Of a DNA stretch of 64,000 bases, positions 1 to 64,000 are shown in pieces. A program made the translations under genes and the position numbers. This stretch comes from Oscillibacter valericigenes (GTDB lineage Bacteria > Bacillota > Clostridia > Oscillospirales > Oscillospiraceae). How positions within the stretch are numbered: the stretch's first letter is position 1; every line of letters starts with the position of its first letter. Below the pieces are notes generated by a model. The model was not told the origin of the DNA. It saw only the letters and a program-made list of their open reading frames with translations, and ran no database searches. The stretch spans positions 1 through 64,000 of the forward strand of contig NZ_JAFBIV010000002.1 of NCBI RefSeq assembly GCF_021531915.1, given 5' to 3'.

Positions 1-76
1 CATGTGCCCAACAACCCACAACACGGATATTTTCAGGCAGTTTGTGGTAGCCCTGGTATCCATCTGCATGAAGAGC

Positions 77-105
77 TTGCATTTTTCGTCACGGCACCGT
101 ATACT
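77..105 (+). promoter_or_regulatory. Predicted sigma-A promoter of the macro-domain gene
   Basis: TTGCAT at 77-82 and TATACT at 100-105 are separated by 17 bp. The start codon at 132 follows 26 bp later, with GGGAGG as ribosome binding site. Confidence 0.65.
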
Positions 106-131
106 GAAACAAAAAACGAGGGAGGTTCCCC

Positions 132-680
132 ATGCAACGATTTTCCATCATTGTGGGCGATATCACAGAATCAAAGGTTGACGCCATCGTCAACGCCGCC
201 AACACCACTCTGCTGGGCGGCACCGGCGTGGACGGCGCCATCCACCGGGCCGCTGGCCCGGATCTGCTGGCGGAATGCCGGACCCTGGGCGGCTGCGAGA
301 CCGGAAAAGCCAAGATTACAGCGGGCTACCGCCTGCCCGCCAAATACGTCATCCACACCCCCGGCCCCATCTGGCGGGGCGGCAAGGAGAACGAGGCCGC
401 CCTGCTGGCCTCCTGCTACCGCTCCTGTCTGGAGTTGGCCGCTGAAAAGGGTCTGCGGACCGTGGACTTCCCCTCCATCTCCACCGGGGTCTACCGCTAC
501 CCCCTCTCCCAGGCTGCCTCTGTGGCCCTGTGGGCCATCATGGACTTTCTGCGGCAGCATGACCTGCCGGAGCAGGTCCGCATGGTCTGTCACACCCCCG
601 AAGCCGCCAACGTTTATCGCCAGATCTGGAACATGTGGTTCGCCAGCACCAAGGCCGAGCGTATGGAGACCGTCGAATAA
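132..680 (+). CDS. Macro-domain protein, probable O-acetyl-ADP-ribose deacetylase (YmdB-like)
   Basis: A single macro domain fills the 182 residues. The N-terminal strand IIVGDIT is followed by the ADP-ribose loop [21 protein letters not shown] (about 17-37). The second ligand loop [10 protein letters not shown] lies at about 115-125. Family members remove ADP-ribose from O-acetyl-ADP-ribose or from modified side chains; the Asn/Asp pair in [14 protein letters not shown] is the usual catalytic neighbourhood. The ATG at 132 has GGGAGG eight bases upstream and its own promoter, and a terminator follows the stop, so the gene is monocistronic. Its partner ADP-ribosyl donor is not visible here. 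The exact substrate is inferred from the family only. Confidence 0.9.
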
Positions 681-690
681 AGCAGGATAG

Positions 691-733
691 ACAAAAACCA
701 GCGTGTGCCGCCACGGCACACGCTGGTTTTTGT
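691..733. terminator. Bidirectional intrinsic terminator
   Basis: An 18-bp perfect stem (AAAAACCAGCGTGTGCCG and its complement) with a 3-nt loop has an A-run on one side and a T-run on the other. It separates the converging macro-domain gene and the M20 gene. Confidence 0.85.
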
Positions 734-742
734 CTCACTGTA

Positions 743-1930
743 TTACTTTTTGAAGTCCCGGCAGACAGTATGGATGGTCAGTGCAGCCAGGGCAGTCCGC
801 TGCCGGATGGAGGAGATGGACACATGCTCCTCCATGGTGTGGATGCCCACTTCCATGGCCGACAGGGCATCCACAGCGGGAACACCAAAGGAGGAGATCC
901 AGGCTGCGTCCGTGGCACAGGGGTCGGAAATCTCCACAGGAGAGAGCCCCAGCTGCTCTGCCGCCGCGGCTACGCAGCCGTACAGTCGGCCGCTGTCCTC
1001 CGTGCGCTCCATGGCGGGGAACAGGGTGTGCCAGGTCACATCCACCGTGCAGCCCTCCACCGTCACCTGCTCCGGCATGGAGCGGAGGTTTTCCTCCACA
1101 AGTCCGAAGTCGGCATTGGTGGGCATACCCGCCACGCAGAACTGTCCATGGGCCTCTCCGGCCACCACGCCGTTGGGCCGGCCGCCGGAAATGGGGGCCA
1201 CATTGTAGTAGATCTTCTTCTCCATGTCGTTGAAGGAGTACAGCCGGACGATCTGCTGGGCCAGCTCATGGACCGCGCTGTATCCCTCCAGATAGGCGTT
1301 GCCGGCATGGGCCTCCTTACCGGTCACATGGATGTCGCCCAGGATGACGCCCCGGCGGGCCGTCACGAATGCGGAGTGTCCGTCCTGCTCCCGTCCGCCC
1401 TCGAAGACCAGGGCGCAGTCGGCGGTCTCCGCCTCCCGGGCAAAGAGCTTCTGTCCGGAGCCGGAGCCGATCTCCTCGTCGCAGTTGAAGAGGTAGGTCA
1501 GTTCCCAGGGCGGCAGCAGGCCCGCTTCCTTCAGGATCAATGCGCCGAACAGAGAGATCAGGACACCGCTCTTGCAGTCGCCCACGCCCAGGCCCCAGGC
1601 CCAGTCGCCGTCAATGTGGAAGGGGTGCTGGGCAGCGGAGCCCACGGGGAATACCGTATCCAGATGGGCCATCAGCAGCAGCTTTCCGGCAGGTTTCCCC
1701 TGGGGCTGCACTCTGGCCGCCAGATGGGTGCCGAGCCCCGGCTCATAGACCTCCTCCACCTGGGCGCCCAGTTCCTCCAGAACAGGGCGCAGCAGTTCGA
1801 TCACCTGCCGATTCCCCTGCTCATGGCCGCTGCAGCTGTCCAGGGCACAGAGCTGCTCCAGAAGCCCCAGAATCCGGGGCAGTGCCCGTTCCGCGCCCTC
1901 CAGAGCAATTGTTTTCAATTCCTTGTCCAT
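743..1930 (-). CDS. M20 family metallo-amidohydrolase, candidate formylaminopyrimidine deformylase (YlmB-type)
   Basis: A 395-residue M20 (ArgE/DapE/carboxypeptidase G2) enzyme. It has the zinc ligands HLD at 89-91, the bridging Asp in GVGDCKSG (118), the base Glu and ligand in CDEEIGS (150-156), and a late His in HTMEEH. General annotation would be glutamate carboxypeptidase or acetylornithine deacetylase-like. It is the last gene of a minus-strand run behind a ThiY-like binding protein, permease, ATPase, TenA and ThiD. In Bacillus the M20 enzyme YlmB removes the formyl group from formylaminopyrimidine, a thiamin breakdown product, and feeds TenA. That function is inferred here from context. 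An ordinary aminoacyl amidohydrolase remains possible. Confidence 0.8.
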   Translation of the reverse strand: MDKELKTIALEGAERALPRILGLLEQLCALDSCSGHEQGNRQVIELLRPVLEELGAQVEEVYEPGLGTHLAARVQPQGKPAGKLLLMAHLDTVFPVGSAAQHPFHIDGDWAWGLGVGDCKSGVLISLFGALILKEAGLLPPWELTYLFNCDEEIGSGSGQKLFAREAETADCALVFEGGREQDGHSAFVTARRGVILGDIHVTGKEAHAGNAYLEGYSAVHELAQQIVRLYSFNDMEKKIYYNVAPISGGRPNGVVAGEAHGQFCVAGMPTNADFGLVEENLRSMPEQVTVEGCTVDVTWHTLFPAMERTEDSGRLYGCVAAAAEQLGLSPVEISDPCATDAAWISSFGVPAVDALSAMEVGIHTMEEHVSISSIRQRTALAALTIHTVCRDFKK

Positions 1931-1933
1931 GGC

Positions 1934-2932
1934 TCACTCCCCCAGCAGGTCCACCATGACCTCCGCGGGATCAAAAGTGGATTCAATCATACCGGTGCTA
2001 TAGAGCCAATCGATGTTCTCCTGCCACACCGCCGCGTCCTGGGACAGGAAGGGAGTCCCCTCTTTCTCCATAATGGGCAGCAGCACGTCAAAGCTCTTCT
2101 TCTCCACGGATTCCGTCAGGGGGAAATTCTCCGTGTTCTGATTATTCATCATCAGCTGCAGGGCACCGTCGGGATCGGCCTGCATGTCGTCAAAGCCTTT
2201 TTCACAGGCCCGCAGGAAGCGGGTGTACTTATCCCGGTTCTTCTCCAGCTGGCCCTCGCCGGTGACCAGCATTAGGGCGTAGTAATTGGGAACACCGTAG
2301 TCCGTCAGCTTCATGTAGTCCATGGGGAAGCCCTCTTCCTCCAGGGCGGGGATCTCATGGTTGATGAAGCAGCCGTAGGTGGCGTCCACGTTGCCGGTGG
2401 TCATGGAGCTCATCAGGTCAAAGCCCACGTCGATCATCTCCACGTCATCCAGCGTGGCACCCACGGACTGAAGCAGCTGATTCACGGCCACTTCAGCGAA
2501 ACGGGTGCCGGAGTAGCCGATGGTCTTGCCCACCAGGTCAGCAGGCTGGGTGATGTTCTTCTCCTTCAGAGAGGCCATGATGCTGATGGGCTCCTGGACC
2601 ACAGCGCCCAGCACCTTGACGGGAACGCCCTCATTGGCCTTGGCGATGATGGTGTCCTCTTGGTAGTAAAAGCCAATGTCCGCCTTTCCCGCCGCCGTCA
2701 TGGTCAGAGGATCGGTGGTGTTGGAGGGAAAGAGGACGTTCACCTGCAGACCCTCATCGGCAAAGTAGCCCTTGTCAATGGCCTCATAGATAAAGGCATG
2801 GACGGCGTTGGGATACCAGTCCAGCACCACATCCACGGTCTCCGGTTTTTCCTCCTTGCCGCTCTTTTCCGGAGCGGCGCTGCAGCCCGCCAGCAGCAGG
2901 CAGACCAGCAGCAATGCAACGATTCGTTTCAT
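1934..2932 (-). CDS. thiY: ABC transporter substrate-binding lipoprotein, NMT1/THI5-like (ThiY-type)
   Basis: 332 residues. The N-terminal signal ends in a lipobox, LLAGC, with Cys at about 17, so the protein should be an extracellular lipoprotein. The mature part starts with VDVVLDWYPNAVHAFIYEA, the fold signature of NMT1/THI5-like binding proteins that carry pyrimidine precursors of thiamin. The gene lies 3 bp upstream of the M20 amidohydrolase and 21 bp downstream of the permease, within the TenA/ThiD cluster. I infer capture of formylaminopyrimidine or hydroxymethylpyrimidine. Riboflavin or nitrate/sulfonate-type ligands bind related proteins, but the neighbourhood argues for thiamin pieces. 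Confidence 0.85.
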   Translation of the reverse strand: MKRIVALLLVCLLLAGCSAAPEKSGKEEKPETVDVVLDWYPNAVHAFIYEAIDKGYFADEGLQVNVLFPSNTTDPLTMTAAGKADIGFYYQEDTIIAKANEGVPVKVLGAVVQEPISIMASLKEKNITQPADLVGKTIGYSGTRFAEVAVNQLLQSVGATLDDVEMIDVGFDLMSSMTTGNVDATYGCFINHEIPALEEEGFPMDYMKLTDYGVPNYYALMLVTGEGQLEKNRDKYTRFLRACEKGFDDMQADPDGALQLMMNNQNTENFPLTESVEKKSFDVLLPIMEKEGTPFLSQDAAVWQENIDWLYSTGMIESTFDPAEVMVDLLGE

Positions 2933-2953
2933 ACGATATCTCCTTTATATCAC

Positions 2954-3709
2954 TCAGGATTCGCCCCGCCAGCGGACCAGCCGCTTCTCCAGCAGGGACA
3001 CGATTCCCACTGTCACCATAGCTGTCACCGACAGCAGCACGATGGGCGAAAAGACGCCGGCACCGTCCAGCTGGGTCATCATCCGGCGGGAGAAATACCC
3101 CAGGCCGCTCTGCGCCCCCAGCCATTCGCCGATGGCGGCGCCGATGATGCTCATGGGCACAGCCATTTTCACGGCGGAGAAAAAGTACGGCAGGGCGCAG
3201 GGCACCTTTACCTTCCAATAGATATCCCGCTTGGTGGCTCCGTAGGTCAGCAGCAGCTCTGCCATCTCCACCTTGGCGGAGCGCAGGCCATCGTACACCG
3301 TGATGGTGATGGGGAAAAAGGTGATCAGAATGGTCACCAGCACCTTGCTCCAGATGCCGTAGCCGAACCACAGGACAAACAGCGGCGCGATGGTAGTGGT
3401 GGGGATGGTCTGGGAGGCCACCACCACCGGGTAGAGCGCCTTCTGCCAGAAGGGGCTCACGTCCATCAGCACCGCCAGTCCCAGGCCTAGTACCAGGGAG
3501 ATGGCCAGGCCGATGAGGGTAACCTCCATGGTGGCCGGCAGGTGGACGGTGAACAGGATGACACGCAGCTCCCACAACTTCCGCAGGATTTGCATGGGCG
3601 TGGGCAGGATGTAAGACGCGTCGATCTTCATGGCCCCCAGCTGCCACAGCATCAGCAGGGCAAACAGGAACAGCAGGGCCGGAAGATTGCCTTTACAAGC
3701 CTTCTTCAT
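2954..3709 (-). CDS. thiX: ABC transporter permease, ThiX-type
   Basis: A 251-residue inner-membrane permease of the BPD_transp_1 family. About six hydrophobic segments can be read, the first after the short basic N-terminus (LPALLFLFALLMLWQLGA). The EAA-type cytoplasmic loop, which contacts the ATPase, lies in the second half around AELLLTYGATKRDIYWKVKVP. Its start overlaps the ATPase stop (3706-3709), indicating translational coupling. With the lipoprotein and ATPase on either side it completes a single importer, probably for thiamin pyrimidine precursors. Confidence 0.88.
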   Translation of the reverse strand: MKKACKGNLPALLFLFALLMLWQLGAMKIDASYILPTPMQILRKLWELRVILFTVHLPATMEVTLIGLAISLVLGLGLAVLMDVSPFWQKALYPVVVASQTIPTTTIAPLFVLWFGYGIWSKVLVTILITFFPITITVYDGLRSAKVEMAELLLTYGATKRDIYWKVKVPCALPYFFSAVKMAVPMSIIGAAIGEWLGAQSGLGYFSRRMMTQLDGAGVFSPIVLLSVTAMVTVGIVSLLEKRLVRWRGES

Positions 3710-4467
3710 GGCGTCACCTGCTTTCTCAGCATGTCCACCAGCTGCTCCCGCAGCCCCACGATCTCCGGCTGCGACAGGTCCTGCCGGGTGCGGGGATAGT
3801 CCATGGGGACGGGGATCTCCCGCAGGGAGCGGATGGGGGTGGACTCCACCACCAACACACTGGAGGAGAGGAAAACAGCCTCCTCCACGTCATGGGTGAT
3901 GAAGAGGATGGTCTTTTTGTGCCGCTGCCACTGATCCAGCAGCCACTCCTGCATAGAGATACGGGTCAGGAAATCCAGGGCGGAGAAGGGCTCGTCCAGC
4001 AGCAGCAGGTCGCTGCCGGTCAGCATGGTGCGGGCAAAGGCCGCCCGCTGGCGCATACCGCCGGAGAGCTCCTGGGGCATTTTGTCCCGGCAGCCCTCCA
4101 GACCCACATCCGCCAGCGCCGCGTCGATCAGCTCCCGCCGCTCCTGCTTGGTGGTTCCTCCCTGAATCTCCAGGGGCAGGGCCAGGTTTTCACCGATGGT
4201 GCGCCAGGGGAACAGCAGGTCCTTCTGGGGCATGTAGCCGCAGTAGTGCTTCTGCTCCGTGATGGGGACGCCCCCCACCCGGATGGTGCCGCCCTTGGGC
4301 TGCAGCAGGCCGTTGGTCATGCGGAAGATGGTGCTCTTGCCGCAGCCGCTGACACCGATGATGCAGTGGAAAGACCCTGGCTCCACAGAGAAGGACAACT
4401 GGTCGATGATGTCGAAATCCTCACTGGGGTACTGGTAGGAGACCCGCTCAAATTCCAGAATGCTCAT
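3706..4467 (-). CDS. thiZ: ABC transporter ATP-binding protein, ThiZ-type
   Basis: 253 residues from ATG 4467. Walker A GVSGCGKST, Q-loop MPQKD, signature LSGGMRQRAAFAR, Walker B LLLLDEPFSALD and switch His in FITHDVEEA are all intact. This layout is that of nitrate/sulfonate/pyrimidine importer ATPases. An upstream in-frame start at 4482 was rejected because the ATG at 4467 overlaps the tenA stop as ATGA, the pattern used throughout this operon. It energises the ThiX/ThiY-type importer encoded just downstream. Confidence 0.9.
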   Translation of the reverse strand: MSILEFERVSYQYPSEDFDIIDQLSFSVEPGSFHCIIGVSGCGKSTIFRMTNGLLQPKGGTIRVGGVPITEQKHYCGYMPQKDLLFPWRTIGENLALPLEIQGGTTKQERRELIDAALADVGLEGCRDKMPQELSGGMRQRAAFARTMLTGSDLLLLDEPFSALDFLTRISMQEWLLDQWQRHKKTILFITHDVEEAVFLSSSVLVVESTPIRSLREIPVPMDYPRTRQDLSQPEIVGLREQLVDMLRKQVTP

Positions 4468-5132
4468 TGGCGCAGTTCCCATGCCATGTCCCAGAAGCCC
4501 AGCTCATAGCGGCTGCAGTTGACGAAAATATCCGTCAGGTGGGCGATCTGGTCCTCGGTTGCGTCGGTGGCCAGTTCGTCCATCAGCTCGATCAGGGCCT
4601 GATTGGTGGCGGCATAATCCTCAGAGGCGTAGCCCTGGATCCACTCCCCGTAGAAGGGATGGTCCGCTGCGCCAGGGATGGCTGCCAAAGCCTGACCGAT
4701 CTCCGCGTAGCTCCAGGAGCAGGCCAGGATAGAGGCCACGATCTCCATAGGACCGCCGGTGTGGGCCACGGAGAGCATGTAGTTGGTATAGGACAAATTG
4801 TCCAGAGCAGGCTTCACGGCAAAGACCTGCTCCTCGGTAATGCCCAGCCGCTTCATATAGGCCCGGTGGATGTTCATTTCCCCGTTCAGGATGGCATCCA
4901 CATTCTTGGAGAAGGTCCGCATCAGCTCGGGGTCTCTCGCCTTCACCACGCCCAGAGCGAATACCCGGGCGTAATCAAAGAGGTAGAGATAGTCCTGCAG
5001 CATAAAGTGCCGGAACTTTTCCACATCCAGCGTGCCGTCGCCGATACCGGTGACGAAAGGGTGGTGCAGGCATGTTTCCCACACCGGGTCCGCCGCCTGC
5101 CGCAGACGGGCGGAAACAGACAGGCCGCTCAT
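4464..5132 (-). CDS. tenA: TenA-family aminopyrimidine aminohydrolase (thiaminase II)
   Basis: 222 residues, the normal TenA length. The nucleophilic Cys is in ILACSWSY (Cys138), matching the Cys135 region of the Bacillus enzyme. The C-terminal Glu lies in RYELGFWDMAW. TenA converts aminomethylpyrimidine to hydroxymethylpyrimidine and so salvages degraded thiamin. It overlaps thiD upstream and the ATPase downstream by ATGA junctions. Its position between a pyrimidine importer and the pyrimidine kinase supports the salvage role over thiamin degradation. Confidence 0.93.
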   Translation of the reverse strand: MSGLSVSARLRQAADPVWETCLHHPFVTGIGDGTLDVEKFRHFMLQDYLYLFDYARVFALGVVKARDPELMRTFSKNVDAILNGEMNIHRAYMKRLGITEEQVFAVKPALDNLSYTNYMLSVAHTGGPMEIVASILACSWSYAEIGQALAAIPGAADHPFYGEWIQGYASEDYAATNQALIELMDELATDATEDQIAHLTDIFVNCSRYELGFWDMAWELRQ

Positions 5133-5938
5133 GCGTTCTCCTCCTCTATGTAGTTGCTCTTCAGGTCAAAGAGGTGGTTCATGGGTCCCCGGCCCTTGCC
5201 CAGATCCAGCATGGCTGCCAGTGCCCCGGAGATGTAGGCCTTGGCGCCCTCCACAGCCGCTTCCAGGTCCATACCCTTGGCCAGATTGGAGGCGATGGCG
5301 CTGGAGAGGGTGCAGCCGGTGCCGTGGGTATTGGGATTGTCGATGCGGCGGCCTTTGAACCAGCGGGCATGGCCGTCCTTCCATAAAAGGTCGTTGGCGT
5401 CGTTCAGGTCGTGTCCGCCCTTGCAGAGGACGGCACAGCCGTACCGTTCACTGATGGCCCGGGCGGCAGTCTCCATGGCGGCAGGACTTTCGATCTTCAT
5501 GTCCGCCAGGATCTCCGCCTCCGGGATGTTGGGGGTCAGGACCTCCGCCAGGGGCAGCAGCTTCTCCGTCAGGGCGCCGATGGCGTCATCCCTCAGCAGC
5601 TTGGAGCCGGAGGTGGCCACCATCACCGGGTCCACCACGATGTGGCGGGCGCCGTACTTGGTCAGCTTGTCCGCGATCACAGTGATCAGGTCCGCGGAGG
5701 ACACCATGCCGATCTTGACCGCGTCGGGGAAGATATCGGTGAATACGGCGTCCAGCTGATTGGCGAGGAATGCGGGGGTGGATTCCAAAATGTCTGTGAC
5801 GCCGGTGGTGTTCTGGGCAGTCAGGGCCGTGATGGCGCTCATGGCAAAAATGCCATGGGCGGACATGGTCTTGATGTCTGCCTGGATACCGGCGCCTCCG
5901 CTGGAATCGCTTCCAGCGATCGTCAATGCTGTTCTCAT
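5129..5938 (-). CDS. thiD: Hydroxymethylpyrimidine / hydroxymethylpyrimidine-phosphate kinase
   Basis: A 269-residue ribokinase-fold enzyme. The N-terminus ALTIAGSDSSGGAGIQADIKT is the ThiD signature. The anion hole NTHGTGCTLSSAIAS lies near residue 210, with the catalytic Cys of that loop. It phosphorylates HMP twice to HMP-PP for coupling by ThiE. The start at 5938 has GGAG upstream. A terminator-like hairpin and about 120 bp separate it from the gene before, so thiD may begin a second transcript; TATAAA-like boxes lie at about 5958-5975 but a good -35 is not clear. Confidence 0.93.
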   Translation of the reverse strand: MRTALTIAGSDSSGGAGIQADIKTMSAHGIFAMSAITALTAQNTTGVTDILESTPAFLANQLDAVFTDIFPDAVKIGMVSSADLITVIADKLTKYGARHIVVDPVMVATSGSKLLRDDAIGALTEKLLPLAEVLTPNIPEAEILADMKIESPAAMETAARAISERYGCAVLCKGGHDLNDANDLLWKDGHARWFKGRRIDNPNTHGTGCTLSSAIASNLAKGMDLEAAVEGAKAYISGALAAMLDLGKGRGPMNHLFDLKSNYIEEENA

Positions 5939-6012
5939 AGAGATTCTCCTTTCTGTTTATACAGCATTCGTTTTATAGAGCGACGGAAGGTGGTGCCCCC
6001 AATCCGCCGCTG

Positions 6013-6037
6013 AAAAACCGGCAGATGCCGGATTTTT
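6013..6037. terminator. Short intrinsic terminator between thiamin-binding gene and thiD
   Basis: CCGGCA and TGCCGG form a stem with a 2-nt loop, flanked by AAAAA and TTTTT. It may end or attenuate the riboswitch-led transcript before thiD. Confidence 0.6.
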
Positions 6038-6061
6038 CCACAGTTCCGTGATTTCAGCCGC

Positions 6062-6361
6062 TCAATGGCGGTGCTTGGTGATCTTCTGGTCGATGGTCAG
6101 GACTTCGCCCTCCGGCTCATAGTCCACCTTGATGTTGGTGCAGACCTCCGGCGCGCCCGCCCGGACCGCCACCTTCTGACATTCCTTGGCAATGTCCATC
6201 AGCTGGTCCATGTCGTCGCCCTCGATGGCCGTCTCAAAGGGGCCCACCTCATACCGCAGGCCGGTGCTCCTGATATAGTCGATGACCTCGTCCACAATGC
6301 GGACCAGCTCCTCTTTATCGCTCACCTGGGGCAAAATCTGAATGGCAATGCTTGCTTTCAT
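6062..6361 (-). CDS. Thiamin-binding protein, MTH1187/YkoF-like family
   Basis: A 99-residue protein of the MTH1187/YqgV (thiamin-binding, former DUF77) family. It has a ferredoxin-like start, KASIAIQILPQV, then LRYEVGPFETAIEGD, which holds the conserved family loop. Related YkoF-type domains bind thiamin or HMP in the cytoplasm. It sits directly after the HAD gene in the TPP-controlled operon. Whether it is a carrier, sensor or enzyme subunit is unknown for the family; the thiamin link is supported by location. Confidence 0.8.
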   Translation of the reverse strand: MKASIAIQILPQVSDKEELVRIVDEVIDYIRSTGLRYEVGPFETAIEGDDMDQLMDIAKECQKVAVRAGAPEVCTNIKVDYEPEGEVLTIDQKITKHRH

Positions 6362-6377
6362 ATCTCATTTCTCCTGT

Positions 6378-7034
6378 TCAACGTTTGATCTCTTCCGCCG
6401 CTGCTCTCCAGTCCCGGACGGTCTCGTCCGCCAGGGCGGTCAGCTCGCTCCAGTGTCCCTCGCCGCTGGCGTCCCAGACGCCCACGGTGTAAAAACCCGC
6501 GTCCTTTGCCGTCCGCAGGGCGAACATGGCATCCTCAAAGACTGCTGTCTCGGCCGGGGCAGAACCCAGACGCCGGGCCGCCTCCAAAAAAACATCGGGC
6601 CGGTCCTTGCCGGCGCCCACCGCGTCGCAGCTGAGGAGGAACTCCAAATCCTCCAGCACGCCCAGCCGCTTCAGGCAGGCCCGGGCCAGAGGCTCCGGCG
6701 TGGCGGTGGCCACACACATCCTTGTTCCCCGCTCTTTCAGCGCGGCCAGATAGTCCGCCGCACCGGGTTTCAGGGGGATGTCGGAGCGGTAGTGCTCATC
6801 CATGACGGCGTTCATCTCCGCCGCCACGGATTCCGGTGTCCCCGGCAGTCCGAAGGTCTCGATAAACAGGGCAGAGGACTCCGCCATGGTCATGGCCTTG
6901 ATGCGCTCCAGCACCTCGTCCATGCCCTCTGTGACACCCTGGGCCGTCAGGTACTCCCGCCCCAGCCGCTGCCAGTAGACCATGGAATCCACCAGGGTGC
7001 CATCCATGTCGAAAACAGCGTAAGGCTTATTCAT
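6378..7034 (-). CDS. HAD-superfamily phosphatase, beta-phosphoglucomutase-like, thiamin-operon member
   Basis: 218 residues from ATG 7034. HAD motif I DMDGTLVDS (9-17), motif II VATATPE, the Lys in GAGKDRPDVF, and motif IV VFEDA are present, with a helical cap between motifs I and II. A longer reading to 7127 was rejected because the start at 7034 overlaps the thiE stop. HAD enzymes dephosphorylate small phosphates. In this operon a thiamin-monophosphate or HMP-phosphate phosphatase role is plausible, but the sequence does not prove it. Confidence 0.85.
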   Translation of the reverse strand: MNKPYAVFDMDGTLVDSMVYWQRLGREYLTAQGVTEGMDEVLERIKAMTMAESSALFIETFGLPGTPESVAAEMNAVMDEHYRSDIPLKPGAADYLAALKERGTRMCVATATPEPLARACLKRLGVLEDLEFLLSCDAVGAGKDRPDVFLEAARRLGSAPAETAVFEDAMFALRTAKDAGFYTVGVWDASGEGHWSELTALADETVRDWRAAAEEIKR

Positions 7035-7689
7035 GGGCAGCCACCATCTGTGCCGACAGCTTCCGCAGCTCCGCCGTGGCCCGACCGGGGTCCTGGGCCC
7101 CGAAAATGGCGGACACCACCGCCACACCGTCCACGCCGCTACCGGAGAGTTTTAAGATATTGCCCGCGCTGATGCCGCCGATGGCCACCACGGGAATGGA
7201 GACGGCATTGCTGATGCGCCGCAAAAGCTCCGTCTCCATGGGCTTGGCGTCCTTCTTGGTGCTGGTGGGGAACACTGCGCCCACGCCGATATAATCGGCG
7301 CCTGCCTGTTCGGCGGCGATCGCCTGCTCCACCGTTCCGGCGGAGATGCCCAGAATCTTGTCCGGCCCGATGATGGCCCGGATGTCCCGGCCCTTGATGT
7401 CGCTCTGGCCCACATGGACGCCGTCGGCACCGCACTGCAGGGCGATCTCCACGCTGTCGTTCACCACAAAGGGCACACGGTAGGCGCTGCACAGAGCCTT
7501 CAGCTTCTCGGACTCCTCCTCAAAGCTGGCCTCGTCCAGGTCCTTTTCCCGGATCTGCAGGAAGGTGGCGCCGTTCTGCAGCACCTTCTCCGCAACATCC
7601 ACCAGACTCTCGCCCTCCTTCAGCCACATCCGGTCCGTCACCGCGTACAGCAGCATGGACGAGCGAATTTCATCCTTCGTAAATTTCAT
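7027..7689 (-). CDS. thiE: Thiamin-phosphate synthase
   Basis: A 220-residue TIM-barrel enzyme with the ThiE motifs FLQIREKD (pyrophosphate binding), VVNDSVEIAL, ADGVHVGQSD, GVGAVFPTSTK and the C-terminal phosphate loop AIGGIS. It joins HMP-PP to thiazole phosphate to give thiamin monophosphate. It overlaps thiM by 20 bp upstream and the HAD gene by 8 bp downstream. It is thus the convergence point of the ThiM and ThiD branches encoded on either side. Confidence 0.95.
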   Translation of the reverse strand: MKFTKDEIRSSMLLYAVTDRMWLKEGESLVDVAEKVLQNGATFLQIREKDLDEASFEEESEKLKALCSAYRVPFVVNDSVEIALQCGADGVHVGQSDIKGRDIRAIIGPDKILGISAGTVEQAIAAEQAGADYIGVGAVFPTSTKKDAKPMETELLRRISNAVSIPVVAIGGISAGNILKLSGSGVDGVAVVSAIFGAQDPGRATAELRKLSAQMVAAHE

Positions 7690-8497
7690 ATCGAACTCCT
7701 CCGTTCAGTTGTTCTTCCGTCAGATTGAATACCGCGTCGATCAGGTCGGTGCGGAAGGTGGCGTTTCCGGTGCCGTTTTGCAGCCGCCGCGCCTCCGCCA
7801 GGTCCCCCGTCACACCCATGGCGGCGATAGCTCCGCAGGCGGCCTCAAAGGGATGGTCCGGGTCCGCGCCGCAGAAGGCGCCCAGCATGGCCGTCAGCAT
7901 ACAGCCGCTGCCGGTGATGCGGGCCATGGTGGCACAGCCGTTCCGCAAAAGGATCGTCCGTTCACCGTCCGTCACCACGTCAATGGGGCCGGACACCGCC
8001 GCCACAGCCCCGGTCTGTTTTGCCAGCAGGCGGGCGGTCTCCACGGTACGGGGCAGGTTCTCCTCTGTCACGGCATCCTCGCCGCTGACATCCACGCCGC
8101 TGCCGGCCCGCTCCCGCCGGGCCAGCGCCCGGATCTCCGAGGCGTTGCCCCGAATAACGGCGAATCGGACCCCCGCCAGCAGCCGGTCGGACTCCGCACG
8201 CCGCAGGGCCGTGTTGCCCGCCGCCACAGGGTCCAGCACCACCGGCCTGCCCAGCTCATTGGCCGCCTTGCCCGCGGACAGCATGGCGTCCACCGCAGCG
8301 ATGGCCCCCAGGTTGCACACCAGTGCGGCAGCGCCCTGGACGGCCTCCGCAGCCTCCCGGAGGTCGTCTGCCATGGAGGGGGAACCTCCGGCGGCCAGAA
8401 TGATGTTGGCGCAGTCGTTGACCGTGACAAAATTCGTGATGCACTGGACCAGGGGCGTCCGCTCCCGGACCAGGCTCAGCTGCTTTCCAAAATCCAT
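7670..8497 (-). CDS. thiM: Hydroxyethylthiazole kinase
   Basis: 275 residues. The N-terminal QCITNFVTVNDCANIILAAG and GSPSMADD form the thiazole site. GNASEIRAL contacts ATP, and the catalytic Cys is in ITGSGCMLTAMLGAF. It phosphorylates imported or recycled thiazole alcohol for ThiE. It lies 12 bp after thiW, the membrane component expected to bring thiazole in. The start at 8497 has AAAGGAG upstream. Confidence 0.95.
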   Translation of the reverse strand: MDFGKQLSLVRERTPLVQCITNFVTVNDCANIILAAGGSPSMADDLREAAEAVQGAAALVCNLGAIAAVDAMLSAGKAANELGRPVVLDPVAAGNTALRRAESDRLLAGVRFAVIRGNASEIRALARRERAGSGVDVSGEDAVTEENLPRTVETARLLAKQTGAVAAVSGPIDVVTDGERTILLRNGCATMARITGSGCMLTAMLGAFCGADPDHPFEAACGAIAAMGVTGDLAEARRLQNGTGNATFRTDLIDAVFNLTEEQLNGGVRYEIYEG

Positions 8498-8509
8498 GGT
8501 TTTCTCCTT

Positions 8510-9058
8510 TCAGCGCTCCAGCTCCTGCTTCATCCGGTTCAGCACACCAGTGCGCTTCAGCAGCACCAGCACCGCCGCGCCCATGGAGGCGCCCACGGCA
8601 GCAGAGGGGATGTAGAAGGGGATGAAGTAGAAGGGGGACTGGGCATCCAGGGCATAGAACATCTTAAACAGCGGGTAGGACGCCATGGCGCCGATAACGC
8701 CGGTGCCGATGATCTCTCCGATCCAAACGGACCACCAGGTCCCGAACTTCCGGTACAGCAATCCGCCCAAAATAGGGCCGAACATGGCGCCGGTGACGGA
8801 GCCGATATCCCGCCCGCACAGCATCCGCAGCACGCCGCACAGCGCTCCGGCGGCGCTGCCGTACCAGGGTCCCACCAGCACGGCGGCCAGCACGTTCACA
8901 AAATGCTGAAAGGGCGCCATGGCCGGAAAATACACAAAGGTATTCAGCACAAAGGCCAGGCAGGTGAACATGGCAGTCAGGACCAGCTTCCGGGTAGACA
9001 GTCGTCCGGCGCTCCCCAAGACAGGTCGATCCTTCTGGATATTCGTTTGTTGTTTCAT
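8510..9058 (-). CDS. thiW: ThiW-type ECF transporter substrate-binding (S) component
   Basis: 182 residues from ATG 9058, which has AAGGAGG eleven bases upstream; a longer frame to 9106 lacks such a site and overlaps the terminator region. The protein has five to six hydrophobic helices, beginning LVLTAMFTCLAFVLNTFVYF, and the S-component signature region PFQHFVNVLAAVLVGPWYG. ThiW proteins supply the substrate specificity of energy-coupling-factor importers, here very likely for thiazole given the adjacent thiM. No EcfA/EcfT genes are beside it, so it should use a shared module elsewhere. Confidence 0.9.
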   Translation of the reverse strand: MKQQTNIQKDRPVLGSAGRLSTRKLVLTAMFTCLAFVLNTFVYFPAMAPFQHFVNVLAAVLVGPWYGSAAGALCGVLRMLCGRDIGSVTGAMFGPILGGLLYRKFGTWWSVWIGEIIGTGVIGAMASYPLFKMFYALDAQSPFYFIPFYIPSAAVGASMGAAVLVLLKRTGVLNRMKQELER

Positions 9059-9112
9059 GGCTTCACATTCCTCCTTTTGATTCGCTTCAGGAGCATCTGT
9101 GGTCATTGGAAG

Positions 9113-9149
9113 AAAAAAGCAGAGTCCCCCCTCACAAGGGGACTCTGCT
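9113..9149 (-). terminator. Riboswitch-associated intrinsic terminator upstream of thiW
   Basis: On the minus strand, AGCAGAGTCCCC pairs with GGGGACTCTGCT (one extra G in the loop side) and is followed by TTTTTT. It lies between the TPP aptamer and thiW and is the likely expression platform: TPP bound, termination. Confidence 0.85.
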
Positions 9150-9216
9150 CAAATTTCCATTGATCCGCCGCCTCACGGCCATCAGCCGCGAAACCGCGAA
9201 AAAATATCCGTTTTTC

Positions 9217-9310
9217 TTCGCATCCCTACGTTGGCATTACCCAAATCAGGTGAGGTCGAGGGAATACACCCTCCTCTCAGCCCTCTTCCGAGAACTCCCT
9301 TGCAAGGCAC
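9217..9310 (-). promoter_or_regulatory. TPP riboswitch (THI box)
   Basis: Read on the minus strand, the aptamer contains GGGCTGAGAGG, then ACCTGATTTGGGTAATGCC and ACGTAGGGA, the conserved halves of the TPP aptamer. The P1 arms are around CTTGCA (about 9300-9305) and TGCGAAG (about 9217-9223). A terminator follows 70 bp later, before thiW. It places the thiazole/pyrimidine salvage genes under thiamin pyrophosphate feedback. Confidence 0.95.
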
Positions 9311-9339
9311 AGTATATGCCCGGAACGTCTGATTGTCAA
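9311..9339 (-). promoter_or_regulatory. Promoter of the TPP-controlled thiamin operon
   Basis: TTGACA (9334-9339) and TATACT (9311-9316) have an ideal 17-bp spacer. It lies between the stop of the GLUG gene and the riboswitch, so the aptamer is at the extreme 5' end of the transcript. Confidence 0.8.
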
Positions 9340-9346
9340 GCCTTTA

Positions 9347-12300
9347 TCAAACCTTTTCCGGAATGCGCGCCTTCTTTTCGCAGGAGCCCTTTGGCTTTTG
9401 GGGTTTGTGCCCGACAGCCAGCAGCAGGATACCAACGGCAGCAAGGGCCACGGCCCCGCCGATCCAAATGGTCGTTCCGCTCTCCGTTTTGACGAGGCAC
9501 AGCTCCGCCGCGTTTGTCTCCAGCTCCGCACGCAGGTAGCTTCCCTCTTTGGTACAGGCGAGCTGGCGCCACGGTCCCTGCTCCGTCCGGCACCAGAGCT
9601 CCGCTTTTCGCACATTCTCCGGTTTCAGGACCCGCAAGGCAGTGAAGGGCGCACCGCCGTCCACGCTGACGGACTGGTGCAGCAGCACTTCACCCTTAGT
9701 CGCCGGGGTTTCCCCCTGCTCCTCAGATGTACGCAGCTCTGTCCCCGGTGCGAAGGTCCCCTCTGCCAAAATGCTGCCGTCCTCGTCGGACAGGGTGGTG
9801 ACCCAGGGGGTGTAGACCGCCTTGATGGTATCATCGAAGGTCAGGGCCGTCCGGTCAAATTCCTCCCAGGCGCCGTAGAACCCCTCTTTCTCCGGTACAA
9901 CAGGGATGTCATCCTCCCGGATGCCCTTGCCGTAAGAAAAGGAGACCTGTTTCACCGCCACATCATCCGCCGTGAAGGTCAGGGCAAAGGTCGAAAATTC
10001 CTCCGGGGCCCCCAGGTCCAACAGGTCTCCGTAAGCCACGGGCTCCGCCTGACCGGCATAGCTGATGCCGTCCACGCCGCCCAGGTCGTCACTGACAAAG
10101 TAGTTATCCGCCAGAGTCCCCTGGGTCTCTCCGGCGATAGCGCCGCTGTAAGCCGTTTCTTCCATACGCACCAGGGTCCGGCAGCCGCTCAGCTGATCCT
10201 CCGCCAGTCCGGCGATGCCGCCCACATGGCTGCCGCCGCTCAGGTCACATTTGGCCCAGCAGTCCCGGATAGGCACCGCGGACCGCCCGGCAATGCCGCC
10301 CACATAGGCGCCGCTGCTGCTCTCCACGCTGCCGTAGCCCTGACAACCGGTGATCACGCCCACCTCGGCACGGCCTACCACGCTGCCCACGCAATCCTTC
10401 CTGCCCGTTACCGCGGCGTGGTTGACGCACGCCCGCAACACCGCATGGGTGAGGTACTGGAAGTTGAGGGAGGCATCCCCCTGGCGGCTGATGTCGTCCT
10501 CCGGATCGAAATCCAACTCCACAGCCATGGAGCCGGCCACGCCGCCGGTGTTGACGTCTCCCTCAACACCCCCCCGGTTGACGCAGTCCGCCGCCGTGCC
10601 CATGGTGATGGAGTGATCCTCCTCCGAGGTATCCACCACCCGGTCCTCCTCTTCTTCTCCGCTGTCCCGCAGCAAATTTGTGATGACATCGAACTGGTCA
10701 TTGATACGCCGCAGGTCGCCGCCCAGGGTATCTCCCACGCCGTCCGCCGTGGACTGCATGGACCGCAGTTCCTGAGACAGCCGGTCCAGCGTGGTGCTGA
10801 GGCTATCCTCCTTCTCATGGAAGGCACTGTCCAGCTTGGGGAACTCCAGTGCGGGCTGCTCCGTCTGCTCTTTCAAAAGTTCCTTCAATCCGCTCAGGGC
10901 GGAATCCATGGCGTCCCCGGCATCCTTCATGGTGCGCAGAGCCTTGCGGAACCGCTGGGAAGCCTCCTGCGCCTTGTCTCCCATATCTTCCCAGTGAGGA
11001 GCCGCGTCCTGGAGCCGGTCCAGGGCCTCCCGGATCTTCCCGGAGGCCGCCGTCATATGCTCCAGTGCTTCCTCCAGATGCTCCATCAGCGCCTGGAGGG
11101 CCTCCGGGTCCCCCGTAGCCCCCGGCAGCAGGCTCTCGCCGACGCCGCGGGCCGTGTCCACCGCCGATGCGCTCTCCCTCAGTGCCTTCCCCACCGTTTC
11201 CAGGGAAGTCGCTGCGTCCGCCGTCTCCTGCCAGCCGGGCTGGTCCTCCAGGTCCTCCGCCGCGTCCGTCACGTTACCCACGGTGTCCGCGGTCTCCTTC
11301 AGGGCATCCGATAGCTCTCCCAGCGCCTGATCCAACTCCTTTTCCGCCTCTCCAGTCTCTTTATCCAGGCCCACCGCTTCTTTCAAATGCTCCAGGGCTT
11401 CACCCACGGCGGCCATGGCCTGTTCTACCCGGTCAAAGGCCCCTCTCAGTTCCTTCAGCGCCTCCCGGAGCACCTTCGCTCCCTGAGAAGCAGAGTCCCC
11501 GGCATTCTCCAGGGTCCTCAGGGCCTCTTCCAGCTGACCGACGGCGCCGCCGATCTGCCCGGTACCCTCCTCCAGGTCCTCCATTACCGGGACTGCCCGG
11601 TCCAGCACCCGGGAAATTCTGGCGCTGAGATCATTCACCGTGTCCACGGTGCCGTCGCCCCACATCTCCAGGTCCTCCAGCAGGCCGCCCACGTCGCCCC
11701 GGGCGCTGTCCGTCAGGTCGCCTACGGCGGTCAGATGGGCGGACAGCTGCTGCCGGGAACGGTCCGTGTTGTCCAGAGCGGTCCCCATCAGGCTTTGCAG
11801 CGTAGACAACTCCTCCGCCATCCGCTGTAGGATATCCTCCTGAAAGCGCAGCTGGGTATAGGGCTCCATCTGCCCGATGATACCGCCCACTTCCTTCCGG
11901 CCCCGGATATTGCCGTGGTTGACGCAGTTGTTTACATAACCTGCCTGCCGACCCGCGATGCCGCCGACGTTGTAGCCGGTGTGGGGATAGCCAACGTCGC
12001 CGAAGTTCACGCAGCCCTGCAAAACGCCCTTGGAATATCCCACGATGCCGCCGGTGTCGGTGCAGGCCGGGATGTTCTCCGTGCTGTTCAGGTTCCCCCA
12101 GTCGATGCCGTCCAGGTCCGGGGACACCTCCTCGCCGCGGGTGTTGATCCGTGCCTTGTTGGTGCATTGAATGATGCTTCCGTAATTTTCCCCGGCGATG
12201 CCCCCGGTGAAATGCTCACCGGAAATGACGCCGGATGACGTGCAGTTGATGAGCGCACCGGCAGCCTCGTTGATACCGGCGATGCCGCCCACCCGGTCCG

Positions 12301-12763
12301 GGGCATCCATGACGCCGGTGTAGGCACACTGGGCGATGGTCCCCCGGTTAACTCCGGCGATGCCGCCGAAGCCGCTCCACTCTCCGGACACGCTGACTGT
12401 GCCGGACACGTTCAGGTTTTTGACTACGGCTCCCTCCTGGACATACCGGAACAGTCCCCGGTGGGAGCCCTCCCCTTCCAGCTTCCAGCCCCGGATGGTG
12501 TGGCCCTGGCCGTCAAAGGTCCCGCCGAAGGTAGGGATACTCGCCTCCCCCGTCAGGTCCAGATCACAATCCAGCACCACGGTCTTTCCTTGGGACCAGG
12601 TATCCAGGCGGCAGTTCTGCGCCAGTCGGCGCCAGTCGGCGGCGGAGCTGATGTGAATGTCTCCGTCCAGCGCCAGGGCAGCCGGCACCAGGATGCCCAG
12701 CAGCAAACACAGGCAGACCAGACCCGCTGTCAGGCGGCGCAGAGGTTTATTGGTTTTTCTCAT
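9347..12763 (-). CDS. Large GLUG-repeat surface protein with central coiled coil and C-terminal anchor
   Basis: 1138 residues from ATG 12763 (GGAGGAGG upstream; overlaps the exporter stop by 17 bp). A signal peptide (LVCLCLLLGILVPAALA) is followed by a domain starting with IHISSAADWRRLAQ and then about six GLUG-type repeats (GGIAG/GGIVG...C..G) to about residue 310. A long alanine/glutamate/leucine-rich segment of about 400 residues with heptad character follows. A second block of GLUG repeats (VGGIAGRSAV, VGGIAGLAED) comes next, then a membrane helix (IWIGGAVALAAVGILLLAVG) and a basic tail. It is extracellular and membrane-tethered. The function is unknown; co-transcription with an MMPL protein suggests a joint envelope role. 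Confidence 0.85.
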   Translation of the reverse strand: MRKTNKPLRRLTAGLVCLCLLLGILVPAALALDGDIHISSAADWRRLAQNCRLDTWSQGKTVVLDCDLDLTGEASIPTFGGTFDGQGHTIRGWKLEGEGSHRGLFRYVQEGAVVKNLNVSGTVSVSGEWSGFGGIAGVNRGTIAQCAYTGVMDAPDRVGGIAGINEAAGALINCTSSGVISGEHFTGGIAGENYGSIIQCTNKARINTRGEEVSPDLDGIDWGNLNSTENIPACTDTGGIVGYSKGVLQGCVNFGDVGYPHTGYNVGGIAGRQAGYVNNCVNHGNIRGRKEVGGIIGQMEPYTQLRFQEDILQRMAEELSTLQSLMGTALDNTDRSRQQLSAHLTAVGDLTDSARGDVGGLLEDLEMWGDGTVDTVNDLSARISRVLDRAVPVMEDLEEGTGQIGGAVGQLEEALRTLENAGDSASQGAKVLREALKELRGAFDRVEQAMAAVGEALEHLKEAVGLDKETGEAEKELDQALGELSDALKETADTVGNVTDAAEDLEDQPGWQETADAATSLETVGKALRESASAVDTARGVGESLLPGATGDPEALQALMEHLEEALEHMTAASGKIREALDRLQDAAPHWEDMGDKAQEASQRFRKALRTMKDAGDAMDSALSGLKELLKEQTEQPALEFPKLDSAFHEKEDSLSTTLDRLSQELRSMQSTADGVGDTLGGDLRRINDQFDVITNLLRDSGEEEEDRVVDTSEEDHSITMGTAADCVNRGGVEGDVNTGGVAGSMAVELDFDPEDDISRQGDASLNFQYLTHAVLRACVNHAAVTGRKDCVGSVVGRAEVGVITGCQGYGSVESSSGAYVGGIAGRSAVPIRDCWAKCDLSGGSHVGGIAGLAEDQLSGCRTLVRMEETAYSGAIAGETQGTLADNYFVSDDLGGVDGISYAGQAEPVAYGDLLDLGAPEEFSTFALTFTADDVAVKQVSFSYGKGIREDDIPVVPEKEGFYGAWEEFDRTALTFDDTIKAVYTPWVTTLSDEDGSILAEGTFAPGTELRTSEEQGETPATKGEVLLHQSVSVDGGAPFTALRVLKPENVRKAELWCRTEQGPWRQLACTKEGSYLRAELETNAAELCLVKTESGTTIWIGGAVALAAVGILLLAVGHKPQKPKGSCEKKARIPEKV

Positions 12764-15212
12764 CAGGGACCACCTCCTCCGTGTTTTCCTGCAGGGCGCC
12801 CACATCCACCACGGCGGACAGGGTCCCGTGAATGACGCCGTTCATCTCCGCGTCCACCATACCGTTGACATAACCCCGGACGCGGCCCTTGACCACCATG
12901 CTGCCCTGCCGCTCCGTCCGCGGGGGCAGGGGCACCTTCAGGGCGAAGGCCGTCTTTTCAATGATGGTATCGCCCAACAGCAGGATCTGGGGCAGCACCC
13001 CCATGACCAGCAGCATGGAGATCAAGGTGCCCCGGCCCAGGCACTCGCCGATGGCCGTGATGGCGGCCTCGGAGGTCAAAAAGCAGATCAGCGTACCGGC
13101 TGACGCCAGAATGGTGCCGGAGGTCACGATAGTGGGGAAGGCCAGATTCAGGGCCTCCACGATGGCCTCCCGGCAGCTCATGCGCTGCTTCAGCTCCATG
13201 TATCGGCTGGAGATCACGATGGCGTAGTCGATGTTGGCGCCCATCTGGATGGAGCTGACGATCAGGTAACTCATAAAGAACAGGTTCTTGTGCAGCAGGT
13301 ACGGGAAGGAGAAGTTGATCCAGATACTGCCCTGGATCACCAGGATCAGCAGCACCGGAAGCCCCGCCGAGCGGAAGGTGAAAATCAGCACCATGATGAC
13401 GAACAGGGCCGACAGGATGCTGATGAGCACATTGTCCCCCTCGAAGGAGGAAGCCAGATCGTGATCGCTGGTGGAGTCGCCCACCAGGTACACGTGGTCA
13501 TAGTACCGTCCACCGATCCGGTGCAGCGTATCCAGATAGGCAAAGGTCTCCTGGCTCTCCTCCGGCAGGTCCAGGTAGACCAGCAGGCGGCTGTAATGGG
13601 GACCCGCCAGCTGGGCCCTGGCGTCGGTCAGCTGGCTGTGCATGTCATCCAGCTGTTCCGCCATGTCCTCATCCAGCGAGATATAGCCCGCCTCCTTCTG
13701 GTCGTACAGGAAAAACACCATGTCGATGAGGGGGATGCTGTACTGGTCCAGGTCGTTGATGATGCGGCCGTAGTCCTCCTGGTCGGCGGCATAGGCGCCA
13801 TACAGCAGCTTTACCACCTCATAGTCCATGTCCAAAGTCTCGGCCAGCTGCCGGGGCGTCAGTGCGTCAGTCAGCATGTAACCGTCCACGGCCTCGATGT
13901 TGCCAAGCCCCATGACGCGCTCCACCTGGGGCTCCCGCTCCAGGTCTGCCAGCAGGGCCTGCTCCTTTTCATAGTCCCCGGCGGGCACCAGCATGGCCAT
14001 GAGGTTGGTGCTGCCGAAGGTGTCCTTGATCTTCTGCTCCGCGATCTGGTTGTCGCTCTGTTTGAAGGTGGTCAGGGTAGAATAGCCGTAGACATAGGGG
14101 CATTTGTTGGACAGCAGGAAAGACACCGCCAGCAGCACCAAAAACACCGGCGGTATGATATACCGGCTCTTCACCACCAGCTTGCCCCAGCCGGTGATCC
14201 TGGGCACAAAGCTCTTGTGCTGGGTCCTGTCCATACCCCGTGAGAACAGCATCAGCAGCCCGGGCATCAGGGTGAACACCGACAGCAGGCTGAAGAAAAT
14301 AGCCTTGATGAGAACGATGCCCATGTCATAGCCGATGCGGAACTGCATAAAGGTCATGGCTACCAGGCCGGAGATGGTGGTCAGGCTGGACCCCGCGATC
14401 TCAGGGATGGACTTGCTCAGGGCGGCAATGCAGGCCTCCCGGGCTTCCTGGTGCTCCCGCTCCTCGGTGAAGCGGTGGCACAGGATGATGGCGTAGTCAA
14501 TGGCCAAAGCCAGCTGCAGCACCACCGCAATGGACTTGGTGATGAACGAAATTTCCCCCAGCAGATAGTTGGTACCCATGTTCAGCAGGGCCGCCATGCC
14601 GAAGGTCAGCATCAGCACCGGGATCTCCATGTAGGTCTTGGAGGTGAACAGCAGCACCAGCAGGATGATGACCACCGCCACCAGCATGACGATCTGCATT
14701 TCTCCGCCAATGGTGTCGTTGATCCCGCTGCCCACCTCACTGCTGATGTAGGTGTCATAGCTGCTGAGCCGCTCCCGGATCTCCTCCATGGCGGCATTGC
14801 AGATGTCATCCCCGGTCTCTCCGTCAAAGGTCACGGAGAACAGCGCCGCAGCGCCCCGGTAGTAGTCCTCCAGGCAGGCGTCCTCCCGGTCCGGGTCATA
14901 GAAGTCCACGGAGGTAACGCCTTCCACGGCCTCCAGCTCCTTCTGCAGCGCCAGTGCCCGGTCCAGGGTGATGTTATCCACCATCACCTGGGCTGTGGCA
15001 TAGGTGGTGAACTCCTCCTCCATCAGCGTCAGGCCCTGGCGGGTCTCCGTGTCGGCGGGAAGGTAGTCCGTCAGGTCGCTGTTGGTCTGCACCCAGCCGG
15101 AGGCAATGGCGCAGAAAATTCCGGCAGCAATGAAAAACAGAAAGAAGATGTTGCGCTTATCCACAATAAATGTGGCGACCCTCTCCCAAAATGTCGGTTT
15201 CTTCGTATCCAT
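12747..15212 (-). CDS. MMPL/RND-family membrane transporter
   Basis: 821 residues in two similar halves. Each half has an N-terminal helix, a large extracytoplasmic loop and a five-to-six-helix bundle. The conserved Asp in the transmembrane motif is seen in ALAIDYAIILCHRF and again in GANIDYAIVISSRYME, as expected for proton-driven MMPL/SSD proteins. Actinobacterial members export lipids; Firmicute members are mostly uncharacterised. It starts 6 bp after the 96-residue gene and overlaps the GLUG protein gene, so the three form one operon, likely controlled by the divergent TetR regulator. Confidence 0.88.
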   Translation of the reverse strand: MDTKKPTFWERVATFIVDKRNIFFLFFIAAGIFCAIASGWVQTNSDLTDYLPADTETRQGLTLMEEEFTTYATAQVMVDNITLDRALALQKELEAVEGVTSVDFYDPDREDACLEDYYRGAAALFSVTFDGETGDDICNAAMEEIRERLSSYDTYISSEVGSGINDTIGGEMQIVMLVAVVIILLVLLFTSKTYMEIPVLMLTFGMAALLNMGTNYLLGEISFITKSIAVVLQLALAIDYAIILCHRFTEEREHQEAREACIAALSKSIPEIAGSSLTTISGLVAMTFMQFRIGYDMGIVLIKAIFFSLLSVFTLMPGLLMLFSRGMDRTQHKSFVPRITGWGKLVVKSRYIIPPVFLVLLAVSFLLSNKCPYVYGYSTLTTFKQSDNQIAEQKIKDTFGSTNLMAMLVPAGDYEKEQALLADLEREPQVERVMGLGNIEAVDGYMLTDALTPRQLAETLDMDYEVVKLLYGAYAADQEDYGRIINDLDQYSIPLIDMVFFLYDQKEAGYISLDEDMAEQLDDMHSQLTDARAQLAGPHYSRLLVYLDLPEESQETFAYLDTLHRIGGRYYDHVYLVGDSTSDHDLASSFEGDNVLISILSALFVIMVLIFTFRSAGLPVLLILVIQGSIWINFSFPYLLHKNLFFMSYLIVSSIQMGANIDYAIVISSRYMELKQRMSCREAIVEALNLAFPTIVTSGTILASAGTLICFLTSEAAITAIGECLGRGTLISMLLVMGVLPQILLLGDTIIEKTAFALKVPLPPRTERQGSMVVKGRVRGYVNGMVDAEMNGVIHGTLSAVVDVGALQENTEEVVPDEKNQ

Positions 15213-15218
15213 GTATCG

Positions 15219-15509
15219 TTACTCCATATTCTCCACAAGTCGTCCGGTCAGCCGCATGTCGCCCTTTCCGGTGCGGGCCAGGCTGTCAAAGGCGCCGTCC
15301 CGGATGGTCAGCTTCGCCTCAAATCTGATCTTGCCCATAATGGAATCCAGATCGCCCGTCAGGCAGAACCGCCCGCCATCCATTCGGCGGACAGCCACTC
15401 CGCTGCGGAAGCCCAGCAGCTCCACCACCGCCTCCCGGTCATTCACGATCTCCAGGCTTCCCCGCCGCGGCCCCATGGGACTATGCAGGGTGATCTGATA
15501 CCGTTCCAT
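15219..15509 (-). CDS. Small hypothetical protein, first gene of the MMPL operon
   Basis: 96 residues from ATG 15509, with AAGGGGG nine bases upstream. The reading frame continues upstream to 16208 but only as antisense of the TetR gene, so this start was chosen. The product is mainly beta-strand with no signal peptide or membrane helix (GSLEIVNDREAVVELLGFRSG). I do not recognise the family. Position at the head of the operon, opposite the TetR gene, suggests a role tied to the exporter or its regulation. Confidence 0.65.
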   Translation of the reverse strand: MERYQITLHSPMGPRRGSLEIVNDREAVVELLGFRSGVAVRRMDGGRFCLTGDLDSIMGKIRFEAKLTIRDGAFDSLARTGKGDMRLTGRLVENME

Positions 15510-15671
15510 GTCCAATACCCCCTTGCAAATTAGTCCCAGTATACGCAAAGCCATCCCCCGATTTCCATAGACAATTGAGGCGATTTGTCGTATTGATCCG
15601 GGCTTCACAAAAAGTTTACATCGTCTTTTCCCCCGGTCATGGTATACTGGACCGGAAAAAGGAGTGGTTCC

Positions 15672-16271
15672 ATGGAAGAAATGCTGCATACCGATACCAC
15701 AAAGCGGCTGCTGACCGAATCGTTGAAACGGCTGATGGCACAGAAGCCGCTGAACAAGATCTCCATCCGGGAGATCACGGAGGGCTGCGGCGTCAACCGG
15801 CAGACCTTCTATTATCATTTTGAGGATATCTACGACCAGGTCCGCTGGATGTTTCATCAGGAGGCCGTCAAACTGCTGGATCGGCAGGAGGGCATCCTGG
15901 TCTGGCAGGATGGGCTTCTGCAGCTCTTCCGGTATCTGGAAGAAAACCGGGATATCTGTCTCTGCGCCATGCACTCCGTGAGCCACGAGCATCTGCGCCG
16001 TTTCTTCCAGGCTGACATCTATGACATCATCCATCGGGTGATCGACCAGCTGACGGAGGATCTTCGCACCAACGAGGCGGAAAAGGATATCCTGACTCAC
16101 TTCTACGTCTCCGCCCTGGCCGGCACAGTGGAAAGCTGGCTGCTGGGCGAGCTCCCCTACACACCGGAAACCCTGGTGGCCGCCGCGGACCGGATTATCC
16201 AGGAACACATCACCGGAGCCCTGATAGCACGCAGCCCTGAAAAATCCGCTTCTCGCAGTCCCGAGCTATAA
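15672..16271 (+). CDS. TetR/AcrR-family transcriptional regulator
   Basis: 199 residues from ATG 15672, which has AAGGAG seven bases upstream; an in-frame start at 15639 overlaps the promoter. The N-terminal helix-turn-helix ISIREITEGCGVNRQTFYYHFEDI (about 31-54) is a typical TetR DNA-binding domain. The C-terminal part (HEHLRRFF, FYVSALAGTVESWLLGE) fits the DhaS-like/TetR_C family. It is divergent from the small protein-MMPL-GLUG operon, so it probably represses that operon. An extended -10 element (TGGTATACT, 15640-15648) precedes it. Confidence 0.88.
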   Translation: MEEMLHTDTTKRLLTESLKRLMAQKPLNKISIREITEGCGVNRQTFYYHFEDIYDQVRWMFHQEAVKLLDRQEGILVWQDGLLQLFRYLEENRDICLCAMHSVSHEHLRRFFQADIYDIIHRVIDQLTEDLRTNEAEKDILTHFYVSALAGTVESWLLGELPYTPETLVAAADRIIQEHITGALIARSPEKSASRSPEL

Positions 16272-16315
16272 AAAAACAGCAGCACTGACTTTTTCCGTCA
16301 GTGCCGCTGTTTTGA
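16270..16315. terminator. Bidirectional terminator between TetR gene and msrC
   Basis: AAAAACAGC-GCACTGAC pairs with GTCAGTGC-GCTGTTTT around a 7-nt loop, with T-runs on both strands, between convergent genes. Confidence 0.82.
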
Positions 16316-16329
16316 TCTTACAAGATACC

Positions 16330-16779
16330 TTACCAGAGCTCCGTCTCCAGAACATGTACGAATTCTTCCAGGCCCACCCGGTCCTCTTCCGTAAAGCGGC
16401 CCGTCAGGGGGCTGTCGATGTCCAGAACGCCGACGATCCGGTCCCCTGCATGGATGGGGACCACGATCTCAGAATTGGACGCGCCGTCGCAGGCGATGTG
16501 GCCGGGGAACTGGTGGACGTCGTACACCAGCTGCGTCCGGTCCTCTGCCACCGCCGTGCCGCAGACGCCCCGTCCCACCTGGATCTCGATGCAGGCCGGC
16601 TTGCCCTGAAACGGCCCCAGCACCAACATACCGTCTTCCATCAGATAGAAGCCCGCCCAGTTCAGGTCCGGCAGCGTGTTGTAAAGCAGCGCCGCGGCGT
16701 TGGAGAGGTTTGCGATTCTGTGTGGCACGCCGTGGATCAGTGCCGCAAGCTGTTGATTCAGCAATGGATACTCTGTCAT
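16330..16779 (-). CDS. msrC: Free methionine-(R)-sulfoxide reductase (GAF domain)
   Basis: A 149-residue single GAF domain. The three family cysteines are visible in GKPACIEI, GRGVCGTAV and HIACDGASNSE, followed by IVVPI and GVLDIDSP, matching fRMsr/YebR enzymes that reduce free methionine-R-sulfoxide with thioredoxin. The ATG at 16779 has GGGGGAA upstream. It is the last gene of a minus-strand run with a YkvA-like protein and a flavodoxin-like protein. Confidence 0.88.
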   Translation of the reverse strand: MTEYPLLNQQLAALIHGVPHRIANLSNAAALLYNTLPDLNWAGFYLMEDGMLVLGPFQGKPACIEIQVGRGVCGTAVAEDRTQLVYDVHQFPGHIACDGASNSEIVVPIHAGDRIVGVLDIDSPLTGRFTEEDRVGLEEFVHVLETELW

Positions 16780-16809
16780 GGTGTTCCCCCGTTTCGTTTT
16801 CTTTCCATT

Positions 16810-17184
16810 TCACAGCAGCCGTATCAGTAATCTGAACAGCCAGCAGCCCAGCAACACCCAAATCGCAATGATGGGCAGCGCATAATACCACTTCTTCGGC
16901 TTTCCGTCCGCCCACATACCGGCGGCCTCGCTGCGGTAATATTCAAAAACCTCTCTGGGGATACATTTCACCGTCAACGCTGCCAGGGCGGGCAGGATGA
17001 TAAAGTCATCCAGATATCCCAGCACCGGAATAAAGTCCGGAATCAGGTCAATGGGCGACAGCGCATAGCCAACTGTTACTACTGCCAGCACTTTGGCGAG
17101 GGCCAGCGTTTCTTCTGCTTTCAGACAGAGCCACAGTACCGGGATGTCTGTTTTCAATTGTGCGGCCCGTTCTTTCCAGTTCAT
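16810..17184 (-). CDS. YkvA-like (DUF1232) membrane protein
   Basis: 124 residues. The DUF1232 core VGYALSPIDLIPDFIPVLGYLDDFIILPAL (about 38-67) is clear. A C-terminal hydrophobic helix (YALPIIAIWVLLGCWLFRLLI) should anchor it in the membrane. The start overlaps the flavodoxin-like gene stop by 4 bp. The biochemical role of YkvA proteins is unknown. Confidence 0.85.
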   Translation of the reverse strand: MNWKERAAQLKTDIPVLWLCLKAEETLALAKVLAVVTVGYALSPIDLIPDFIPVLGYLDDFIILPALAALTVKCIPREVFEYYRSEAAGMWADGKPKKWYYALPIIAIWVLLGCWLFRLLIRLL

Positions 17185-17642
17185 GTCGTCCCTTCATTTT
17201 CCCGGCAGATGGACTGATAAAACTCCCTGGCCCTCTGCAGTTCCTCCGCGCTGGGGTGGCCTTTGGCGATGCCGCCGATGAGCTTGAACGGCCCGAAGGT
17301 GTCAAAGCCCCGGCAGCCGTATTCGCCCAGGATATTTGCATCCTTGTCAGCTACAATTTCGGAAATGGCCTTGGTATATCCCTTCCGCATGGAGCCACAG
17401 GTGTAGACGAAGAACATGTCCTTGCCCTGAGGCAGGTACTGCCGGACAAAGTCCAGCACCGTCTCCTGAAACTTGGAATAGTAGATGCCGGATGCAAACC
17501 CAATGCAGTCGTAGTCCTCCAGGTGCACGGCCACACGGCTGGTCACATCGATCAGGTCAATATCGTTTCTCTGGGCCATGGCGTCCAGGACTTTCCGGGT
17601 GTTCCCGTGGTGGCGGGAGTAATAACAAATCGCAGTTTTCAT
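17181..17642 (-). CDS. Flavodoxin-like protein
   Basis: 153 residues starting MKTAICYYSRHHGNT; ATG 17642 was chosen over upstream in-frame ATGs because it is 7 bases from GAGGAG. The N-terminal YSRHHGNTRKV is the FMN phosphate loop of flavodoxins, and FVYTCGSMRKGY is the second flavin loop. It probably carries FMN and acts as a one- or two-electron carrier or quinone-type reductase. The partner is unknown. It overlaps the YkvA-like gene. Confidence 0.82.
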   Translation of the reverse strand: MKTAICYYSRHHGNTRKVLDAMAQRNDIDLIDVTSRVAVHLEDYDCIGFASGIYYSKFQETVLDFVRQYLPQGKDMFFVYTCGSMRKGYTKAISEIVADKDANILGEYGCRGFDTFGPFKLIGGIAKGHPSAEELQRAREFYQSICRENEGTT

Positions 17643-17653
17643 CATTCTTCTCC

Positions 17654-18445
17654 TCACACAAGCTGTCCGGACAGCTTTTTCTTTTCCTTGGGCGGGAACT
17701 TCGCGTCAAAGGCCTCCACATCGTCATACTCCACAAAGTACCCCTCCGGGTCCCTGTATACGCCAGTAATACCCTCCAGGAAGCCCTCTTTCAGCTCTTT
17801 TACCATGAAAAAGGGTGCTTCCTCGCTTCGAGGGAGGCCGTTGTAATAGATGCCCAACCCGCTGCCGCTGACAAAACCAAAGCGGTGATAGTACCCTGGA
17901 TCTCCGGTAATGGCCACGGCGCCGCAGCCCAGTTTCTCCGCCAGGTCCAGCGTGTGCCGGATCAGTTTGCTGCCGTATCCCTTGCCTTGTTTTTCCGGCA
18001 GGACACTGACCGGGCCAAAAATCATAATAGGAATCGTCGACCCGTCATCCGCAGTGATCTGTGCCCGGCTGTACATGATATGGGCGACGATTTTTCCGTC
18101 TTCCTCCACCACATAGTCCAGTTCCTTTACAAACTCCGGGCGGTCCCGGTAGCGGTGCAGCACATAGTGCTCAAAGCAGCCGGGACGGTACTTGTTCCAG
18201 AAGGCCTCCCGGGTGAGGTTCTCCACCTCCCGGTAATCTCCCGGTTCTTCCAGCCGGATGGTCATACTGTTCAACTCCCTCTCGATCAAATCCAACGCAA
18301 TCCTGAAGGCCGCGATGCGCCGGGCCATCAGCGTGTGCTGAGACTTGCCGGGCTGCAGCTTCAAAATCACCTTTTCGCATTTGTTCAGCGTGGAGGTAAT
18401 GGAACGTCTGGCCTCCAGCAGTTCTTCGGTGGTGTATATGTTCAT
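17654..18445 (-). CDS. GNAT-family N-acetyltransferase with extra N-terminal helical domain
   Basis: 263 residues from ATG 18445. The first 60 residues (MNIYTTEELLEARRSITST...) are helical and not part of GNAT. The acetyltransferase domain begins near MTIRLEEPGDYREV (residue 61). The acetyl-CoA loop is VSVLPEKQGKGYGSKLI, followed by ITGDPGYYHRFGF, typical of YhbS-like GNATs. The substrate is unknown. It follows the DUF5655 gene by 10 bp. The N-terminal piece resembles a small protein fused to the enzyme. Confidence 0.85.
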   Translation of the reverse strand: MNIYTTEELLEARRSITSTLNKCEKVILKLQPGKSQHTLMARRIAAFRIALDLIERELNSMTIRLEEPGDYREVENLTREAFWNKYRPGCFEHYVLHRYRDRPEFVKELDYVVEEDGKIVAHIMYSRAQITADDGSTIPIMIFGPVSVLPEKQGKGYGSKLIRHTLDLAEKLGCGAVAITGDPGYYHRFGFVSGSGLGIYYNGLPRSEEAPFFMVKELKEGFLEGITGVYRDPEGYFVEYDDVEAFDAKFPPKEKKKLSGQLV

Positions 18446-18455
18446 ATGACGGCCC

Positions 18456-18851
18456 TCACCGCTTGCTCTCCGCAAACTCGTATGCCTCCCGCAGCCAGTT
18501 CACCAACTCATCGTCGATCTGTTCCTCCGCGGAGATCAGCACATGGTGGGTCCAGCGGCCCGGATACGGCTCCACGGCCACCGCTACCCGGGGAGAGTCC
18601 AGTTGATGAGAAAGGCCGATAGTCACCACGATACAGTGCTCCGGCCAGCTCTTCTTCCTCCGAACCGGCAGGGACGCGGCCCCAAATAGGTGCCTTCCGT
18701 AAAAGCTGATCTGACTTTTCTGCACTTTGACAGTAGCGTCTGGAAACTCCGTCTCCATGCGCCGGAACAGCGTTTCATACTGAGATAATTCCAGCGGCTT
18801 GCCGTCGAAGAAAAACAATATATCAGATTCATAATGCTCAGGTTTTTTCAT
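18456..18851 (-). CDS. DUF5655-like protein of unknown function
   Basis: 131 residues from ATG 18851, nine bases after GGAGGG. The pattern KVQKSQISFYGRHLFGAASL, a basic stretch, and the C-terminal DDELVNWLREAYEFA helix fit DUF5655 proteins, small alpha/beta proteins often next to acetyltransferases. No catalytic motif is visible. It is the first gene of a five-gene minus-strand run. Confidence 0.65.
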   Translation of the reverse strand: MKKPEHYESDILFFFDGKPLELSQYETLFRRMETEFPDATVKVQKSQISFYGRHLFGAASLPVRRKKSWPEHCIVVTIGLSHQLDSPRVAVAVEPYPGRWTHHVLISAEEQIDDELVNWLREAYEFAESKR

Positions 18852-18981
18852 CACGAACATCCCTCCAACCGTGGTTTTATCATATCACGCTCCCGATCAT
18901 TGAGAAAGCCCTGGGCCCCAACTTTCCAAAAAAAGTCAAGGCCTTGGGGGTATCCTTACCCGAAACCCTATTCCTGCAGGC

Positions 18982-19140
18982 GCACCATGGCAGCAGCTCT
19001 TGCCCACGGGAACATCGCCGCCTGGTATCCAGGAGATCATACGGCACACGAAGTTCAGCACCCCCCAGCGCTATATCTACCTGGACATGACGACAGCCCA
19101 CGCGGCTATCGTCACGATAGAGAAGGGCCGCGAGGGATAG
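18982..19140 (+). pseudogene. Relic of a tyrosine recombinase C-terminus
   Basis: One frame ending in TAG at 19138-19140 reads GIQEIIRHTKFSTPQRYIYLDM, the region of an integrase that carries the last His and the nucleophilic Tyr, followed by a normal C-terminal tail. The catalytic core and N-terminus are missing upstream, so only a fragment of about 40-50 codons remains. It lies beside a tRNA cluster. The stretch 18861-18981 holds nothing else I recognise. Confidence 0.55.
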
Positions 19141-19252
19141 AAATACGTGTATACTACGATGTACACTACCAACACGGTTTTTTATGTCTGAAGCAGTCCG
19201 AACAGGTCTTTTTCAGTTTTCAATAAAGTGGCATTTCAGAACTCCATGAAAC

Positions 19253-19296
19253 AAAAAAGTTACCGAAAACGCTCGATTCAAGCATTCTCGGTAACT
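19253..19296 (-). terminator. Terminator of the tRNA-Ser transcript
   Basis: On the minus strand AAGTTACCGA and TCGGTAACTT form a stem followed by TTTTT, directly after tRNA-Ser(GCU). Confidence 0.8.
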
Positions 19297-19389
19297 TGGC
19301 GCGGAAGGAGGGATTTGAACCCTCGCGCCGGTTTTATCCAGCCTACTCCCTTAGCAGGGGAGCCCCTTCGGCCTCTTGGGTACTTCCGC
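19297..19389 (-). tRNA. tRNA-Ser (anticodon GCU)
   Basis: The acceptor stem GCGGAAG/CTTCCGC has an encoded CCA. The anticodon loop CTGCTAA gives GCU. A long variable arm typical of serine tRNAs precedes the T-arm GGTTCAAATCC. Confidence 0.95.
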
Positions 19390-19406
19390 AGGTCATCATA
19401 TAATTG

Positions 19407-19494
19407 TGGCGGAGAGAGTGGGATTCGAACCCACGGACGCTTTCACGTCGCCGGTTTTCAAGACCGGTTCCTTCAACCGCTCGGACATCTCTCC
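19407..19494 (-). tRNA. tRNA-Ser (anticodon UGA)
   Basis: The acceptor stem is GGAGAGA/TCTCTCC with encoded CCA. The anticodon loop CTTGAAA gives UGA. It has a long variable arm and the T-loop GGTTCGAATCC. It is co-transcribed with tRNA-Ser(GCU), 17 bp downstream. Confidence 0.95.
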
Positions 19495-19533
19495 ATGAAA
19501 CGGCGGGAGTGTCCGTCATTCAGGCACTTGTTT

Positions 19534-19562
19534 ATGATACCATACCCCCCTATTCTTGTCAA
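19534..19562 (-). promoter_or_regulatory. Promoter of the tRNA-Ser pair
   Basis: TTGACA (19557-19562) and TATCAT (19534-19539) with a 17-bp spacer lie 40 bp upstream of tRNA-Ser(UGA). Confidence 0.75.
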
Positions 19563-19617
19563 CATAATTTTGAAATGCTCAATTCAAAAATTTTTTTAAA
19601 TTTTTTTGAAAAAGGGC

Positions 19618-19646
19618 TTGCATTTTTTTAATCGGCATGCTAATAT
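19618..19646 (+). promoter_or_regulatory. Promoter of tRNA-Pro
   Basis: TTGCAT (19618-19623) and TAATAT (19641-19646) with a 17-bp spacer precede tRNA-Pro by 39 bp. The region between the two divergent tRNA promoters is very AT-rich. Confidence 0.75.
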
Positions 19647-19685
19647 ATACAAGCTGACTTCCACGAGACAGCATCAAAAAAATAT

Positions 19686-19763
<78 letters not shown>

Positions 19764-19765
19764 CG

Positions 19766-19800
19766 AAAAGCCTTGAATCCCAATGGATTCAAGGCTTTTT
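19766..19800 (+). terminator. Terminator after tRNA-Pro (element left end)
   Basis: AAAAGCCTTGAATCC and its complement around CAAT, followed by TTTTT, lie just inside attL. This hairpin comes with the element; the original host terminator is at 26770. Confidence 0.85.
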
Positions 19801-19843
19801 GCTTTTTCCGGAAGTCGGATGAAATTGCGAAAAATCAAAAAAA

Positions 19844-19880
19844 GCGCACAAAAAAGCGCACAACTTTGAAAAAGTGTGCG
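19844..19880. repeat. Left-end arm-type motif array
   Basis: GCGCACA occurs at 19844 and 19856 with an inverted GTGTGCG at 19874-19880. The same direct-direct-inverted pattern with the same 37-bp span is found near the right end (26530-26566). Likely integrase arm-binding sites. Confidence 0.6.
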
Positions 19881-19921
19881 AAAAAGCCGTTGATGCATCG
19901 AGAAAGAAAGGGTGCGTATCA

Positions 19922-21139
19922 ATGGCAAATATCAGAGAAAACACGAAGAATGGCAAGGTAGTTTCCTATCGCTTCACCGCTTGTATGGAGCGTGATGTGC
20001 GTGGAAAGCAAGTCCGCAAGTACACGACTTGGACACCGCCAGAGGGATTGACCCCCGCAAAGGCAAAGAAAGCAGCAGAACGCGCGGCGGACGCTTGGGA
20101 ACAGGAAGTCAGAGCAGAGTACCAAAAGGAAAAGGAATTGGGAGATGCGTATCGTCTTCCGCCCGAAAAGCGTCACGATGATTTTGTTGCCTTTGTCAAT
20201 GAGATGTGGTTGCCGTTGCAGATTCGCGGCGGAGATGCCAAGCCGTCAACCGTTGCTTTCTATGAATTTATGGCAAAGCCTATCACAGACTATTTCAACG
20301 GCGCGGTCTTGCAGGAAATCAGTCCAGTAGAGATTCAGAAATACTTGACCTATCTCCGCACAGAATACAAGACGCGCTCCGGCAAACCGCTTTCTCCCAA
20401 GTCCTTGCGTCACCAGTATGTGACCCTCAATGTGATTTTTGGCTACGCGGCGGAACAAGAAATGCTCGTCAAGAACCCGATGGAGAAAGTCACCGCCCCC
20501 AAGAAAGACAAGAACCCCGTTGACGCATTGACAAAGGAACAGGCCGCGCGGCTCTTTGCTTTGCTCCCGACCTTGCCGCTTGACTTCCATTGTATGATGA
20601 ATCTGCTTGTCACTTCTGGAATCAGACGCGGCGAGTGCATCGGTCTAAAATGGAGTGACATTGACGAAAAGAATCGTACAATCTCCGTTTCCCGAAATGT
20701 TGTTTACAATCCGCGCGGCGGTGTTATCGTCAGCACTCCCAAGACAGCCAAGAGTATTCGCACAGTACCTATTATGGAAAACACGCTGCGGCTGCTCCAA
20801 GAGTACAGAAAGCAGATGCAAGCGGAACACCCAAGCACGATTCTGAAAAACGCGTTCATCTTCCCCCGCAAAGAAGATATTTTCGCTCCCCACGACCCCA
20901 GCGCGGTCACGAGGCGCGTTAAACGCTTTATGAAATTGAATGGCTTTCCTGACCTCTCTCCGCACGATTTGCGCCACTCTTGCGCGACCCTGCTTCTTTC
21001 CCAAGGTGCAGATATAAAGAGCGTACAGGAGATTTTAGGACACGCAGACGCAAGCACAACGCTCAACTTCTATGTGAAAGCCGATTTGCAGCAGATGCAG
21101 GCCGCAACAGAAAAGTATGCCGCCGCGTTTAACCTCTGA
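19922..21139 (+). CDS. int: Tyrosine recombinase / site-specific integrase of the element
   Basis: 405 residues from ATG 19922; in-frame upstream sequence to 19874 lies in the arm-site region. An N-terminal AP2-like arm-binding region rich in basic residues precedes a SAM-like core-binding domain (MWLPLQIRGGDAKPSTVAFYE) and a catalytic domain. The catalytic domain has Arg in TSGIRRGE, HDLRH, the late His of ILGHADAST and Tyr in NFYVKAD. All catalytic residues are present. It lies next to attL in the usual orientation and should recombine the 48-bp tRNA-Pro core. Confidence 0.95.
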   Translation: MANIRENTKNGKVVSYRFTACMERDVRGKQVRKYTTWTPPEGLTPAKAKKAAERAADAWEQEVRAEYQKEKELGDAYRLPPEKRHDDFVAFVNEMWLPLQIRGGDAKPSTVAFYEFMAKPITDYFNGAVLQEISPVEIQKYLTYLRTEYKTRSGKPLSPKSLRHQYVTLNVIFGYAAEQEMLVKNPMEKVTAPKKDKNPVDALTKEQAARLFALLPTLPLDFHCMMNLLVTSGIRRGECIGLKWSDIDEKNRTISVSRNVVYNPRGGVIVSTPKTAKSIRTVPIMENTLRLLQEYRKQMQAEHPSTILKNAFIFPRKEDIFAPHDPSAVTRRVKRFMKLNGFPDLSPHDLRHSCATLLLSQGADIKSVQEILGHADASTTLNFYVKADLQQMQAATEKYAAAFNL

Positions 21140-21192
21140 TTTCCAAAAGCGGAAAAACACGATAGGCGGCGGAGGTTGCCGAAAGTATCAGA

Positions 21193-21225
21193 AAACAGAC
21201 GGGAGATTTTCGCTCCCGTCTGTTG
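21193..21225. terminator. Hairpin between integrase and GIY-YIG gene
   Basis: AACAGACGGGAG and CTCCCGTCTGTT flank a 7-nt loop between two convergent genes. T-runs are weak, so function as a terminator is likely but not certain. Confidence 0.6.
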
Positions 21226-21229
21226 CTCT

Positions 21230-21655
21230 TTATAGCAGGTCTTTCAAGACTTCTCTTGCGTCCACGGCGCACACATCGAATTTGCGCCAATCGTCCTCTC
21301 TTGGAATCTGCGTATTCAAAACGGGGCGGTACTGCCGAATGTACTCGCCCTCTTTTTGGCCGATTTCCTCTTGGACGGCAGGATAATTACGCGCCTTTGC
21401 ATCATAAAGTACATCAAAATTGATGGAATGGCCTTTGCGCTACACTTCCGCCAAGATGCGGTATTTCCGCTCTTTTTGGCCTTTCATGGCTGCGTAGTGC
21501 TGCGCCACGCGTTTCAGCATATTCATACTCTTGCCGATGTAAACAATGGTATCGTCGATCTTGATGCAGTAAATTCCCGCATGGTCGTATTTGGCTGCAA
21601 GTCCTTTTCTTTTGAGCCATTGATAGACATTTTCTTCATAGCTTGTTTTTCTCAA
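21230..21655 (-). CDS. GIY-YIG nuclease-like protein with one in-frame TAG (codon 72)
   Basis: Read through one TAG at 21440-21442 the frame is 141 residues. GIY is in AGIYCIKI, YIG in VYIGKS, and Arg in MLKRVAQHY. After the TAG come FDVLYDA and the conserved Glu helix KEGEYIRQYRPVLN. The catalytic Glu therefore lies after the TAG; a product ending at the TAG (71 residues) would lack it. The start is TTG at 21655, overlapping the stop of the gene before, with GGAGAG upstream. No frameshift or other stop is present. It may be a readthrough gene, a recoded gene or a recent pseudogene. Confidence 0.7.
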
Positions 21656-21837
21656 AACTCAAACTCTCCAAAAGGAATATCTGGATAGTCCGGCATGACT
21701 GCCCCGAAATCATACCTTAATGCTCCGGCAACATTCTCCGCTGCTACTAACACTTCTGGAAAGCGTGTATAGTCCTATTGCTGATATAACGCCCCCAGAA
21801 CGCTTTCCAATGCGTCAATCATTTCATCTACGGTCAA
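21652..21837 (-). CDS. Small hypothetical protein with one in-frame TAG (codon 21)
   Basis: 61 residues if the TAG at 21775-21777 is read as an amino acid. TTG at 21837 follows AAGGAGG by seven bases. The part before the TAG (TVDEMIDALESVLGALYQQ) is an amphipathic helix. The part after it (DYTRFPEVLVAAENVAGAL, then FGAVMPDYPDIPFGEFEF) keeps good coding character but has no start codon of its own near the TAG. The family is not recognised. It ends by overlapping the GIY-YIG start, as expected of an operon gene. Confidence 0.55.
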
Positions 21838-21850
21838 ATGCTTGTCCTCC

Positions 21851-22354
21851 TTAAAATTTGAATTGTGGCGTTGGAGAAACTTGTTTCTCCAACAGCCCAT
21901 TATTATTTATTTTATCTGTATTATTTATATTTATTTCTATATCCTCCGCCGCTTCATCATTTGCGGTTTGCGGTGCATCCTGAACGTCTGCCGTAAAGTC
22001 AAGGCCGTCCGGCGTATCATTATTTTTTGTGTGCGTGTCGCGTTGTGGGGTTTCATAGAAATCATAGGTGTTGCTGTTTTTACGCTGCACAAGATAGCCT
22101 TTATCAATCAGCTTTACAAACTGGTCACGATAAGTAGAGGGCGGCATACCAACAGCCTAACGAATGGCGGCGGGGGATAGAGCCAATGTGAAGCCGTTGG
22201 CGTTGGATGCAAAGTATAAATAGAGCATGAGTGCGTGTGCGCCGAGGTCACGCGCAGCAGCTTGCCAGTTGTCGTTTTTTATTCCGAGGAAGTCAGACGC
22301 GGCGCGTTCTCTGTGAATGGCAATAATCCGTTGATTTGGTACTGTGTTCGGCAT
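21851..22354 (-). CDS. Winged-helix DNA-binding protein with one in-frame TAG (codon 66)
   Basis: 167 residues if the TAG at 22157-22159 is read. The N-terminal PNQRIIAIHRERAASDFLGI and ARDLGAHALMLYLYFASNANG form the first helices of a helix-turn-helix protein common on Firmicute elements. The TAG falls between ALSPAAIR and AVGMPPSTYRDQFVKLIDKGYL, in the middle of the helix-turn-helix, so the recognition helix lies after it. The tail is Asp/Asn-rich. ATG 22354 has AAAGGA nine bases upstream. A regulatory or replication-initiation role is likely. Confidence 0.65.
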
Positions 22355-22379
22355 AACCGATAATCCTTTCTTTTGGAAT

Positions 22380-22397
22380 GGGGGACTTGCGTCCCCC
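22380..22397. other. Short GC hairpin between two operon genes
   Basis: GGGGGAC and GTCCCCC with a TTGC loop lie in the 54-bp gap upstream of the winged-helix gene. No T-run follows on the minus strand, so it is more likely an RNA processing or stability structure than a terminator. Confidence 0.4.
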
Positions 22398-22408
22398 GCT
22401 GAATAAAA

Positions 22409-22651
22409 TTAGTTTCCGAGATTGTTCAGCATATCGCGCAGTTGCTTGATTGCTTCATCCTCAATTCGGATGCTGATGCTTTTCATTACATTTTCAGTAA
22501 TGCGCTACTCCATTTCTTCCATTTCGCGGCGGTGGTTGATTTCTTCCTTCATGCGGTAATGGGTATACATCAAGTTTAGTTGGGCTTGCATTTTGCTGTC
22601 CAATCCACGAATAAAGTAATTAAAAAAGTCATCGTTTTTGTTAGTTTTCAT
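22409..22651 (-). CDS. Small hypothetical protein with one in-frame TAG (codon 49)
   Basis: 80 residues if the TAG at 22505-22507 is read. The first part (DDFFNYFIRGLDSKMQAQLN, then HRREMEEME) is helical and charged. After the TAG, SISIRIEDEAIKQLRDML resembles the strand-helix of ribbon-helix-helix-like regulators. Its start at 22651 overlaps the stop of the gene before it. Of the four TAG genes this is the one where two separate small genes are most conceivable, because an ATG occurs seven codons after the TAG. Confidence 0.5.
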
Positions 22652-22823
22652 TTTTCTGTCCTCCTGTACAATAATCATAATACCAATCTTCAAAAGTGTT
22701 TTTTCGACCTATGGAAATATCAAGCAACATGGTCAATGTATCTTTCTTTGTCATACAATGGCTTGTTGCGTAGTCAGAAATGATTTCATACCAACCGGTA
22801 TCAATCGTGATACTCTTACTCAT
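22641..22823 (-). CDS. Small hypothetical protein, first gene of the element's minus-strand operon
   Basis: 60 residues, ATG 22823 with GGAGG upstream. SKSITIDTGWYEIISDYATSHCMTKKDTLTMLL has a strand-helix-helix layout compatible with a ribbon-helix-helix or antitoxin-like DNA-binding protein, which is an inference from shape only. It is uninterrupted, unlike the next four genes. It overlaps the following gene by 11 bp. Confidence 0.6.
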   Translation of the reverse strand: MSKSITIDTGWYEIISDYATSHCMTKKDTLTMLLDISIGRKNTFEDWYYDYCTGGQKNEN

Positions 22824-22849
22824 GGGATATCCTCCAAAATGTATTAGAA

Positions 22850-22888
22850 TTTATATAAAACATTACTATTTCCTTTGTTTTATATAAA
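22850..22888. promoter_or_regulatory. 12-bp perfect inverted repeat in the leader of the minus-strand operon
   Basis: TTTATATAAAAC and GTTTTATATAAA, 15 bp apart, lie just downstream of the predicted start of transcription. Candidate operator for one of the small element regulators. Confidence 0.55.
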
Positions 22889-22889
22889 T

Positions 22890-22918
22890 ATTATAACAAA
22901 AATTTAATATAAAATCAA
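22890..22918 (-). promoter_or_regulatory. Promoter of the element's minus-strand operon
   Basis: TTGATT (22913-22918) and TATAAT (22890-22895) with a 17-bp spacer lie 67 bp upstream of the first gene. Confidence 0.7.
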
Positions 22919-23259
22919 AAAAGGGCGCCAAGGGAACACTTACGAAAAGCAGTCCGAGAGGCGGCGGGGGTATATTCGGGAGATAAAAAAATGCGAGGCG
23001 CGGCGGCGGAAATGTGTGGGCAGCGCCCCGACGAAGTGATTTTTTGTTTTTGCCGTCATCGTTGCAGTGGTATTTCTCTGATTTCTTCTGGAATTAGGCG
23101 GAAATTGGCCGGATTTCACAGAATATGCGCGAACGCTTGCAAAAATAATTGAATACGACGATAAAACATTGAAAATCGATGTAATTTTGCAAGAACGCAG
23201 TCGTTCCAATGAGAGTTTTCCTTGAAACATACAAAATTCGGTAAATTTCGGCAAAAACC
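22919..23259. other. Non-coding divergent region of the element
   Basis: About 340 bases without a convincing gene, between two divergent operons. It begins with a GC-rich stretch (GGCGGCGGGGG, GCGCGGCGGCGG), then becomes AT-rich with near-repeats of AAATTCGGTAAATTTCGGC. An origin of replication or transfer site would fit here, but no family signature is recognisable. Confidence 0.35.
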
Positions 23260-23288
23260 TTGACAATACATACATATACCTATAACAT
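23260..23288 (+). promoter_or_regulatory. Promoter of the element's plus-strand small genes
   Basis: TTGACA (23260-23265) and TAACAT (23283-23288), 17-bp spacer, lie 67 bp before the start at 23356. Confidence 0.6.
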
Positions 23289-23355
23289 AGAATGTGCGAA
23301 AGCCTGTGCAATATGACAGTTTTCGTACATTTTTGTTATTTAGGAGGAAAACACA

Positions 23356-23553
23356 ATGCGTATTATTCTGGACACGAACAAAGGCAGAATTATTCTTCCC
23401 AAGTCCTTTTTCACCGAACTGGACAAGATGAATAAAATCCTTGCCGACGGCGGTTCTAACAAGAAGTGGACTGCTGAAACCTATGTGAAAGACCAGTTCG
23501 ATAAAGCCATGAAAGAAACCATGCTTCGCGCCGAAGATAAGGTCATAAAGTAA
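23356..23553 (+). CDS. Small hypothetical protein of the element
   Basis: 65 residues; ATG follows AGGAGG by eight bases. MRIILDTNKGRIILPKSFFTEL starts with two strands, then a helical lysine-rich half. The stop TAA overlaps the next start (TAATG). I do not recognise the family. Pairing with a small helix-turn-helix protein suggests a regulatory unit. Confidence 0.6.
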   Translation: MRIILDTNKGRIILPKSFFTELDKMNKILADGGSNKKWTAETYVKDQFDKAMKETMLRAEDKVIK

Positions 23554-23738
23554 TGGCAGCAAAAGGAACGCGGGTCACGCAGAAGGAAAAGGAAAAGATG
23601 TGGCAACTTTTCCAAGACGGAAACAGCTTTGTCAAGATTGGAAAGAAGCTACGCAGAAGTCCCGACACCGTTTCCCGCTATGTGCATGAATACGAAGCCG
23701 CAGTCAGCGCGGCGGGTTATATTCTCAATCAAAAATGA
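23553..23738 (+). CDS. Small helix-turn-helix protein of the element
   Basis: 61 residues. EKMWQLFQDGNSFVKIGKKLRRSPDTVSRYVHEYE is a resolvase-type helix-turn-helix (HTH_7/23-like) with recognition helix SPDTVSRYV. Likely a DNA-binding regulator acting with the preceding protein, to which it is translationally coupled by TAATG. Confidence 0.65.
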   Translation: MAAKGTRVTQKEKEKMWQLFQDGNSFVKIGKKLRRSPDTVSRYVHEYEAAVSAAGYILNQK

Positions 23739-23814
23739 TATTACAATTGTATTTGTTCAATAAATCTTGTTGAAAAGGCATAATTCAAAAGAATACAACA
23801 AAGGAGGAAAAGAA

Positions 23815-24396
23815 ATGGAATGGTTATTATTCCCTCTGGTTTTTCTTTTAGGCGGAATTATTGCCGTGCTTGGAGCCAACAAGAAAGAAAAGGCAGAAGA
23901 ACAAGCAAGAAACGAGTGGAACGCGGAAGAGGAGAAGTATGAAGCGATTATACGTAAACTTCCCTCTGATTTAGTGAACAAACTGTTTGATTTTCTAAAA
24001 CAAGCTTGCAAGAGAATAAACCGTGTTGTGCCAGACTCTTATCCAGTAGAACTTACAAAAATGGCGTTGGCCGCAGGAACCGTTGTAAAAAACGAATCAT
24101 TCGGTGCTGTTACAAGAGAACAACATCGGCAAATTAGCCGCATATTGGACGAAAATCTCGATTGGGTCGTAAATACATACATTCCCGCAGCAAATCAGGC
24201 GCTGATGAAGCTTGCGGATACAGACGGCTTGGGATTTGGATTGATTACAAACAGCGCCGCTGATGCAATGCTGTATAGTGCATTGGATACCCATCAAAGG
24301 CTGAAAGGAAACGAGAAAAAAATCAGGGAATACGAAGAAGCTATTGACAAACAATTGATTCCGATTTTTGAAAAAATCCGCCAAATCGTATCTTAA
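23815..24396 (+). CDS. Membrane-anchored hypothetical protein, element cargo
   Basis: 193 residues from ATG 23815 (AAAGGAGG upstream). One N-terminal membrane helix (LLFPLVFLLGGIIAVLGA) is followed by a charged coiled-coil-like segment (KKEKAEEQARNEWNAEEEKYEA) and a helical cytoplasmic domain. No known motif is visible. It is 13 bp upstream of the CFI-box gene and probably works with it. Host-interaction or stress functions are possible but not shown. Confidence 0.65.
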   Translation: MEWLLFPLVFLLGGIIAVLGANKKEKAEEQARNEWNAEEEKYEAIIRKLPSDLVNKLFDFLKQACKRINRVVPDSYPVELTKMALAAGTVVKNESFGAVTREQHRQISRILDENLDWVVNTYIPAANQALMKLADTDGLGFGLITNSAADAMLYSALDTHQRLKGNEKKIREYEEAIDKQLIPIFEKIRQIVS

Positions 24397-24409
24397 AGGA
24401 GTGTGCTAT

Positions 24410-25699
24410 ATGAAAATTACAGAGGCAACACGATCCATCCAATCCTTATACGATAATGAGCAGTATCGTGAAGCATTTAACTTGGCGATGGAGGCACTGA
24501 AATCTTCTGATGATGATGAAGAAAGAATAACGCTTTGGTGTCTGCTGGCAAATTCCTATCTCAATCGACTTGACCCACCCGAAGATGAAAAATTAGACGA
24601 AACTTATGCGGAGACATTCAAAACGGCGTTTAGTACAGCCCTTTGCGTTGAAGATGTTTGGGAAATAAATGATTGCCTTTGGACAGCATTCAATGTATGG
24701 GAAGCGAACGGATACAGGAAAATGCTGGATTTCATCTCTGATAATCCAACGACCGACAATCTAGATGAGTATATACATTTGCCGGTCAAGTATGCCGGAC
24801 AAAGGCTGCGCTTGCAGTTTCTTTGCGGAACGCATCCTCTTGAAGAAAGATTTATGGAGTCCAATGCTCTTTCGGAGGATGAGTATGCCGAACGATATGC
24901 GCACAACGGCTCTCAGCGCATCACAAAGGACGCCCGTGCACTGTTGCAGATTGATGCCGCAGAAACGATATTTTCTAAAACAAAAAACCGGGTGTCCAAA
25001 GAGGCAAAGGGCAATCTGGATGATGTAATTGATCTAGTGAACTATACAGTCAAGGCTTTGGTTACCGCCAGCGATCTCAGCACTCTTTATGTTGATGGTT
25101 GTTCCGTGGAGACCCAATGCAAAGGCCACAAGCTGCGCGTAGAAATCTGCAGGTACTTATTTGAGACGTATGTTTTCCCTGAAGGACAAAAAATGTCGCT
25201 GTATCAGAATAAGAGACAAATTTTGTTGGATTGGATTCAGGAGTCTTATGATGTGATTACAGAATTGGATTCGGAGTTCATCCCGTCTGCGCTTCCCTCT
25301 AACGAGATGATTCCTTTTGCCGAGGTGAAGGAACATTTGGAATCTCTTAAAGGAAAAAATGCAGAAAACGATGTCCCTGCATCCTCCGCGCCGGCAACTT
25401 CTGCCCCCGTATCTTCCACACAGAAATCTGGCGGCTGTTACGTCGCTACTGCTGTGTATGGGTCTTACGATTGTCCTGAGGTGTGGACTTTGCGTCGATT
25501 CCGCGACTATACACTTGCTGAAACTTGGCACGGTCGTGCATTTATCCGCACATATTATGCAATTAGTCCGACCCTTGTAAAATGGTTTGGACATACTGAA
25601 TGGTTTAAGAACATTTGGAAACCGACCCTTGACCGTATGGTTGATAAACTAAATAGTAATGGCGTAGAAAACACGCCCTACAACGATAAAGAATGGTAA
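24410..25699 (+). CDS. CFI-box C-terminal domain protein with helical-repeat N-terminus, element cargo
   Basis: 429 residues from ATG 24410 (AAAGGAG eight bases upstream). The N-terminus (SIQSLYDNEQYREAFNLAMEAL) looks like a TPR-type helical repeat. After a linker rich in Ser/Ala/Pro (residues about 325-340) comes the CFI-box type domain: GGCYVATAVYGSYDCPEVW, TLRRFRDYTL, ISPTLVKWFG. This domain is found in many bacteria after varied N-termini; its function is unknown. Genes like this are often on mobile or accessory DNA. It is followed by no clear terminator. Confidence 0.75.
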   Translation: MKITEATRSIQSLYDNEQYREAFNLAMEALKSSDDDEERITLWCLLANSYLNRLDPPEDEKLDETYAETFKTAFSTALCVEDVWEINDCLWTAFNVWEANGYRKMLDFISDNPTTDNLDEYIHLPVKYAGQRLRLQFLCGTHPLEERFMESNALSEDEYAERYAHNGSQRITKDARALLQIDAAETIFSKTKNRVSKEAKGNLDDVIDLVNYTVKALVTASDLSTLYVDGCSVETQCKGHKLRVEICRYLFETYVFPEGQKMSLYQNKRQILLDWIQESYDVITELDSEFIPSALPSNEMIPFAEVKEHLESLKGKNAENDVPASSAPATSAPVSSTQKSGGCYVATAVYGSYDCPEVWTLRRFRDYTLAETWHGRAFIRTYYAISPTLVKWFGHTEWFKNIWKPTLDRMVDKLNSNGVENTPYNDKEW

Positions 25700-25786
25700 T
25701 AGCTTGGAGCGGGAGCATTCCCGCTCCTTTCCTATCTGTTCGCAAGAGTACACCTTTACAAACACGGAAAATCTCCCTGTTTTTCT

Positions 25787-25870
25787 TGTTCGTATAGTAT
25801 GATTTTTATTTTACAAATATATTCGTAAACATATTGACATTTACGAATAATCGTGGTACAATACGAACAG
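25787..25870. promoter_or_regulatory. Promoter with nested inverted repeats upstream of the serine recombinase
   Basis: TTGACA (25834-25839) and TACAAT (25857-25862), 17-bp spacer. The inner repeat ATTCGTAAA (25821-25829)/TTTACGAAT (25840-25848) overlaps the -35 and spacer; an outer pair TGTTCGTAT/ATACGAACA surrounds it. It may be an autoregulatory operator or res-type recombination site. Confidence 0.65.
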
Positions 25871-25892
25871 ATAGAACAAAGGGGGACACGAC

Positions 25893-26498
25893 ATGGACAG
25901 CCGCACTTACTACTACGCCAGAGTATCAAGCAAGGAACAAAACCTTGACCGCCAGATTGCCGCTTTTAAGGCTCTTGGAGCTACCGAGCGGGAGATTATC
26001 ACCGACAAGGAAAGCGGCAAGGATTTGGAGCGGGCGGGTTATCAGGCTCTTAAAAACGCCATGCTGCGGCGGGGTGACACCCTTGTTGTGAAATCCCTTG
26101 ACCGTTTGAGCCGCAACAAGTGCGACATAAAAAATGAACTGCAATACTTCAAGGACAACGGCATTCGGCTGAAAGTCATTGACCTCCCCACAACCATGAT
26201 GGAGCTGCCAGAGGGGCAGGAGTGGGTTTTTGAGATGGTCAACAACATTCTGATTGAAGTCTTGGGAACGATTGCCGAGCAGGAGCGGGAGACCATTCGT
26301 AAGCGTCAGGCAGAGGGCATTGAAGCGGCGAAGCAGAACGGCAAGAAACTGGGACGCCCCGCGCTCACTTTCCCCGCAAACTGGAATGAGGTTTATGCCT
26401 CTTGGAAAGCAGGAGAAATAACCGCAAAGACTGCCATGGAGCAGACGAACACAAAGCGAACCAGCTTCTACAAGTTGGTCGGCATGATGGAGGAGTAG
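25893..26498 (+). CDS. Serine recombinase, resolvase/invertase family
   Basis: 201 residues. The catalytic Ser is in YYARVSSKEQNLDRQ, with the active-site Arg region VVKSLDRLSRNK and the E-helix GTIAEQERETIRKRQAEGI. A short C-terminal helix-turn-helix (TAKTAMEQTNTKRTSFYKL) completes it. The size is that of Tn3-type resolvases. The stop is TAG. Unlike the in-frame TAGs of the minus-strand genes, no conserved sequence follows, so here TAG works as a stop. It may resolve element multimers. Confidence 0.92.
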   Translation: MDSRTYYYARVSSKEQNLDRQIAAFKALGATEREIITDKESGKDLERAGYQALKNAMLRRGDTLVVKSLDRLSRNKCDIKNELQYFKDNGIRLKVIDLPTTMMELPEGQEWVFEMVNNILIEVLGTIAEQERETIRKRQAEGIEAAKQNGKKLGRPALTFPANWNEVYASWKAGEITAKTAMEQTNTKRTSFYKLVGMMEE

Positions 26499-26529
26499 GG
26501 AATACAGCGAAAATTATCATTCAAATTGA

Positions 26530-26566
26530 GCGCACAAAAAGCGCACAAGCCTCAAAAACTGTGCGC
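26530..26566. repeat. Right-end arm-type motif array, also a terminator-like hairpin
   Basis: GCGCACA at 26530 and 26541 and inverted TGTGCGC at 26560 mirror the left-end array in order and total span. The second and third copies form a stem with a T-run (to 26572), which may also end recombinase transcription. Confidence 0.6.
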
Positions 26567-26595
26567 TTTTTCTTCTGGAATTGTGCAAAAAAAGA

Positions 26596-26624
26596 TTGTA
26601 TCGGCGGCGGAGGTATGGTATAAT
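26596..26624 (+). promoter_or_regulatory. Right-end promoter reading toward attR
   Basis: TTGTAT and TATAAT with a 17-bp spacer lie 100 bp inside attR, pointing outward. No gene follows in the integrated state before the terminator at 26770. Confidence 0.65.
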
Positions 26625-26692
26625 AAAAGTGTAAAAAACATAGATGTATCAAGGCTTTCAGCGTTTTTTGAAAGCGTGATTTCGATGAATAA

Positions 26693-26719
26693 AAGATTTG
26701 ATGCAACGCATCAAATCTT
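26693..26719. repeat. 12-bp perfect inverted repeat abutting attR
   Basis: AAGATTTGATGC and GCATCAAATCTT around AAC end one base before the 48-bp core. It could be a recombination-directionality site or a hairpin in a transcript from the promoter at 26596. Confidence 0.6.
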
Positions 26720-26720
26720 A

Positions 26721-26768
26721 ACTGGGGGTCAAGGGGTCGTGAGTTCAAGTCTCGCCACTCGGACCAGT
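26721..26768 (+). repeat. attR: 48-bp direct repeat of the tRNA-Pro 3' half
   Basis: Identical to 19716-19763. Upstream sequence here does not complete a tRNA, so this is the displaced 3' end of the original gene. Confidence 0.9.
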
Positions 26769-26769
26769 A

Positions 26770-26802
26770 AAAGTCCTGAAACCGTAATGGTTTCAGGACT
26801 TT
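26770..26802 (+). terminator. Original tRNA-Pro terminator, now beyond attR
   Basis: AAAGTCCTGAAACC and its complement around GTAAT, followed by a short T-rich stretch, directly after attR. Confidence 0.7.
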
Positions 26803-27239
26803 CTGTTTTGTTCGGAATTGAGATATGGGTTGTTGTTCGGAATTTGTTCGGAATCCATAAAATATTTACACACAGAATTCAAACTCTCCTATTACCTTTT
26901 TCGTATGTATGGAAATTATATTACTGAAGATACCTATGGTAAACTTGCGGAGCAGTATTATGCAGCCTTGCATAAGAAGTAATCAAGTATCCTATGGATA
27001 GAATGTCAACACCTGGAGGATTTAAGTAAAGAAGAAATATATAATCTCTTGAAAATTTCCATGGATTCCTTTTCTCTGGCAGATATATGAGTTGGGTTAA
27101 GGCGGGAGCATCATTGAGATGTTCCCGCCTGTTGTGTTATCCCTCCCTCCCTTTGGCATGGTAATGGTCACGGTGGTCCTCCTGACCGGGAGTTCTGATG
27201 AACTCCCGCTGCCCGATGCTTGAGATCAAGAAAATTCTC
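26803..27239. other. Gene-poor stretch between the element and tctC
   Basis: No intact gene. A short open frame at 26905-26982 (25 codons, MYGNYITEDTYGKLAEQ...) and another in-frame tail near 26994-27090 look like decayed remnants. Two hairpins are seen: GGCGGGA/TCCCGCC at 27101-27129 and CGGGAGTTC/GAACTCCCG at about 27187-27208. Confidence 0.4.
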
Positions 27240-27268
27240 TTGACTATTCTCGGGTTTTGAAGTAATAT
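27240..27268 (+). promoter_or_regulatory. Promoter of the tct operon with downstream repeat
   Basis: TTGACT (27240-27245) and TAATAT (27263-27268), 17-bp spacer. About 30 bp downstream, TTAGTAACACTT and AAGTGCTAA form an imperfect inverted repeat around 27300-27325, a candidate operator. Confidence 0.65.
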
Positions 27269-27367
27269 ACTAAAAGACTTCATCGCTTAAAAGCATTAAA
27301 TTAGTAACACTTTTAAGTGCTAAATTATCAAGCTGTTTGAAGTCCCCAACAAAAAGGAGAGACCCCC

Positions 27368-28420
27368 ATGAAAAAGATCATTGCAATCCTTATGGCCGCT
27401 GTTATGGTATGCTCACTGGCAGCCTGTGGCTCCGGCACTTCTTCCGCCCCCACCAATTCCGGCTCATCCGCGGCAAAGCCGGCTGAGACCGCCGCTTACC
27501 CCACCAAGAGCATCCAGGGCTCTATCATGTGGAGCGCTGGCGGTATTTGTGACACGGTCTCCCGTGCTGCCGGTCTGGTAGCCCAGGAGGAACTGGGTCA
27601 GTCCATCGTCTTTACCAACCGTCCTGGCTCCGGCGGCGGCGTTTCTACTGCCTATGTCAACGCTCAGGCAGCAGACGGCTACGAGTTGCTGTTCGGTGCG
27701 GAGAATCCCCAGATTGCCAAGGTCATGGGCACCAGTGAATTGGATTACGATGATTTCTATCCCATCTGCCTGCTGAGCAACAGCTACGGCGGCATTTACG
27801 TGGCCAAGGACTCCAAGTATCAGACTGTGGAGGACCTGTTCAATGATATGCTGGCAAATCCCGGCCAGGTCATCGCCGCCACCACCGGTGCCGGCGGTCT
27901 GCCTGAAACTGCCGCCACCATCATCCGCAGCATCAGCGGCACGGAGCCCAACATGGTCCCCTTCGACGGTGAGAATGAGTGCGCCATCGCCGTTATGGGC
28001 GGCAACGCCGATTTCGCAGTCTCCACCCTGGGCTCCATCGCCAGCTTCTACCAGTCCGGCGACATCCGCATCCTGGCCATGTTCCACAACGAACGCCTGG
28101 AAGGCTTTGATGATGTTCCCGCCATCACCGAAATTTATCCCGAATATAATGAAGTCCTCCCCTGGGGCCCCTTCTATGGCGTTTTCGTGAAGCAGGGGAC
28201 GGACCAGGCCATCATCGACACCCTGACCGCTGCCTTCTCCAAGGCCTGCGAGGCTCCGGACTTCCAGGAACTGGTGGCCTCCAAGGGCTGCTTCGTAATG
28301 AACATGACCGGCGACGAAGCGGTGGAGTACCTGCGGAAGTACCGTTCCACCACCAGCTATATGCTGTATGATTCCGGCGTTGCCACCATCGACCCCGCCT
28401 CCGTGGGGATCGAGCGGTAA
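27368..28420 (+). CDS. tctC: Tripartite tricarboxylate transporter substrate-binding lipoprotein (TctC/Bug family)
   Basis: 350 residues. The lipoprotein signal ends LAACG (Cys about 20) and a Ser/Pro-rich linker follows. The Bug-family fold is recognised from VSRAAGLVAQEELGQSIVFTNRPGSGGGVSTAYV and ANPGQVIAATTGAGGLPE. It binds a carboxylate outside the membrane and delivers it to TctAB. AAGGAG precedes the ATG. The ligand cannot be told from sequence; sugar-acid or dicarboxylate genes nearby are compatible. Confidence 0.88.
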   Translation: MKKIIAILMAAVMVCSLAACGSGTSSAPTNSGSSAAKPAETAAYPTKSIQGSIMWSAGGICDTVSRAAGLVAQEELGQSIVFTNRPGSGGGVSTAYVNAQAADGYELLFGAENPQIAKVMGTSELDYDDFYPICLLSNSYGGIYVAKDSKYQTVEDLFNDMLANPGQVIAATTGAGGLPETAATIIRSISGTEPNMVPFDGENECAIAVMGGNADFAVSTLGSIASFYQSGDIRILAMFHNERLEGFDDVPAITEIYPEYNEVLPWGPFYGVFVKQGTDQAIIDTLTAAFSKACEAPDFQELVASKGCFVMNMTGDEAVEYLRKYRSTTSYMLYDSGVATIDPASVGIER

Positions 28421-28446
28421 ATCCCCCAGAGAACCTGTCGTTTTCT

Positions 28447-28479
28447 AAGAAGCAGGCCATGCCTCATGGCCTGCTTCTT
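28447..28479 (+). terminator. Strong hairpin between tctC and tctB
   Basis: A 15-bp perfect stem (AAGAAGCAGGCCATG) with a CCT loop and TTCTT at its end. Likely partial terminator or mRNA stabiliser that keeps the binding protein in excess over the membrane subunits. Confidence 0.65.
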
Positions 28480-28512
28480 CCCGCTGATTCCAACGAAAGG
28501 AACGCACCTCTT

Positions 28513-28989
28513 ATGGAAAAACACACGCAGCAAAAGGGCGAAAAAGGCTTCCTCGCCGTCCTTAGTCTGTTCTCTCTGATCTGTTTCATCGCGTCGATGA
28601 AGCTGTTTCTCACCGCCCCCAAGCTCTCCGGAGAGGGAACGGTGCCCGCGCTCTGCTCTCTGGTCATGATGGTCACCACGATTCTCAGCTTCGCGGAGTT
28701 GCGGGGCTGTCCCCAGCCCTTTGAGGACAAGCTCCCTCTCGTCAAAAAGGCCAAGGAGACCTTCGCGTTTCTCTTTCCCGGCAAGGTGGGCGCCATTATT
28801 CTTTTCTGCATTCTGTATGCGGTGGCACTCAATTTCATCGGCTTCGCAGTATCCACCGTTTTGTTTCTCGCCCTCTCCATGCTCACGCTCAACCACGAAA
28901 AAAAGCTCCGTATGCTGGTAATTTCAGGCATTACGACGATCTGTGTCCTGGTGGTATTCCAATACATCTTCCAGGTTCAGCTTCCCTGA
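28513..28989 (+). CDS. tctB: Tripartite tricarboxylate transporter small membrane subunit TctB
   Basis: 158 residues from ATG 28513, with AAAGGA upstream; the longer frame to 28459 overlaps the hairpin. Four hydrophobic segments (FLAVLSLFSLICFIAS, VPALCSLVMMVTTILSF, VGAIILFCILYAVALNFIGFAVSTVLFLAL, LVISGITTICVLVVFQYIF) match the four-helix TctB family. It is located between tctC and tctA as expected. Confidence 0.85.
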   Translation: MEKHTQQKGEKGFLAVLSLFSLICFIASMKLFLTAPKLSGEGTVPALCSLVMMVTTILSFAELRGCPQPFEDKLPLVKKAKETFAFLFPGKVGAIILFCILYAVALNFIGFAVSTVLFLALSMLTLNHEKKLRMLVISGITTICVLVVFQYIFQVQLP

Positions 28990-29006
28990 AAGGAGGGGCC
29001 TCAGAT

Positions 29007-30524
29007 ATGGAAATTTCACAAGCATTCGGATACGCCCTGCAGGCGCTGACAGACCCCAAGCTGCTGTTCTGCCTGGCGGTAGGCGTCTTTCTCGGAATTT
29101 ATGTGGGCGCTATTCCCGGGCTTTCGGTGACTATGGCTACCTCCCTGCTGATCTCCTTCACCTACTCCTGGGCCACCCTTCCCGCCCTGGCGGCTATGGT
29201 GGGCGTCTATATTGGCGGCGTGTACGGTGGTTCCCGCTCGGCCATTCTGCTGAACATCCCCGGTGCCCCCGCCGCTGTGGCTACCGCACTGGAGGGCTAT
29301 CCCCTGGCCCGGAAAGGCCTGGCCGGACAAGCCATCGGCGTGACGGTCATCCAGTCCGTGCTGGGTGGCTTCATCGGCACCATGATTTTGTGCCTCGGCG
29401 CGCCCTATCTCTCCAAATTCGCCATGCGCTTTGCGCCCCGGGATTACTTCCTGCTAGCAGTCATCGGACTGTTTCTGGTCAGCAGTCTGGGCAATAACCG
29501 CCCCGCCCGGGGTATCCTCTCCGCGGCCCTCGGCCTGTTCATCGGTTTCATCGGCCTGGACAACCAAACCGGCCACAACCGCTTCGTGCTTGGCGCCAGC
29601 GGCTCCATGTTCCGCACTTATATGATGCTGGGCGTCAGCTATGTGGTGGTGATGATCGGCCTGTTTGGCATGTCCGAGGCTCTCATTCAGCTCCGGGACC
29701 TGACTACAACGCCGGTCAAGCAAAAAGTCGATAAAATTATCCCCAGCTGGAAAAACACCGTCCGCTTTATTCCCCTGACCCTGAAAAGCTCCCTCATCGG
29801 TGCGGTGGTGGGTGCGCTGCCCGGCACCGGCGGCGACATTGCCGCCCTGTTGGCCTATGATCAGGCAAAGCGCACCACGAAAAACCCGGAGACGCCCTTT
29901 GGTGAAGGCGCCATGGAGGGTCTGGTGGCACCGGAAAGCGCCAACAACGCCGCCGTGGGCGGCGCCTGCATCCCCATGCTGTCTCTGGGCATCCCCGGTG
30001 ACGCCGTCACTGCCATCATGCTGGGCGCCATGTACATCCACGGCCTGAATCCCGGCCCCCTGCTGATGACCAACAGCCCCGACGTGTTCTATTACATCAT
30101 CGGCGCCATGTTCGTGGGTAACATCTTCCTCCTGATCTTCGGCTTCACCGGCATCAAGGCCTTCTCCAAGATCGTGGAAATCCCCAAGGAGATCTTAATG
30201 CCCATCATTATCCTGCTGTCCGTGGTGGGTGCCTTTTCCATCAATAACTCCATCATGGACGTCTACTGGATGATCGCCTTCGGCATCCTGGGCTATGTGA
30301 TGAAGCTCTATCATTTCCCTGTCGGCCCCACCGTGCTGGGCATCATTCTCTCCGACCTGCTGGAGCTGAACTTCCGGCGGGCCGCCACCACGGTAGGCAA
30401 TAGCCTGCCCGCGCTGCTGACGGATATTGTCAGCCATCCCGTCTCTCTGGTACTGGCTGTATTCGTGATCTGCATGGCCATCACCTCCAGTTCTCCTTAT
30501 AAGCGTTGGAAGGCAAAACACTGA
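29007..30524 (+). CDS. tctA: Tripartite tricarboxylate transporter large membrane subunit TctA
   Basis: 505 residues with about twelve hydrophobic helices. The conserved TctA segments GAIPGLSVTMATSLLISFTY and VGALPGTGGDIAALLAYDQAKRT appear once in each half. EGLVAPESANNAAVGGACIPMLSLGIPGDAVTA is another family hallmark. The ATG at 29007 follows AAGGAGG. It forms the secondary carboxylate importer with TctB and TctC. A terminator follows. Confidence 0.95.
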   Translation: MEISQAFGYALQALTDPKLLFCLAVGVFLGIYVGAIPGLSVTMATSLLISFTYSWATLPALAAMVGVYIGGVYGGSRSAILLNIPGAPAAVATALEGYPLARKGLAGQAIGVTVIQSVLGGFIGTMILCLGAPYLSKFAMRFAPRDYFLLAVIGLFLVSSLGNNRPARGILSAALGLFIGFIGLDNQTGHNRFVLGASGSMFRTYMMLGVSYVVVMIGLFGMSEALIQLRDLTTTPVKQKVDKIIPSWKNTVRFIPLTLKSSLIGAVVGALPGTGGDIAALLAYDQAKRTTKNPETPFGEGAMEGLVAPESANNAAVGGACIPMLSLGIPGDAVTAIMLGAMYIHGLNPGPLLMTNSPDVFYYIIGAMFVGNIFLLIFGFTGIKAFSKIVEIPKEILMPIIILLSVVGAFSINNSIMDVYWMIAFGILGYVMKLYHFPVGPTVLGIILSDLLELNFRRAATTVGNSLPALLTDIVSHPVSLVLAVFVICMAITSSSPYKRWKAKH

Positions 30525-30528
30525 AAGC

Positions 30529-30560
30529 AGCAAGACAGCCGCAACTGCGGCTGTCTTGCT
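30529..30560. terminator. Terminator between tctA and aminotransferase
   Basis: GCAAGACAGCCGCA pairs with TGCGGCTGTCTTGC with a very short loop, between convergent genes. Confidence 0.75.
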
Positions 30561-30571
30561 CTATTTCGATC

Positions 30572-31752
30572 TCAATCATTGATTTTTCGGATCGCGGCGT
30601 CCATCCGCCGCAGCGCCTCCCGCAGATCATCCTCCGCCGAGGCGAAGGACATGCGGATACAGCAAGCGCCGCCGAGACCATAGGCATCTCCGGGAACTGT
30701 GGCTACTCCGGCCTCCTCCAACAGATACTCCGCAATTTCACGGCTGTTCTTCCCCGCCAGCTCTACCTTCGTCCAGGCATAGAAGGTGCCCTTCGGCAAA
30801 TGGCAGGTGACACCAGGAATGGCATTCAGCCCAGCGACAAAGAAGTCCCGGCGCCGGCGGTAGCTTTCCACCATAGCGGCCATCGCATCCTTGCATTGAA
30901 GCGCCTCCAGCGCGGCCTCCATAGAAAAGTCACTGAGGCAGCTTATGGTATGCTGATTCAGCTTCTGGATCGTATCCACAACTTCCTTCGGCCCACAAAT
31001 ATAGCCCAGCCGCCAGCCTGTCATGGCGGCAGACTTGGAAAAGCCATTGACGGTGATCACACGATCCGCCGCACGGGTAATGGACACGGGCTGATGCTCT
31101 CGGCTCCGTCATAGACAATGGTGCTGTACACCTCGTCGGACAGGATGAGCAGATCGTGCTCCACAGCAAAATCCGCTATGTACCCGGCCTCCTCCAGAGA
31201 GAGGACACAGCCGGTGGGGTTGTTGGGATAATTGATGATGAGCAGCCGGGTACGGGGCGAAACCGCCTTTTCCAGTGCTTCCCGGGTAATATGATAGTTC
31301 TCCTCAAAATCCAGTTCCACGCCTACAGGCACGCCGCCTGCCGCCGACACGATAGGTGCATAGGAAACCCAGCCGGGATTCAGGATCATGACCTCCTGTC
31401 CTTCGCCGGGATTGATGAGGGTGCGGACGGTCTCATAGATGGCATATTTGCCGCCGGGGGCCATCAGGATATTCTCTGCGGAGCAGGCGATGCCCCGGTC
31501 CTCCCACAACATCTGTGCAACGCTTTCCCGCAGCGGACGGATACCGCGGGATTCTGTATAATGGGTATGTCCCTCGGAGATCGCACGGATACCGGCGTTT
31601 CGCGCACGGTCCGGCGTATCGAAGTCAGGCTCTCCGGCGGCCAGCGTGATGACATGCTTCCCGGCAGCCCGCATGGCTTTTGCCCTTTCGTTGATTGCCA
31701 TAGATGCAGACGGAGGTATGGCGCTGATGGCCTTATTAAACAAATATTGCAC
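30572..31752 (-). pseudogene. Class I aminotransferase (AspC/PatA-like), interrupted by a frameshift
   Basis: GTG at 31752 (AAAGGGG upstream) opens a frame with LAAGEPDFDTPD, GGKYAIYETV, NYPNNPTGCV and LSDEVYSTIVYDG, which stops near 31057. A second frame from about 31087 continues with the PLP lysine motif VNGFSKSAAMTGWRLGY and the C-terminal domain. The parts join perfectly if one base is added at the CCC run 31088-31090. A one-base deletion therefore splits an otherwise intact gene of about 390 residues. It may be a real pseudogene or a sequencing error in a homopolymer. The substrate would be aspartate- or aromatic-type amino acids. Confidence 0.85.
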
Positions 31753-32026
31753 CGTTTTGACCCCTTTCTGTAAGATCTTCTCTGTCTGAAGTTCTCAGGC
31801 GGAGATTTCCCGACTGACGCCCGCGGCAGGATACCCAATCGTCCCCGGCACGCTGCACGAAATTAATCAACTGTGCCATGGATATTAGGCGTATGGAAGA
31901 TCGTGAGAAGCACTCTTTTGTGGATGTGTCCATATCATAGCAGATAGATTTCAGAAAGTCTATTCCTATCCCGATAACAACGGCCGGAAAACAGCCCTGA
32001 ATGCCGAATATATAAGGAGGAGCAAC

Positions 32027-32887
32027 ATGAAGATTGGTTTTAACGAAGGCTGCAACCGTTTCTGCGAGAACCACTCCGTTCTGGAAGATCTGGCCCTGTG
32101 CGAAAAGTATGGCTTTGATTACATCGATGTTCAGTCCGAGTGCCTGGACCGAGATCTGGCGGCGGGCAAGTACACGCTGGAGGAGCTGGGCGAGTTCTTC
32201 CGCACCCACAAGCTGAAGATGCTGTCCTACAACGCCCTTGTCGGTTTTAATATGAAGCAGACCCAGGCGGAAAAGGACGCTGTCATGGCCCAGCTGGACG
32301 AGATCATCCGCCGCTGCCGGATTCTGGACTGCAGGATGGTCGTGGTGGTGCCCTCCATGGACCTGACCGTCCACGCCACCCTGGACGACATCCGGGCCGA
32401 CGCCGTGGCCGTCCTGCGGGAGATGGTGAAGAAAGCGGAGCCTTACGGCATCAAGCTGTCACTGGAGTTCTGCGGCTGCCCCACCATGACCATCAACCGC
32501 TTTGAGGACGCCTACGCCATCGTGGAGGAGGTCGATCATCCTCTGATGGGCGTGACCCTGGACCAGTATCACTTCCACGCCATGGCCTCCGGCTGGGACG
32601 CCCTGGAGAAGGCCGACGGCAAAAAGATTTTCATCTGGCACCTGAACGGCATGGAGAACATGCCCTGCGGCGCCGCCTACAACACGGACGAAAAACGCCT
32701 GTGGCCCGGCGAGCCCGGCGACTGCCTGGACCACAAGCGGTATGCGGACACCCTGAAGAAGATCGGCTTCGCCGGCGGCGTCTGCACCATCGAGGTATTC
32801 CGCCCCGACTACTACAAGCTCTCTAATGAGGAGAACATCAGGAAGGCCACCCAGGTCACCCGCGCCCATGTGGAGACCTACTGCTGA
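32027..32887 (+). CDS. Sugar phosphate isomerase/epimerase-like TIM-barrel protein
   Basis: 286 residues of the AP_endonuc_2/IolE-IolI superfamily. MKIGFNEGCN opens the barrel. SLEFCG holds a metal Glu, GVTLDQYHFHAM a metal Asp/His pair, IFIWHLNGME a His, and TIEVFRPDYY the last Glu. These ligands bind a divalent ion for ketose/aldose or inosose isomerisation. AAGGAGG precedes the ATG. It is alone on its strand after a 270-bp gap. Proximity to a carboxylate transporter and a hydroxyacid reductase hints at sugar-acid catabolism. Confidence 0.85.
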   Translation: MKIGFNEGCNRFCENHSVLEDLALCEKYGFDYIDVQSECLDRDLAAGKYTLEELGEFFRTHKLKMLSYNALVGFNMKQTQAEKDAVMAQLDEIIRRCRILDCRMVVVVPSMDLTVHATLDDIRADAVAVLREMVKKAEPYGIKLSLEFCGCPTMTINRFEDAYAIVEEVDHPLMGVTLDQYHFHAMASGWDALEKADGKKIFIWHLNGMENMPCGAAYNTDEKRLWPGEPGDCLDHKRYADTLKKIGFAGGVCTIEVFRPDYYKLSNEENIRKATQVTRAHVETYC

Positions 32888-33210
32888 TCATTTCGGAAGT
32901 ATATTCTGCTCATAAAGCGCTGCGCTTTATCTCATATATTCTTCTTTTCTCAACGTAAATCACCCAGCCGAAAACCGACTGGGTGATTTGCATGCAGGCT
33001 TGTTGCGGGCAAGTATGCACATCTGCAATGTCCAGCCTTCACAGTCCGATGAATCAGATATTTGGAGAGTCAAATATTTATAACCATCGGAAATAAATTG
33101 CACTTTTTCCGTCGTAATGCAGCAAAAAAGTGTCAAATACATAGGAAATCCGCATAATTTGATATTGTATTGTTGATGGATCTTTTGGTTTTCCGAACCC
33201 TCTGACATCT
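32888..33210. other. Gene-free stretch with a terminator hairpin
   Basis: No gene seen. ATCACCCAG...CTGGGTGAT at 32959-32986 with TTTG after it likely terminates the isomerase transcript. The rest is AT-rich and unlike the host coding DNA. Confidence 0.5.
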
Positions 33211-33273
33211 TGAATTCAAGTCTCTCCACTCAAGCCAAGAAAGCATAGAACCGCAACGGTTCTATGCTTTCTT
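33211..33273 (+). other. tRNA-3'-end-like relic with terminator, possible old attachment site
   Basis: TTCAAGTCTCTCCACT followed by CAAGCCA resembles the T-loop, acceptor and CCA of the tRNA-Pro att core (TTCAAGTCTCGCCACTCGGACCA). A 17-bp-stem terminator follows at once, as in attL and attR. The 5' tRNA half is missing and the T-stem does not pair. Two GGTGCAAAA-like direct repeats follow at about 33293-33310. Confidence 0.45.
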
Positions 33274-33389
33274 GTTGTTGAAAAAGTTGTGCAAAATGGG
33301 TGCAAAATTTACTCTATTACACCTCTATTGCACCGTTTTCAGCTCAGGCCCTGCCCAGAAGATCTTAGGTGTGCTTCCAGGTCCGCTTT

Positions 33390-34226
33390 TTAATCGCTCA
33401 CAGCCGCATCGGCCGAGGTGCAGTCCGCGCAGATATTCTGATTGCTGGCTTCGCCGCACTGGACGCTGGGCGTTCCCGCCACGGCCCGGGCGCCGAATTC
33501 CACAGGGACGGCGACGCAGATCTCCTGGCTGATGGTAAAGCGGCAGACACCGCCGTTCCGGGGGCAGACATCTCCCTCCGTTACGATGGGCTCGCCGCAG
33601 CAGTTCGTGATCGGCGTGCCCACGTGTGCAAAGGGGGTCACTGTCACCGGCACGCAGACAGTGGAGCGCTGATACCCCACCACCGGGCAGCTCCCGCCGC
33701 CCTGCTTTTCACAGATGGGACCGCAGATCTTCAGACCCTCGGTAGTCGTATTGCCGCCGAACAGACAGATATCAATCCCCGCCACCTCGCGGGCCACCGT
33801 CAATTCAAAGCAGATGCGCATCATCCCGTATACCTTATCCAGTGGGAAATCAAATTTCAGGCCAGGGCATCCGGTGGGAGGATCAGGGCTGTCAGCGATG
33901 CGCAGCTCTACATTGCCGCCCTCTCCAAACACCACTTCCTGGGCCACACCATTGATGGCGACGGTGATATTCACGATCTCCTCCGCCGGGATCTCATTGC
34001 AGATTCCAAGCACCAGATGGCTCAGATCGGCGTACAGCGAACTATCTTCGCCGACGGCCACAACGTCATAACAGAACCGCTGATTCTCACCGGCAGATGG
34101 GTCGAGGACGGAGTCGGTCAAATTGAGAGATATCTGAAAAGGCAGGACCCGCTCACCCGGAACAGTCGAGTAATCGATTTCCAGATTGCATGCGGAGGTC
34201 CTTGCCTGATTGCAAGAGCAGGACAT
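33390..34226 (-). CDS. Cysteine-rich hypothetical protein
   Basis: 278 residues from ATG 34226 (GAGGAG 13 bases upstream; a GTG at 34238 is too close to it). About twenty cysteines are spread along the chain (MSCSCNQ, CGPICEKQ, TNCCGEP, CADC). Most of the rest is predicted beta-strand, with repeated V-P-V strands (VCVPVTVTP, ICVAVPVEF). No signal peptide is visible. The composition resembles spore-surface or other cross-linked structural proteins of Clostridia, but I do not recognise the family and do not assign a function. Confidence 0.7.
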   Translation of the reverse strand: MSCSCNQARTSACNLEIDYSTVPGERVLPFQISLNLTDSVLDPSAGENQRFCYDVVAVGEDSSLYADLSHLVLGICNEIPAEEIVNITVAINGVAQEVVFGEGGNVELRIADSPDPPTGCPGLKFDFPLDKVYGMMRICFELTVAREVAGIDICLFGGNTTTEGLKICGPICEKQGGGSCPVVGYQRSTVCVPVTVTPFAHVGTPITNCCGEPIVTEGDVCPRNGGVCRFTISQEICVAVPVEFGARAVAGTPSVQCGEASNQNICADCTSADAAVSD

Positions 34227-34238
34227 GGTCCAATACAC

Positions 34239-34502
34239 GCTCCTCTTTGTCAGTTTTGGTCAGCAGGGTGCCGGCCATTTCATACTATGTCTCCGGAGAG
34301 CGCATGGTGTACGCTCTGACGGACCGGCCCTGATACGTGTCCACATACAGGCTGATACGACCGCCGGCGCCGCTTCAGAGCATCATTCATTCCAGAATAC
34401 AAAGCTCTGATATGTTCCGCCGTTCTCCAAAATCTAAGGCGTCCCCTGTTATCGTGCCATTTTTGAAAAAGCTGTGAACATTCTTTGCCTGCTTTATGAA
34501 TT
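34239..34502. other. Region upstream of clpB control site
   Basis: No intact gene. On the minus strand a short coding-like frame reads RISLYVDTYQGRSVRAYTM before a stop near 34290; it could be the tail of a decayed gene. Confidence 0.3.
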
Positions 34503-34529
34503 TTAGCACTCTCCTGTTGACAGTGCTAA
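34503..34529. promoter_or_regulatory. CIRCE-like HrcA operator
   Basis: TTAGCACTC-N9-CAGTGCTAA differs from the consensus CIRCE by one base in the right arm. It overlaps the -35 box of the clpB promoter, so HrcA should repress clpB. Confidence 0.85.
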
Positions 34530-34544
34530 AAGCAGAGGTATAAT
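34517..34544 (+). promoter_or_regulatory. clpB promoter
   Basis: TTGACA (34517-34522) and TATAAT (34539-34544) with a 16-bp spacer; the transcript would have a 120-nt leader. Confidence 0.8.
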
Positions 34545-34669
34545 AAAGCCAAATTGAGAGGAGCAGCTAGGGCTTTCTTTCTGATCTGAGGAAGCGGCAG
34601 CCCAAGGCGGAAAACACTCCAGCCGGACGCCGGAGCACGGCGCCGGTCTTTTGAATCGAGGGAGATCCT

Positions 34670-37261
<2,592 letters not shown>

Positions 37262-37265
37262 TACG

Positions 37266-37343
37266 CGGTCCCGCAGGCATCGACCGGCCTGCGGGACTGC
37301 AAAAAACCTCCAAGCGCGAAAATATCGCGCTTGGAGGTTTTTT
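37266..37343. terminator. Tandem hairpins ending clpB
   Basis: First GTCCCGCAGG/CCTGCGGGAC (37268-37298), then AAAAAACCTCCAAGCGCG with its complement and T6 (37301-37343). The second is a bidirectional terminator for the convergent AEC gene as well. Confidence 0.88.
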
Positions 37344-38290
37344 CAAATCAGACCCGTCTGCTTCATCAGGGCCACGAATACGCAGAGCGTCACGGAGGAC
37401 ACCAGTGTGGAGGTGGTCACGATGCTGCCCGCCAGCAGGTCGTCCGCACCATACTCCCCCGCCAGTTGGTAGGTGGTGATGGCCGAGGGCGCCGCCGTAA
37501 ATAGAAACACGGGGATCAGTTCTGTTCCCCGGAAGCCGAAGCCCCAGATGGCAATGGGCATCCCCAACAGCGGCATGACCAGCAGCTTCCAGGCCACCAC
37601 GGCAGCCGTCAGATTTCTCTGTCCGGCGGGCCGCTTCCCGTTGTACAGCTTGGCACCCAGGGTCAGAAACGCCAGCGGCGACGCCATGGAGGCAAGACTC
37701 GTGGTCAGGCTCTCCAGCGGTCCCGGCAAAGCCATGTGGAAGGGCCGGAAGGCCAGTCCCAGAAACACGCCCCACAGAATGGGGTTTTTCAGGATGCCTT
37801 TCAGGAGCTGTCCCCAGCTTTTGTGTTCCTGCCCGGCGTACCAGGCGTACATGACCACCGCCGCAATATTCAGCACCGGCAGGGTAGCCGCCGCCATGGC
37901 GGAGGCGGCAGCGGCGGCGCCCGCTCCCCCCAGAAGCTGGGAGAAGGGGATGCCGTAAAGGGTGAAATTCCCCCGGTAGAGACACTGGATCACCACGGCG
38001 ATCTGCCTTCGGTCATGGATCAGGTGCGGGATCACCAGGACCCCCGCCAGCAGGCACACGGCGATAAACCCATAGGCAAAGGCGATACTCCGCAGGCAGC
38101 TGTCCAATGCCAGCTCTGCCTGAGAGATGCTGCGGAACAGCAGCACCGGGAACAGCAGGCGCATACACAGGTGGTCCCCCTCCGCCGCAAAGTGCTCTGA
38201 GACCATGTTTCTTTTCCGCAGCAGCCAGCCCAGCACCAGCAGCAAGGCCACCGGCAGGACTGCCTGCAGTGCGTATCGGACCGCTTCCAT
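37343..38290 (-). CDS. AEC-family membrane transporter (auxin efflux carrier-like)
   Basis: 315 residues from ATG 38290, ten bases after GGAGGT. About ten hydrophobic helices are in two five-helix blocks, starting ALQAVLPVALLLVLGWLLRKR. The conserved half-site NFTLYGIPF and, near the C-terminus, LLVMPLLGMP with AAPSAITTYQLAGEYGAD mark the AEC/malate permease family. Bacterial members move carboxylates. It is directly downstream of the hydroxyacid reductase, so a hydroxyacid substrate is a fair inference. Confidence 0.85.
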   Translation of the reverse strand: MEAVRYALQAVLPVALLLVLGWLLRKRNMVSEHFAAEGDHLCMRLLFPVLLFRSISQAELALDSCLRSIAFAYGFIAVCLLAGVLVIPHLIHDRRQIAVVIQCLYRGNFTLYGIPFSQLLGGAGAAAAASAMAAATLPVLNIAAVVMYAWYAGQEHKSWGQLLKGILKNPILWGVFLGLAFRPFHMALPGPLESLTTSLASMASPLAFLTLGAKLYNGKRPAGQRNLTAAVVAWKLLVMPLLGMPIAIWGFGFRGTELIPVFLFTAAPSAITTYQLAGEYGADDLLAGSIVTTSTLVSSVTLCVFVALMKQTGLI

Positions 38291-38317
38291 ATTGGCATCC
38301 ACCTCCGTGGGATACAA

Positions 38318-39199
38318 TCAGTCGGCGCTTCCCACCGTCACGCCCATCTTATCTTCGTAGTATTTTACCATGGCGATCTGGTCCTCGTCAATGTGGCCGT
38401 TGTCGTTCATCCAGTCCATCACCTGCAGCACCACGTCGGTCATGGGCGTATCCACGCCCATATGGTGGGCATAGTGCTTGGCGTTCAGAATGTCTTTGCG
38501 GTGAACGGCCACACGGGCTCCAGGCTCGTAGTCCCGGTGGATCAGCTTGGGGATCTTGTTATCATAGAGGGGACCGCCGGCAAAGCCGCCGCGGGTGGCC
38601 TCAAAGGTGGTCTGCAGGTCGATGCCCGCCTTGGCGGCAAAGGCATAGCCCTCGGCCATGGCCACCAGATAGGCACCGGCCACCATGTTGTTCACCAGCT
38701 TGGTGACGCTGCCGCTGGCGGGACCGCCCACATACACGGGGGTACCCATGCACTCCAGCAGGGGCTTCACTTCCTCAAAGGCCTCCCTGTCACCGCCGGT
38801 CATGATGGCCAGAGTACCGGCGATGGCCATGGGGTTGCCGCCGCTGATGGGAGAGTCCAGCAGGTACATACCGGCGTCTTTGGCCAGCTTGTACAGCTCT
38901 TGGATAATGTCGGGGGCGGTAGAACTCAGGTCCACGATGATGCGGCCGGGCTTACCGTATTGGACAGCCTTTTCCACGCTGTCCCGGATGATGGCGTGGG
39001 TGGGCAGGATCTGCATGATGACATCGCAGATCTTGTAGATCTCCTCCGGCCCGGCCACGGTGCCGCCGGCGGCGATGAAGTTCTCCCGCTGCTTTTCCAC
39101 CACGTCGTAGCCCAGAATCTCACAGCCGGACTTTTTCAGCAGATTCTTCGCCATAGGCAGGCCCATGACACCCAGTCCCAGAAAACCGATTTTTTTCAT
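38318..39199 (-). CDS. 3-hydroxyisobutyrate dehydrogenase / tartronate semialdehyde reductase family protein
   Basis: 293 residues. The N-terminal Rossmann motif is GFLGLGVMGLPMAKNL. The substrate loop DSPISGGNPMAIAGTLAIMTGG and catalytic Lys in GSVTKLVNNM are intact. Family members reduce or oxidise small 3-hydroxyacids (hydroxyisobutyrate, tartronate semialdehyde, sulfolactaldehyde) with NAD(P). The promoter carries a GntR-type palindrome and a FadR-like regulator gene is divergent. With the AEC transporter downstream it forms a small substrate-inducible operon. Confidence 0.88.
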   Translation of the reverse strand: MKKIGFLGLGVMGLPMAKNLLKKSGCEILGYDVVEKQRENFIAAGGTVAGPEEIYKICDVIMQILPTHAIIRDSVEKAVQYGKPGRIIVDLSSTAPDIIQELYKLAKDAGMYLLDSPISGGNPMAIAGTLAIMTGGDREAFEEVKPLLECMGTPVYVGGPASGSVTKLVNNMVAGAYLVAMAEGYAFAAKAGIDLQTTFEATRGGFAGGPLYDNKIPKLIHRDYEPGARVAVHRKDILNAKHYAHHMGVDTPMTDVVLQVMDWMNDNGHIDEDQIAMVKYYEDKMGVTVGSAD

Positions 39200-39234
39200 G
39201 TCAGCATAACTCCTTTTTCTATATAAAATATATG

Positions 39235-39249
39235 AATGGTCTTACCATT
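39235..39249. promoter_or_regulatory. Palindromic operator AATGGTCTTACCATT
   Basis: A perfect TGGT-N3-ACCA-type palindrome of the form used by FadR/FCD GntR regulators. It lies immediately downstream of the -10 box of the reductase promoter, so binding would block transcription. Confidence 0.75.
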
Positions 39250-39278
39250 TATATACATGATTGGAAGCCAAATGTCAA
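39250..39278 (-). promoter_or_regulatory. Promoter of the reductase-AEC operon
   Basis: TTGACA (39273-39278) and TATATA (39250-39255), 17-bp spacer, with the operator at +1. Confidence 0.75.
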
Positions 39279-39358
39279 TATACCCTCTTTGATTTATATT
39301 CCCCATACAGTCGGAAACTGTTTTCATGTGGACACACCATCGCTTTCTGCGCAATTTC

Positions 39359-39387
39359 TTGACGCAAAATGAAGAACATGATAAAAT
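39359..39387 (+). promoter_or_regulatory. Promoter of the GntR-family gene
   Basis: TTGACG (39359-39364) and TAAAAT (39382-39387), 17-bp spacer, 38 bp before the chosen start. Confidence 0.65.
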
Positions 39388-39425
39388 TCATGTTAAATGT
39401 GCAACAAAGTCAGGAGAAAGCCATC

Positions 39426-40163
39426 ATGGGCGATGTTCAGAATTCCAATCCCCTCTTTCAGCCCGCTACTACCAAGCGCGCTTCTGAGGTGATCTACGAT
39501 CAGATCTATCAAAAAATTGCCTCCGGCGAACTGCGTCCCGGTGACTCTCTGCCCTCGGAGCGGGAGCTGGCGGAGCAATTCCACCGCAGCCGGCCCAGTG
39601 TGCGGGAGGCTCTGCGGATGCTGCAGCAGGACGGCTTTTTGAAAATCAACGTAGGCAGTGCCGGCGGTGCTGTGGTGCAGAGTCTCTCTCTGCACACGGT
39701 GGAGGAACCGCTGAAAAAGCTGTTGGCCGCAGGTGCCATCAAGCTGGATGATTTAGTGGAATACCGCAACATCAATGACCATACCTGCGCCCGTCTGGCC
39801 GCTCTCCGGCGGACGGAAGAGGACATCCGTGCCATCCAGGCAACCCTGGACGCGGCGGAGGCCAGCATCTGCACCCCCAACAGCTTTGAGAAATACGATA
39901 TCGCCTTCCACACCGCCCTGGCAAAAGCCAGCCACAATGCTCTGGCCCTGCTGATCAACGATGTGATCGTGGGACTGAACACAGACGCGTTCCTGCAGTC
40001 CATCCAGCACTGCTCCCTGGAGGAACATCAACGCATCAACCGGGAGATCTTCGAATCTCACTCCGCCATTCTGCGGGCCGTTATCAAGGGCGACCCGGAC
40101 GAGGCGGACCGGTGTGTGGATGAAATGGTCCGCCTGTTCCGGGGATATATCTCCAGGCGATAA
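39426..40163 (+). CDS. GntR-family regulator, FadR/FCD subfamily
   Basis: 245 residues from ATG 39426, nine bases after AGGAG; an upstream in-frame ATG at 39369 lies inside the promoter. The N-terminal winged helix contains IASGELRPGDSLPSERELAEQFHRSRPSVREALRMLQQDGFL, the GntR signature. The C-terminal FCD domain has the metal-binding pattern D...H (FEKYDIAFHTALA) with later His residues (ESHSAIL). It very likely controls the divergent reductase-AEC operon via the palindrome at 39235. Confidence 0.92.
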   Translation: MGDVQNSNPLFQPATTKRASEVIYDQIYQKIASGELRPGDSLPSERELAEQFHRSRPSVREALRMLQQDGFLKINVGSAGGAVVQSLSLHTVEEPLKKLLAAGAIKLDDLVEYRNINDHTCARLAALRRTEEDIRAIQATLDAAEASICTPNSFEKYDIAFHTALAKASHNALALLINDVIVGLNTDAFLQSIQHCSLEEHQRINREIFESHSAILRAVIKGDPDEADRCVDEMVRLFRGYISRR

Positions 40164-40334
40164 TTTTCATCTTCAAAAAAGCAAATGGGAAGCATCGGTT
40201 CTGAACATGCTCCCCGTTTGTTATTCTTTGGCTGTCTCCTGCGACTTCACCGTCACCAAAACCGCATCTCCCGGCTGTTTTCCAATTCGGTCCCGGAGGA
40301 TTCTTCCATAGAGCATTTGTTTCCCGAAGCAAGC

Positions 40335-40377
40335 AAAAAAAGTCACCGCAGATGCCAAGCACCTGCGGTGACTTTTT
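40335..40377. terminator. Terminator at the end of the cob-hem operon
   Basis: AAAAAGTCACCGCAG and CTGCGGTGACTTTTT around an 11-nt loop; bidirectional, between the GntR gene and hemL. Confidence 0.88.
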
Positions 40378-40399
40378 GTCTGACAGTTGACCTTTCCGG

Positions 40400-41662
40400 T
40401 CAGAAAATCTCCCGGGCGGCCCGGATGATCTGCTCGATTTCCTCATCGGTGTGGACCGCGGAGAGAAACATGGCCTCAAACTGGCTGGGGGCCGCGTAAA
40501 TGCCCCGCTGCAGCAGGCCCAAATACCAGTGCTTGAAGCGCTCCAGGTCGGAGGACTTAGCCTGTTCATAGGTGGTGACAGGCTGCTCGGTGAAGAACAC
40601 TGTCAGAATAGAGCCCACCCGGTTCACCTGGGCGGGGATGCCCTTCAGGGCGTCCCGCAGGCCCTCCTGCAGCATGGCGCCCCGCCGCTCCAGTTCCGCA
40701 TAAATGGAGGGGTTGCTTTGCAGCGTCTTCAGCTGGGCCAGACCCGCGGCCATAGCCACGGGGTTGCCGGAGAGGGTACCGGCCTGATACACCGGTCCCA
40801 GGGGCGCCACCAGTTCCATCAGCTTCCGGCTTCCGCCGTAAGCGCCCACCGGCATACCGCCGCCGATGATCTTGCCGTAGGTCACCAGATCGGCCCGGAC
40901 ACCGTAGTATTCCTGGGCGCCGCCGGGGGCCAGGCGGAAGCCGGTGATGACCTCGTCAAAGATCAGCAGACCGCCGAATTCGTCGCACAGGTCCCGCAGG
41001 CCCTGCAAAAAACCGGGCTGAGGCGGCACCACGCCCATGTTGGCCGCCACCGGCTCCACGATGGCCGCCGCCACCTGACCGGGATTGGCCTCAAACAGGC
41101 GGCGCACGCTGTCCAGGTCGTTATAATCAGCGGTCAGGGTATCCCCTGCCATCTCCGCCGGGACACCTGCGGAATCCGGAGCGCCGCCGGTCAGAGCGCC
41201 GGAGCCGGCCTTCACCAGCATAGAGTCGGAATGACCGTGATAGCACCCGGCAAATTTGATGATCTTGCTGCGGTCCGTAGCACCTCTGGCCAGCCGCAGG
41301 GCCGACATGACCGCCTCGGTGCCGGAGTTGACCATGCGGACCATTTCCACGCCGGTCATTTCACAAACCAGCTCCGCCATTTCCACCTCAATGGCTGTGG
41401 GCGCGCCGAAGCTGAGGCCCTTCTTCACGGCCTCCTGCACCGCCGTCTCCACAGTCTCGTTGCAGTGGCCCAGGAGCAGGGGCCCCCAGGAGCAGATCAG
41501 GTCGATATACTCCTTTCCGTCCGCGTCCCAGACCCGGCTGCCCCTGCCCTTTTCCAGAAAACGGGGATACGTCCCCACCGCGCGGCAGGCCCGCACCGGG
41601 GAGTTGACGCCACCGGGCAGGACCTTCTGGGCGGCTTCAAACAGCTGTTCCGAACGGGTCAT
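40400..41662 (-). CDS. hemL: Glutamate-1-semialdehyde 2,1-aminomutase
   Basis: A 420-residue fold-type I PLP enzyme. The N-terminal PGGVNSPVRA, SWGPLLLGHCN, MVNSGTEAVMSALRLARG and CYHGHSDSMLVKAGSG motifs are those of HemL. The PLP Asp is in LIFDEVITGFR and the Lys in VTYGKIIGGGMPVGAYGG. It makes 5-aminolevulinate in the C5 pathway with HemA. It is the last gene of the operon, overlapping hemB by TAATG. Confidence 0.96.
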   Translation of the reverse strand: MTRSEQLFEAAQKVLPGGVNSPVRACRAVGTYPRFLEKGRGSRVWDADGKEYIDLICSWGPLLLGHCNETVETAVQEAVKKGLSFGAPTAIEVEMAELVCEMTGVEMVRMVNSGTEAVMSALRLARGATDRSKIIKFAGCYHGHSDSMLVKAGSGALTGGAPDSAGVPAEMAGDTLTADYNDLDSVRRLFEANPGQVAAAIVEPVAANMGVVPPQPGFLQGLRDLCDEFGGLLIFDEVITGFRLAPGGAQEYYGVRADLVTYGKIIGGGMPVGAYGGSRKLMELVAPLGPVYQAGTLSGNPVAMAAGLAQLKTLQSNPSIYAELERRGAMLQEGLRDALKGIPAQVNRVGSILTVFFTEQPVTTYEQAKSSDLERFKHWYLGLLQRGIYAAPSQFEAMFLSAVHTDEEIEQIIRAAREIF

Positions 41663-42645
41663 TATCCCAGCTCCCCTCTCTGCATGGCCTGGGCCAGTTC
41701 CTTGGCGAAATAGGTGATCAGGATATCCGCGCCGGCCCGGTAAATGGACAGGGCGCTCTCACACATAACCCGGTGCTCGTCGATGAGGCCCTCTTTCCCG
41801 GCAGCCTTGATCATAGCATACTCGCCGCTGACGGAATAAGCGGCCATGGGCAGGTCAAAGTTGTCGGCGCACTCCCGGATGATATCCAGGTAGCTGAGGG
41901 CGGGCTTCACCATCAGGATGTCCGCCCCCTCCTGCACGTCCAGAGCGCACTCCTTCAGGGCCTCTTTCCGGTTGTGGGGGTCCATCTGATAACCCCGGCG
42001 GTCGCCGAAGGACGGCGCAGAACCGGCGGCATCCCGGAAGGGGCCGTAGAAAGCAGAGGCGTACTTGGCGGAATAGGACATGATGGGGGTGGTCTCAAAG
42101 CCGTTTTCATCCAGGATGGTCCGGATGGCAGCCACCCGTCCGTCCATCATGTCAGAGGGCGCCACCATATCAGCACCCGCCTGCACATGGGACAGGGCGG
42201 TCTTTGCCAGGACCTCCAGGGTCTTGTCGTTGTCCACCTCATGGTCGTGGAGGATACCGCAGTGGCCGTGGTCGGTGTACTCGCACATGCACACATCGGT
42301 GATGACATAGCAGTCGGGGTAGGCGGCCTTGATGGCCCGGATGCCCTGCTGCACCACGCCGTTGGGATCCCATGCGGAGGAACCGCAGGCGTCCTTGTGG
42401 GCGGGGATGCCGAAGAGCAGCACCCGGCTGACACCAGCATCCATACAGGCGGCGATCTCCTCACAGATCCGGTCAGGAGAATACCGGTACTGTCCATCCA
42501 GAGAGGGAATGGGCTCCTTGATGTTCTCCCCCTCCACCAGAAACAGGGGGTAGATCAGGCTGTCCGGAGACACTCTGGTTTCCCGCACCATACGGCGCAG
42601 GCTGTCGCAGGTCCGAAGCCTGCGGGGACGAATGGTAAGATCCAT
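41662..42645 (-). CDS. hemB: Porphobilinogen synthase (delta-aminolevulinate dehydratase)
   Basis: 327 residues from ATG 42645, ten bases after GGAAG and overlapping the end of cobA-hemD. The cysteine-rich zinc site DVCMCEYTDHGHCGIL (about 113-128) marks a zinc-type enzyme. The Schiff-base lysines are in APSDMMDGRVAAIR/SYSAKYAS and VKPALSYLD. It condenses two ALA into porphobilinogen. Confidence 0.96.
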   Translation of the reverse strand: MDLTIRPRRLRTCDSLRRMVRETRVSPDSLIYPLFLVEGENIKEPIPSLDGQYRYSPDRICEEIAACMDAGVSRVLLFGIPAHKDACGSSAWDPNGVVQQGIRAIKAAYPDCYVITDVCMCEYTDHGHCGILHDHEVDNDKTLEVLAKTALSHVQAGADMVAPSDMMDGRVAAIRTILDENGFETTPIMSYSAKYASAFYGPFRDAAGSAPSFGDRRGYQMDPHNRKEALKECALDVQEGADILMVKPALSYLDIIRECADNFDLPMAAYSVSGEYAMIKAAGKEGLIDEHRVMCESALSIYRAGADILITYFAKELAQAMQRGELG

Positions 42646-42650
42646 TTGAT

Positions 42651-44126
42651 TCACACTTCCTTGATACATTCCATGAGAGATTCCATGGTGGCCTCCTTGG
42701 CCGTCACCACGGTCATGCCGTATTTCTTTGCTTCCGCCGCCGTCTGGGGGCCGATGCAGCAGCCCAGCACCCTGGAGAGGTCCGCGCCGGGAAGGCTTTC
42801 CACAAAGCCCCGCACGGTGGAGGCGCTGGTAAAGGTCACCAGCACAGGCCGCTCCAGCAGCGCCCGCACAGGCGCCGGGTCCGGGTTTTCATACACCGTA
42901 TCATAACACGGTACATCCACAAAGGGAATGCGGTTTTTTTCGAAAATTTCAGGCAGAGCGCGGCTTCCCTGACTGGCCCGGCACAGCAGCACGGGGCCTT
43001 CCACCCCGGCCATGGCCCGGGCCAGATTGTCGGAATCGTAAACTTCCGGCACCAGGTCCGCCGCCAGGCCATGGACCTCCAGCGCAGCCGCCGTCTTGGG
43101 TCCGATGGCCGCCAGTTTCACCCCCGCCAGGGCTCTGGCGTCCTTCCCCGCTGCCCGCAGGCGGTCAAAGAAGATGCCGGGGCCTACGGGGCTGGTGAAC
43201 ACCAGCCAGCGGTAGCGGTCCAGCTCCCGGATGGCCTGGTCCAGCTCCGGGCTGGGGTCTCTGGCTACCGTGCGGATGCAGGGATAGTCCGTCACGCTGG
43301 CCCCCAGCTGCCGCAAACGCTCCGAAAGGGTGCCGCTGCGGTCCGTCGGACGGGTGACCACCACTTCCCTGCCCTTCAGAGGCAGGCTGTCGAACCAGTC
43401 GAACCGGTCAGACAGGCCGCAGACCTTGCCCACTACGATGATGGCCGGGCTCTTGATCCGGGCCTCCTGGGCCTTCTCAGGCAGCTCCGCCAGGGTGGCG
43501 ACCACCTTCCGCTGTCCGGGCAGGGTGCCACGCTCCACCACAGCCGCCGGCATGGACGGCTCCATCCCGGCGTCCAGCAGTCCCTTGCAGATGTTGGGCA
43601 GAGAGGAAACGCCCATGAGGAACACCAGGGTCCCCCCTGTGCGGCGCAGGGCGTCAAAATCGATGTGCAGCTCCGACCCGGCCTTGGCGTGGCCGGTGAT
43701 GATGTGGAGTGAGGAGCAGAAATCCCGGTGGGTCACAGGGATGCCCGCGTAAGCCGGCACCGACAGGGCCGACGTGACACCGGGGACCACCTGGAAGGGC
43801 ACGCCGTGCTCCTCCAGCAGCTCCAGTTCCTCGCCGCCCCGGCCAAACAGGAAGGGATCGCCGCCCTTCAGCCGCACCACCCGCTTGCCCTCCAGGGCCT
43901 TTTCCAGCAGGATGCGGTTGATCTGGTCCTGGGGCACCAGGTGGTGACTGGACTCCTTGCCCACGTCAATGGCTTCCGCCCGGGGCGGGATCAGGGCCAG
44001 AATGGCAGGGCTCACCAGCCGGTCAAACACCACCACCTGGGCCTGCTCCAGAGCCTGACGACCCTTCTGTGTCAGCAGGCCGGGGTCACCGGGACCCGCG
44101 CCCACCAATATCACATTGCCTTTCAT
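42651..44126 (-). CDS. cobA-hemD: Fusion: uroporphyrinogen-III C-methyltransferase (CobA) + uroporphyrinogen-III synthase (HemD)
   Basis: 491 residues from ATG 44126 (AAAGGA upstream; the frame above it is antisense). Residues 1-245 are the SUMT domain, with VGAGPGDPGLLTQKG, GGDPFLFGRGGEE and VVPGVTSALSVPAYAGIPVTHR. Residues about 250-491 are HemD (VVVTRPTDRSGTLSERLRQLGA, VFTSPVGPGIFFDRL, VTFTSASTVRGF). One protein thus makes uroporphyrinogen III and methylates it to precorrin-2, a fusion frequent in Clostridia. It lies 5 bp after hemC. Confidence 0.96.
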   Translation of the reverse strand: MKGNVILVGAGPGDPGLLTQKGRQALEQAQVVVFDRLVSPAILALIPPRAEAIDVGKESSHHLVPQDQINRILLEKALEGKRVVRLKGGDPFLFGRGGEELELLEEHGVPFQVVPGVTSALSVPAYAGIPVTHRDFCSSLHIITGHAKAGSELHIDFDALRRTGGTLVFLMGVSSLPNICKGLLDAGMEPSMPAAVVERGTLPGQRKVVATLAELPEKAQEARIKSPAIIVVGKVCGLSDRFDWFDSLPLKGREVVVTRPTDRSGTLSERLRQLGASVTDYPCIRTVARDPSPELDQAIRELDRYRWLVFTSPVGPGIFFDRLRAAGKDARALAGVKLAAIGPKTAAALEVHGLAADLVPEVYDSDNLARAMAGVEGPVLLCRASQGSRALPEIFEKNRIPFVDVPCYDTVYENPDPAPVRALLERPVLVTFTSASTVRGFVESLPGADLSRVLGCCIGPQTAAEAKKYGMTVVTAKEATMESLMECIKEV

Positions 44127-44131
44127 GGGCT

Positions 44132-45007
44132 TCACGTTCCTTTCTTCAGCTTGTCGGCCAGGGTCTCCCCCAGCGTCTCCGCTGCCGTCCTGGGGCCGCT
44201 TAGAGAGTCCTTGCGCACCACTGTCTCGTCGGGACTCACATACAGGCCCGTCAGAGTCAGGGTCTCCCCTTCCACCACAGCGTAGGCCGCCACGGGAGAG
44301 CTGCATCCGCCATCCAGCGCCCGAACAAAAGCCCGTTCCGCCAGGGCGCAGCAGGCGGCGTCCGGGTCATGGACCCCAGCCAGACAGGCAGTGTCCACAC
44401 CCTGCCGGGTCTGCACCGCCAGGATGCCCTGACCCGCCGCAGGAAGCATCTCCTCCGGGGAGAAATACCGGCTGATGCGGTCCTCCAGACCCAGGCGCTT
44501 CAACCCCGCCGCCGCCAGCACCAGAGCGGAGAATTCCCCGTCCTGGAGCTTTTTCAGTCGGGTCTGCACGTTGCCCCGGACGGGCTTCACGTCCATCTGG
44601 GGAAACAGCGCTTTCAATTGCAGCTGCCGACGCCGGGAGGAGCAGCCGATGGGCTTGGACGGGTCCAGCTCCGTGACGCCCTCCGGAAGCGCCAGCGCAT
44701 CCCGGGGGTCCGCCCGCTTGGAGAAAGCCGCCAGCGGCAGGTCCTCCGGCACCTCCATGGGCATATCCTTCAGGGAGTGGACGGTGAAATCGGCCCGTCC
44801 GTCCCGCAGCGCCTGATCCAGTTCCTTCACAAAGAGGCCCTTGCCGCCGATCTGGTCCAGGGTCTTATCCAAAATCCGGTCGCCGGTGGTCTTCATGGTC
44901 ACCAGCTCCAGCTCCGCCTCGGGAACGGTCCGGGCAATGGCGTCCATGACCATCCGGCTCTGGATCACCGCCAGTTTGCTTTCCCGGCTGCCGATCTTGA
45001 TCTTCAT
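44132..45007 (-). CDS. hemC: Hydroxymethylbilane synthase (porphobilinogen deaminase)
   Basis: 291 residues from ATG 45007, overlapping the hemA fusion stop by ATGA. KIGSRESKLAVIQSRMV opens the protein, DGRADFTVHSLKDMPME and GTSSRRR-like SSRRRQLQ bind the growing chain, and the dipyrromethane cofactor Cys is in DGGCSSPVAAYA (about 235). It assembles four porphobilinogens. Confidence 0.96.
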   Translation of the reverse strand: MKIKIGSRESKLAVIQSRMVMDAIARTVPEAELELVTMKTTGDRILDKTLDQIGGKGLFVKELDQALRDGRADFTVHSLKDMPMEVPEDLPLAAFSKRADPRDALALPEGVTELDPSKPIGCSSRRRQLQLKALFPQMDVKPVRGNVQTRLKKLQDGEFSALVLAAAGLKRLGLEDRISRYFSPEEMLPAAGQGILAVQTRQGVDTACLAGVHDPDAACCALAERAFVRALDGGCSSPVAAYAVVEGETLTLTGLYVSPDETVVRKDSLSGPRTAAETLGETLADKLKKGT

Positions 45008-46422
45008 TCCAGTTCCTCCAATACCTTGCGGATCTCCCGTGCCGCCCGGGCAGTCTTGTGGTGGTCCTTTCCGGAGGACACCACCCCTGCCACCAGGCCC
45101 TCGCCGGTACAGATGGCGGGGAAATAGAAGCTGCACTCCGCTTCGCAGTCCGCCACGGACACGGGGATGCCCAGACGGCGGGCCTCCTGGCCCACCTGGC
45201 GGTTGACCTCCCGGTTATCTGTTGCGGCGATGGCCAGAACGGCGCCCTTCAGGTCGCCGGGTTCATAGGGCCTCTGGATCCAGGTAATGCCATCGGCCTT
45301 GGCCTTCAGCTCCGGGGCGATCACCACGATCTCGCAGCCAAACAGCCGCAGCGTGCCGATACGCCGGGCGGCAATGGTCCCGCCGCCCACCAGCGCCACT
45401 TTTTTTCCCGTCAGGTCCAGGAACAGCGGGAACCGCAGAGGACGCTCCGGCGCCGTCTGGCGCCGCTGCCACTGACAGAACTTCTCCAGCTCCTCCCCGG
45501 CGATGGCCTCCATGGCCGCCAGTTCCTCCCGGTTGCCGGGGCCGCAGGCACCCAGGGAGTCCGTGTCAAAGCAGCGCATCCGGGCGGCACAGGCTGGATC
45601 GATGTCCCGGGGCACCGCCAGGTCCACCGCCACCCGGGGCGGCCGGGCCACGGTTTCCAACTGGCGCAGTGTCAGCGTATAGTGAGGGCTTGCCGTGGCA
45701 GACACCAGCGCGTCGATCCCTTCCATGGCCGCAAGGCGCTCCTCATAGGGCACCGTGCCGCAGCCAGCGGGCACCACAGTCTCGCCGTGGCGGTAGCTCC
45801 GCAGGGTCACCTGCACCCGGGCCCCGTCCTCGTGGAGCAGCTCCGCCGCCAGACGGCCCATCTGCCCGTTGCCGATGACCAGGACCTTCTTTCCCGCCAA
45901 GTTTCCCAGTTCCTGCTGCAAAATTTCCCGGCAGCGGGTGCCCATGGAGGGCACGCCCCGGGCCACATGGACCTCGGTCCTGGCCCGCTTGCCGGCAGTC
46001 ACCGCCCGACGGAACAGTGCCGCCAAAATTGGGTCGGCGGTCTTTTCCTCCTGGGCCAGCTCCATGGCAGTGCGGACCTGGGTGATGATCTGATCCTCCC
46101 CTAAAATTTGGGAATGGAGCCCGCAGGCCACCTCCATCAGATGCTTCGCCGCATCGGTGCCGGTGCGGGTGGTGAAGTAAGACTCCAACTCCTCCTCCGG
46201 CACCCCGGCGCCCCGGCACAGCAGCCGCCAGGGGGTGTCTGTCTCACCGCTGAGATACAGCTCGGTCCGGTTGCAGGTGGACAGCAGCACGCAGCCCTCC
46301 ACCCCCGGCTGGTGCCGGAGCCACAGCAGCAGGTCCCGCACCTCCTGTTGGGAAAAGGCCAGCCGCTCCCGCAGGGCAATGGATGCCCGGTGGCAGTCCA
46401 GGCCCGACATGACCAGGCTCAT
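45004..46422 (-). CDS. hemA-sirC: Fusion: glutamyl-tRNA reductase (HemA) + precorrin-2 dehydrogenase (SirC-like)
   Basis: 472 residues. The N-terminal catalytic domain has the nucleophilic Cys in LLSTCNRTELYLSGE (about 50) and the His/Gln region GLHSQILGEDQI. The NADPH domain has VLVIGNGQMGRLAAELL. After about residue 310 the usual HemA dimerisation domain is largely replaced by a precorrin-2 dehydrogenase domain with GKKVALVGGGTIAARRIGTL and DCEAECSFYFPA. It joins the first committed step of tetrapyrrole synthesis to the step after CobA in one chain. Overlaps cbiK-cbiL upstream and hemC downstream by ATGA. Confidence 0.93.
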   Translation of the reverse strand: MSLVMSGLDCHRASIALRERLAFSQQEVRDLLLWLRHQPGVEGCVLLSTCNRTELYLSGETDTPWRLLCRGAGVPEEELESYFTTRTGTDAAKHLMEVACGLHSQILGEDQIITQVRTAMELAQEEKTADPILAALFRRAVTAGKRARTEVHVARGVPSMGTRCREILQQELGNLAGKKVLVIGNGQMGRLAAELLHEDGARVQVTLRSYRHGETVVPAGCGTVPYEERLAAMEGIDALVSATASPHYTLTLRQLETVARPPRVAVDLAVPRDIDPACAARMRCFDTDSLGACGPGNREELAAMEAIAGEELEKFCQWQRRQTAPERPLRFPLFLDLTGKKVALVGGGTIAARRIGTLRLFGCEIVVIAPELKAKADGITWIQRPYEPGDLKGAVLAIAATDNREVNRQVGQEARRLGIPVSVADCEAECSFYFPAICTGEGLVAGVVSSGKDHHKTARAAREIRKVLEELE

Positions 46423-47882
46423 GACTTGCCTCCTTTGGCGATCACCAGGGAGAAGTAGCCGGAGGGCTCCTTCAGCTCCGCGAAGTTGGGATAGACCCGC
46501 TCATTGGCCATGCCGCAGTTCTCCACCATAGAGGCACCTTCCAGCATCCCCCGGTCTGCCAGGGTCTGCCGCAGCTCCAGAATGGACCGTCCGGCCTTCA
46601 TAAACACTTTATTGGCAGGCACGTCCAGCAATGCCTCCTGATCGTGGGAAGCAGGGATCACCAGCAGGGGCTCAGAGCCCTGACACAGGGAGATGTTCAG
46701 CCGGGCAGCCGCCGCGCAGAAGGAGGTCACACCGGGGACCACCTCCACCTCATAGCCCTGCCGCAGCACTTTTTCATGGATATACATGTAGGTAGAGTAG
46801 ACCGTAGGATCGCCCAGGGTCAGGAACACCACCTGTTTGCCCTGGTCCAGCAGGGCGGCGATCTTCCCGGCGGCCTCCTCATAGGCCGCGTCCACCACAG
46901 CCTTGTCCCGCACCATGGGGGTCTTCACAAAGACCAACTCTTTGCCGTCCAGATAGTCCTTTGCGATGTTCAAGGCCGTCTTTTCAGTCTTGCTGGTATC
47001 CGGCACCATGACCACGTCGGCCTCCCGCAGCACCCGGACCGCCTTCATAGTCAGCAGTTCCGGGTCGCCGGGGCCAACACCCACACCCCACAGCTTGCCG
47101 CCCCGGGACAGGGTCTCCACCGCCTCCCGGCAGTGTTCCGTGAACAGCGTCCGGATATCCGGGCATTGGCCCAGGCCCCGGAGCACACAGCGGACCTCAT
47201 AGCCCTCCGCCTCCAGTTCTGCCTTCCAGGAGTCCTCCCCCCCGGCCATGTCGTTGCGGGCATGGTCTCCCGCCACCAGCATGAAGGGCGCCAGGGTCAC
47301 CTCTCTGATCTCCGGATGCTTGGTCAGCTGCTGCTTCACACTGTCCAGGGTGGGATATCCCTCCACCGTGGCCACATACACCCGTTCGCACCGGGCCTGG
47401 AGCACATGCTCCATCTGGGCGTAGGCGGAGTTGGCGAAGTGGGGCGTGCCGTGGCCCATGAGCACCAGTGCCTCGTCCTCTACGGGTCTGGGCAGCCAGT
47501 TCAGCAGGGCCTCCGCCACGGCGGTGTAGTCCGCCTCGGCATGGAGCAGGGGCATGCCCACGGACACCTGCATCCGCAGGCGGTAGGGCTCCAGCTGAGC
47601 CAGCATCTTTTCGTATTCCTCGCCGTGCATCACATGGGTGGACTGCACCGCCACATGGGTGAAGCCCTCCGTCTCCAGGCGGTCCATGGCCTGGGCCACG
47701 TTGTCGATCTCCACGCCGTCCCGCTGCCGGAGCTTGTTGATGATCATGCCGCTGGTGAAGGCACGGCGAACCTCCCAGTTGGGGAAAGTCTCTGCCAGGG
47801 CTCGCTCTGTGGCGGCAATGGCCTGTTCCAGAGTATCCGGATAAGAGGTGCCGAAGGACACCGCCAAAATTGCTTTTTTCAT
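46419..47882 (-). CDS. cbiK-cbiL: Fusion: sirohydrochlorin cobaltochelatase (CbiK) + precorrin-2 C20-methyltransferase (CbiL)
   Basis: 487 residues from ATG 47882, just after the cbiC stop. Residues 1 to about 260 are CbiK, with its two metal-site histidines in LVLMGHGTPHFANSAY and LVAGDHARNDM. From GVGVGPGDPELLTMKAVRVL (about 262) the chain is a SAM-dependent CbiL methyltransferase with LGDPTVYSTYMYI and VVPGVTSFCAAAARL. It inserts cobalt into sirohydrochlorin and methylates C20, successive steps of the anaerobic route. Confidence 0.94.
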   Translation of the reverse strand: MKKAILAVSFGTSYPDTLEQAIAATERALAETFPNWEVRRAFTSGMIINKLRQRDGVEIDNVAQAMDRLETEGFTHVAVQSTHVMHGEEYEKMLAQLEPYRLRMQVSVGMPLLHAEADYTAVAEALLNWLPRPVEDEALVLMGHGTPHFANSAYAQMEHVLQARCERVYVATVEGYPTLDSVKQQLTKHPEIREVTLAPFMLVAGDHARNDMAGGEDSWKAELEAEGYEVRCVLRGLGQCPDIRTLFTEHCREAVETLSRGGKLWGVGVGPGDPELLTMKAVRVLREADVVMVPDTSKTEKTALNIAKDYLDGKELVFVKTPMVRDKAVVDAAYEEAAGKIAALLDQGKQVVFLTLGDPTVYSTYMYIHEKVLRQGYEVEVVPGVTSFCAAAARLNISLCQGSEPLLVIPASHDQEALLDVPANKVFMKAGRSILELRQTLADRGMLEGASMVENCGMANERVYPNFAELKEPSGYFSLVIAKGGKS

Positions 47883-47886
47883 TGCT

Positions 47887-48531
47887 TCACTCTCTTTCGT
47901 TCCGGGATGCGATGTACAGCAGGGCATTGCAGATGGCGGCGGCCACATTGCTGCCGCCCTTGCGGCCCCGGGCCACAATCCAGGGGCAGTCCATCTCCAT
48001 GATCAGTTCCTTGGCCTCCACCACGTTGACAAAGCCCACCGGCACACCGATGATCAGCGCCGGGGCCGGCAGGGTCCCCTCCTGCCACAGCTCATAGAGC
48101 CGCACCAGGGCCGTGGGGGCGTTGCCGATGGCGTAGACCAGGGACTTGCCCATGGCCGCCGCCCGCTCCATGCTGACGGTGGCCCGTGTCACGCCCCGCT
48201 CCTTGGCCTGGGCCGCCACCTCGGGGTCCGCGATGAAATTGTGGACCTCCCCGCCGAATTTGGCCAGCACCCGCTTGTTGATGCCGGACATGGCCATGGT
48301 GGTGTCGGTGACGATGTGGGCGCCGCCGCGCAGGGCCTCCACGCCCCGGGCCACCGCTTCCGGGGAAAAACAGAGGTTCTCCGCGTAGTCAAAATCCGCC
48401 GTGGTGTGAATGGCCCGCAGGATGACCGCCTCGTTTTCCGGCGGCAGGGGTTGTTTCAGCTCCGACCGGATGATCTCCATGCTTCTGGCCTCGATCTCCG
48501 CCGGGGCCACCCGCTGCAGCTCTATGTGCAT
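47887..48531 (-). CDS. cbiC: Cobalt-precorrin-8 methylmutase
   Basis: 214 residues. The CobH/CbiC signatures are [14 protein letters not shown] with the catalytic His, [18 protein letters not shown], and [15 protein letters not shown] near the C-terminus. It moves the methyl group from C11 to C12 to give cobyrinate. The start overlaps the cobQ stop by 10 bp. Confidence 0.95.
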
Positions 48532-50018
48532 ATGCCTTCCTCCATGATCGCGTAAATCTTTTCCATATCCAGGGACTGCCGGACGCCGTCAGCCAGCAGA
48601 TCGTACTGCCGCTGCTTGTAGTCCTCCCAGTCCTCCACGCCCTGGGCCGGGTCCAGACCCTTGGCCCGCAGCAGGCAGGACACAAAGGTCTGGGCAAACT
48701 GGCCCTGGTCGAAAATGCCGTGGACATAGCTGCCCCAGACATTGTCCTTCGCCATGCCGTCGGCCTTGGTCCGGTCCGTTTCCTCCAGCCGGGCCAGGTC
48801 CGTCTGTCCGGAGGTCCGGCCCATGTGGATCTCGTATCCGGCAAAGCAGGCTCCGTTCAGTTCCCGGAAGATGCCCCGGGCGTTCTCCATGCGGCCGCTG
48901 ACACGGGTCCGCTCCTTTTCCCCCAGGAACACGGTGTCCGCTTCCAGGAGGCCCATGCCCCGCATCTGCCCGCCGGCTTCCACGCCGGTGGGGTCGGAAA
49001 TGGAGCTGCACAGCATCTGGTAGCCGCCGCAGATGCCCACCACGGCGCCGCCGGCGGCGGCGTGCTTCAGGATGGCCACCTCCATACCGCTCTGGCGCAG
49101 CCAGCGCAGGTCCTCCATGGTGTTTTTCGTCCCCGGCAGGATCACCACGTCGGGGCTGCCCAGCTGGGGTGCGGACTTCACATACCGCAGAGAGACCTCC
49201 GGCAGCCGGGACAGGGCGTTGAAATCCGTAAAGTTGGAAATGCGGGGCAGCCGCACCACGGCGATGTCCACCAGTCCCCTGCCGCCGGTCCGGTCGAACC
49301 GCTCCGTCAGGGAATCCTCGTCGTCCAGGTCCACCTGCAAATGGGGGACCACCCCCACCACGGGGATGCCCGTCAGTTGTTCCAGCATCTCCACGCCAGG
49401 GTCCAGGATGGTCTTGTCCCCCCGGAAGTTGTTGATGATCAGGCCCTTCACCCTGGCCCGCTCCTCCGGCTCCAGCAGGGCCACCGTGCCGTACAGGGAG
49501 GCAAATACGCCGCCCTTGTCAATGTCGGCACACAGCAGTACCGGAGCATTCGCCATACGGGCCATGCCCATGTTGACGATGTCCTCCTGCTTCAGGTTGA
49601 TCTCAGCGGGGCTGCCGGCGCCCTCCAGCACGATGATGTCATGGCTGTCCGCCAGAGCGTTGTAGGCCCGCATCACATCCGGCACCAGATTTTTTTTGAA
49701 GGCGAAATAGTCCCGGGCGCTCATGACGCCCCGCACCTCGCCGTTGACGATGACCTGGGAACCGGTGTCGTTGGTAGGCTTCAGCAAAATGGGGTTCATC
49801 TCCACCGTGGGAGCGATGCCCGCCGCCTCAGCCTGCATCACCTGGGCCCGGCCCATCTCCAGGCCGTCCGCCGTGATGAAGGAGTTCAGGGCCATATTCT
49901 GGGATTTGAAGGGGGCCACCGAATGGCCGTCCTGCTGGAAAATACGGCACAGGGCCGCCGCCAGAAAGCTCTTTCCCGCATTGGACGTGGTGCCCTGCAC
50001 CATGATGGACTTCGCCAT
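48522..50018 (-). CDS. cobQ: Cobyric acid synthase
   Basis: 498 residues from ATG 50018; an ATG two codons upstream is fused to the GGAGGG site and was rejected. The N-terminal P-loop is [19 protein letters not shown], followed by the CobQ marks [12 protein letters not shown] and [15 protein letters not shown]-terminal triad glutaminase domain has the Cys in [12 protein letters not shown]. It amidates four side chains. Its stop codon is TAG and overlaps cbiC, showing that the host reads TAG as stop. Confidence 0.95.
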
Positions 50019-50020
50019 GG

Positions 50021-51073
50021 TCATCCCTCCAGTTCCGCGCCCAGAATGCGCAGGAATCGATCATTGTTCTCCGCCTGTCCCACAGCCACCCGGTACCAGT
50101 CCGGTCCCAGGCCGCGATAGTTGGCGCAGCTGCGTAGCAGTACGCCCCGCCGCAGCAGCCGTTCCTTTAAGTCTGCTACACCCGTCAGGCGGAACAGCAG
50201 ATAGTTGGCAGCACCGGGGATTACCTGGCAGCCCAGCCGGGTCAAGCCCTCTGTCAGCAGGGGCCGCTGGGCGTCCAGCAGCTTCCGCCCCTCCGTCGGC
50301 CACTCCGGCAGTTCACAGCAGGCAAGGCCCGCCGCCTGAGCAGGGCCGGAGACGTTCCAGCAGGGGCCCCAGGCCATCAGCCGCTCCACCAGCTCCGGGG
50401 CGCCGAGACCGTAGCCCAGCCGCAGGCCGGGGATGGCGTAGGTCTTGGTGAAGGCCCGCAGCAAAAAGAGTTCCGGATAGTCCGCCAGATACGGCGCCAT
50501 GCCACGTCCCTCCCGGGCCAGGGGCAGGAAGCACTCGTCCACCATCAGCACCGCTCCGATCTCCCGGCAGCGGTCCAGGACCCGCAGCAGCAGGTCCTCC
50601 GATACCAGCCGTCCCGTGGGATTGTTGGGGCTGCAGAGGACCACCAGCTCTACCGGCGGCTGGATATCCGCCAGGATGGCCTCCGTCACATCAAAGTTCT
50701 CCTCCTGCCGGAGCACATGGAACCGGCAGTCACAGCCCACCTGTACCAAAGCCCCCTCGTACTCCGAGAAAGTGGGGGCCGTCAGCAGGGCGGCCTTAGG
50801 CCGCAGGGCCATGGCCAGGCGGAAGATCACCTCCGCCGCTCCGTTGCCGCAGAAGATCTGCTCCGGAGAAACCCCGTCCTTTTTGGCAATGGCCTGCCGC
50901 AGATCCCGGCACAGGGGGTCCGGATACGCCTTGACATGCTCCAAAGCGTCCCGGGCCGCTTCCATCACCTGGGGCGGCGGTCCCATGGGATGGAGATTGA
51001 CCGACAGGTCCAGGATCTCTCCCGAACAGATATTCCGGGCGGAGACCAGATCTCCGCCATGCTCCAAAGTCAT
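50021..51073 (-). CDS. cobD: Threonine-phosphate decarboxylase (CobD/CobC-type aminotransferase fold)
   Basis: 350 residues from ATG 51073, with GGAGG upstream and overlapping the cbiB tail region. It starts [11 protein letters not shown] and [13 protein letters not shown], the family start. The PLP motifs are [25 protein letters not shown] and VDECFLPLA, with the Lys in [18 protein letters not shown]. It makes aminopropanol phosphate, the linker for the nucleotide loop. Confidence 0.93.
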
Positions 51074-51089
51074 AGCATCCTCCAAACAG

Positions 51090-52043
51090 TCAGAAAAGCA
51101 GCAGCGGTATGATATCAAACAGCACCAGTGCCAGCACCGAGGTCATCAGCGCCAGATCGTTGGCCCGCTTCACATCCTCCCGGCAGATGGGCCGCACCGG
51201 GTCACCAATGGTGGGCTTTTCCACCGGCTTGCCGAAATACAGGTGCGTTCCGCCCAGCTGCAGCCCCAATGCCCCGGCACAGGCGGCCTCGGTGTGGGCG
51301 GAATTGGGAGACTTGTGGTTCTTCCGGTCCCGGAAAAAGATACGGAATGCGTTCTTTCCGTCAAAGCCCAGATATGCCGCCAGGCACATGAGCAGTCCTG
51401 CGATACGGGCGGGCAGAAAGTTACAGACATCGTCCAGCAGCGCCGCCGCCCGGCCAAAGTACCGATATTTGTCATTTTGATAGCCCACCATGGAGTCCAT
51501 GGTGTTCACCGCTTTGTAGCACATGCCGCCCACCGGGCCCAGCAGGGCCGCCCAAAGCAGCGGCGCCAGAATGCCGTCGGCGGCGTTTTCCGCCACGGTC
51601 TCCACATCGGCGGCCAGCACCTCTTCCTCCGTCAGCTGGTCCGTGTCCCGGCCCACCACCATGGAAACTGCTCTGCGGCCATCCTCCAGAGAACCCCGCT
51701 CCAGGGCGCGGACCACCTTCATGGTCTCCGTCCGCAGGGACTTGGCGGCCAGGATCTGCCAGCAGATCACCACCTCCAGCACGGCTCGCAGCGCCGGATG
51801 GACCAGGCCTGCCGCCCACAGCACCAGCCCCGTGGCAAGGCCCGTCAGGCCCACCACCAGGAGCACCAGGCAGACGCCTGCATGAAGTTCGCCCCGCTCG
51901 GTTTTGGGAAATACGGCCCGCAGGGGCGGCTCCAGCTTTCCGATCAGCCAGCCCATTCCCTGGACGGGGTGGGGCAGACAGCGGGGGTCTCCCACCACCA
52001 GGTCCACACAAAAGCCCAGCAGCAAGGCAAGAAAGTGGTTCAT
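51090..52043 (-). CDS. cbiB: Adenosylcobinamide-phosphate synthase (CbiB)
   Basis: A 317-residue membrane protein from ATG 52043 (GGAGTG upstream). The N-terminal LLLGFCVDLVVGDPRCLPHPVQGMG is the CbiB signature. VGRDTDQLTEEEVLAADVETVAENAADGILAPLLWAA and YKAVNTMDSMVGYQN are the other conserved blocks. Four to five hydrophobic segments are visible. It joins aminopropanol(-phosphate) to adenosylcobyric acid. Confidence 0.95.
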   Translation of the reverse strand: MNHFLALLLGFCVDLVVGDPRCLPHPVQGMGWLIGKLEPPLRAVFPKTERGELHAGVCLVLLVVGLTGLATGLVLWAAGLVHPALRAVLEVVICWQILAAKSLRTETMKVVRALERGSLEDGRRAVSMVVGRDTDQLTEEEVLAADVETVAENAADGILAPLLWAALLGPVGGMCYKAVNTMDSMVGYQNDKYRYFGRAAALLDDVCNFLPARIAGLLMCLAAYLGFDGKNAFRIFFRDRKNHKSPNSAHTEAACAGALGLQLGGTHLYFGKPVEKPTIGDPVRPICREDVKRANDLALMTSVLALVLFDIIPLLLF

Positions 52044-52069
52044 GGTCTCACTCCAATCAAAGGTCAGGT

Positions 52070-53128
52070 TCAACTCTGGGGCGTATAGGCCTCGATCTGC
52101 AGGTCATCAAAGGTGTCGCCGTTATACACTGCCATGGCCATGTCCAGAATGGGCATGACGGCCACAGCGCCGGTCCCCTCTCCCAGACGCATCCCCGCAT
52201 GGAGGATGGGCTTCACTCCCAGGGCATTCAACACCGGCTGGGCGGCAGGCTCACCGGACAGGTGGCTCGCCAGCATATAGTCCCTGGCCGCCGGGCACAG
52301 GGAGGCCGCGCACATGGCCGCCGCCGCGGAGATCAGTCCGTCGATCAGCACCGGCACATGATACAGGGCACCGCCCAGGAACACGCCGCACAGGCCCGCC
52401 AGGTCATAGCCGCCCACCTTGCTCAGCACATCCAGACCGTCCGCCGAGTCGGGCCGGTGGCGCTGGATGGCCGTCTCGATGGCCCGGACCTTCCGCTCCA
52501 GTCCGGCGTCGGAGAGTCCCGCTCCCCGGCCTGTCATCTCTGCCGGGCTGCGGTTCAGCAGCACAGATAGGACCGCCGCGGAGGTGGTGGTGTTGCCGAT
52601 GCCCATTTCGCCGGTGGCAAAGAGCCGGACACCCTTGTCATAGAGGGTCTGGACCGTTTCCACGCCCACCAGGATGGCCTGCTCTGCTTCCTCCCGGGTC
52701 ATGGCGGGTTCTTTCACAAAATTCCGGGTGCCGCCCCGGCGGATGCACTTCTGAGCGATGCCGGGCAGGTCCACAGCGTTGGCCATACCGATATCCACGG
52801 GATAAATCTCCGCTCCCGCCACCCGGGCCATCTTGCACACGCTGGACTGGCGGCGGGCCATGTTGGCGGCCACGATGGCCGTCACCTCCTGGCCGGTCTG
52901 GGTGACGCCCTCGGCTACCACGCCGTTGTCGGCGCACATGATCACCACGGCCTTCCGGGCAATGTCAAAATCCGCCGTGCCGAACATACCGGCCATGCGA
53001 ACTACCATATCCTCCAGCGTTCCCAGGGAACCCAGGGGCTTTCCCACACCATTCCACTTCTTCTGAGATGCCACCATGGCCTCCCGGCTGGCGGGGGCGA
53101 TCTCTGAAATCACTTGCTGCAGGTCCAT
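52070..53128 (-). CDS. cobT: Nicotinate-nucleotide-dimethylbenzimidazole phosphoribosyltransferase
   Basis: 352 residues. KPLGSLGTLEDMVVRMAG, the catalytic Glu in MRLGEGTGAV (about 320) and ATGEMGIGNTTTSAA are diagnostic. It activates the lower-ligand base. No bzaABCDEF or bluB genes are visible in the window, so the lower base must come from elsewhere. Confidence 0.96.
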   Translation of the reverse strand: MDLQQVISEIAPASREAMVASQKKWNGVGKPLGSLGTLEDMVVRMAGMFGTADFDIARKAVVIMCADNGVVAEGVTQTGQEVTAIVAANMARRQSSVCKMARVAGAEIYPVDIGMANAVDLPGIAQKCIRRGGTRNFVKEPAMTREEAEQAILVGVETVQTLYDKGVRLFATGEMGIGNTTTSAAVLSVLLNRSPAEMTGRGAGLSDAGLERKVRAIETAIQRHRPDSADGLDVLSKVGGYDLAGLCGVFLGGALYHVPVLIDGLISAAAAMCAASLCPAARDYMLASHLSGEPAAQPVLNALGVKPILHAGMRLGEGTGAVAVMPILDMAMAVYNGDTFDDLQIEAYTPQS

Positions 53129-53140
53129 ATCGATACTCCT

Positions 53141-54499
53141 TTATGTTTCCGCACCGAAGGCCAGCGCCGCTTCCAAAAAGCGCCGCGCCGTCTCCGGCTT
53201 TGAGGCAAGATGAAAATGGGGGAATCCGGCGTACAGGCTGTCCGTCCCCACACCGGCCTGCCACTGGCGGGCCGACTGGGGCTTCCTGGCCGTGAAATCC
53301 GTACCGGGGGCCGTGCTGTCCCAGTAGTGGAACTCGTGGGCGGGCATGGTCTCTCCCTGCCGGAAGAGCAGGCTGTCCTTCTCTGCCGTCAGCGTCACAT
53401 AGCCAAACCGGCTCAGCTTCCCCGTGGGGTAGGCTTCCGCATCCAGCACCCCGGCCATGGGCCAGGGCATACCCGACGCATCCTGCAGGGTCTTGTGCAG
53501 ATACAGGAAGCCGCCGCACTCCGCGATGGTGGGAAGGCCGCCCGTCACGGCATCCAGTACAGACTGCCGCATCTCTGCGTTTTCCGAAAGCTGCTCTGCG
53601 TAAAGCTCCGGATAGCCGCCTCCCAGATAGAGGCCCTGGATATGCGCCGGCAGTTCCCCATCCTCCAGGGGAGAAAACTCCACCAGCTCCGCACCCAGGT
53701 CCCGCAGGACCTGGAGGGAAGCCTCATAGTAAAAGCAAAAGGCCTTGTCCCGGGCCACGGCAATCCGGGGCCGTCCCGCCACCGGCACCAGGGACAGGGG
53801 TTCCGCCTTCAGCGGCGGCGCTTTGCGGGCCAGTTCCAGCAGGCCGTCCAGGTCCACAGACTGTTCCGCCTGGTCCGCCATCCGGTCCAGCTTCTGCTGC
53901 AGGTCGTCGATCTCCGCCGCCGTCACCAGTCCCAGGTGGCGGCTCTCAATGGCGCAATCATCCATCACCGGCAGATATCCCAGCACCGGCAATCTTGTCT
54001 CCCGGGAGATGGTCTCCGCCAGACGGGGATACAGCATAGGGGACACCCGGTTCAAGATCACACCTGCGATTCGGCTGGGCTGCCGGAAGCTCTGAAAGCC
54101 CCGGACCTCCGCCGCGGCGGAAAGGGCCCGTCCCCTGCCGTCCACCACCAGCACCGCCGGGGTCTCCGTGGCAGAGGCCAGGTCGTAGGCAGAGGCGTCT
54201 GTCCCCATGGAAATGCCGTCGTAATACCCCATGGCCCCTTCCAACACCGTCACGTCCGCCTGGGCGGCACACCGGGCCAGCAGGCTCCGGGCCGTGGCGT
54301 GGGAGAAGAAAAACAGGTCCAGGTTACAGCTCTGGGCCCCCAGGACCCGGCTGTGGAACATGGGGTCGATGTAGTCCGGGCCGGACTTGCAGGCCATGGG
54401 CCGCAGTCCCCGCCGGAGCAATGCCCGCAGCACGGCGCAGATGACCGTGGTCTTGCCGCCGCCGGAGGCCGGGGCACAGAACATCAGCCGGGGCGTCAT
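53141..54499 (-). CDS. cbiA: Cobyrinate a,c-diamide synthase
   Basis: 452 residues from ATG 54499, overlapping cbiET by ATGA; the longer frame is antisense. The P-loop is ASGGGKTTVICAVLRAL. KSGPDYIDPMFH and EGAMGYYDG are CbiA marks. The C-terminal glutaminase domain has the Cys in PTIAECGGFLYLH. It amidates carboxylates a and c. Confidence 0.95.
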   Translation of the reverse strand: MTPRLMFCAPASGGGKTTVICAVLRALLRRGLRPMACKSGPDYIDPMFHSRVLGAQSCNLDLFFFSHATARSLLARCAAQADVTVLEGAMGYYDGISMGTDASAYDLASATETPAVLVVDGRGRALSAAAEVRGFQSFRQPSRIAGVILNRVSPMLYPRLAETISRETRLPVLGYLPVMDDCAIESRHLGLVTAAEIDDLQQKLDRMADQAEQSVDLDGLLELARKAPPLKAEPLSLVPVAGRPRIAVARDKAFCFYYEASLQVLRDLGAELVEFSPLEDGELPAHIQGLYLGGGYPELYAEQLSENAEMRQSVLDAVTGGLPTIAECGGFLYLHKTLQDASGMPWPMAGVLDAEAYPTGKLSRFGYVTLTAEKDSLLFRQGETMPAHEFHYWDSTAPGTDFTARKPQSARQWQAGVGTDSLYAGFPHFHLASKPETARRFLEAALAFGAET

Positions 54500-55695
54500 G
54501 GCCGCCCCTCCCCGGAGAGGATCCAGACAGGGTTCTGGCCCATCATCATATGATACCAGCCCTGATTTCTGGCCTGCGCCGCTGAGATCTGTGTCACGTC
54601 TACATTCGTCAGGCCGAACCGCTTCATGCAGTCCAGTCCGTCGGTGAGACTTTCCAGGCTGACCGCCGTCAGGCAGATGCGGGCAGCCGGATTCTTTTCC
54701 AGGGCCACCCGGAAGATGTTCGCCATGGAGCCCGAGGAGCCGCCGATGAACACGCACTCCGGCTTGGGCAGGTCCGCCAGGGCGGCAGGGGCCTCGCCCT
54801 CCACCACCCGCAGGTTCCACAGGCCCAGAGCCTCCCGGTTCTGCCGGATCAGGTCCAGGGCTTCCACTTCCTTTTCCACAGCCCAGACCTGGCCCTGCCA
54901 GGCCGCCATGGCACAGGCGGCGGACACGGAGCCGGTACCGGCTCCCACGTCCCACACCACGCTGTCCGGCCGGACCGCCATGCGGGCCACCGCCAGCAGG
55001 CGGATGTTCTCCTTGGTCATGGGGGTCTTGCCCCGGATCAATTGGTCATCCCACAGGCAGGGGACCCCCGCCTGCCAGCCGATGGGGGCGGGATTCTCCG
55101 CCAGCACCACCGTCAGATCGTCAAATTGTTCTCCCGTCAGTTCTTCCGCCGTGCCGGAGACGATGCGCTCCTGCGGATAAGACAGTCGCTGGCCCACATG
55201 GACCCGCACCTGTCCAAGGCCCGCCTCCGTCAGCTGGGTGCACAGGTCCGCCGCCGTACAGGTCCTGCCGGTCAGCAGGAAGGTTTTGGCGTGGGACTGG
55301 ATCTCCCCCACGGCGTTGGCCTCCCGGCCATGGACTGACACCAGCCGGGCGTCCTGCCAAGAGATGTGCAGTTTCGCGCAGAAGTAGTTCAAAGAAGAGA
55401 TTCCGGGGATGGTCTCCACAGTCACGTCCTCCAGCAGTCCGTAGAGCCTGGCGGCGCCGCTGTAAAAGCCCGGGTCGCCGGACAGCAGCACGGCGCTGTC
55501 GCCGTCAAAGGCACGCACCGCCGCCGCGATCTCCTCTGCCCGGATCAGGGCCAGCTTCTTTCCCGGATGGTCCGGGAAAGCCTCCAGCATCCGCCGGGCG
55601 CCGATCAGCTGGCCGCAGGCCTCGATCCGCCGGGCCGCGCCCAGGGTCAGGGTCTCCGGGTTTCCCATACCGATGCCGATGAGATAACAGGTCAT
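54496..55695 (-). CDS. cbiET: Fusion: cobalt-precorrin-7 C5-methyltransferase (CbiE) + cobalt-precorrin-6B C15-methyltransferase/decarboxylase (CbiT)
   Basis: 399 residues, the CobL-type fusion. Residues 1 to about 200 are CbiE (YLIGIGMGNPETLTLGA, LLSGDPGFYSGA). From about 215 the CbiT domain has PMTKENIRLLAVARM and the SAM motif VVWDVGAGTGSVSAACA. It overlaps cbiJ and cbiA by 4 bp on each side. Confidence 0.95.
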   Translation of the reverse strand: MTCYLIGIGMGNPETLTLGAARRIEACGQLIGARRMLEAFPDHPGKKLALIRAEEIAAAVRAFDGDSAVLLSGDPGFYSGAARLYGLLEDVTVETIPGISSLNYFCAKLHISWQDARLVSVHGREANAVGEIQSHAKTFLLTGRTCTAADLCTQLTEAGLGQVRVHVGQRLSYPQERIVSGTAEELTGEQFDDLTVVLAENPAPIGWQAGVPCLWDDQLIRGKTPMTKENIRLLAVARMAVRPDSVVWDVGAGTGSVSAACAMAAWQGQVWAVEKEVEALDLIRQNREALGLWNLRVVEGEAPAALADLPKPECVFIGGSSGSMANIFRVALEKNPAARICLTAVSLESLTDGLDCMKRFGLTNVDVTQISAAQARNQGWYHMMMGQNPVWILSGEGRP

Positions 55696-56438
55696 AGCGT
55701 CCCTCCGGTAAATTTCTTCAGTAGTTCTTCCAGCTCCAGGCCCGTCTCCTGAACAGGCCGCCGGATCACCAGCAGCTTCGCCCCAGCCTCCCGGGCCGCT
55801 GCAGCCTTTTCTCCAAAGCCGCCGGGACGGCCCGTATCCTTGGTCACCAGGACCTTGCCATCCATGACCCGCAGGGTGGCGGCGTTCATCTCCTGGGAAA
55901 AGGGGCCCTGCATGCAGATGATGTGAGCCGCGGGATACCCCAGGTCCAGAGCGGCCCGCAGGCTGTCCAGGCTGGGCAGCACCCGGACCCAGATGCGCTC
56001 CGCAAAACCGGGCACCTGGGCAAAGGTAGCCAGGTCCTTGCTGCCGGTGGTCAGCAGCACATTGCCCGGCAGGTCCGCCAGCAGTTCCGCCGCATGGACG
56101 GGGCTGTCAGCCCAGAGAACATCCTCCGCTTCCTCCCGGGGCCGCACCAGCCGCTCACAGGGCACACCCGCCCTCTGGGCCGCCGTCCGGATGCTGACGC
56201 TGACCTGGGCGGCATAGGGATGGGTGGCGTCCACCACCCAGTCGTAACCGTCCGCCATCTCCGCCGCCATGGCGTCCTGGCTCATACGGCCCATCCGTAC
56301 CGTCAGATTGGGCTGGGGCTCCAGCACGTCCCGGCCGTAATCCGTAGCCACGCAGCAGGTCACCAGATGGCCCGCATCCGCCAGCCGCCGGGCCAGGGTG
56401 TGGCCCTCCGCCGTGCCGCCAAACAACAGAATTTTCAT
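55692..56438 (-). CDS. cbiJ: Cobalt-precorrin-6A reductase
   Basis: 248 residues from ATG 56438, overlapping cbiH by ATGA; the longer frame is antisense. KILLFGGTAEGHTLARRLADAG is the CobK/CbiJ opening. DWVVDATHPYAAQVS and LLTTGSKDLATFAQV are further family marks. It reduces the macrocycle with NAD(P)H. Confidence 0.93.
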   Translation of the reverse strand: MKILLFGGTAEGHTLARRLADAGHLVTCCVATDYGRDVLEPQPNLTVRMGRMSQDAMAAEMADGYDWVVDATHPYAAQVSVSIRTAAQRAGVPCERLVRPREEAEDVLWADSPVHAAELLADLPGNVLLTTGSKDLATFAQVPGFAERIWVRVLPSLDSLRAALDLGYPAAHIICMQGPFSQEMNAATLRVMDGKVLVTKDTGRPGGFGEKAAAAREAGAKLLVIRRPVQETGLELEELLKKFTGGTL

Positions 56439-57166
56439 CGCTGCAAATACCCCCGGGGCGTCACCAGCCGTCCGCCGATGACCTGGGTCTGGCTGTTGCC
56501 CACAAAGACAGTGGTGAACATGTCCACCTGGGCCTCCCGCAGCTCCGCCAGGGTGAGAATGGTGCAAGCTTGGCCCTCCCGTCCGATCTGGCTCACATAG
56601 CCGCAGGGGGTCTCGGGGGCCTTGGCCTCCAGCAGGATGTCGCAGGCCTTCTGCAGGTAATCTCTCCGCTTGTGGCTGGAGGGGTTATACAGGCACAGGA
56701 CGAAGTCCGCCTGGGCCGCCGCCCGGAGGCGGGCCTCGATCTTCTCCCAGGGGGTCATCAGGTCCGACAGGGAGACCAGGCAGAAGTCGTGCATCAGCGG
56801 TGCGCCCAGGACAGCCGCTCCGCCGCAGGCCGCCGTGATACCGGGGATCACCTCCAGCTCCACCTGGGGCCACTGGGGGGACAGCTCATAGCAAAGGCCC
56901 GCCATGCCGTAGACGCCGGGGTCCCCGGAGCAGACCATGGCCACGGTCTTGCCGGTGTCCGCCAGTTCCAGGGCCATCTTGCACCGCTCCGTCTCCTTCC
57001 GCATGGGGGTGGAGCGCAGTTCTTTATGGGAATAGGCCTCCCGGATCAGGTCGATATAGACCGTGTAGCCCACGATCACATCGGAGGCCTCCAGGGCCTC
57101 CGCCGCCCGGACCGTCAGGTCCCGGCCGCCGCCGGGGCCCAGGCCGATGATATATAATCTCTTCAT
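56435..57166 (-). CDS. cbiH: Cobalt-precorrin-3 C17-methyltransferase
   Basis: A 243-residue SAM-dependent tetrapyrrole methylase. YIIGLGPGGGRDLTVRAAEAL, VCSGDPGVYGMAGL and VIPGITAACGGAAVLGAPLMHDF identify the CobJ/CbiH subgroup. It methylates C17 with ring contraction. It starts 9 bp after cbiG, with GGAGG in the gap. Confidence 0.94.
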   Translation of the reverse strand: MKRLYIIGLGPGGGRDLTVRAAEALEASDVIVGYTVYIDLIREAYSHKELRSTPMRKETERCKMALELADTGKTVAMVCSGDPGVYGMAGLCYELSPQWPQVELEVIPGITAACGGAAVLGAPLMHDFCLVSLSDLMTPWEKIEARLRAAAQADFVLCLYNPSSHKRRDYLQKACDILLEAKAPETPCGYVSQIGREGQACTILTLAELREAQVDMFTTVFVGNSQTQVIGGRLVTPRGYLQR

Positions 57167-57175
57167 GGGTTCCTC

Positions 57176-58189
57176 CTATTTCTCCCAGGACAGATGGACC
57201 GGGCCCATAGCCGCGGCAAAGGTCACGCCCTGGCAGACGGTTTTGGGAATCACGATGTGCCCGCCCGCCCGCTGGGCGGCCCGCTGGCACACATTGTCCA
57301 CGCCGGTGGTCTTTTCCACAAAGGCGGAGGGGGGAAAGTCCCCCATCTCGGCGGCCAGCTCTTGGGCTGTAAAAAAGGTGATGGGCCAGTCGTGGGCCTG
57401 GGCCAATGCCAGCAGTCCCGGCTCGTCCCGCTTCAGATCAATGGTGGCAAGTCCCCGGACCGCTTCTGCCGGAATGGCCGCCCGATCCAGGAATTCCTCC
57501 AGCGCTGCTTCCAGCACCGCCTGCGTCGTGCCCCGGCGGCAGCCGATGCCCAGAGTCACGGCTCCGGGCACCAGATGCAGGGTTTGGGCAAAGGGCCGCT
57601 CCGCCGTGGTGGGACCGATGCAGATGCCGGTCTCCGCCATCTCCGCTCCCAGCCCCTGGGGCATGGTCCCGGAAATAGGCCAGACGGATCGAACGCCCAC
57701 CGGCTTGCCCTCCAGCAGGGCCGCCGATACCGCCTTGGCCGCCGCCCGGCCGCACAGCACCAGGTCCTGTTCTCTGGCCCACTGGTCCACAGCGAACAGG
57801 CCGTTGACATCCGTGGCGGTGGAGACCGCTGCCTGTCCGCCAGTTATCACTGCCACACGGCGGGCCAGGTCGTTGGCGCCGCCCACATGGCCAGAGAGGA
57901 GCGGCACCGCAAACCGTCCCGCCTCGTCCACGGACACCACGGCGGGGTCGTAAAACTTGTCCTTCACAAAGGGGGCGATGGCCCGAACGGCAATGCCCGC
58001 CGCCGAGACGAACACCAGGGCCTCGCTGTCAGCAAACCGACCTTCCGCCCAGTCCTGCAGTTTCCCGCAGGCAGGCAACCCTGTCTCCGGCGCCAGCCGG
58101 TCCGTGGTCCACAGCCGTCCACCCAACTCTTCCGCCAGACGCTCCCCCAGCAGGCAGCCCCGGCGGGTAAAGGCGATCAGGGCGATCAC
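57176..58189 (-). CDS. cbiG: Cobalt-precorrin-5A hydrolase
   Basis: 337 residues. The N-terminal half ends in FVSAAGIAVRAIAPFVKDKFYDPAVVSVDEAGRFAVPLLSGHVGGANDLA, the CbiG core. The C-terminal half starts near VTLGIGCRRGTT and matches the CbiG C domain. It opens the delta-lactone and releases acetaldehyde, a step specific to the anaerobic pathway. The stop is TAG, directly before the cbiH ribosome binding site. It overlaps cbiF by ATGA. Confidence 0.95.
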   Translation of the reverse strand: MIALIAFTRRGCLLGERLAEELGGRLWTTDRLAPETGLPACGKLQDWAEGRFADSEALVFVSAAGIAVRAIAPFVKDKFYDPAVVSVDEAGRFAVPLLSGHVGGANDLARRVAVITGGQAAVSTATDVNGLFAVDQWAREQDLVLCGRAAAKAVSAALLEGKPVGVRSVWPISGTMPQGLGAEMAETGICIGPTTAERPFAQTLHLVPGAVTLGIGCRRGTTQAVLEAALEEFLDRAAIPAEAVRGLATIDLKRDEPGLLALAQAHDWPITFFTAQELAAEMGDFPPSAFVEKTTGVDNVCQRAAQRAGGHIVIPKTVCQGVTFAAAMGPVHLSWEK

Positions 58190-58941
58190 TTGGAAGCCTC
58201 CCGGCAGCCATGAGAGAAGCCCGGATCATACAGCAGGGAGCGGTCATACCGGTCCCCCAGGAAGCCGCCCACGGTGACGAGGGCCGTCTTGGTGATGTGG
58301 TTCTCCCGGGCGGTCTGGGCCAGGGTGGACACCGTACAGCGGAACACCTTCTCGTCGGGCCAAGTGGCCTTGTAGACGATGGCCGCCGGGGTATCCGGGC
58401 TGTAACCGCCCTCCATCAGGTCCTGCTGGGCCTTTTCCAGCAAACTGGAGGACAGGAACAGCACCATGGTGCTGCCGTGGGCGGCCAGCTTTTTCAACTG
58501 CTCCCGCTCGGGGACCGGCGTGCGGCCCTCCGCCCGGGTGATGATGACCGTCTGGCTCACATTGGGCAGGGTGTACTCCGCCTTCAACGCCGCCGCGGCG
58601 CCGCAGAAGGAGGAGACACCGGGTGTCACGTCATAGGCATAGCCCCGGGCTTCCAGAGCGTCCATCTGCTCCCGGATGGCGCCGTAGATGGAGGGGTCAC
58701 CGGTGTGCAGGCGGACGGTAGTCTTGCCCGCCGCCTCCGCCCGGTCCATGACCGCCAGAACTTCCTCCAGGGTCATGGAAGCGGAATCGTGGATCTTGCA
58801 GTCCGCCCGACAGTTTTTCAGCAGGGCGGGATTCACCAGGGAACCAGCGTAGATCACCACGTCCGCCTCCGCCAGATATCTTGCGCCCCGCAGGGTGATC
58901 AGGTCCTCCGCACCGGAACCGGCGCCAACAAAATGGATCAT
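58186..58941 (-). CDS. cbiF: Cobalt-precorrin-4 C11-methyltransferase
   Basis: 251 residues. MIHFVGAGSGAEDLITLRGARYL, LHTGDPSIYGAIREQMD and VTPGVSSFCGAAAALKAEYTLP are the CobM/CbiF marks. It transfers a methyl group to C11. AGGAGG is seven bases before the ATG. Confidence 0.95.
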   Translation of the reverse strand: MIHFVGAGSGAEDLITLRGARYLAEADVVIYAGSLVNPALLKNCRADCKIHDSASMTLEEVLAVMDRAEAAGKTTVRLHTGDPSIYGAIREQMDALEARGYAYDVTPGVSSFCGAAAALKAEYTLPNVSQTVIITRAEGRTPVPEREQLKKLAAHGSTMVLFLSSSLLEKAQQDLMEGGYSPDTPAAIVYKATWPDEKVFRCTVSTLAQTARENHITKTALVTVGGFLGDRYDRSLLYDPGFSHGCREASK

Positions 58942-58974
58942 AGAAACCTCCTGAATCAGGTTGAACTTTCAAAG

Positions 58975-60108
58975 TCAAAGATATTCTATCCTGTGCTTTT
59001 CCAACAGCTCCGCCGCGCCGTCCGTCATGGCGCTGAGGCCGACGGCCTGGGAAAAGAGGATGGCCTGGGTGTTCATGGCCCCCGTCCGGTGCCGCAGGTT
59101 CTCTCCCACGGCCCGGGCGATGGAGTCCAGTACCGTCTCAGCCAGACCCGCCTGGGTCAGCAGCTCCAGGGCGGCGTCGGTGGTGACAGCTTCATAAAGT
59201 TTTTTCAGCAGGGGCCCAGACCCGCCGCACAGGGCGGCGTGGGTCACAAAGACCTCCCGGCGGCCGTCGGCGGTGCGGGAATGGGTGTCCATGACTCCGG
59301 CGGCCAGCTTGCACAGCTTGCCGATATGGCCCACCAGCAGCACTGAGGAAAAGCCCAGGTTCACCGCATGGTCCAGGGCTTCCCCGATGAAGTTGGAGCA
59401 CTGGACCGCCCGGCCCATGTCCAGTCCCAGCTGGTGGGCTGCAAAATCCGCCCCGTAGTTGCCGGGGGTCATCAGCAGATCGGTAATGCCCTCGGCCCGG
59501 TGGACCTCCATCTCCACCCGGGTGGTGTCCACCAGGGCCTGACGGCTCATGGGCCGCACGATGCCGGTGGAACCCAGGATGGAGATGCCGCCTTCGATAC
59601 CCAGCCGGGGGTTGAAGGTCTTTGCGGCCAGCAGGGACCCCTCCGGCACGGAGATCACCGCCTCCAGGCCCCCCTGTTCCCCCGTCTCGTCCAACGCCTG
59701 CCGCAGTTGGTCCCTGATCATCTGCCGCGGGCCAGAATTGATGGCAGCAGCCCCTACCGGCTGGTTCAGGCCCGGTCGGGTCACCCGGCCCACGCCCTGC
59801 CCGCCGTCAATGCGGATGTCTGTTTCGGTCCTGCGGACCGTGGCTACCACCAACGCGCCGTTGGTCACGTCGCAGTCGTCACCGCCGTCCTTCCGGATAC
59901 CGCAGGAGGCCCAGTCCGGCCCCCGCCGCATGTCCTCCGGCTCCAGCAGTACCGGAATGCCCGCCGGGGTCTCCACCCGGACCTGGGCCGGGAAGTCGCC
60001 CCGCAGCAGGGCTTCCGCCGCCGCCCGGGCCGCACCTGCGGCGCAGGTGCCCGTGGTATAGCCGCAGCGCAGCCGCTGCTGCCCCACAGAAATATAGTGT
60101 TCCAGCAT
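58975..60108 (-). CDS. cbiD: Cobalt-precorrin-5B C1-methyltransferase
   Basis: 377 residues. RCGYTTGTCAAGAARAA is the CbiD opening, followed by KDGGDDCDVTNGALVVATV and ILGSTGIVRPMSRQALVDT. CbiD belongs to the anaerobic route, agreeing with cbiK and cbiG. AAAGGAG precedes the ATG. Confidence 0.96.
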   Translation of the reverse strand: MLEHYISVGQQRLRCGYTTGTCAAGAARAAAEALLRGDFPAQVRVETPAGIPVLLEPEDMRRGPDWASCGIRKDGGDDCDVTNGALVVATVRRTETDIRIDGGQGVGRVTRPGLNQPVGAAAINSGPRQMIRDQLRQALDETGEQGGLEAVISVPEGSLLAAKTFNPRLGIEGGISILGSTGIVRPMSRQALVDTTRVEMEVHRAEGITDLLMTPGNYGADFAAHQLGLDMGRAVQCSNFIGEALDHAVNLGFSSVLLVGHIGKLCKLAAGVMDTHSRTADGRREVFVTHAALCGGSGPLLKKLYEAVTTDAALELLTQAGLAETVLDSIARAVGENLRHRTGAMNTQAILFSQAVGLSAMTDGAAELLEKHRIEYL

Positions 60109-60132
60109 GGACGGCTCCTTTCCTGACGCAGC

Positions 60133-60957
60133 TCAGCCGACGGTCTCCCGCCAGTGGGAAAACTGCTCCATGGTCATGGGATACGATGCTTCTCCGGGCC
60201 GCAGCGTCTCCGCCGCCTGCCAGAGCCAGGGCTTCCGCAGCCCCGCCTCCTCCAGCAACTCCTGCCGGGAGAAGATGGACTCCAGAGAACCGTCGGCCAC
60301 CAATTTGCCCCGGGAGAACACCAGTCCCCGCCGGGCAAACCGGGCCGCGAAATCCACATCGTGGGTGCTGACCACCAGGGCGATACCCGCCCGGGTCAGC
60401 TGGTCCAGCGTCTCCTCCAACCGAGCCACATTTTCCGGGTCCAGAGACGCCGTGGGTTCATCCAGCAAGATCACATCCGGCTCCATGGCCAGGATGTCCG
60501 CAATGGTCACCCGCTTCTTCTCTCCGCCGGAGAGATATTGGGGAGAACGGTCGCCGTACTCCCCCAGGCCCATGCGGTCCAGGGCCTCAACCGTTCTGCG
60601 CTCCACCTCTTCCATAGGCAGTCCCAGGTTCATGGGGCCGAAGGACACCTCGCCCTCCACGGTGACAGCCAAAATCTGGTTCTCCGCCTCCTGGAACACG
60701 ATGCCCACCCGGCGGCGCAGCTCCGTCAGGTCCTTCTTTTTCCGGGTCAGCGGTTTGCCGCCGCAGCGGATGGTGCCCTCCGAGGGCTCCAGAATGCCAT
60801 TGCACAGCAGGAAGAAGGTGGATTTTCCGGCGCCGTTGCGGCCCAGCACCGTCACCCGCTCTCCCTTTTCGATGGAGACGCTCAAGTCCTCCACAGCCAG
60901 GGGACCATCGGGGTACGTATAAGAGATATGCTCCAGTTGCAGGATCGGTTCTGTCAC
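60133..60957 (-). CDS. cbiO: Cobalt ECF/ABC transporter ATPase CbiO
   Basis: 274 residues from GTG 60957, which overlaps the cbiQ stop as GTGA; the longer frame to 61059 is antisense of cbiQ. Walker A is VLGRNGAGKSTFFLL, signature YLSGGEKKRVTIADILA, Walker B VILLDEPTASLDP and switch His in VVSTHDVDFA. It powers CbiMNQ cobalt import. Confidence 0.95.
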   Translation of the reverse strand: MTEPILQLEHISYTYPDGPLAVEDLSVSIEKGERVTVLGRNGAGKSTFFLLCNGILEPSEGTIRCGGKPLTRKKKDLTELRRRVGIVFQEAENQILAVTVEGEVSFGPMNLGLPMEEVERRTVEALDRMGLGEYGDRSPQYLSGGEKKRVTIADILAMEPDVILLDEPTASLDPENVARLEETLDQLTRAGIALVVSTHDVDFAARFARRGLVFSRGKLVADGSLESIFSRQELLEEAGLRKPWLWQAAETLRPGEASYPMTMEQFSHWRETVG

Positions 60958-61775
60958 AGGGCGATCCCCCTTTTTCGAATCAAAATCAGCAATCCCAGCA
61001 GCAGAAGATAGGCCGTCGCAGCCAGCACATGGCAAAGGCGCAGCTTGGGCGTGCGGCACAGAAAGGCCAGCCTGCCCTCGTAGCCCCTGGCCTCCATGGC
61101 GTCGTAGCAGGCGCTGCTGCGGCGGAAAGAGGAGGCCAGCAGTCCTCCGCTGATCTTCCCCGCCGTGGTCAGGGACCGCCGCCAGCCGTCATAACCCAGC
61201 CGGGCCGAAGCCGCCACGGTCATCTGCCGCTGGACCTCCAGCAGCACGAACAAATACCGGTAAATGAGATACATCAGCTCGATCATCAGCTCCGGCAGAC
61301 GGCATTTCCGCAGCACCTCGATCAGCTGGGGCATGGGGGTGGAGGTGCTGAGGAAAAACAAGCAGCACACGGCGCCCATGGCCTGGAAAAACAGCGTGGC
61401 CGCCCGGTTCAGGCTCTGTGCCGTCACGCACAGCCATAGGCTGCCCAGGCGCAGCTGCCACAGGCCCATGGGGACTCTGGTGCATTCCAGCAGGATCACC
61501 AGACAGCTGACTGCCAGAAACAGAAGGGGAAGACGAAGCAGCCGCAGCAGATGGTCCAGCGGGACTTTGCCCAGCAGCCAGATGATGACCGCCATAGAGC
61601 AGGCTGCCGCCGCGCCCACAACGGCGTCGGCGGCGCCCACACACAGCACTAAACTTCCCGCGCTGAAAACCATCTTCAATCCGGGGCTGACGCCCCGGAG
61701 CCCCGAGCAGGCCGCCAGGGCGTCCAGCGTCAATATCCCTCCGGTATGCGTATGATGGTGATGTCCGTGGGCCAT
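60954..61775 (-). CDS. cbiQ: Cobalt transport transmembrane protein CbiQ
   Basis: 273 residues from ATG 61775, overlapping cbiN by TAATG. A His-rich start ([12 protein letters not shown]) may bind metal. Four to five hydrophobic helices follow. The two cytoplasmic ATPase-coupling Ala-Arg-Gly motifs are seen near AASARLGYDG and AMEARGYEG. It is the T component of the ECF cobalt importer. Confidence 0.93.
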   Translation of the reverse strand: MAHGHHHHTHTGGILTLDALAACSGLRGVSPGLKMVFSAGSLVLCVGAADAVVGAAAACSMAVIIWLLGKVPLDHLLRLLRLPLLFLAVSCLVILLECTRVPMGLWQLRLGSLWLCVTAQSLNRAATLFFQAMGAVCCLFFLSTSTPMPQLIEVLRKCRLPELMIELMYLIYRYLFVLLEVQRQMTVAASARLGYDGWRRSLTTAGKISGGLLASSFRRSSACYDAMEARGYEGRLAFLCRTPKLRLCHVLAATAYLLLLGLLILIRKRGIAL

Positions 61776-62077
61776 TATGCCGCTTCCTCGCCGCGGAACT
61801 TCTTCCTGGCTACCAGATACCCGAAGCCGAAGCCGATCACCACGGCGCCCAGCGCCGTCTGCAGGCAGAACAGCAGAGACTCCGTCTCGCCGCCGGGCAA
61901 CTCCACGATGCTCTCCGCCCAAGGCTCGTAATCCGGGTCCACCTGGGCGATGAGCTCCTCCGCCGCGCCGTCGGCACCGCCGAATTCGCTGTCACGGATG
62001 GTCATCAGCGGGAAGATCAGGATCGCAGCGCAAACCAATACCAGAACCAAAATGGTCGTTACCTGTTTCTTGCTCAT
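61775..62077 (-). CDS. cbiN: Cobalt transport protein CbiN
   Basis: 100 residues. It has two membrane helices ([19 protein letters not shown] and [23 protein letters not shown]) around an extracytoplasmic loop with [12 protein letters not shown] and [11 protein letters not shown], the CbiN signature. It works with CbiM in metal loading. It overlaps cbiM and cbiQ. Confidence 0.95.
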
Positions 62078-62841
62078 ACCTTGGCAGCCTCCTTATTCAA
62101 AAAGCCGATCTCCCGCAGCTCGGGCTTGGCAAAGGATTCCAGCATCATGATGACGATGGCAGACAAAATGCCCTCCACGATCGCCAGAGGCACCTGGGTC
62201 AGGGCAAAGACGCCCATGAACTGCGCCATGGAGGAAAGGACTCCCTCCTGTCCCGGATGGGCCAGGGCCAGCTGGACGGAGGTGACGCAATAGGTGAACA
62301 GGTCGCCCAGGGCGCAGGCCACGCCCACGGACACCATGCGGTTCACTTTCAGCTTCTGGCAGAGCTGATACACGCCAAAGCTGACAAAGGGTCCGGCGAT
62401 AGCCATGGAGAAGGTATTGGCGCCCAGGGTGGTCAGGCCGCCGTGGGCCAGCAGGATGGCCTGGAACAGCAAAACGATCATGCCCAGAACCGCCATGGGG
62501 GCAGGTCCGAACAGCACGGCCCCCAGGCCGGTGCCGGTGGGATGGCTGGAGGAACCGGTGACGCTGGGCATCTTCAGGGCGGACAGAACGAAGGCATAGG
62601 CCCCCATCATGGCCAGCAGCAGCACGGCCTTACGGTGCTGAGAAACGATTTTCTTCATAGAGAGCAGACCCCAGACTACAAAGGGAACACAGACCGCACC
62701 CCAGACGATGGCATGGCCCTGGGGAAGGAAACCCTCCATAATGTGCATGGCCCCGGCGGGAATACATAGTGCCGCCGTCAGCGGCACAGTGCAGGACACA
62801 GCCAATATCCTGCGCTCCAGTTGGGTAAATTCGGTTTTCAT
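62074..62841 (-). CDS. cbiM: Cobalt ECF transporter S component CbiM
   Basis: 255 residues from ATG 62841 (AGGAGG upstream). The metal-binding N-terminal sequence after a leader, [18 protein letters not shown], has the conserved Met-His pair. [21 protein letters not shown] and [21 protein letters not shown] are further CbiM marks. The stretch before the Met-His pair is a cleavable-looking signal ([17 protein letters not shown]). It is the first gene of the B12 operon. Confidence 0.95.
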
Positions 62842-62855
62842 AAAAACCTCCTGAA

Positions 62856-62884
62856 ATAAAAAATGAGCAGCCTTCTGGCTGCCC
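62856..62884 (-). terminator. Cobalamin-riboswitch terminator before cbiM
   Basis: On the minus strand GGGCAGCC-AGAA-GGCTGCTC is followed by ATTTTTTATTT and then the cbiM ribosome binding site. Likely the off-state structure of the riboswitch. Confidence 0.85.
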
Positions 62885-62945
62885 GACAATAGGACATTTC
62901 TGTCCGATCATCCATGGACTGAACACCGCAGCCTTGATTCAAAAA

Positions 62946-63115
62946 GCGACATGAGCAGGTTTCCTGGCTCCAGATCACAGCTTGGCGCGCCTTCTCAGGA
63001 TCATCATCCCAATGGCATACCGCGCCTTACTCCCTGTTACAGTGACGGGTTCGCTTCGGACTTGCACCGAATTCCCTTTATCCCCTCGAGGGGACTCACG
63101 CCGATACAAGATTTG
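62946..63115 (-). promoter_or_regulatory. Cobalamin riboswitch
   Basis: On the minus strand the leader contains AAGGGAATTCGGTGCAAGTCCG, CCCGTCACTGTAA, and finally GAGCCAGGAAACCTGCTC, the conserved core and B12-box elements. It lies downstream of the promoter at 63129 and upstream of a terminator, so adenosylcobalamin should shut down the operon. Confidence 0.93.
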
Positions 63116-63128
63116 ATATAATATAAAT

Positions 63129-63157
63129 AAAATATGCCTTTTTTTGCGGTATGTCAA
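63129..63157 (-). promoter_or_regulatory. Promoter of the cbi-cob-hem operon
   Basis: TTGACA (63152-63157) and TATTTT (63129-63134), 17-bp spacer, immediately upstream of the riboswitch. Confidence 0.75.
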
Positions 63158-63203
63158 TGACTTTCCCCTGCTTTTCCCCTCATATTGTCCCATGTGATAT
63201 GGC

Positions 63204-63232
63204 TTGTATATGGAAAGGAACCGTGGTATATT
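63204..63232 (+). promoter_or_regulatory. Promoter of the ABC-F gene
   Basis: TTGTAT (63204-63209) and TATATT (63227-63232), 17-bp spacer, 35 bp before the start. Confidence 0.65.
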
Positions 63233-63267
63233 ATATTTGTTATACCGTCTGTCATCAGGAGGCTTTT

Positions 63268-64000
63268 ATGCTGTTATCCGCGGAACATCTTTCCATCAAC
63301 TTCGGCAGCCGCCAGCTGCTGGACGATGTCAATTTCTATCTGAACGAAGGGGACAAGACCGGCATCATCGGCATCAACGGCACCGGCAAATCCACCTTTC
63401 TGAAGGTCCTGGCCGGGGTCATTGAGCCGGATGCCGGAGTCATCTCCCGGAACCCCAATGTGCAGGTGAGCCTCCTGTCCCAGAACCCGGCCATGGACGA
63501 TGACGCCACGGTGCTGGAGCAGGTGTTCCTCCACTTCCCCGCAGAGTTCCGGGAATTGAATGACTACGAGGCCAAGTCCATGCTGAATAAGCTGGGCATC
63601 ACGGACCACAGCCAGAAGGTGGGCACCCTCTCCGGCGGCCAGCGAAAGCGGGTGGCCCTGGCGGCGGCCCTGATCCACCCGGCGGACGTGCTGGTGCTGG
63701 ACGAGCCCACCAACCACCTGGACGCTGAGATGACCGCCTGGCTGGAGGACTGGCTCCGCCGGTTCAAGGGCGGCCTGGTGATGGTGACCCACGACCGCTA
63801 CTTCCTGGAGCGGGTGGTGAATCACATCACGGAGCTGAGCCGTGGTAAGCTGTACCACTACGAGGCCAACTACTCCAAGTATCTGGAGCTGAAATCCCAG
63901 CGGGCGGAGATGGCGGAGGCCAGTGAGCGCAAGCGTCAGTCCATTCTGCGGGTGGAACGGGAGTGGATCATGCGGGGCTGCCGGGCCCGGACCACCAAGT
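63268..64000 (+). CDS. ABC-F family ATPase, partial (runs off the window)
   Basis: ATG 63268 follows AGGAGG by six bases. The visible 244 codons hold the first ABC domain: Walker A GINGTGKSTFLKVLA, signature TLSGGQRKRVALAA, Walker B VLVLDEPTNHLD and switch His in VTHDRYF. The start of the interdomain linker (HYEANYSKYLELKSQRAEM, ERKRQSILRVEREW) follows. No membrane segment is present. ABC-F proteins act on ribosomes; the linker resembles the Uup group. The second domain lies beyond the window, so the subgroup is not certain. Confidence 0.9.
   Translation, partial: MLLSAEHLSINFGSRQLLDDVNFYLNEGDKTGIIGINGTGKSTFLKVLAGVIEPDAGVISRNPNVQVSLLSQNPAMDDDATVLEQVFLHFPAEFRELNDYEAKSMLNKLGITDHSQKVGTLSGGQRKRVALAAALIHPADVLVLDEPTNHLDAEMTAWLEDWLRRFKGGLVMVTHDRYFLERVVNHITELSRGKLYHYEANYSKYLELKSQRAEMAEASERKRQSILRVEREWIMRGCRARTTK

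Follow-up and report, generated by a model that had tools for sequence, protein, structure and literature searches.

The DNA analysed here (hereafter the window, 64,000 nucleotides from a contig of Oscillibacter valericigenes) contains an integrated element of about 7.0 kb, whose minus-strand operon appears to follow genetic code 15, in which UAG = Gln, and whose other genes, like those of the host, appear to use the standard code. The reading of TAG as Gln in this operon, as opposed to decay, is well supported because TAGs match Gln sites in homologues, exchange with CAG and CAA, are confined to certain genes, and have even dN/dS ratios on either side. The element belongs to a family of small mobile elements in gut Clostridia, which are phage-satellite-like in having an integrase, a putative replication-type gene, a nuclease and cargo but lacking virion genes. 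Our preferred explanation, to which we assign a probability of roughly one half, is that these satellite-like elements carry a code-15 operon that awaits a code-15 phage for the decoding tRNA. Slightly short of even odds, we would place the further proposal that they are code-gated phage satellites as a class, with a replication/nuclease operon in the helper's code 15 and behind the helper's type of promoter, so that codon meaning itself would be the induction signal.

The element is inserted at a tRNA-Pro(GGG) gene (19686-19761) and flanked by a 52-nt direct repeat of tRNA-Pro sequence (19712-19763 and 26717-26768, 98%). Its features are as follows.

19686-26768: integrated element of about 7.0 kb in tRNA-Pro(GGG), delimited by the tRNA and the direct repeat
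19874-21139, plus strand: tyrosine integrase, no in-frame TAG (Pfam Phage_integrase, 1e-31)
21230-21655, minus strand: predicted GIY-YIG endonuclease, TAG at codon 72 (21440-21442)
21652-21837, minus strand: 61-aa gene, TAG at codon 21 (21775-21777), kept with TAG in the relative G342
21851-22354, minus strand: winged-helix, replication-initiator-like gene, TAG at codon 66 (22157-22159; phrog_270, 4e-6)
22409-22651, minus strand: 80-aa gene, first recoded gene, TAG at codon 49 (22505-22507)
22641-22823, minus strand: 60-aa leader gene of the operon, no TAG
22883-22919, minus strand: predicted 37-nt promoter of the recoded operon, by sequence motif, TTTGATTTT-N12-TGTTATAATATTTATA
23356-23553, plus strand: small MraZ/AbrB-like gene, divergent, no TAG (weak MraZ match)
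23553-23738, plus strand: HTH protein, no TAG (Pfam HTH_38, 1e-6)
23767-25699, plus strand: cargo (predicted 209 and 443 aa), no Pfam match above cut-off and no PADLOC match
25893-26498, plus strand: serine recombinase, no TAG (family tally 0/56)

Structural or lytic genes are not part of the element's gene content, and PADLOC identified no defence cargo in it. The MraZ/AbrB-like gene has the same layout in two other loci (L095 and L098). Long non-coding stretches flank the recoded operon.

The initial annotation had described four operon genes with a single TAG each, no TAA or TGA and no frameshift, and this was confirmed at every position. With TAG translated as Gln, the genes at 22409-22651, 21851-22354, 21652-21837 and 21230-21655 encode 80, 167, 61 and 141 aa and end naturally at TAA, TAA, TGA and TAA, respectively. 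The gene overlaps are indeed operon-like: the GIY-YIG gene begins with TTG, and this start codon overlaps the stop of the 61-aa gene. Judged from the window alone, decay is only a somewhat unlikely source of the TAG-only pattern: computed from one-step routes to stop codons, the probability that four of four stops are TAG is 0.02 for any change and 0.04 for transitions.

Two of the interrupted genes encode recognizable folds, and in both the TAG splits the fold, as had been proposed. The GIY-YIG product gave an AF2 model with a pLDDT of 93, a profile match to T4 endonuclease II (1.6e-8), and Foldseek hits that were nearest to UvrC GIY-YIG domains and T4 EndoII; its Pfam score (20.7 bits) was just below the cut-off of 22.6. 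The GIY/YIG motif, R49 and E102 are invariant among 27 sequences. By motif, conserved Arg and Glu, and modelled fold, the protein is predicted to be a GIY-YIG endonuclease, which shares fold and motif with T4 endonuclease II and UvrC but is interrupted by UAG. The interruption lies mid-fold and ahead of invariant Glu102, which is probably catalytic, so that a UAG-terminated product would lack this residue. In the Rep-like protein, the AF2 model places a winged helix at residues 27-100, interrupted by the TAG of this gene, and homologues have Q opposite the TAG. Foldseek matches for this domain were weak, and its putative role in replication initiation is suggested by the modest PHROG match. 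Neither GIY nor Rep was found in named phages.

Homologues decisively bore out that the TAG pattern is genuine. A read-through search of 400 same-family genomes with the GIY-YIG product added eight close homologues, of which two lie on other contigs (C21 and C44) of the genome that contains the window; all eight have one to three TAGs and no other stop in the matched stretch. An order-level sample contributed two matches in other families, likewise with TAGs (one of them, G632, identical in sequence to L104), and a scan of GTDB found further relatives in gut genomes of ruminant and other origin; one of these is the isolate Pseudoflavonifractor phocaeensis An901. The comparison set comprised 28 GIY-YIG homologues from gut Clostridia, phages and elements. 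At least one TAG was present in 25 of them (1-4 each, 57 in total). The open reading frames of the homologues examined end at 133-143 codons, and all 24 recorded ends were TGA (13) or TAA (11), at homologous lengths; internal TAA, TGA or frameshifts were absent from the relatives. A codon tally of the family counted three TAA/TGA codons; these are probably natural stops that the alignments reached, as the reading frames themselves are open. Carriers span many genera, several families and independent assemblies, with three distinct copies in one genome. Homologues of the 80-aa gene mostly have one TAG, frequently at a different Gln, and a homologue of the leader gene, in G040, has one as well. 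Pseudogenisation was rejected, since sister elements keep their TAGs, frequently at other Gln positions.

The initial annotation had suggested that Gln would fit the TAGs and that an alignment with homologues should reveal the residue; this residue is Gln. At 28 of the 57 TAG sites in the GIY-YIG family, the nearest homologue without TAG has Gln, compared with a background of 3%, and in a likelihood comparison Gln was ahead of the next residue, Glu, by 38 nats. Close pairs (72-99% identity) had TAG in both members at 24 sites, and 29 of the 50 differences between TAG and another codon were TAG versus CAG or CAA. Purifying selection does not stop at the TAGs: between the window and G342, dN/dS was 0.20 upstream and 0.20 downstream (three genes pooled), and other GIY-YIG pairs had full-length ratios of 0.07-0.23. 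The equal ratios on either side of the TAG imply that the downstream halves are translated somewhere, sometime.

TAG usage is also consistent with recoding that is local to the element, as had been surmised. TAG represents 67 of 189 Gln codons (35%) in the GIY-YIG family; the corresponding counts are 8 of 45 for the first gene, 4 of 13 for the 71-aa gene and 5 of 121 for RepA. The base that follows TAG resembles the base that follows CAG. TAG was not found in the f145, f155, f130, XRE, SprT-like, f91 and recombinase genes. Integrase families A and B also lacked it, while in family C it accounted for 2 of 202 Gln codons (0-1% across integrase families). By a rough gene call, 3 of 36 host genes in the window end in TAG. 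Residues opposite TAG, TAG/CAG exchange, dN/dS and codon tallies thus agree on Gln, and TAG is confined to one operon.

Recoded operons are not restricted to chromosomes. Two circular plasmids from rat cecum, pRGI00117 (HG796263.1, 7.2 kb) and the similar pRGI00100 (HG796260.1, 7.6 kb), carry such operons, the former with the GIY-YIG gene, a recoded TerS (phrog_2538, 7e-29) and a recoded 163-aa gene next to a plasmid Rep in standard code; no TerL or capsid gene was seen in pRGI00117. TerS was not recognized in the chromosomal elements. Both plasmids are publicly annotated as fragments under the standard code, apparently with in-frame TAGs taken as stops, and a term search of the plasmids' paper gave no mention of recoding (PMC3913684).

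The Rep/GIY module is also found in temperate phages of about 25 kb. In one of these (L126) the late genes are recoded too, and in two others (L128 and L125) TAGs occur in the module only. Gut phages of this size with related large terminases are a mixture of recoded (L321, L322, L325, L326, L126) and standard-code (L318, L324) members, and TAG reaches 43 of 127 Gln codons in L321. L126 has a complete tRNA-Thr(CGT) between its late genes and its integrase (5045-5120), probably its att site. Near-complete contigs of the recoded phages contained no tRNA-CUA, so that another decoding route may exist.

A resident decoder was not detected. The initial annotation had suggested a search of the full genome and of related elements for a CUA-anticodon tRNA, and none was found. 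We used ARAGORN in default, relaxed and intron-tolerant modes, the Rfam tRNA model with E-values up to 5, and CUA-loop patterns. There was no CUA tRNA among the 48 tRNA matches of the window's genome, in G254, a near-closed genome of the same genus (main contig 3.16 Mb, 44 anticodons) whose ordinary tRNA set is complete, in the element loci, or, by pattern scan, in 22 carrier genomes. Candidates turned out to be tRNA-Arg(UCU), tRNA-Leu, tRNA-Ser or RNase P. A candidate at the end of one contig (G037:C175) was chromosomal in location and received no tRNA-CUA call. RF1 was intact in six carriers, and no anti-RF1 gene of a known type was seen.

Since elements and hosts apparently cannot read the code with their own tRNAs, the operon is probably silent until an infecting phage or the like brings the decoder. 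The evidence supports the recoding well; a helper is what we infer. In an uninfected cell, RF1 would end translation at UAG, and nuclease and replication protein would not be made. A large code-15 phage, using the same class of promoter, would then enter the cell with a Gln-charged tRNA-CUA and perhaps also drive transcription of the operon. Only then would the operon be translated, and the element would replicate and be packaged by the helper. Neither spacers, co-culture nor shared genes tie a helper to this host. A resident code-15 prophage was considered as helper and rejected: TerL matches in carriers did not exhibit consistent TAG-only recoding, and in the one that was checked (G408) TAG appears to be a true stop. 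A search for the helper in IMG/VR with the TerS of pRGI00117 returned a single distant match, in standard code.

The predicted promoter of the operon is suggestive of a tie to such a helper, though not proof of it. The exact 37-nt motif occurs three times in the genome of the window, once per recoded element, and the nine occurrences of its strict form in 20 carrier genomes are all at elements. The strict form is missing from about half of the operons, and its TATAAT part, when matched less strictly, was found upstream of 13 of 24, including that of pRGI00117. The core is sigma-A-like (TTGATT, 17 nt, TGTTATAAT, plus extra conserved positions), and host polymerase may therefore use it. In IMG/VR, 48 stretches match the motif exactly, all with a spacer of 12 although 6-12 was allowed, many of them on contigs of 100-190 kb. 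Large phage contigs (L385-L432) contain many near-copies, frequently inside tRNA arrays. In 438 kb of large-phage loci there were 130 near-matches, against none for the reversed motif. Three promoter-bearing phage loci encode a tRNA-CUA, which in two cases is most similar to the tRNA-Gln of hosts, and some such loci are TAG-rich (35% of Gln codons in L429, 34% in L386). The phages that share the operon's promoter are thus a possible source of the decoder, which the initial annotation had not foreseen. The sharing may also reflect a general AT-rich promoter class, and in the parts of the promoter-bearing loci that were read, the element proteins had no homologue.

The main rival to decoding by a helper phage is that a near-cognate tRNA-Gln of the host reads UAG when RF1 is limiting, due to stress, phage take-over or an anti-RF1 factor. 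Such a route, which we regard as unlikely but not negligible, would account for both the Gln identity and the missing tRNA-CUA in the elements and the small code-15 phages, and it gains weight because the latter lack this tRNA; Gln, among other residues, is inserted at UAG in RF1-less E. coli (PMC6207430). However, RF1 is intact, no known anti-RF1 gene was seen, and three or four TAGs per gene would require efficient decoding.

Efficient recoding requires some decoder, and the long non-coding stretches beside the operon could hold a degenerate or split suppressor tRNA, in the element or elsewhere in the host, that ARAGORN, Rfam and patterns had missed. We consider this improbable, as the relaxed and intron-tolerant searches were negative and the tRNA set of G254 is ordinary and complete. 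Programmed amber readthrough at a low level, with little full-length protein in normal cells, is less probable still: the single TAG in each gene of the window would permit it, but relatives have up to four per gene at variable positions, and these behave as plain Gln codons in their following base and in their 35% share of GIY-YIG Gln codons. Decay, sequencing error or non-functional remnants of code-15 phages can practically be dismissed, despite the P of 0.02-0.04 that the four window TAGs alone would leave, given dN/dS of 0.20 past the TAG, GIY-YIG reading frames without TAA, TGA or frameshift in relatives, independent assemblies, an isolate, and three distinct copies in one genome.

Operons that await a code-15 helper would differ from known systems in several respects. 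Code-15 phages and their suppressor tRNAs have been described (PMC9523058, PMC10879173), and the TAG-to-Gln change was demonstrated in crAss-like phages by metaproteomics (PMC9523058). Such gut phages (crAss-like, Lak) likewise read TAG as Gln, mainly in some genes and in a standard-code host, but they are whole phages that usually bring their own suppressor tRNA, in contrast to a 7-kb element without virion genes or suppressor. With PICIs and SaPIs the element shares an integrase, an att site, a putative replication-type gene and the lack of virion genes; PICI criteria include a size of around 12-15 kb (PMC6092414), and at about 7.0 kb the window element falls below it. The proposed control would also differ, in that it would act through codon meaning and not through a repressor or activator alone. 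TerS without TerL, a packaging-hijack feature of satellites (PMC6092414), is found in the recoded plasmid relatives, and pRGI00117 and pRGI00100 are also small elements with recoded operons, which replicate as plasmids instead of being integrated.

The initial annotation knew of no chromosomal satellite with such recoding, and the full-text literature searched, largely without subscription papers, contained no satellite, plasmid or chromosomal element so recoded; novelty is therefore provisional. The code-15 recoding described so far is that of whole phages with a suppressor tRNA of their own. New would be its stable presence in integrated elements and plasmids without this tRNA, in hosts with full standard tRNAs and RF1. 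If true, this would mean that a variant genetic code can serve as a lock in trans, would open the reasons for phage recoding to direct tests in a small system, and would imply that genes of this kind are broken by standard annotation in cultured gut bacteria and in plasmid databases.

Several side observations concern other loci. One group of elements has tandem paralogous genes of about 110-180 aa (f145/f155/f130) ahead of the recoded operon (for example, L087:5928-6925 and L105:4987-6473); the two that were tested had no Pfam or PHROG match. A defence-type gene for an OLD-like ATPase/TOPRIM nuclease lies near the recoded module of L104 (10033-11763). Finally, a tRNA 3' half (CTTCACACGCAGGAGGTCACTGGTTCGAGTCCAGTAGTCTCCA) occurs in two shared fragments, L079 (G000:C25) and L080 (G000:C33), which may be att remnants of another element.
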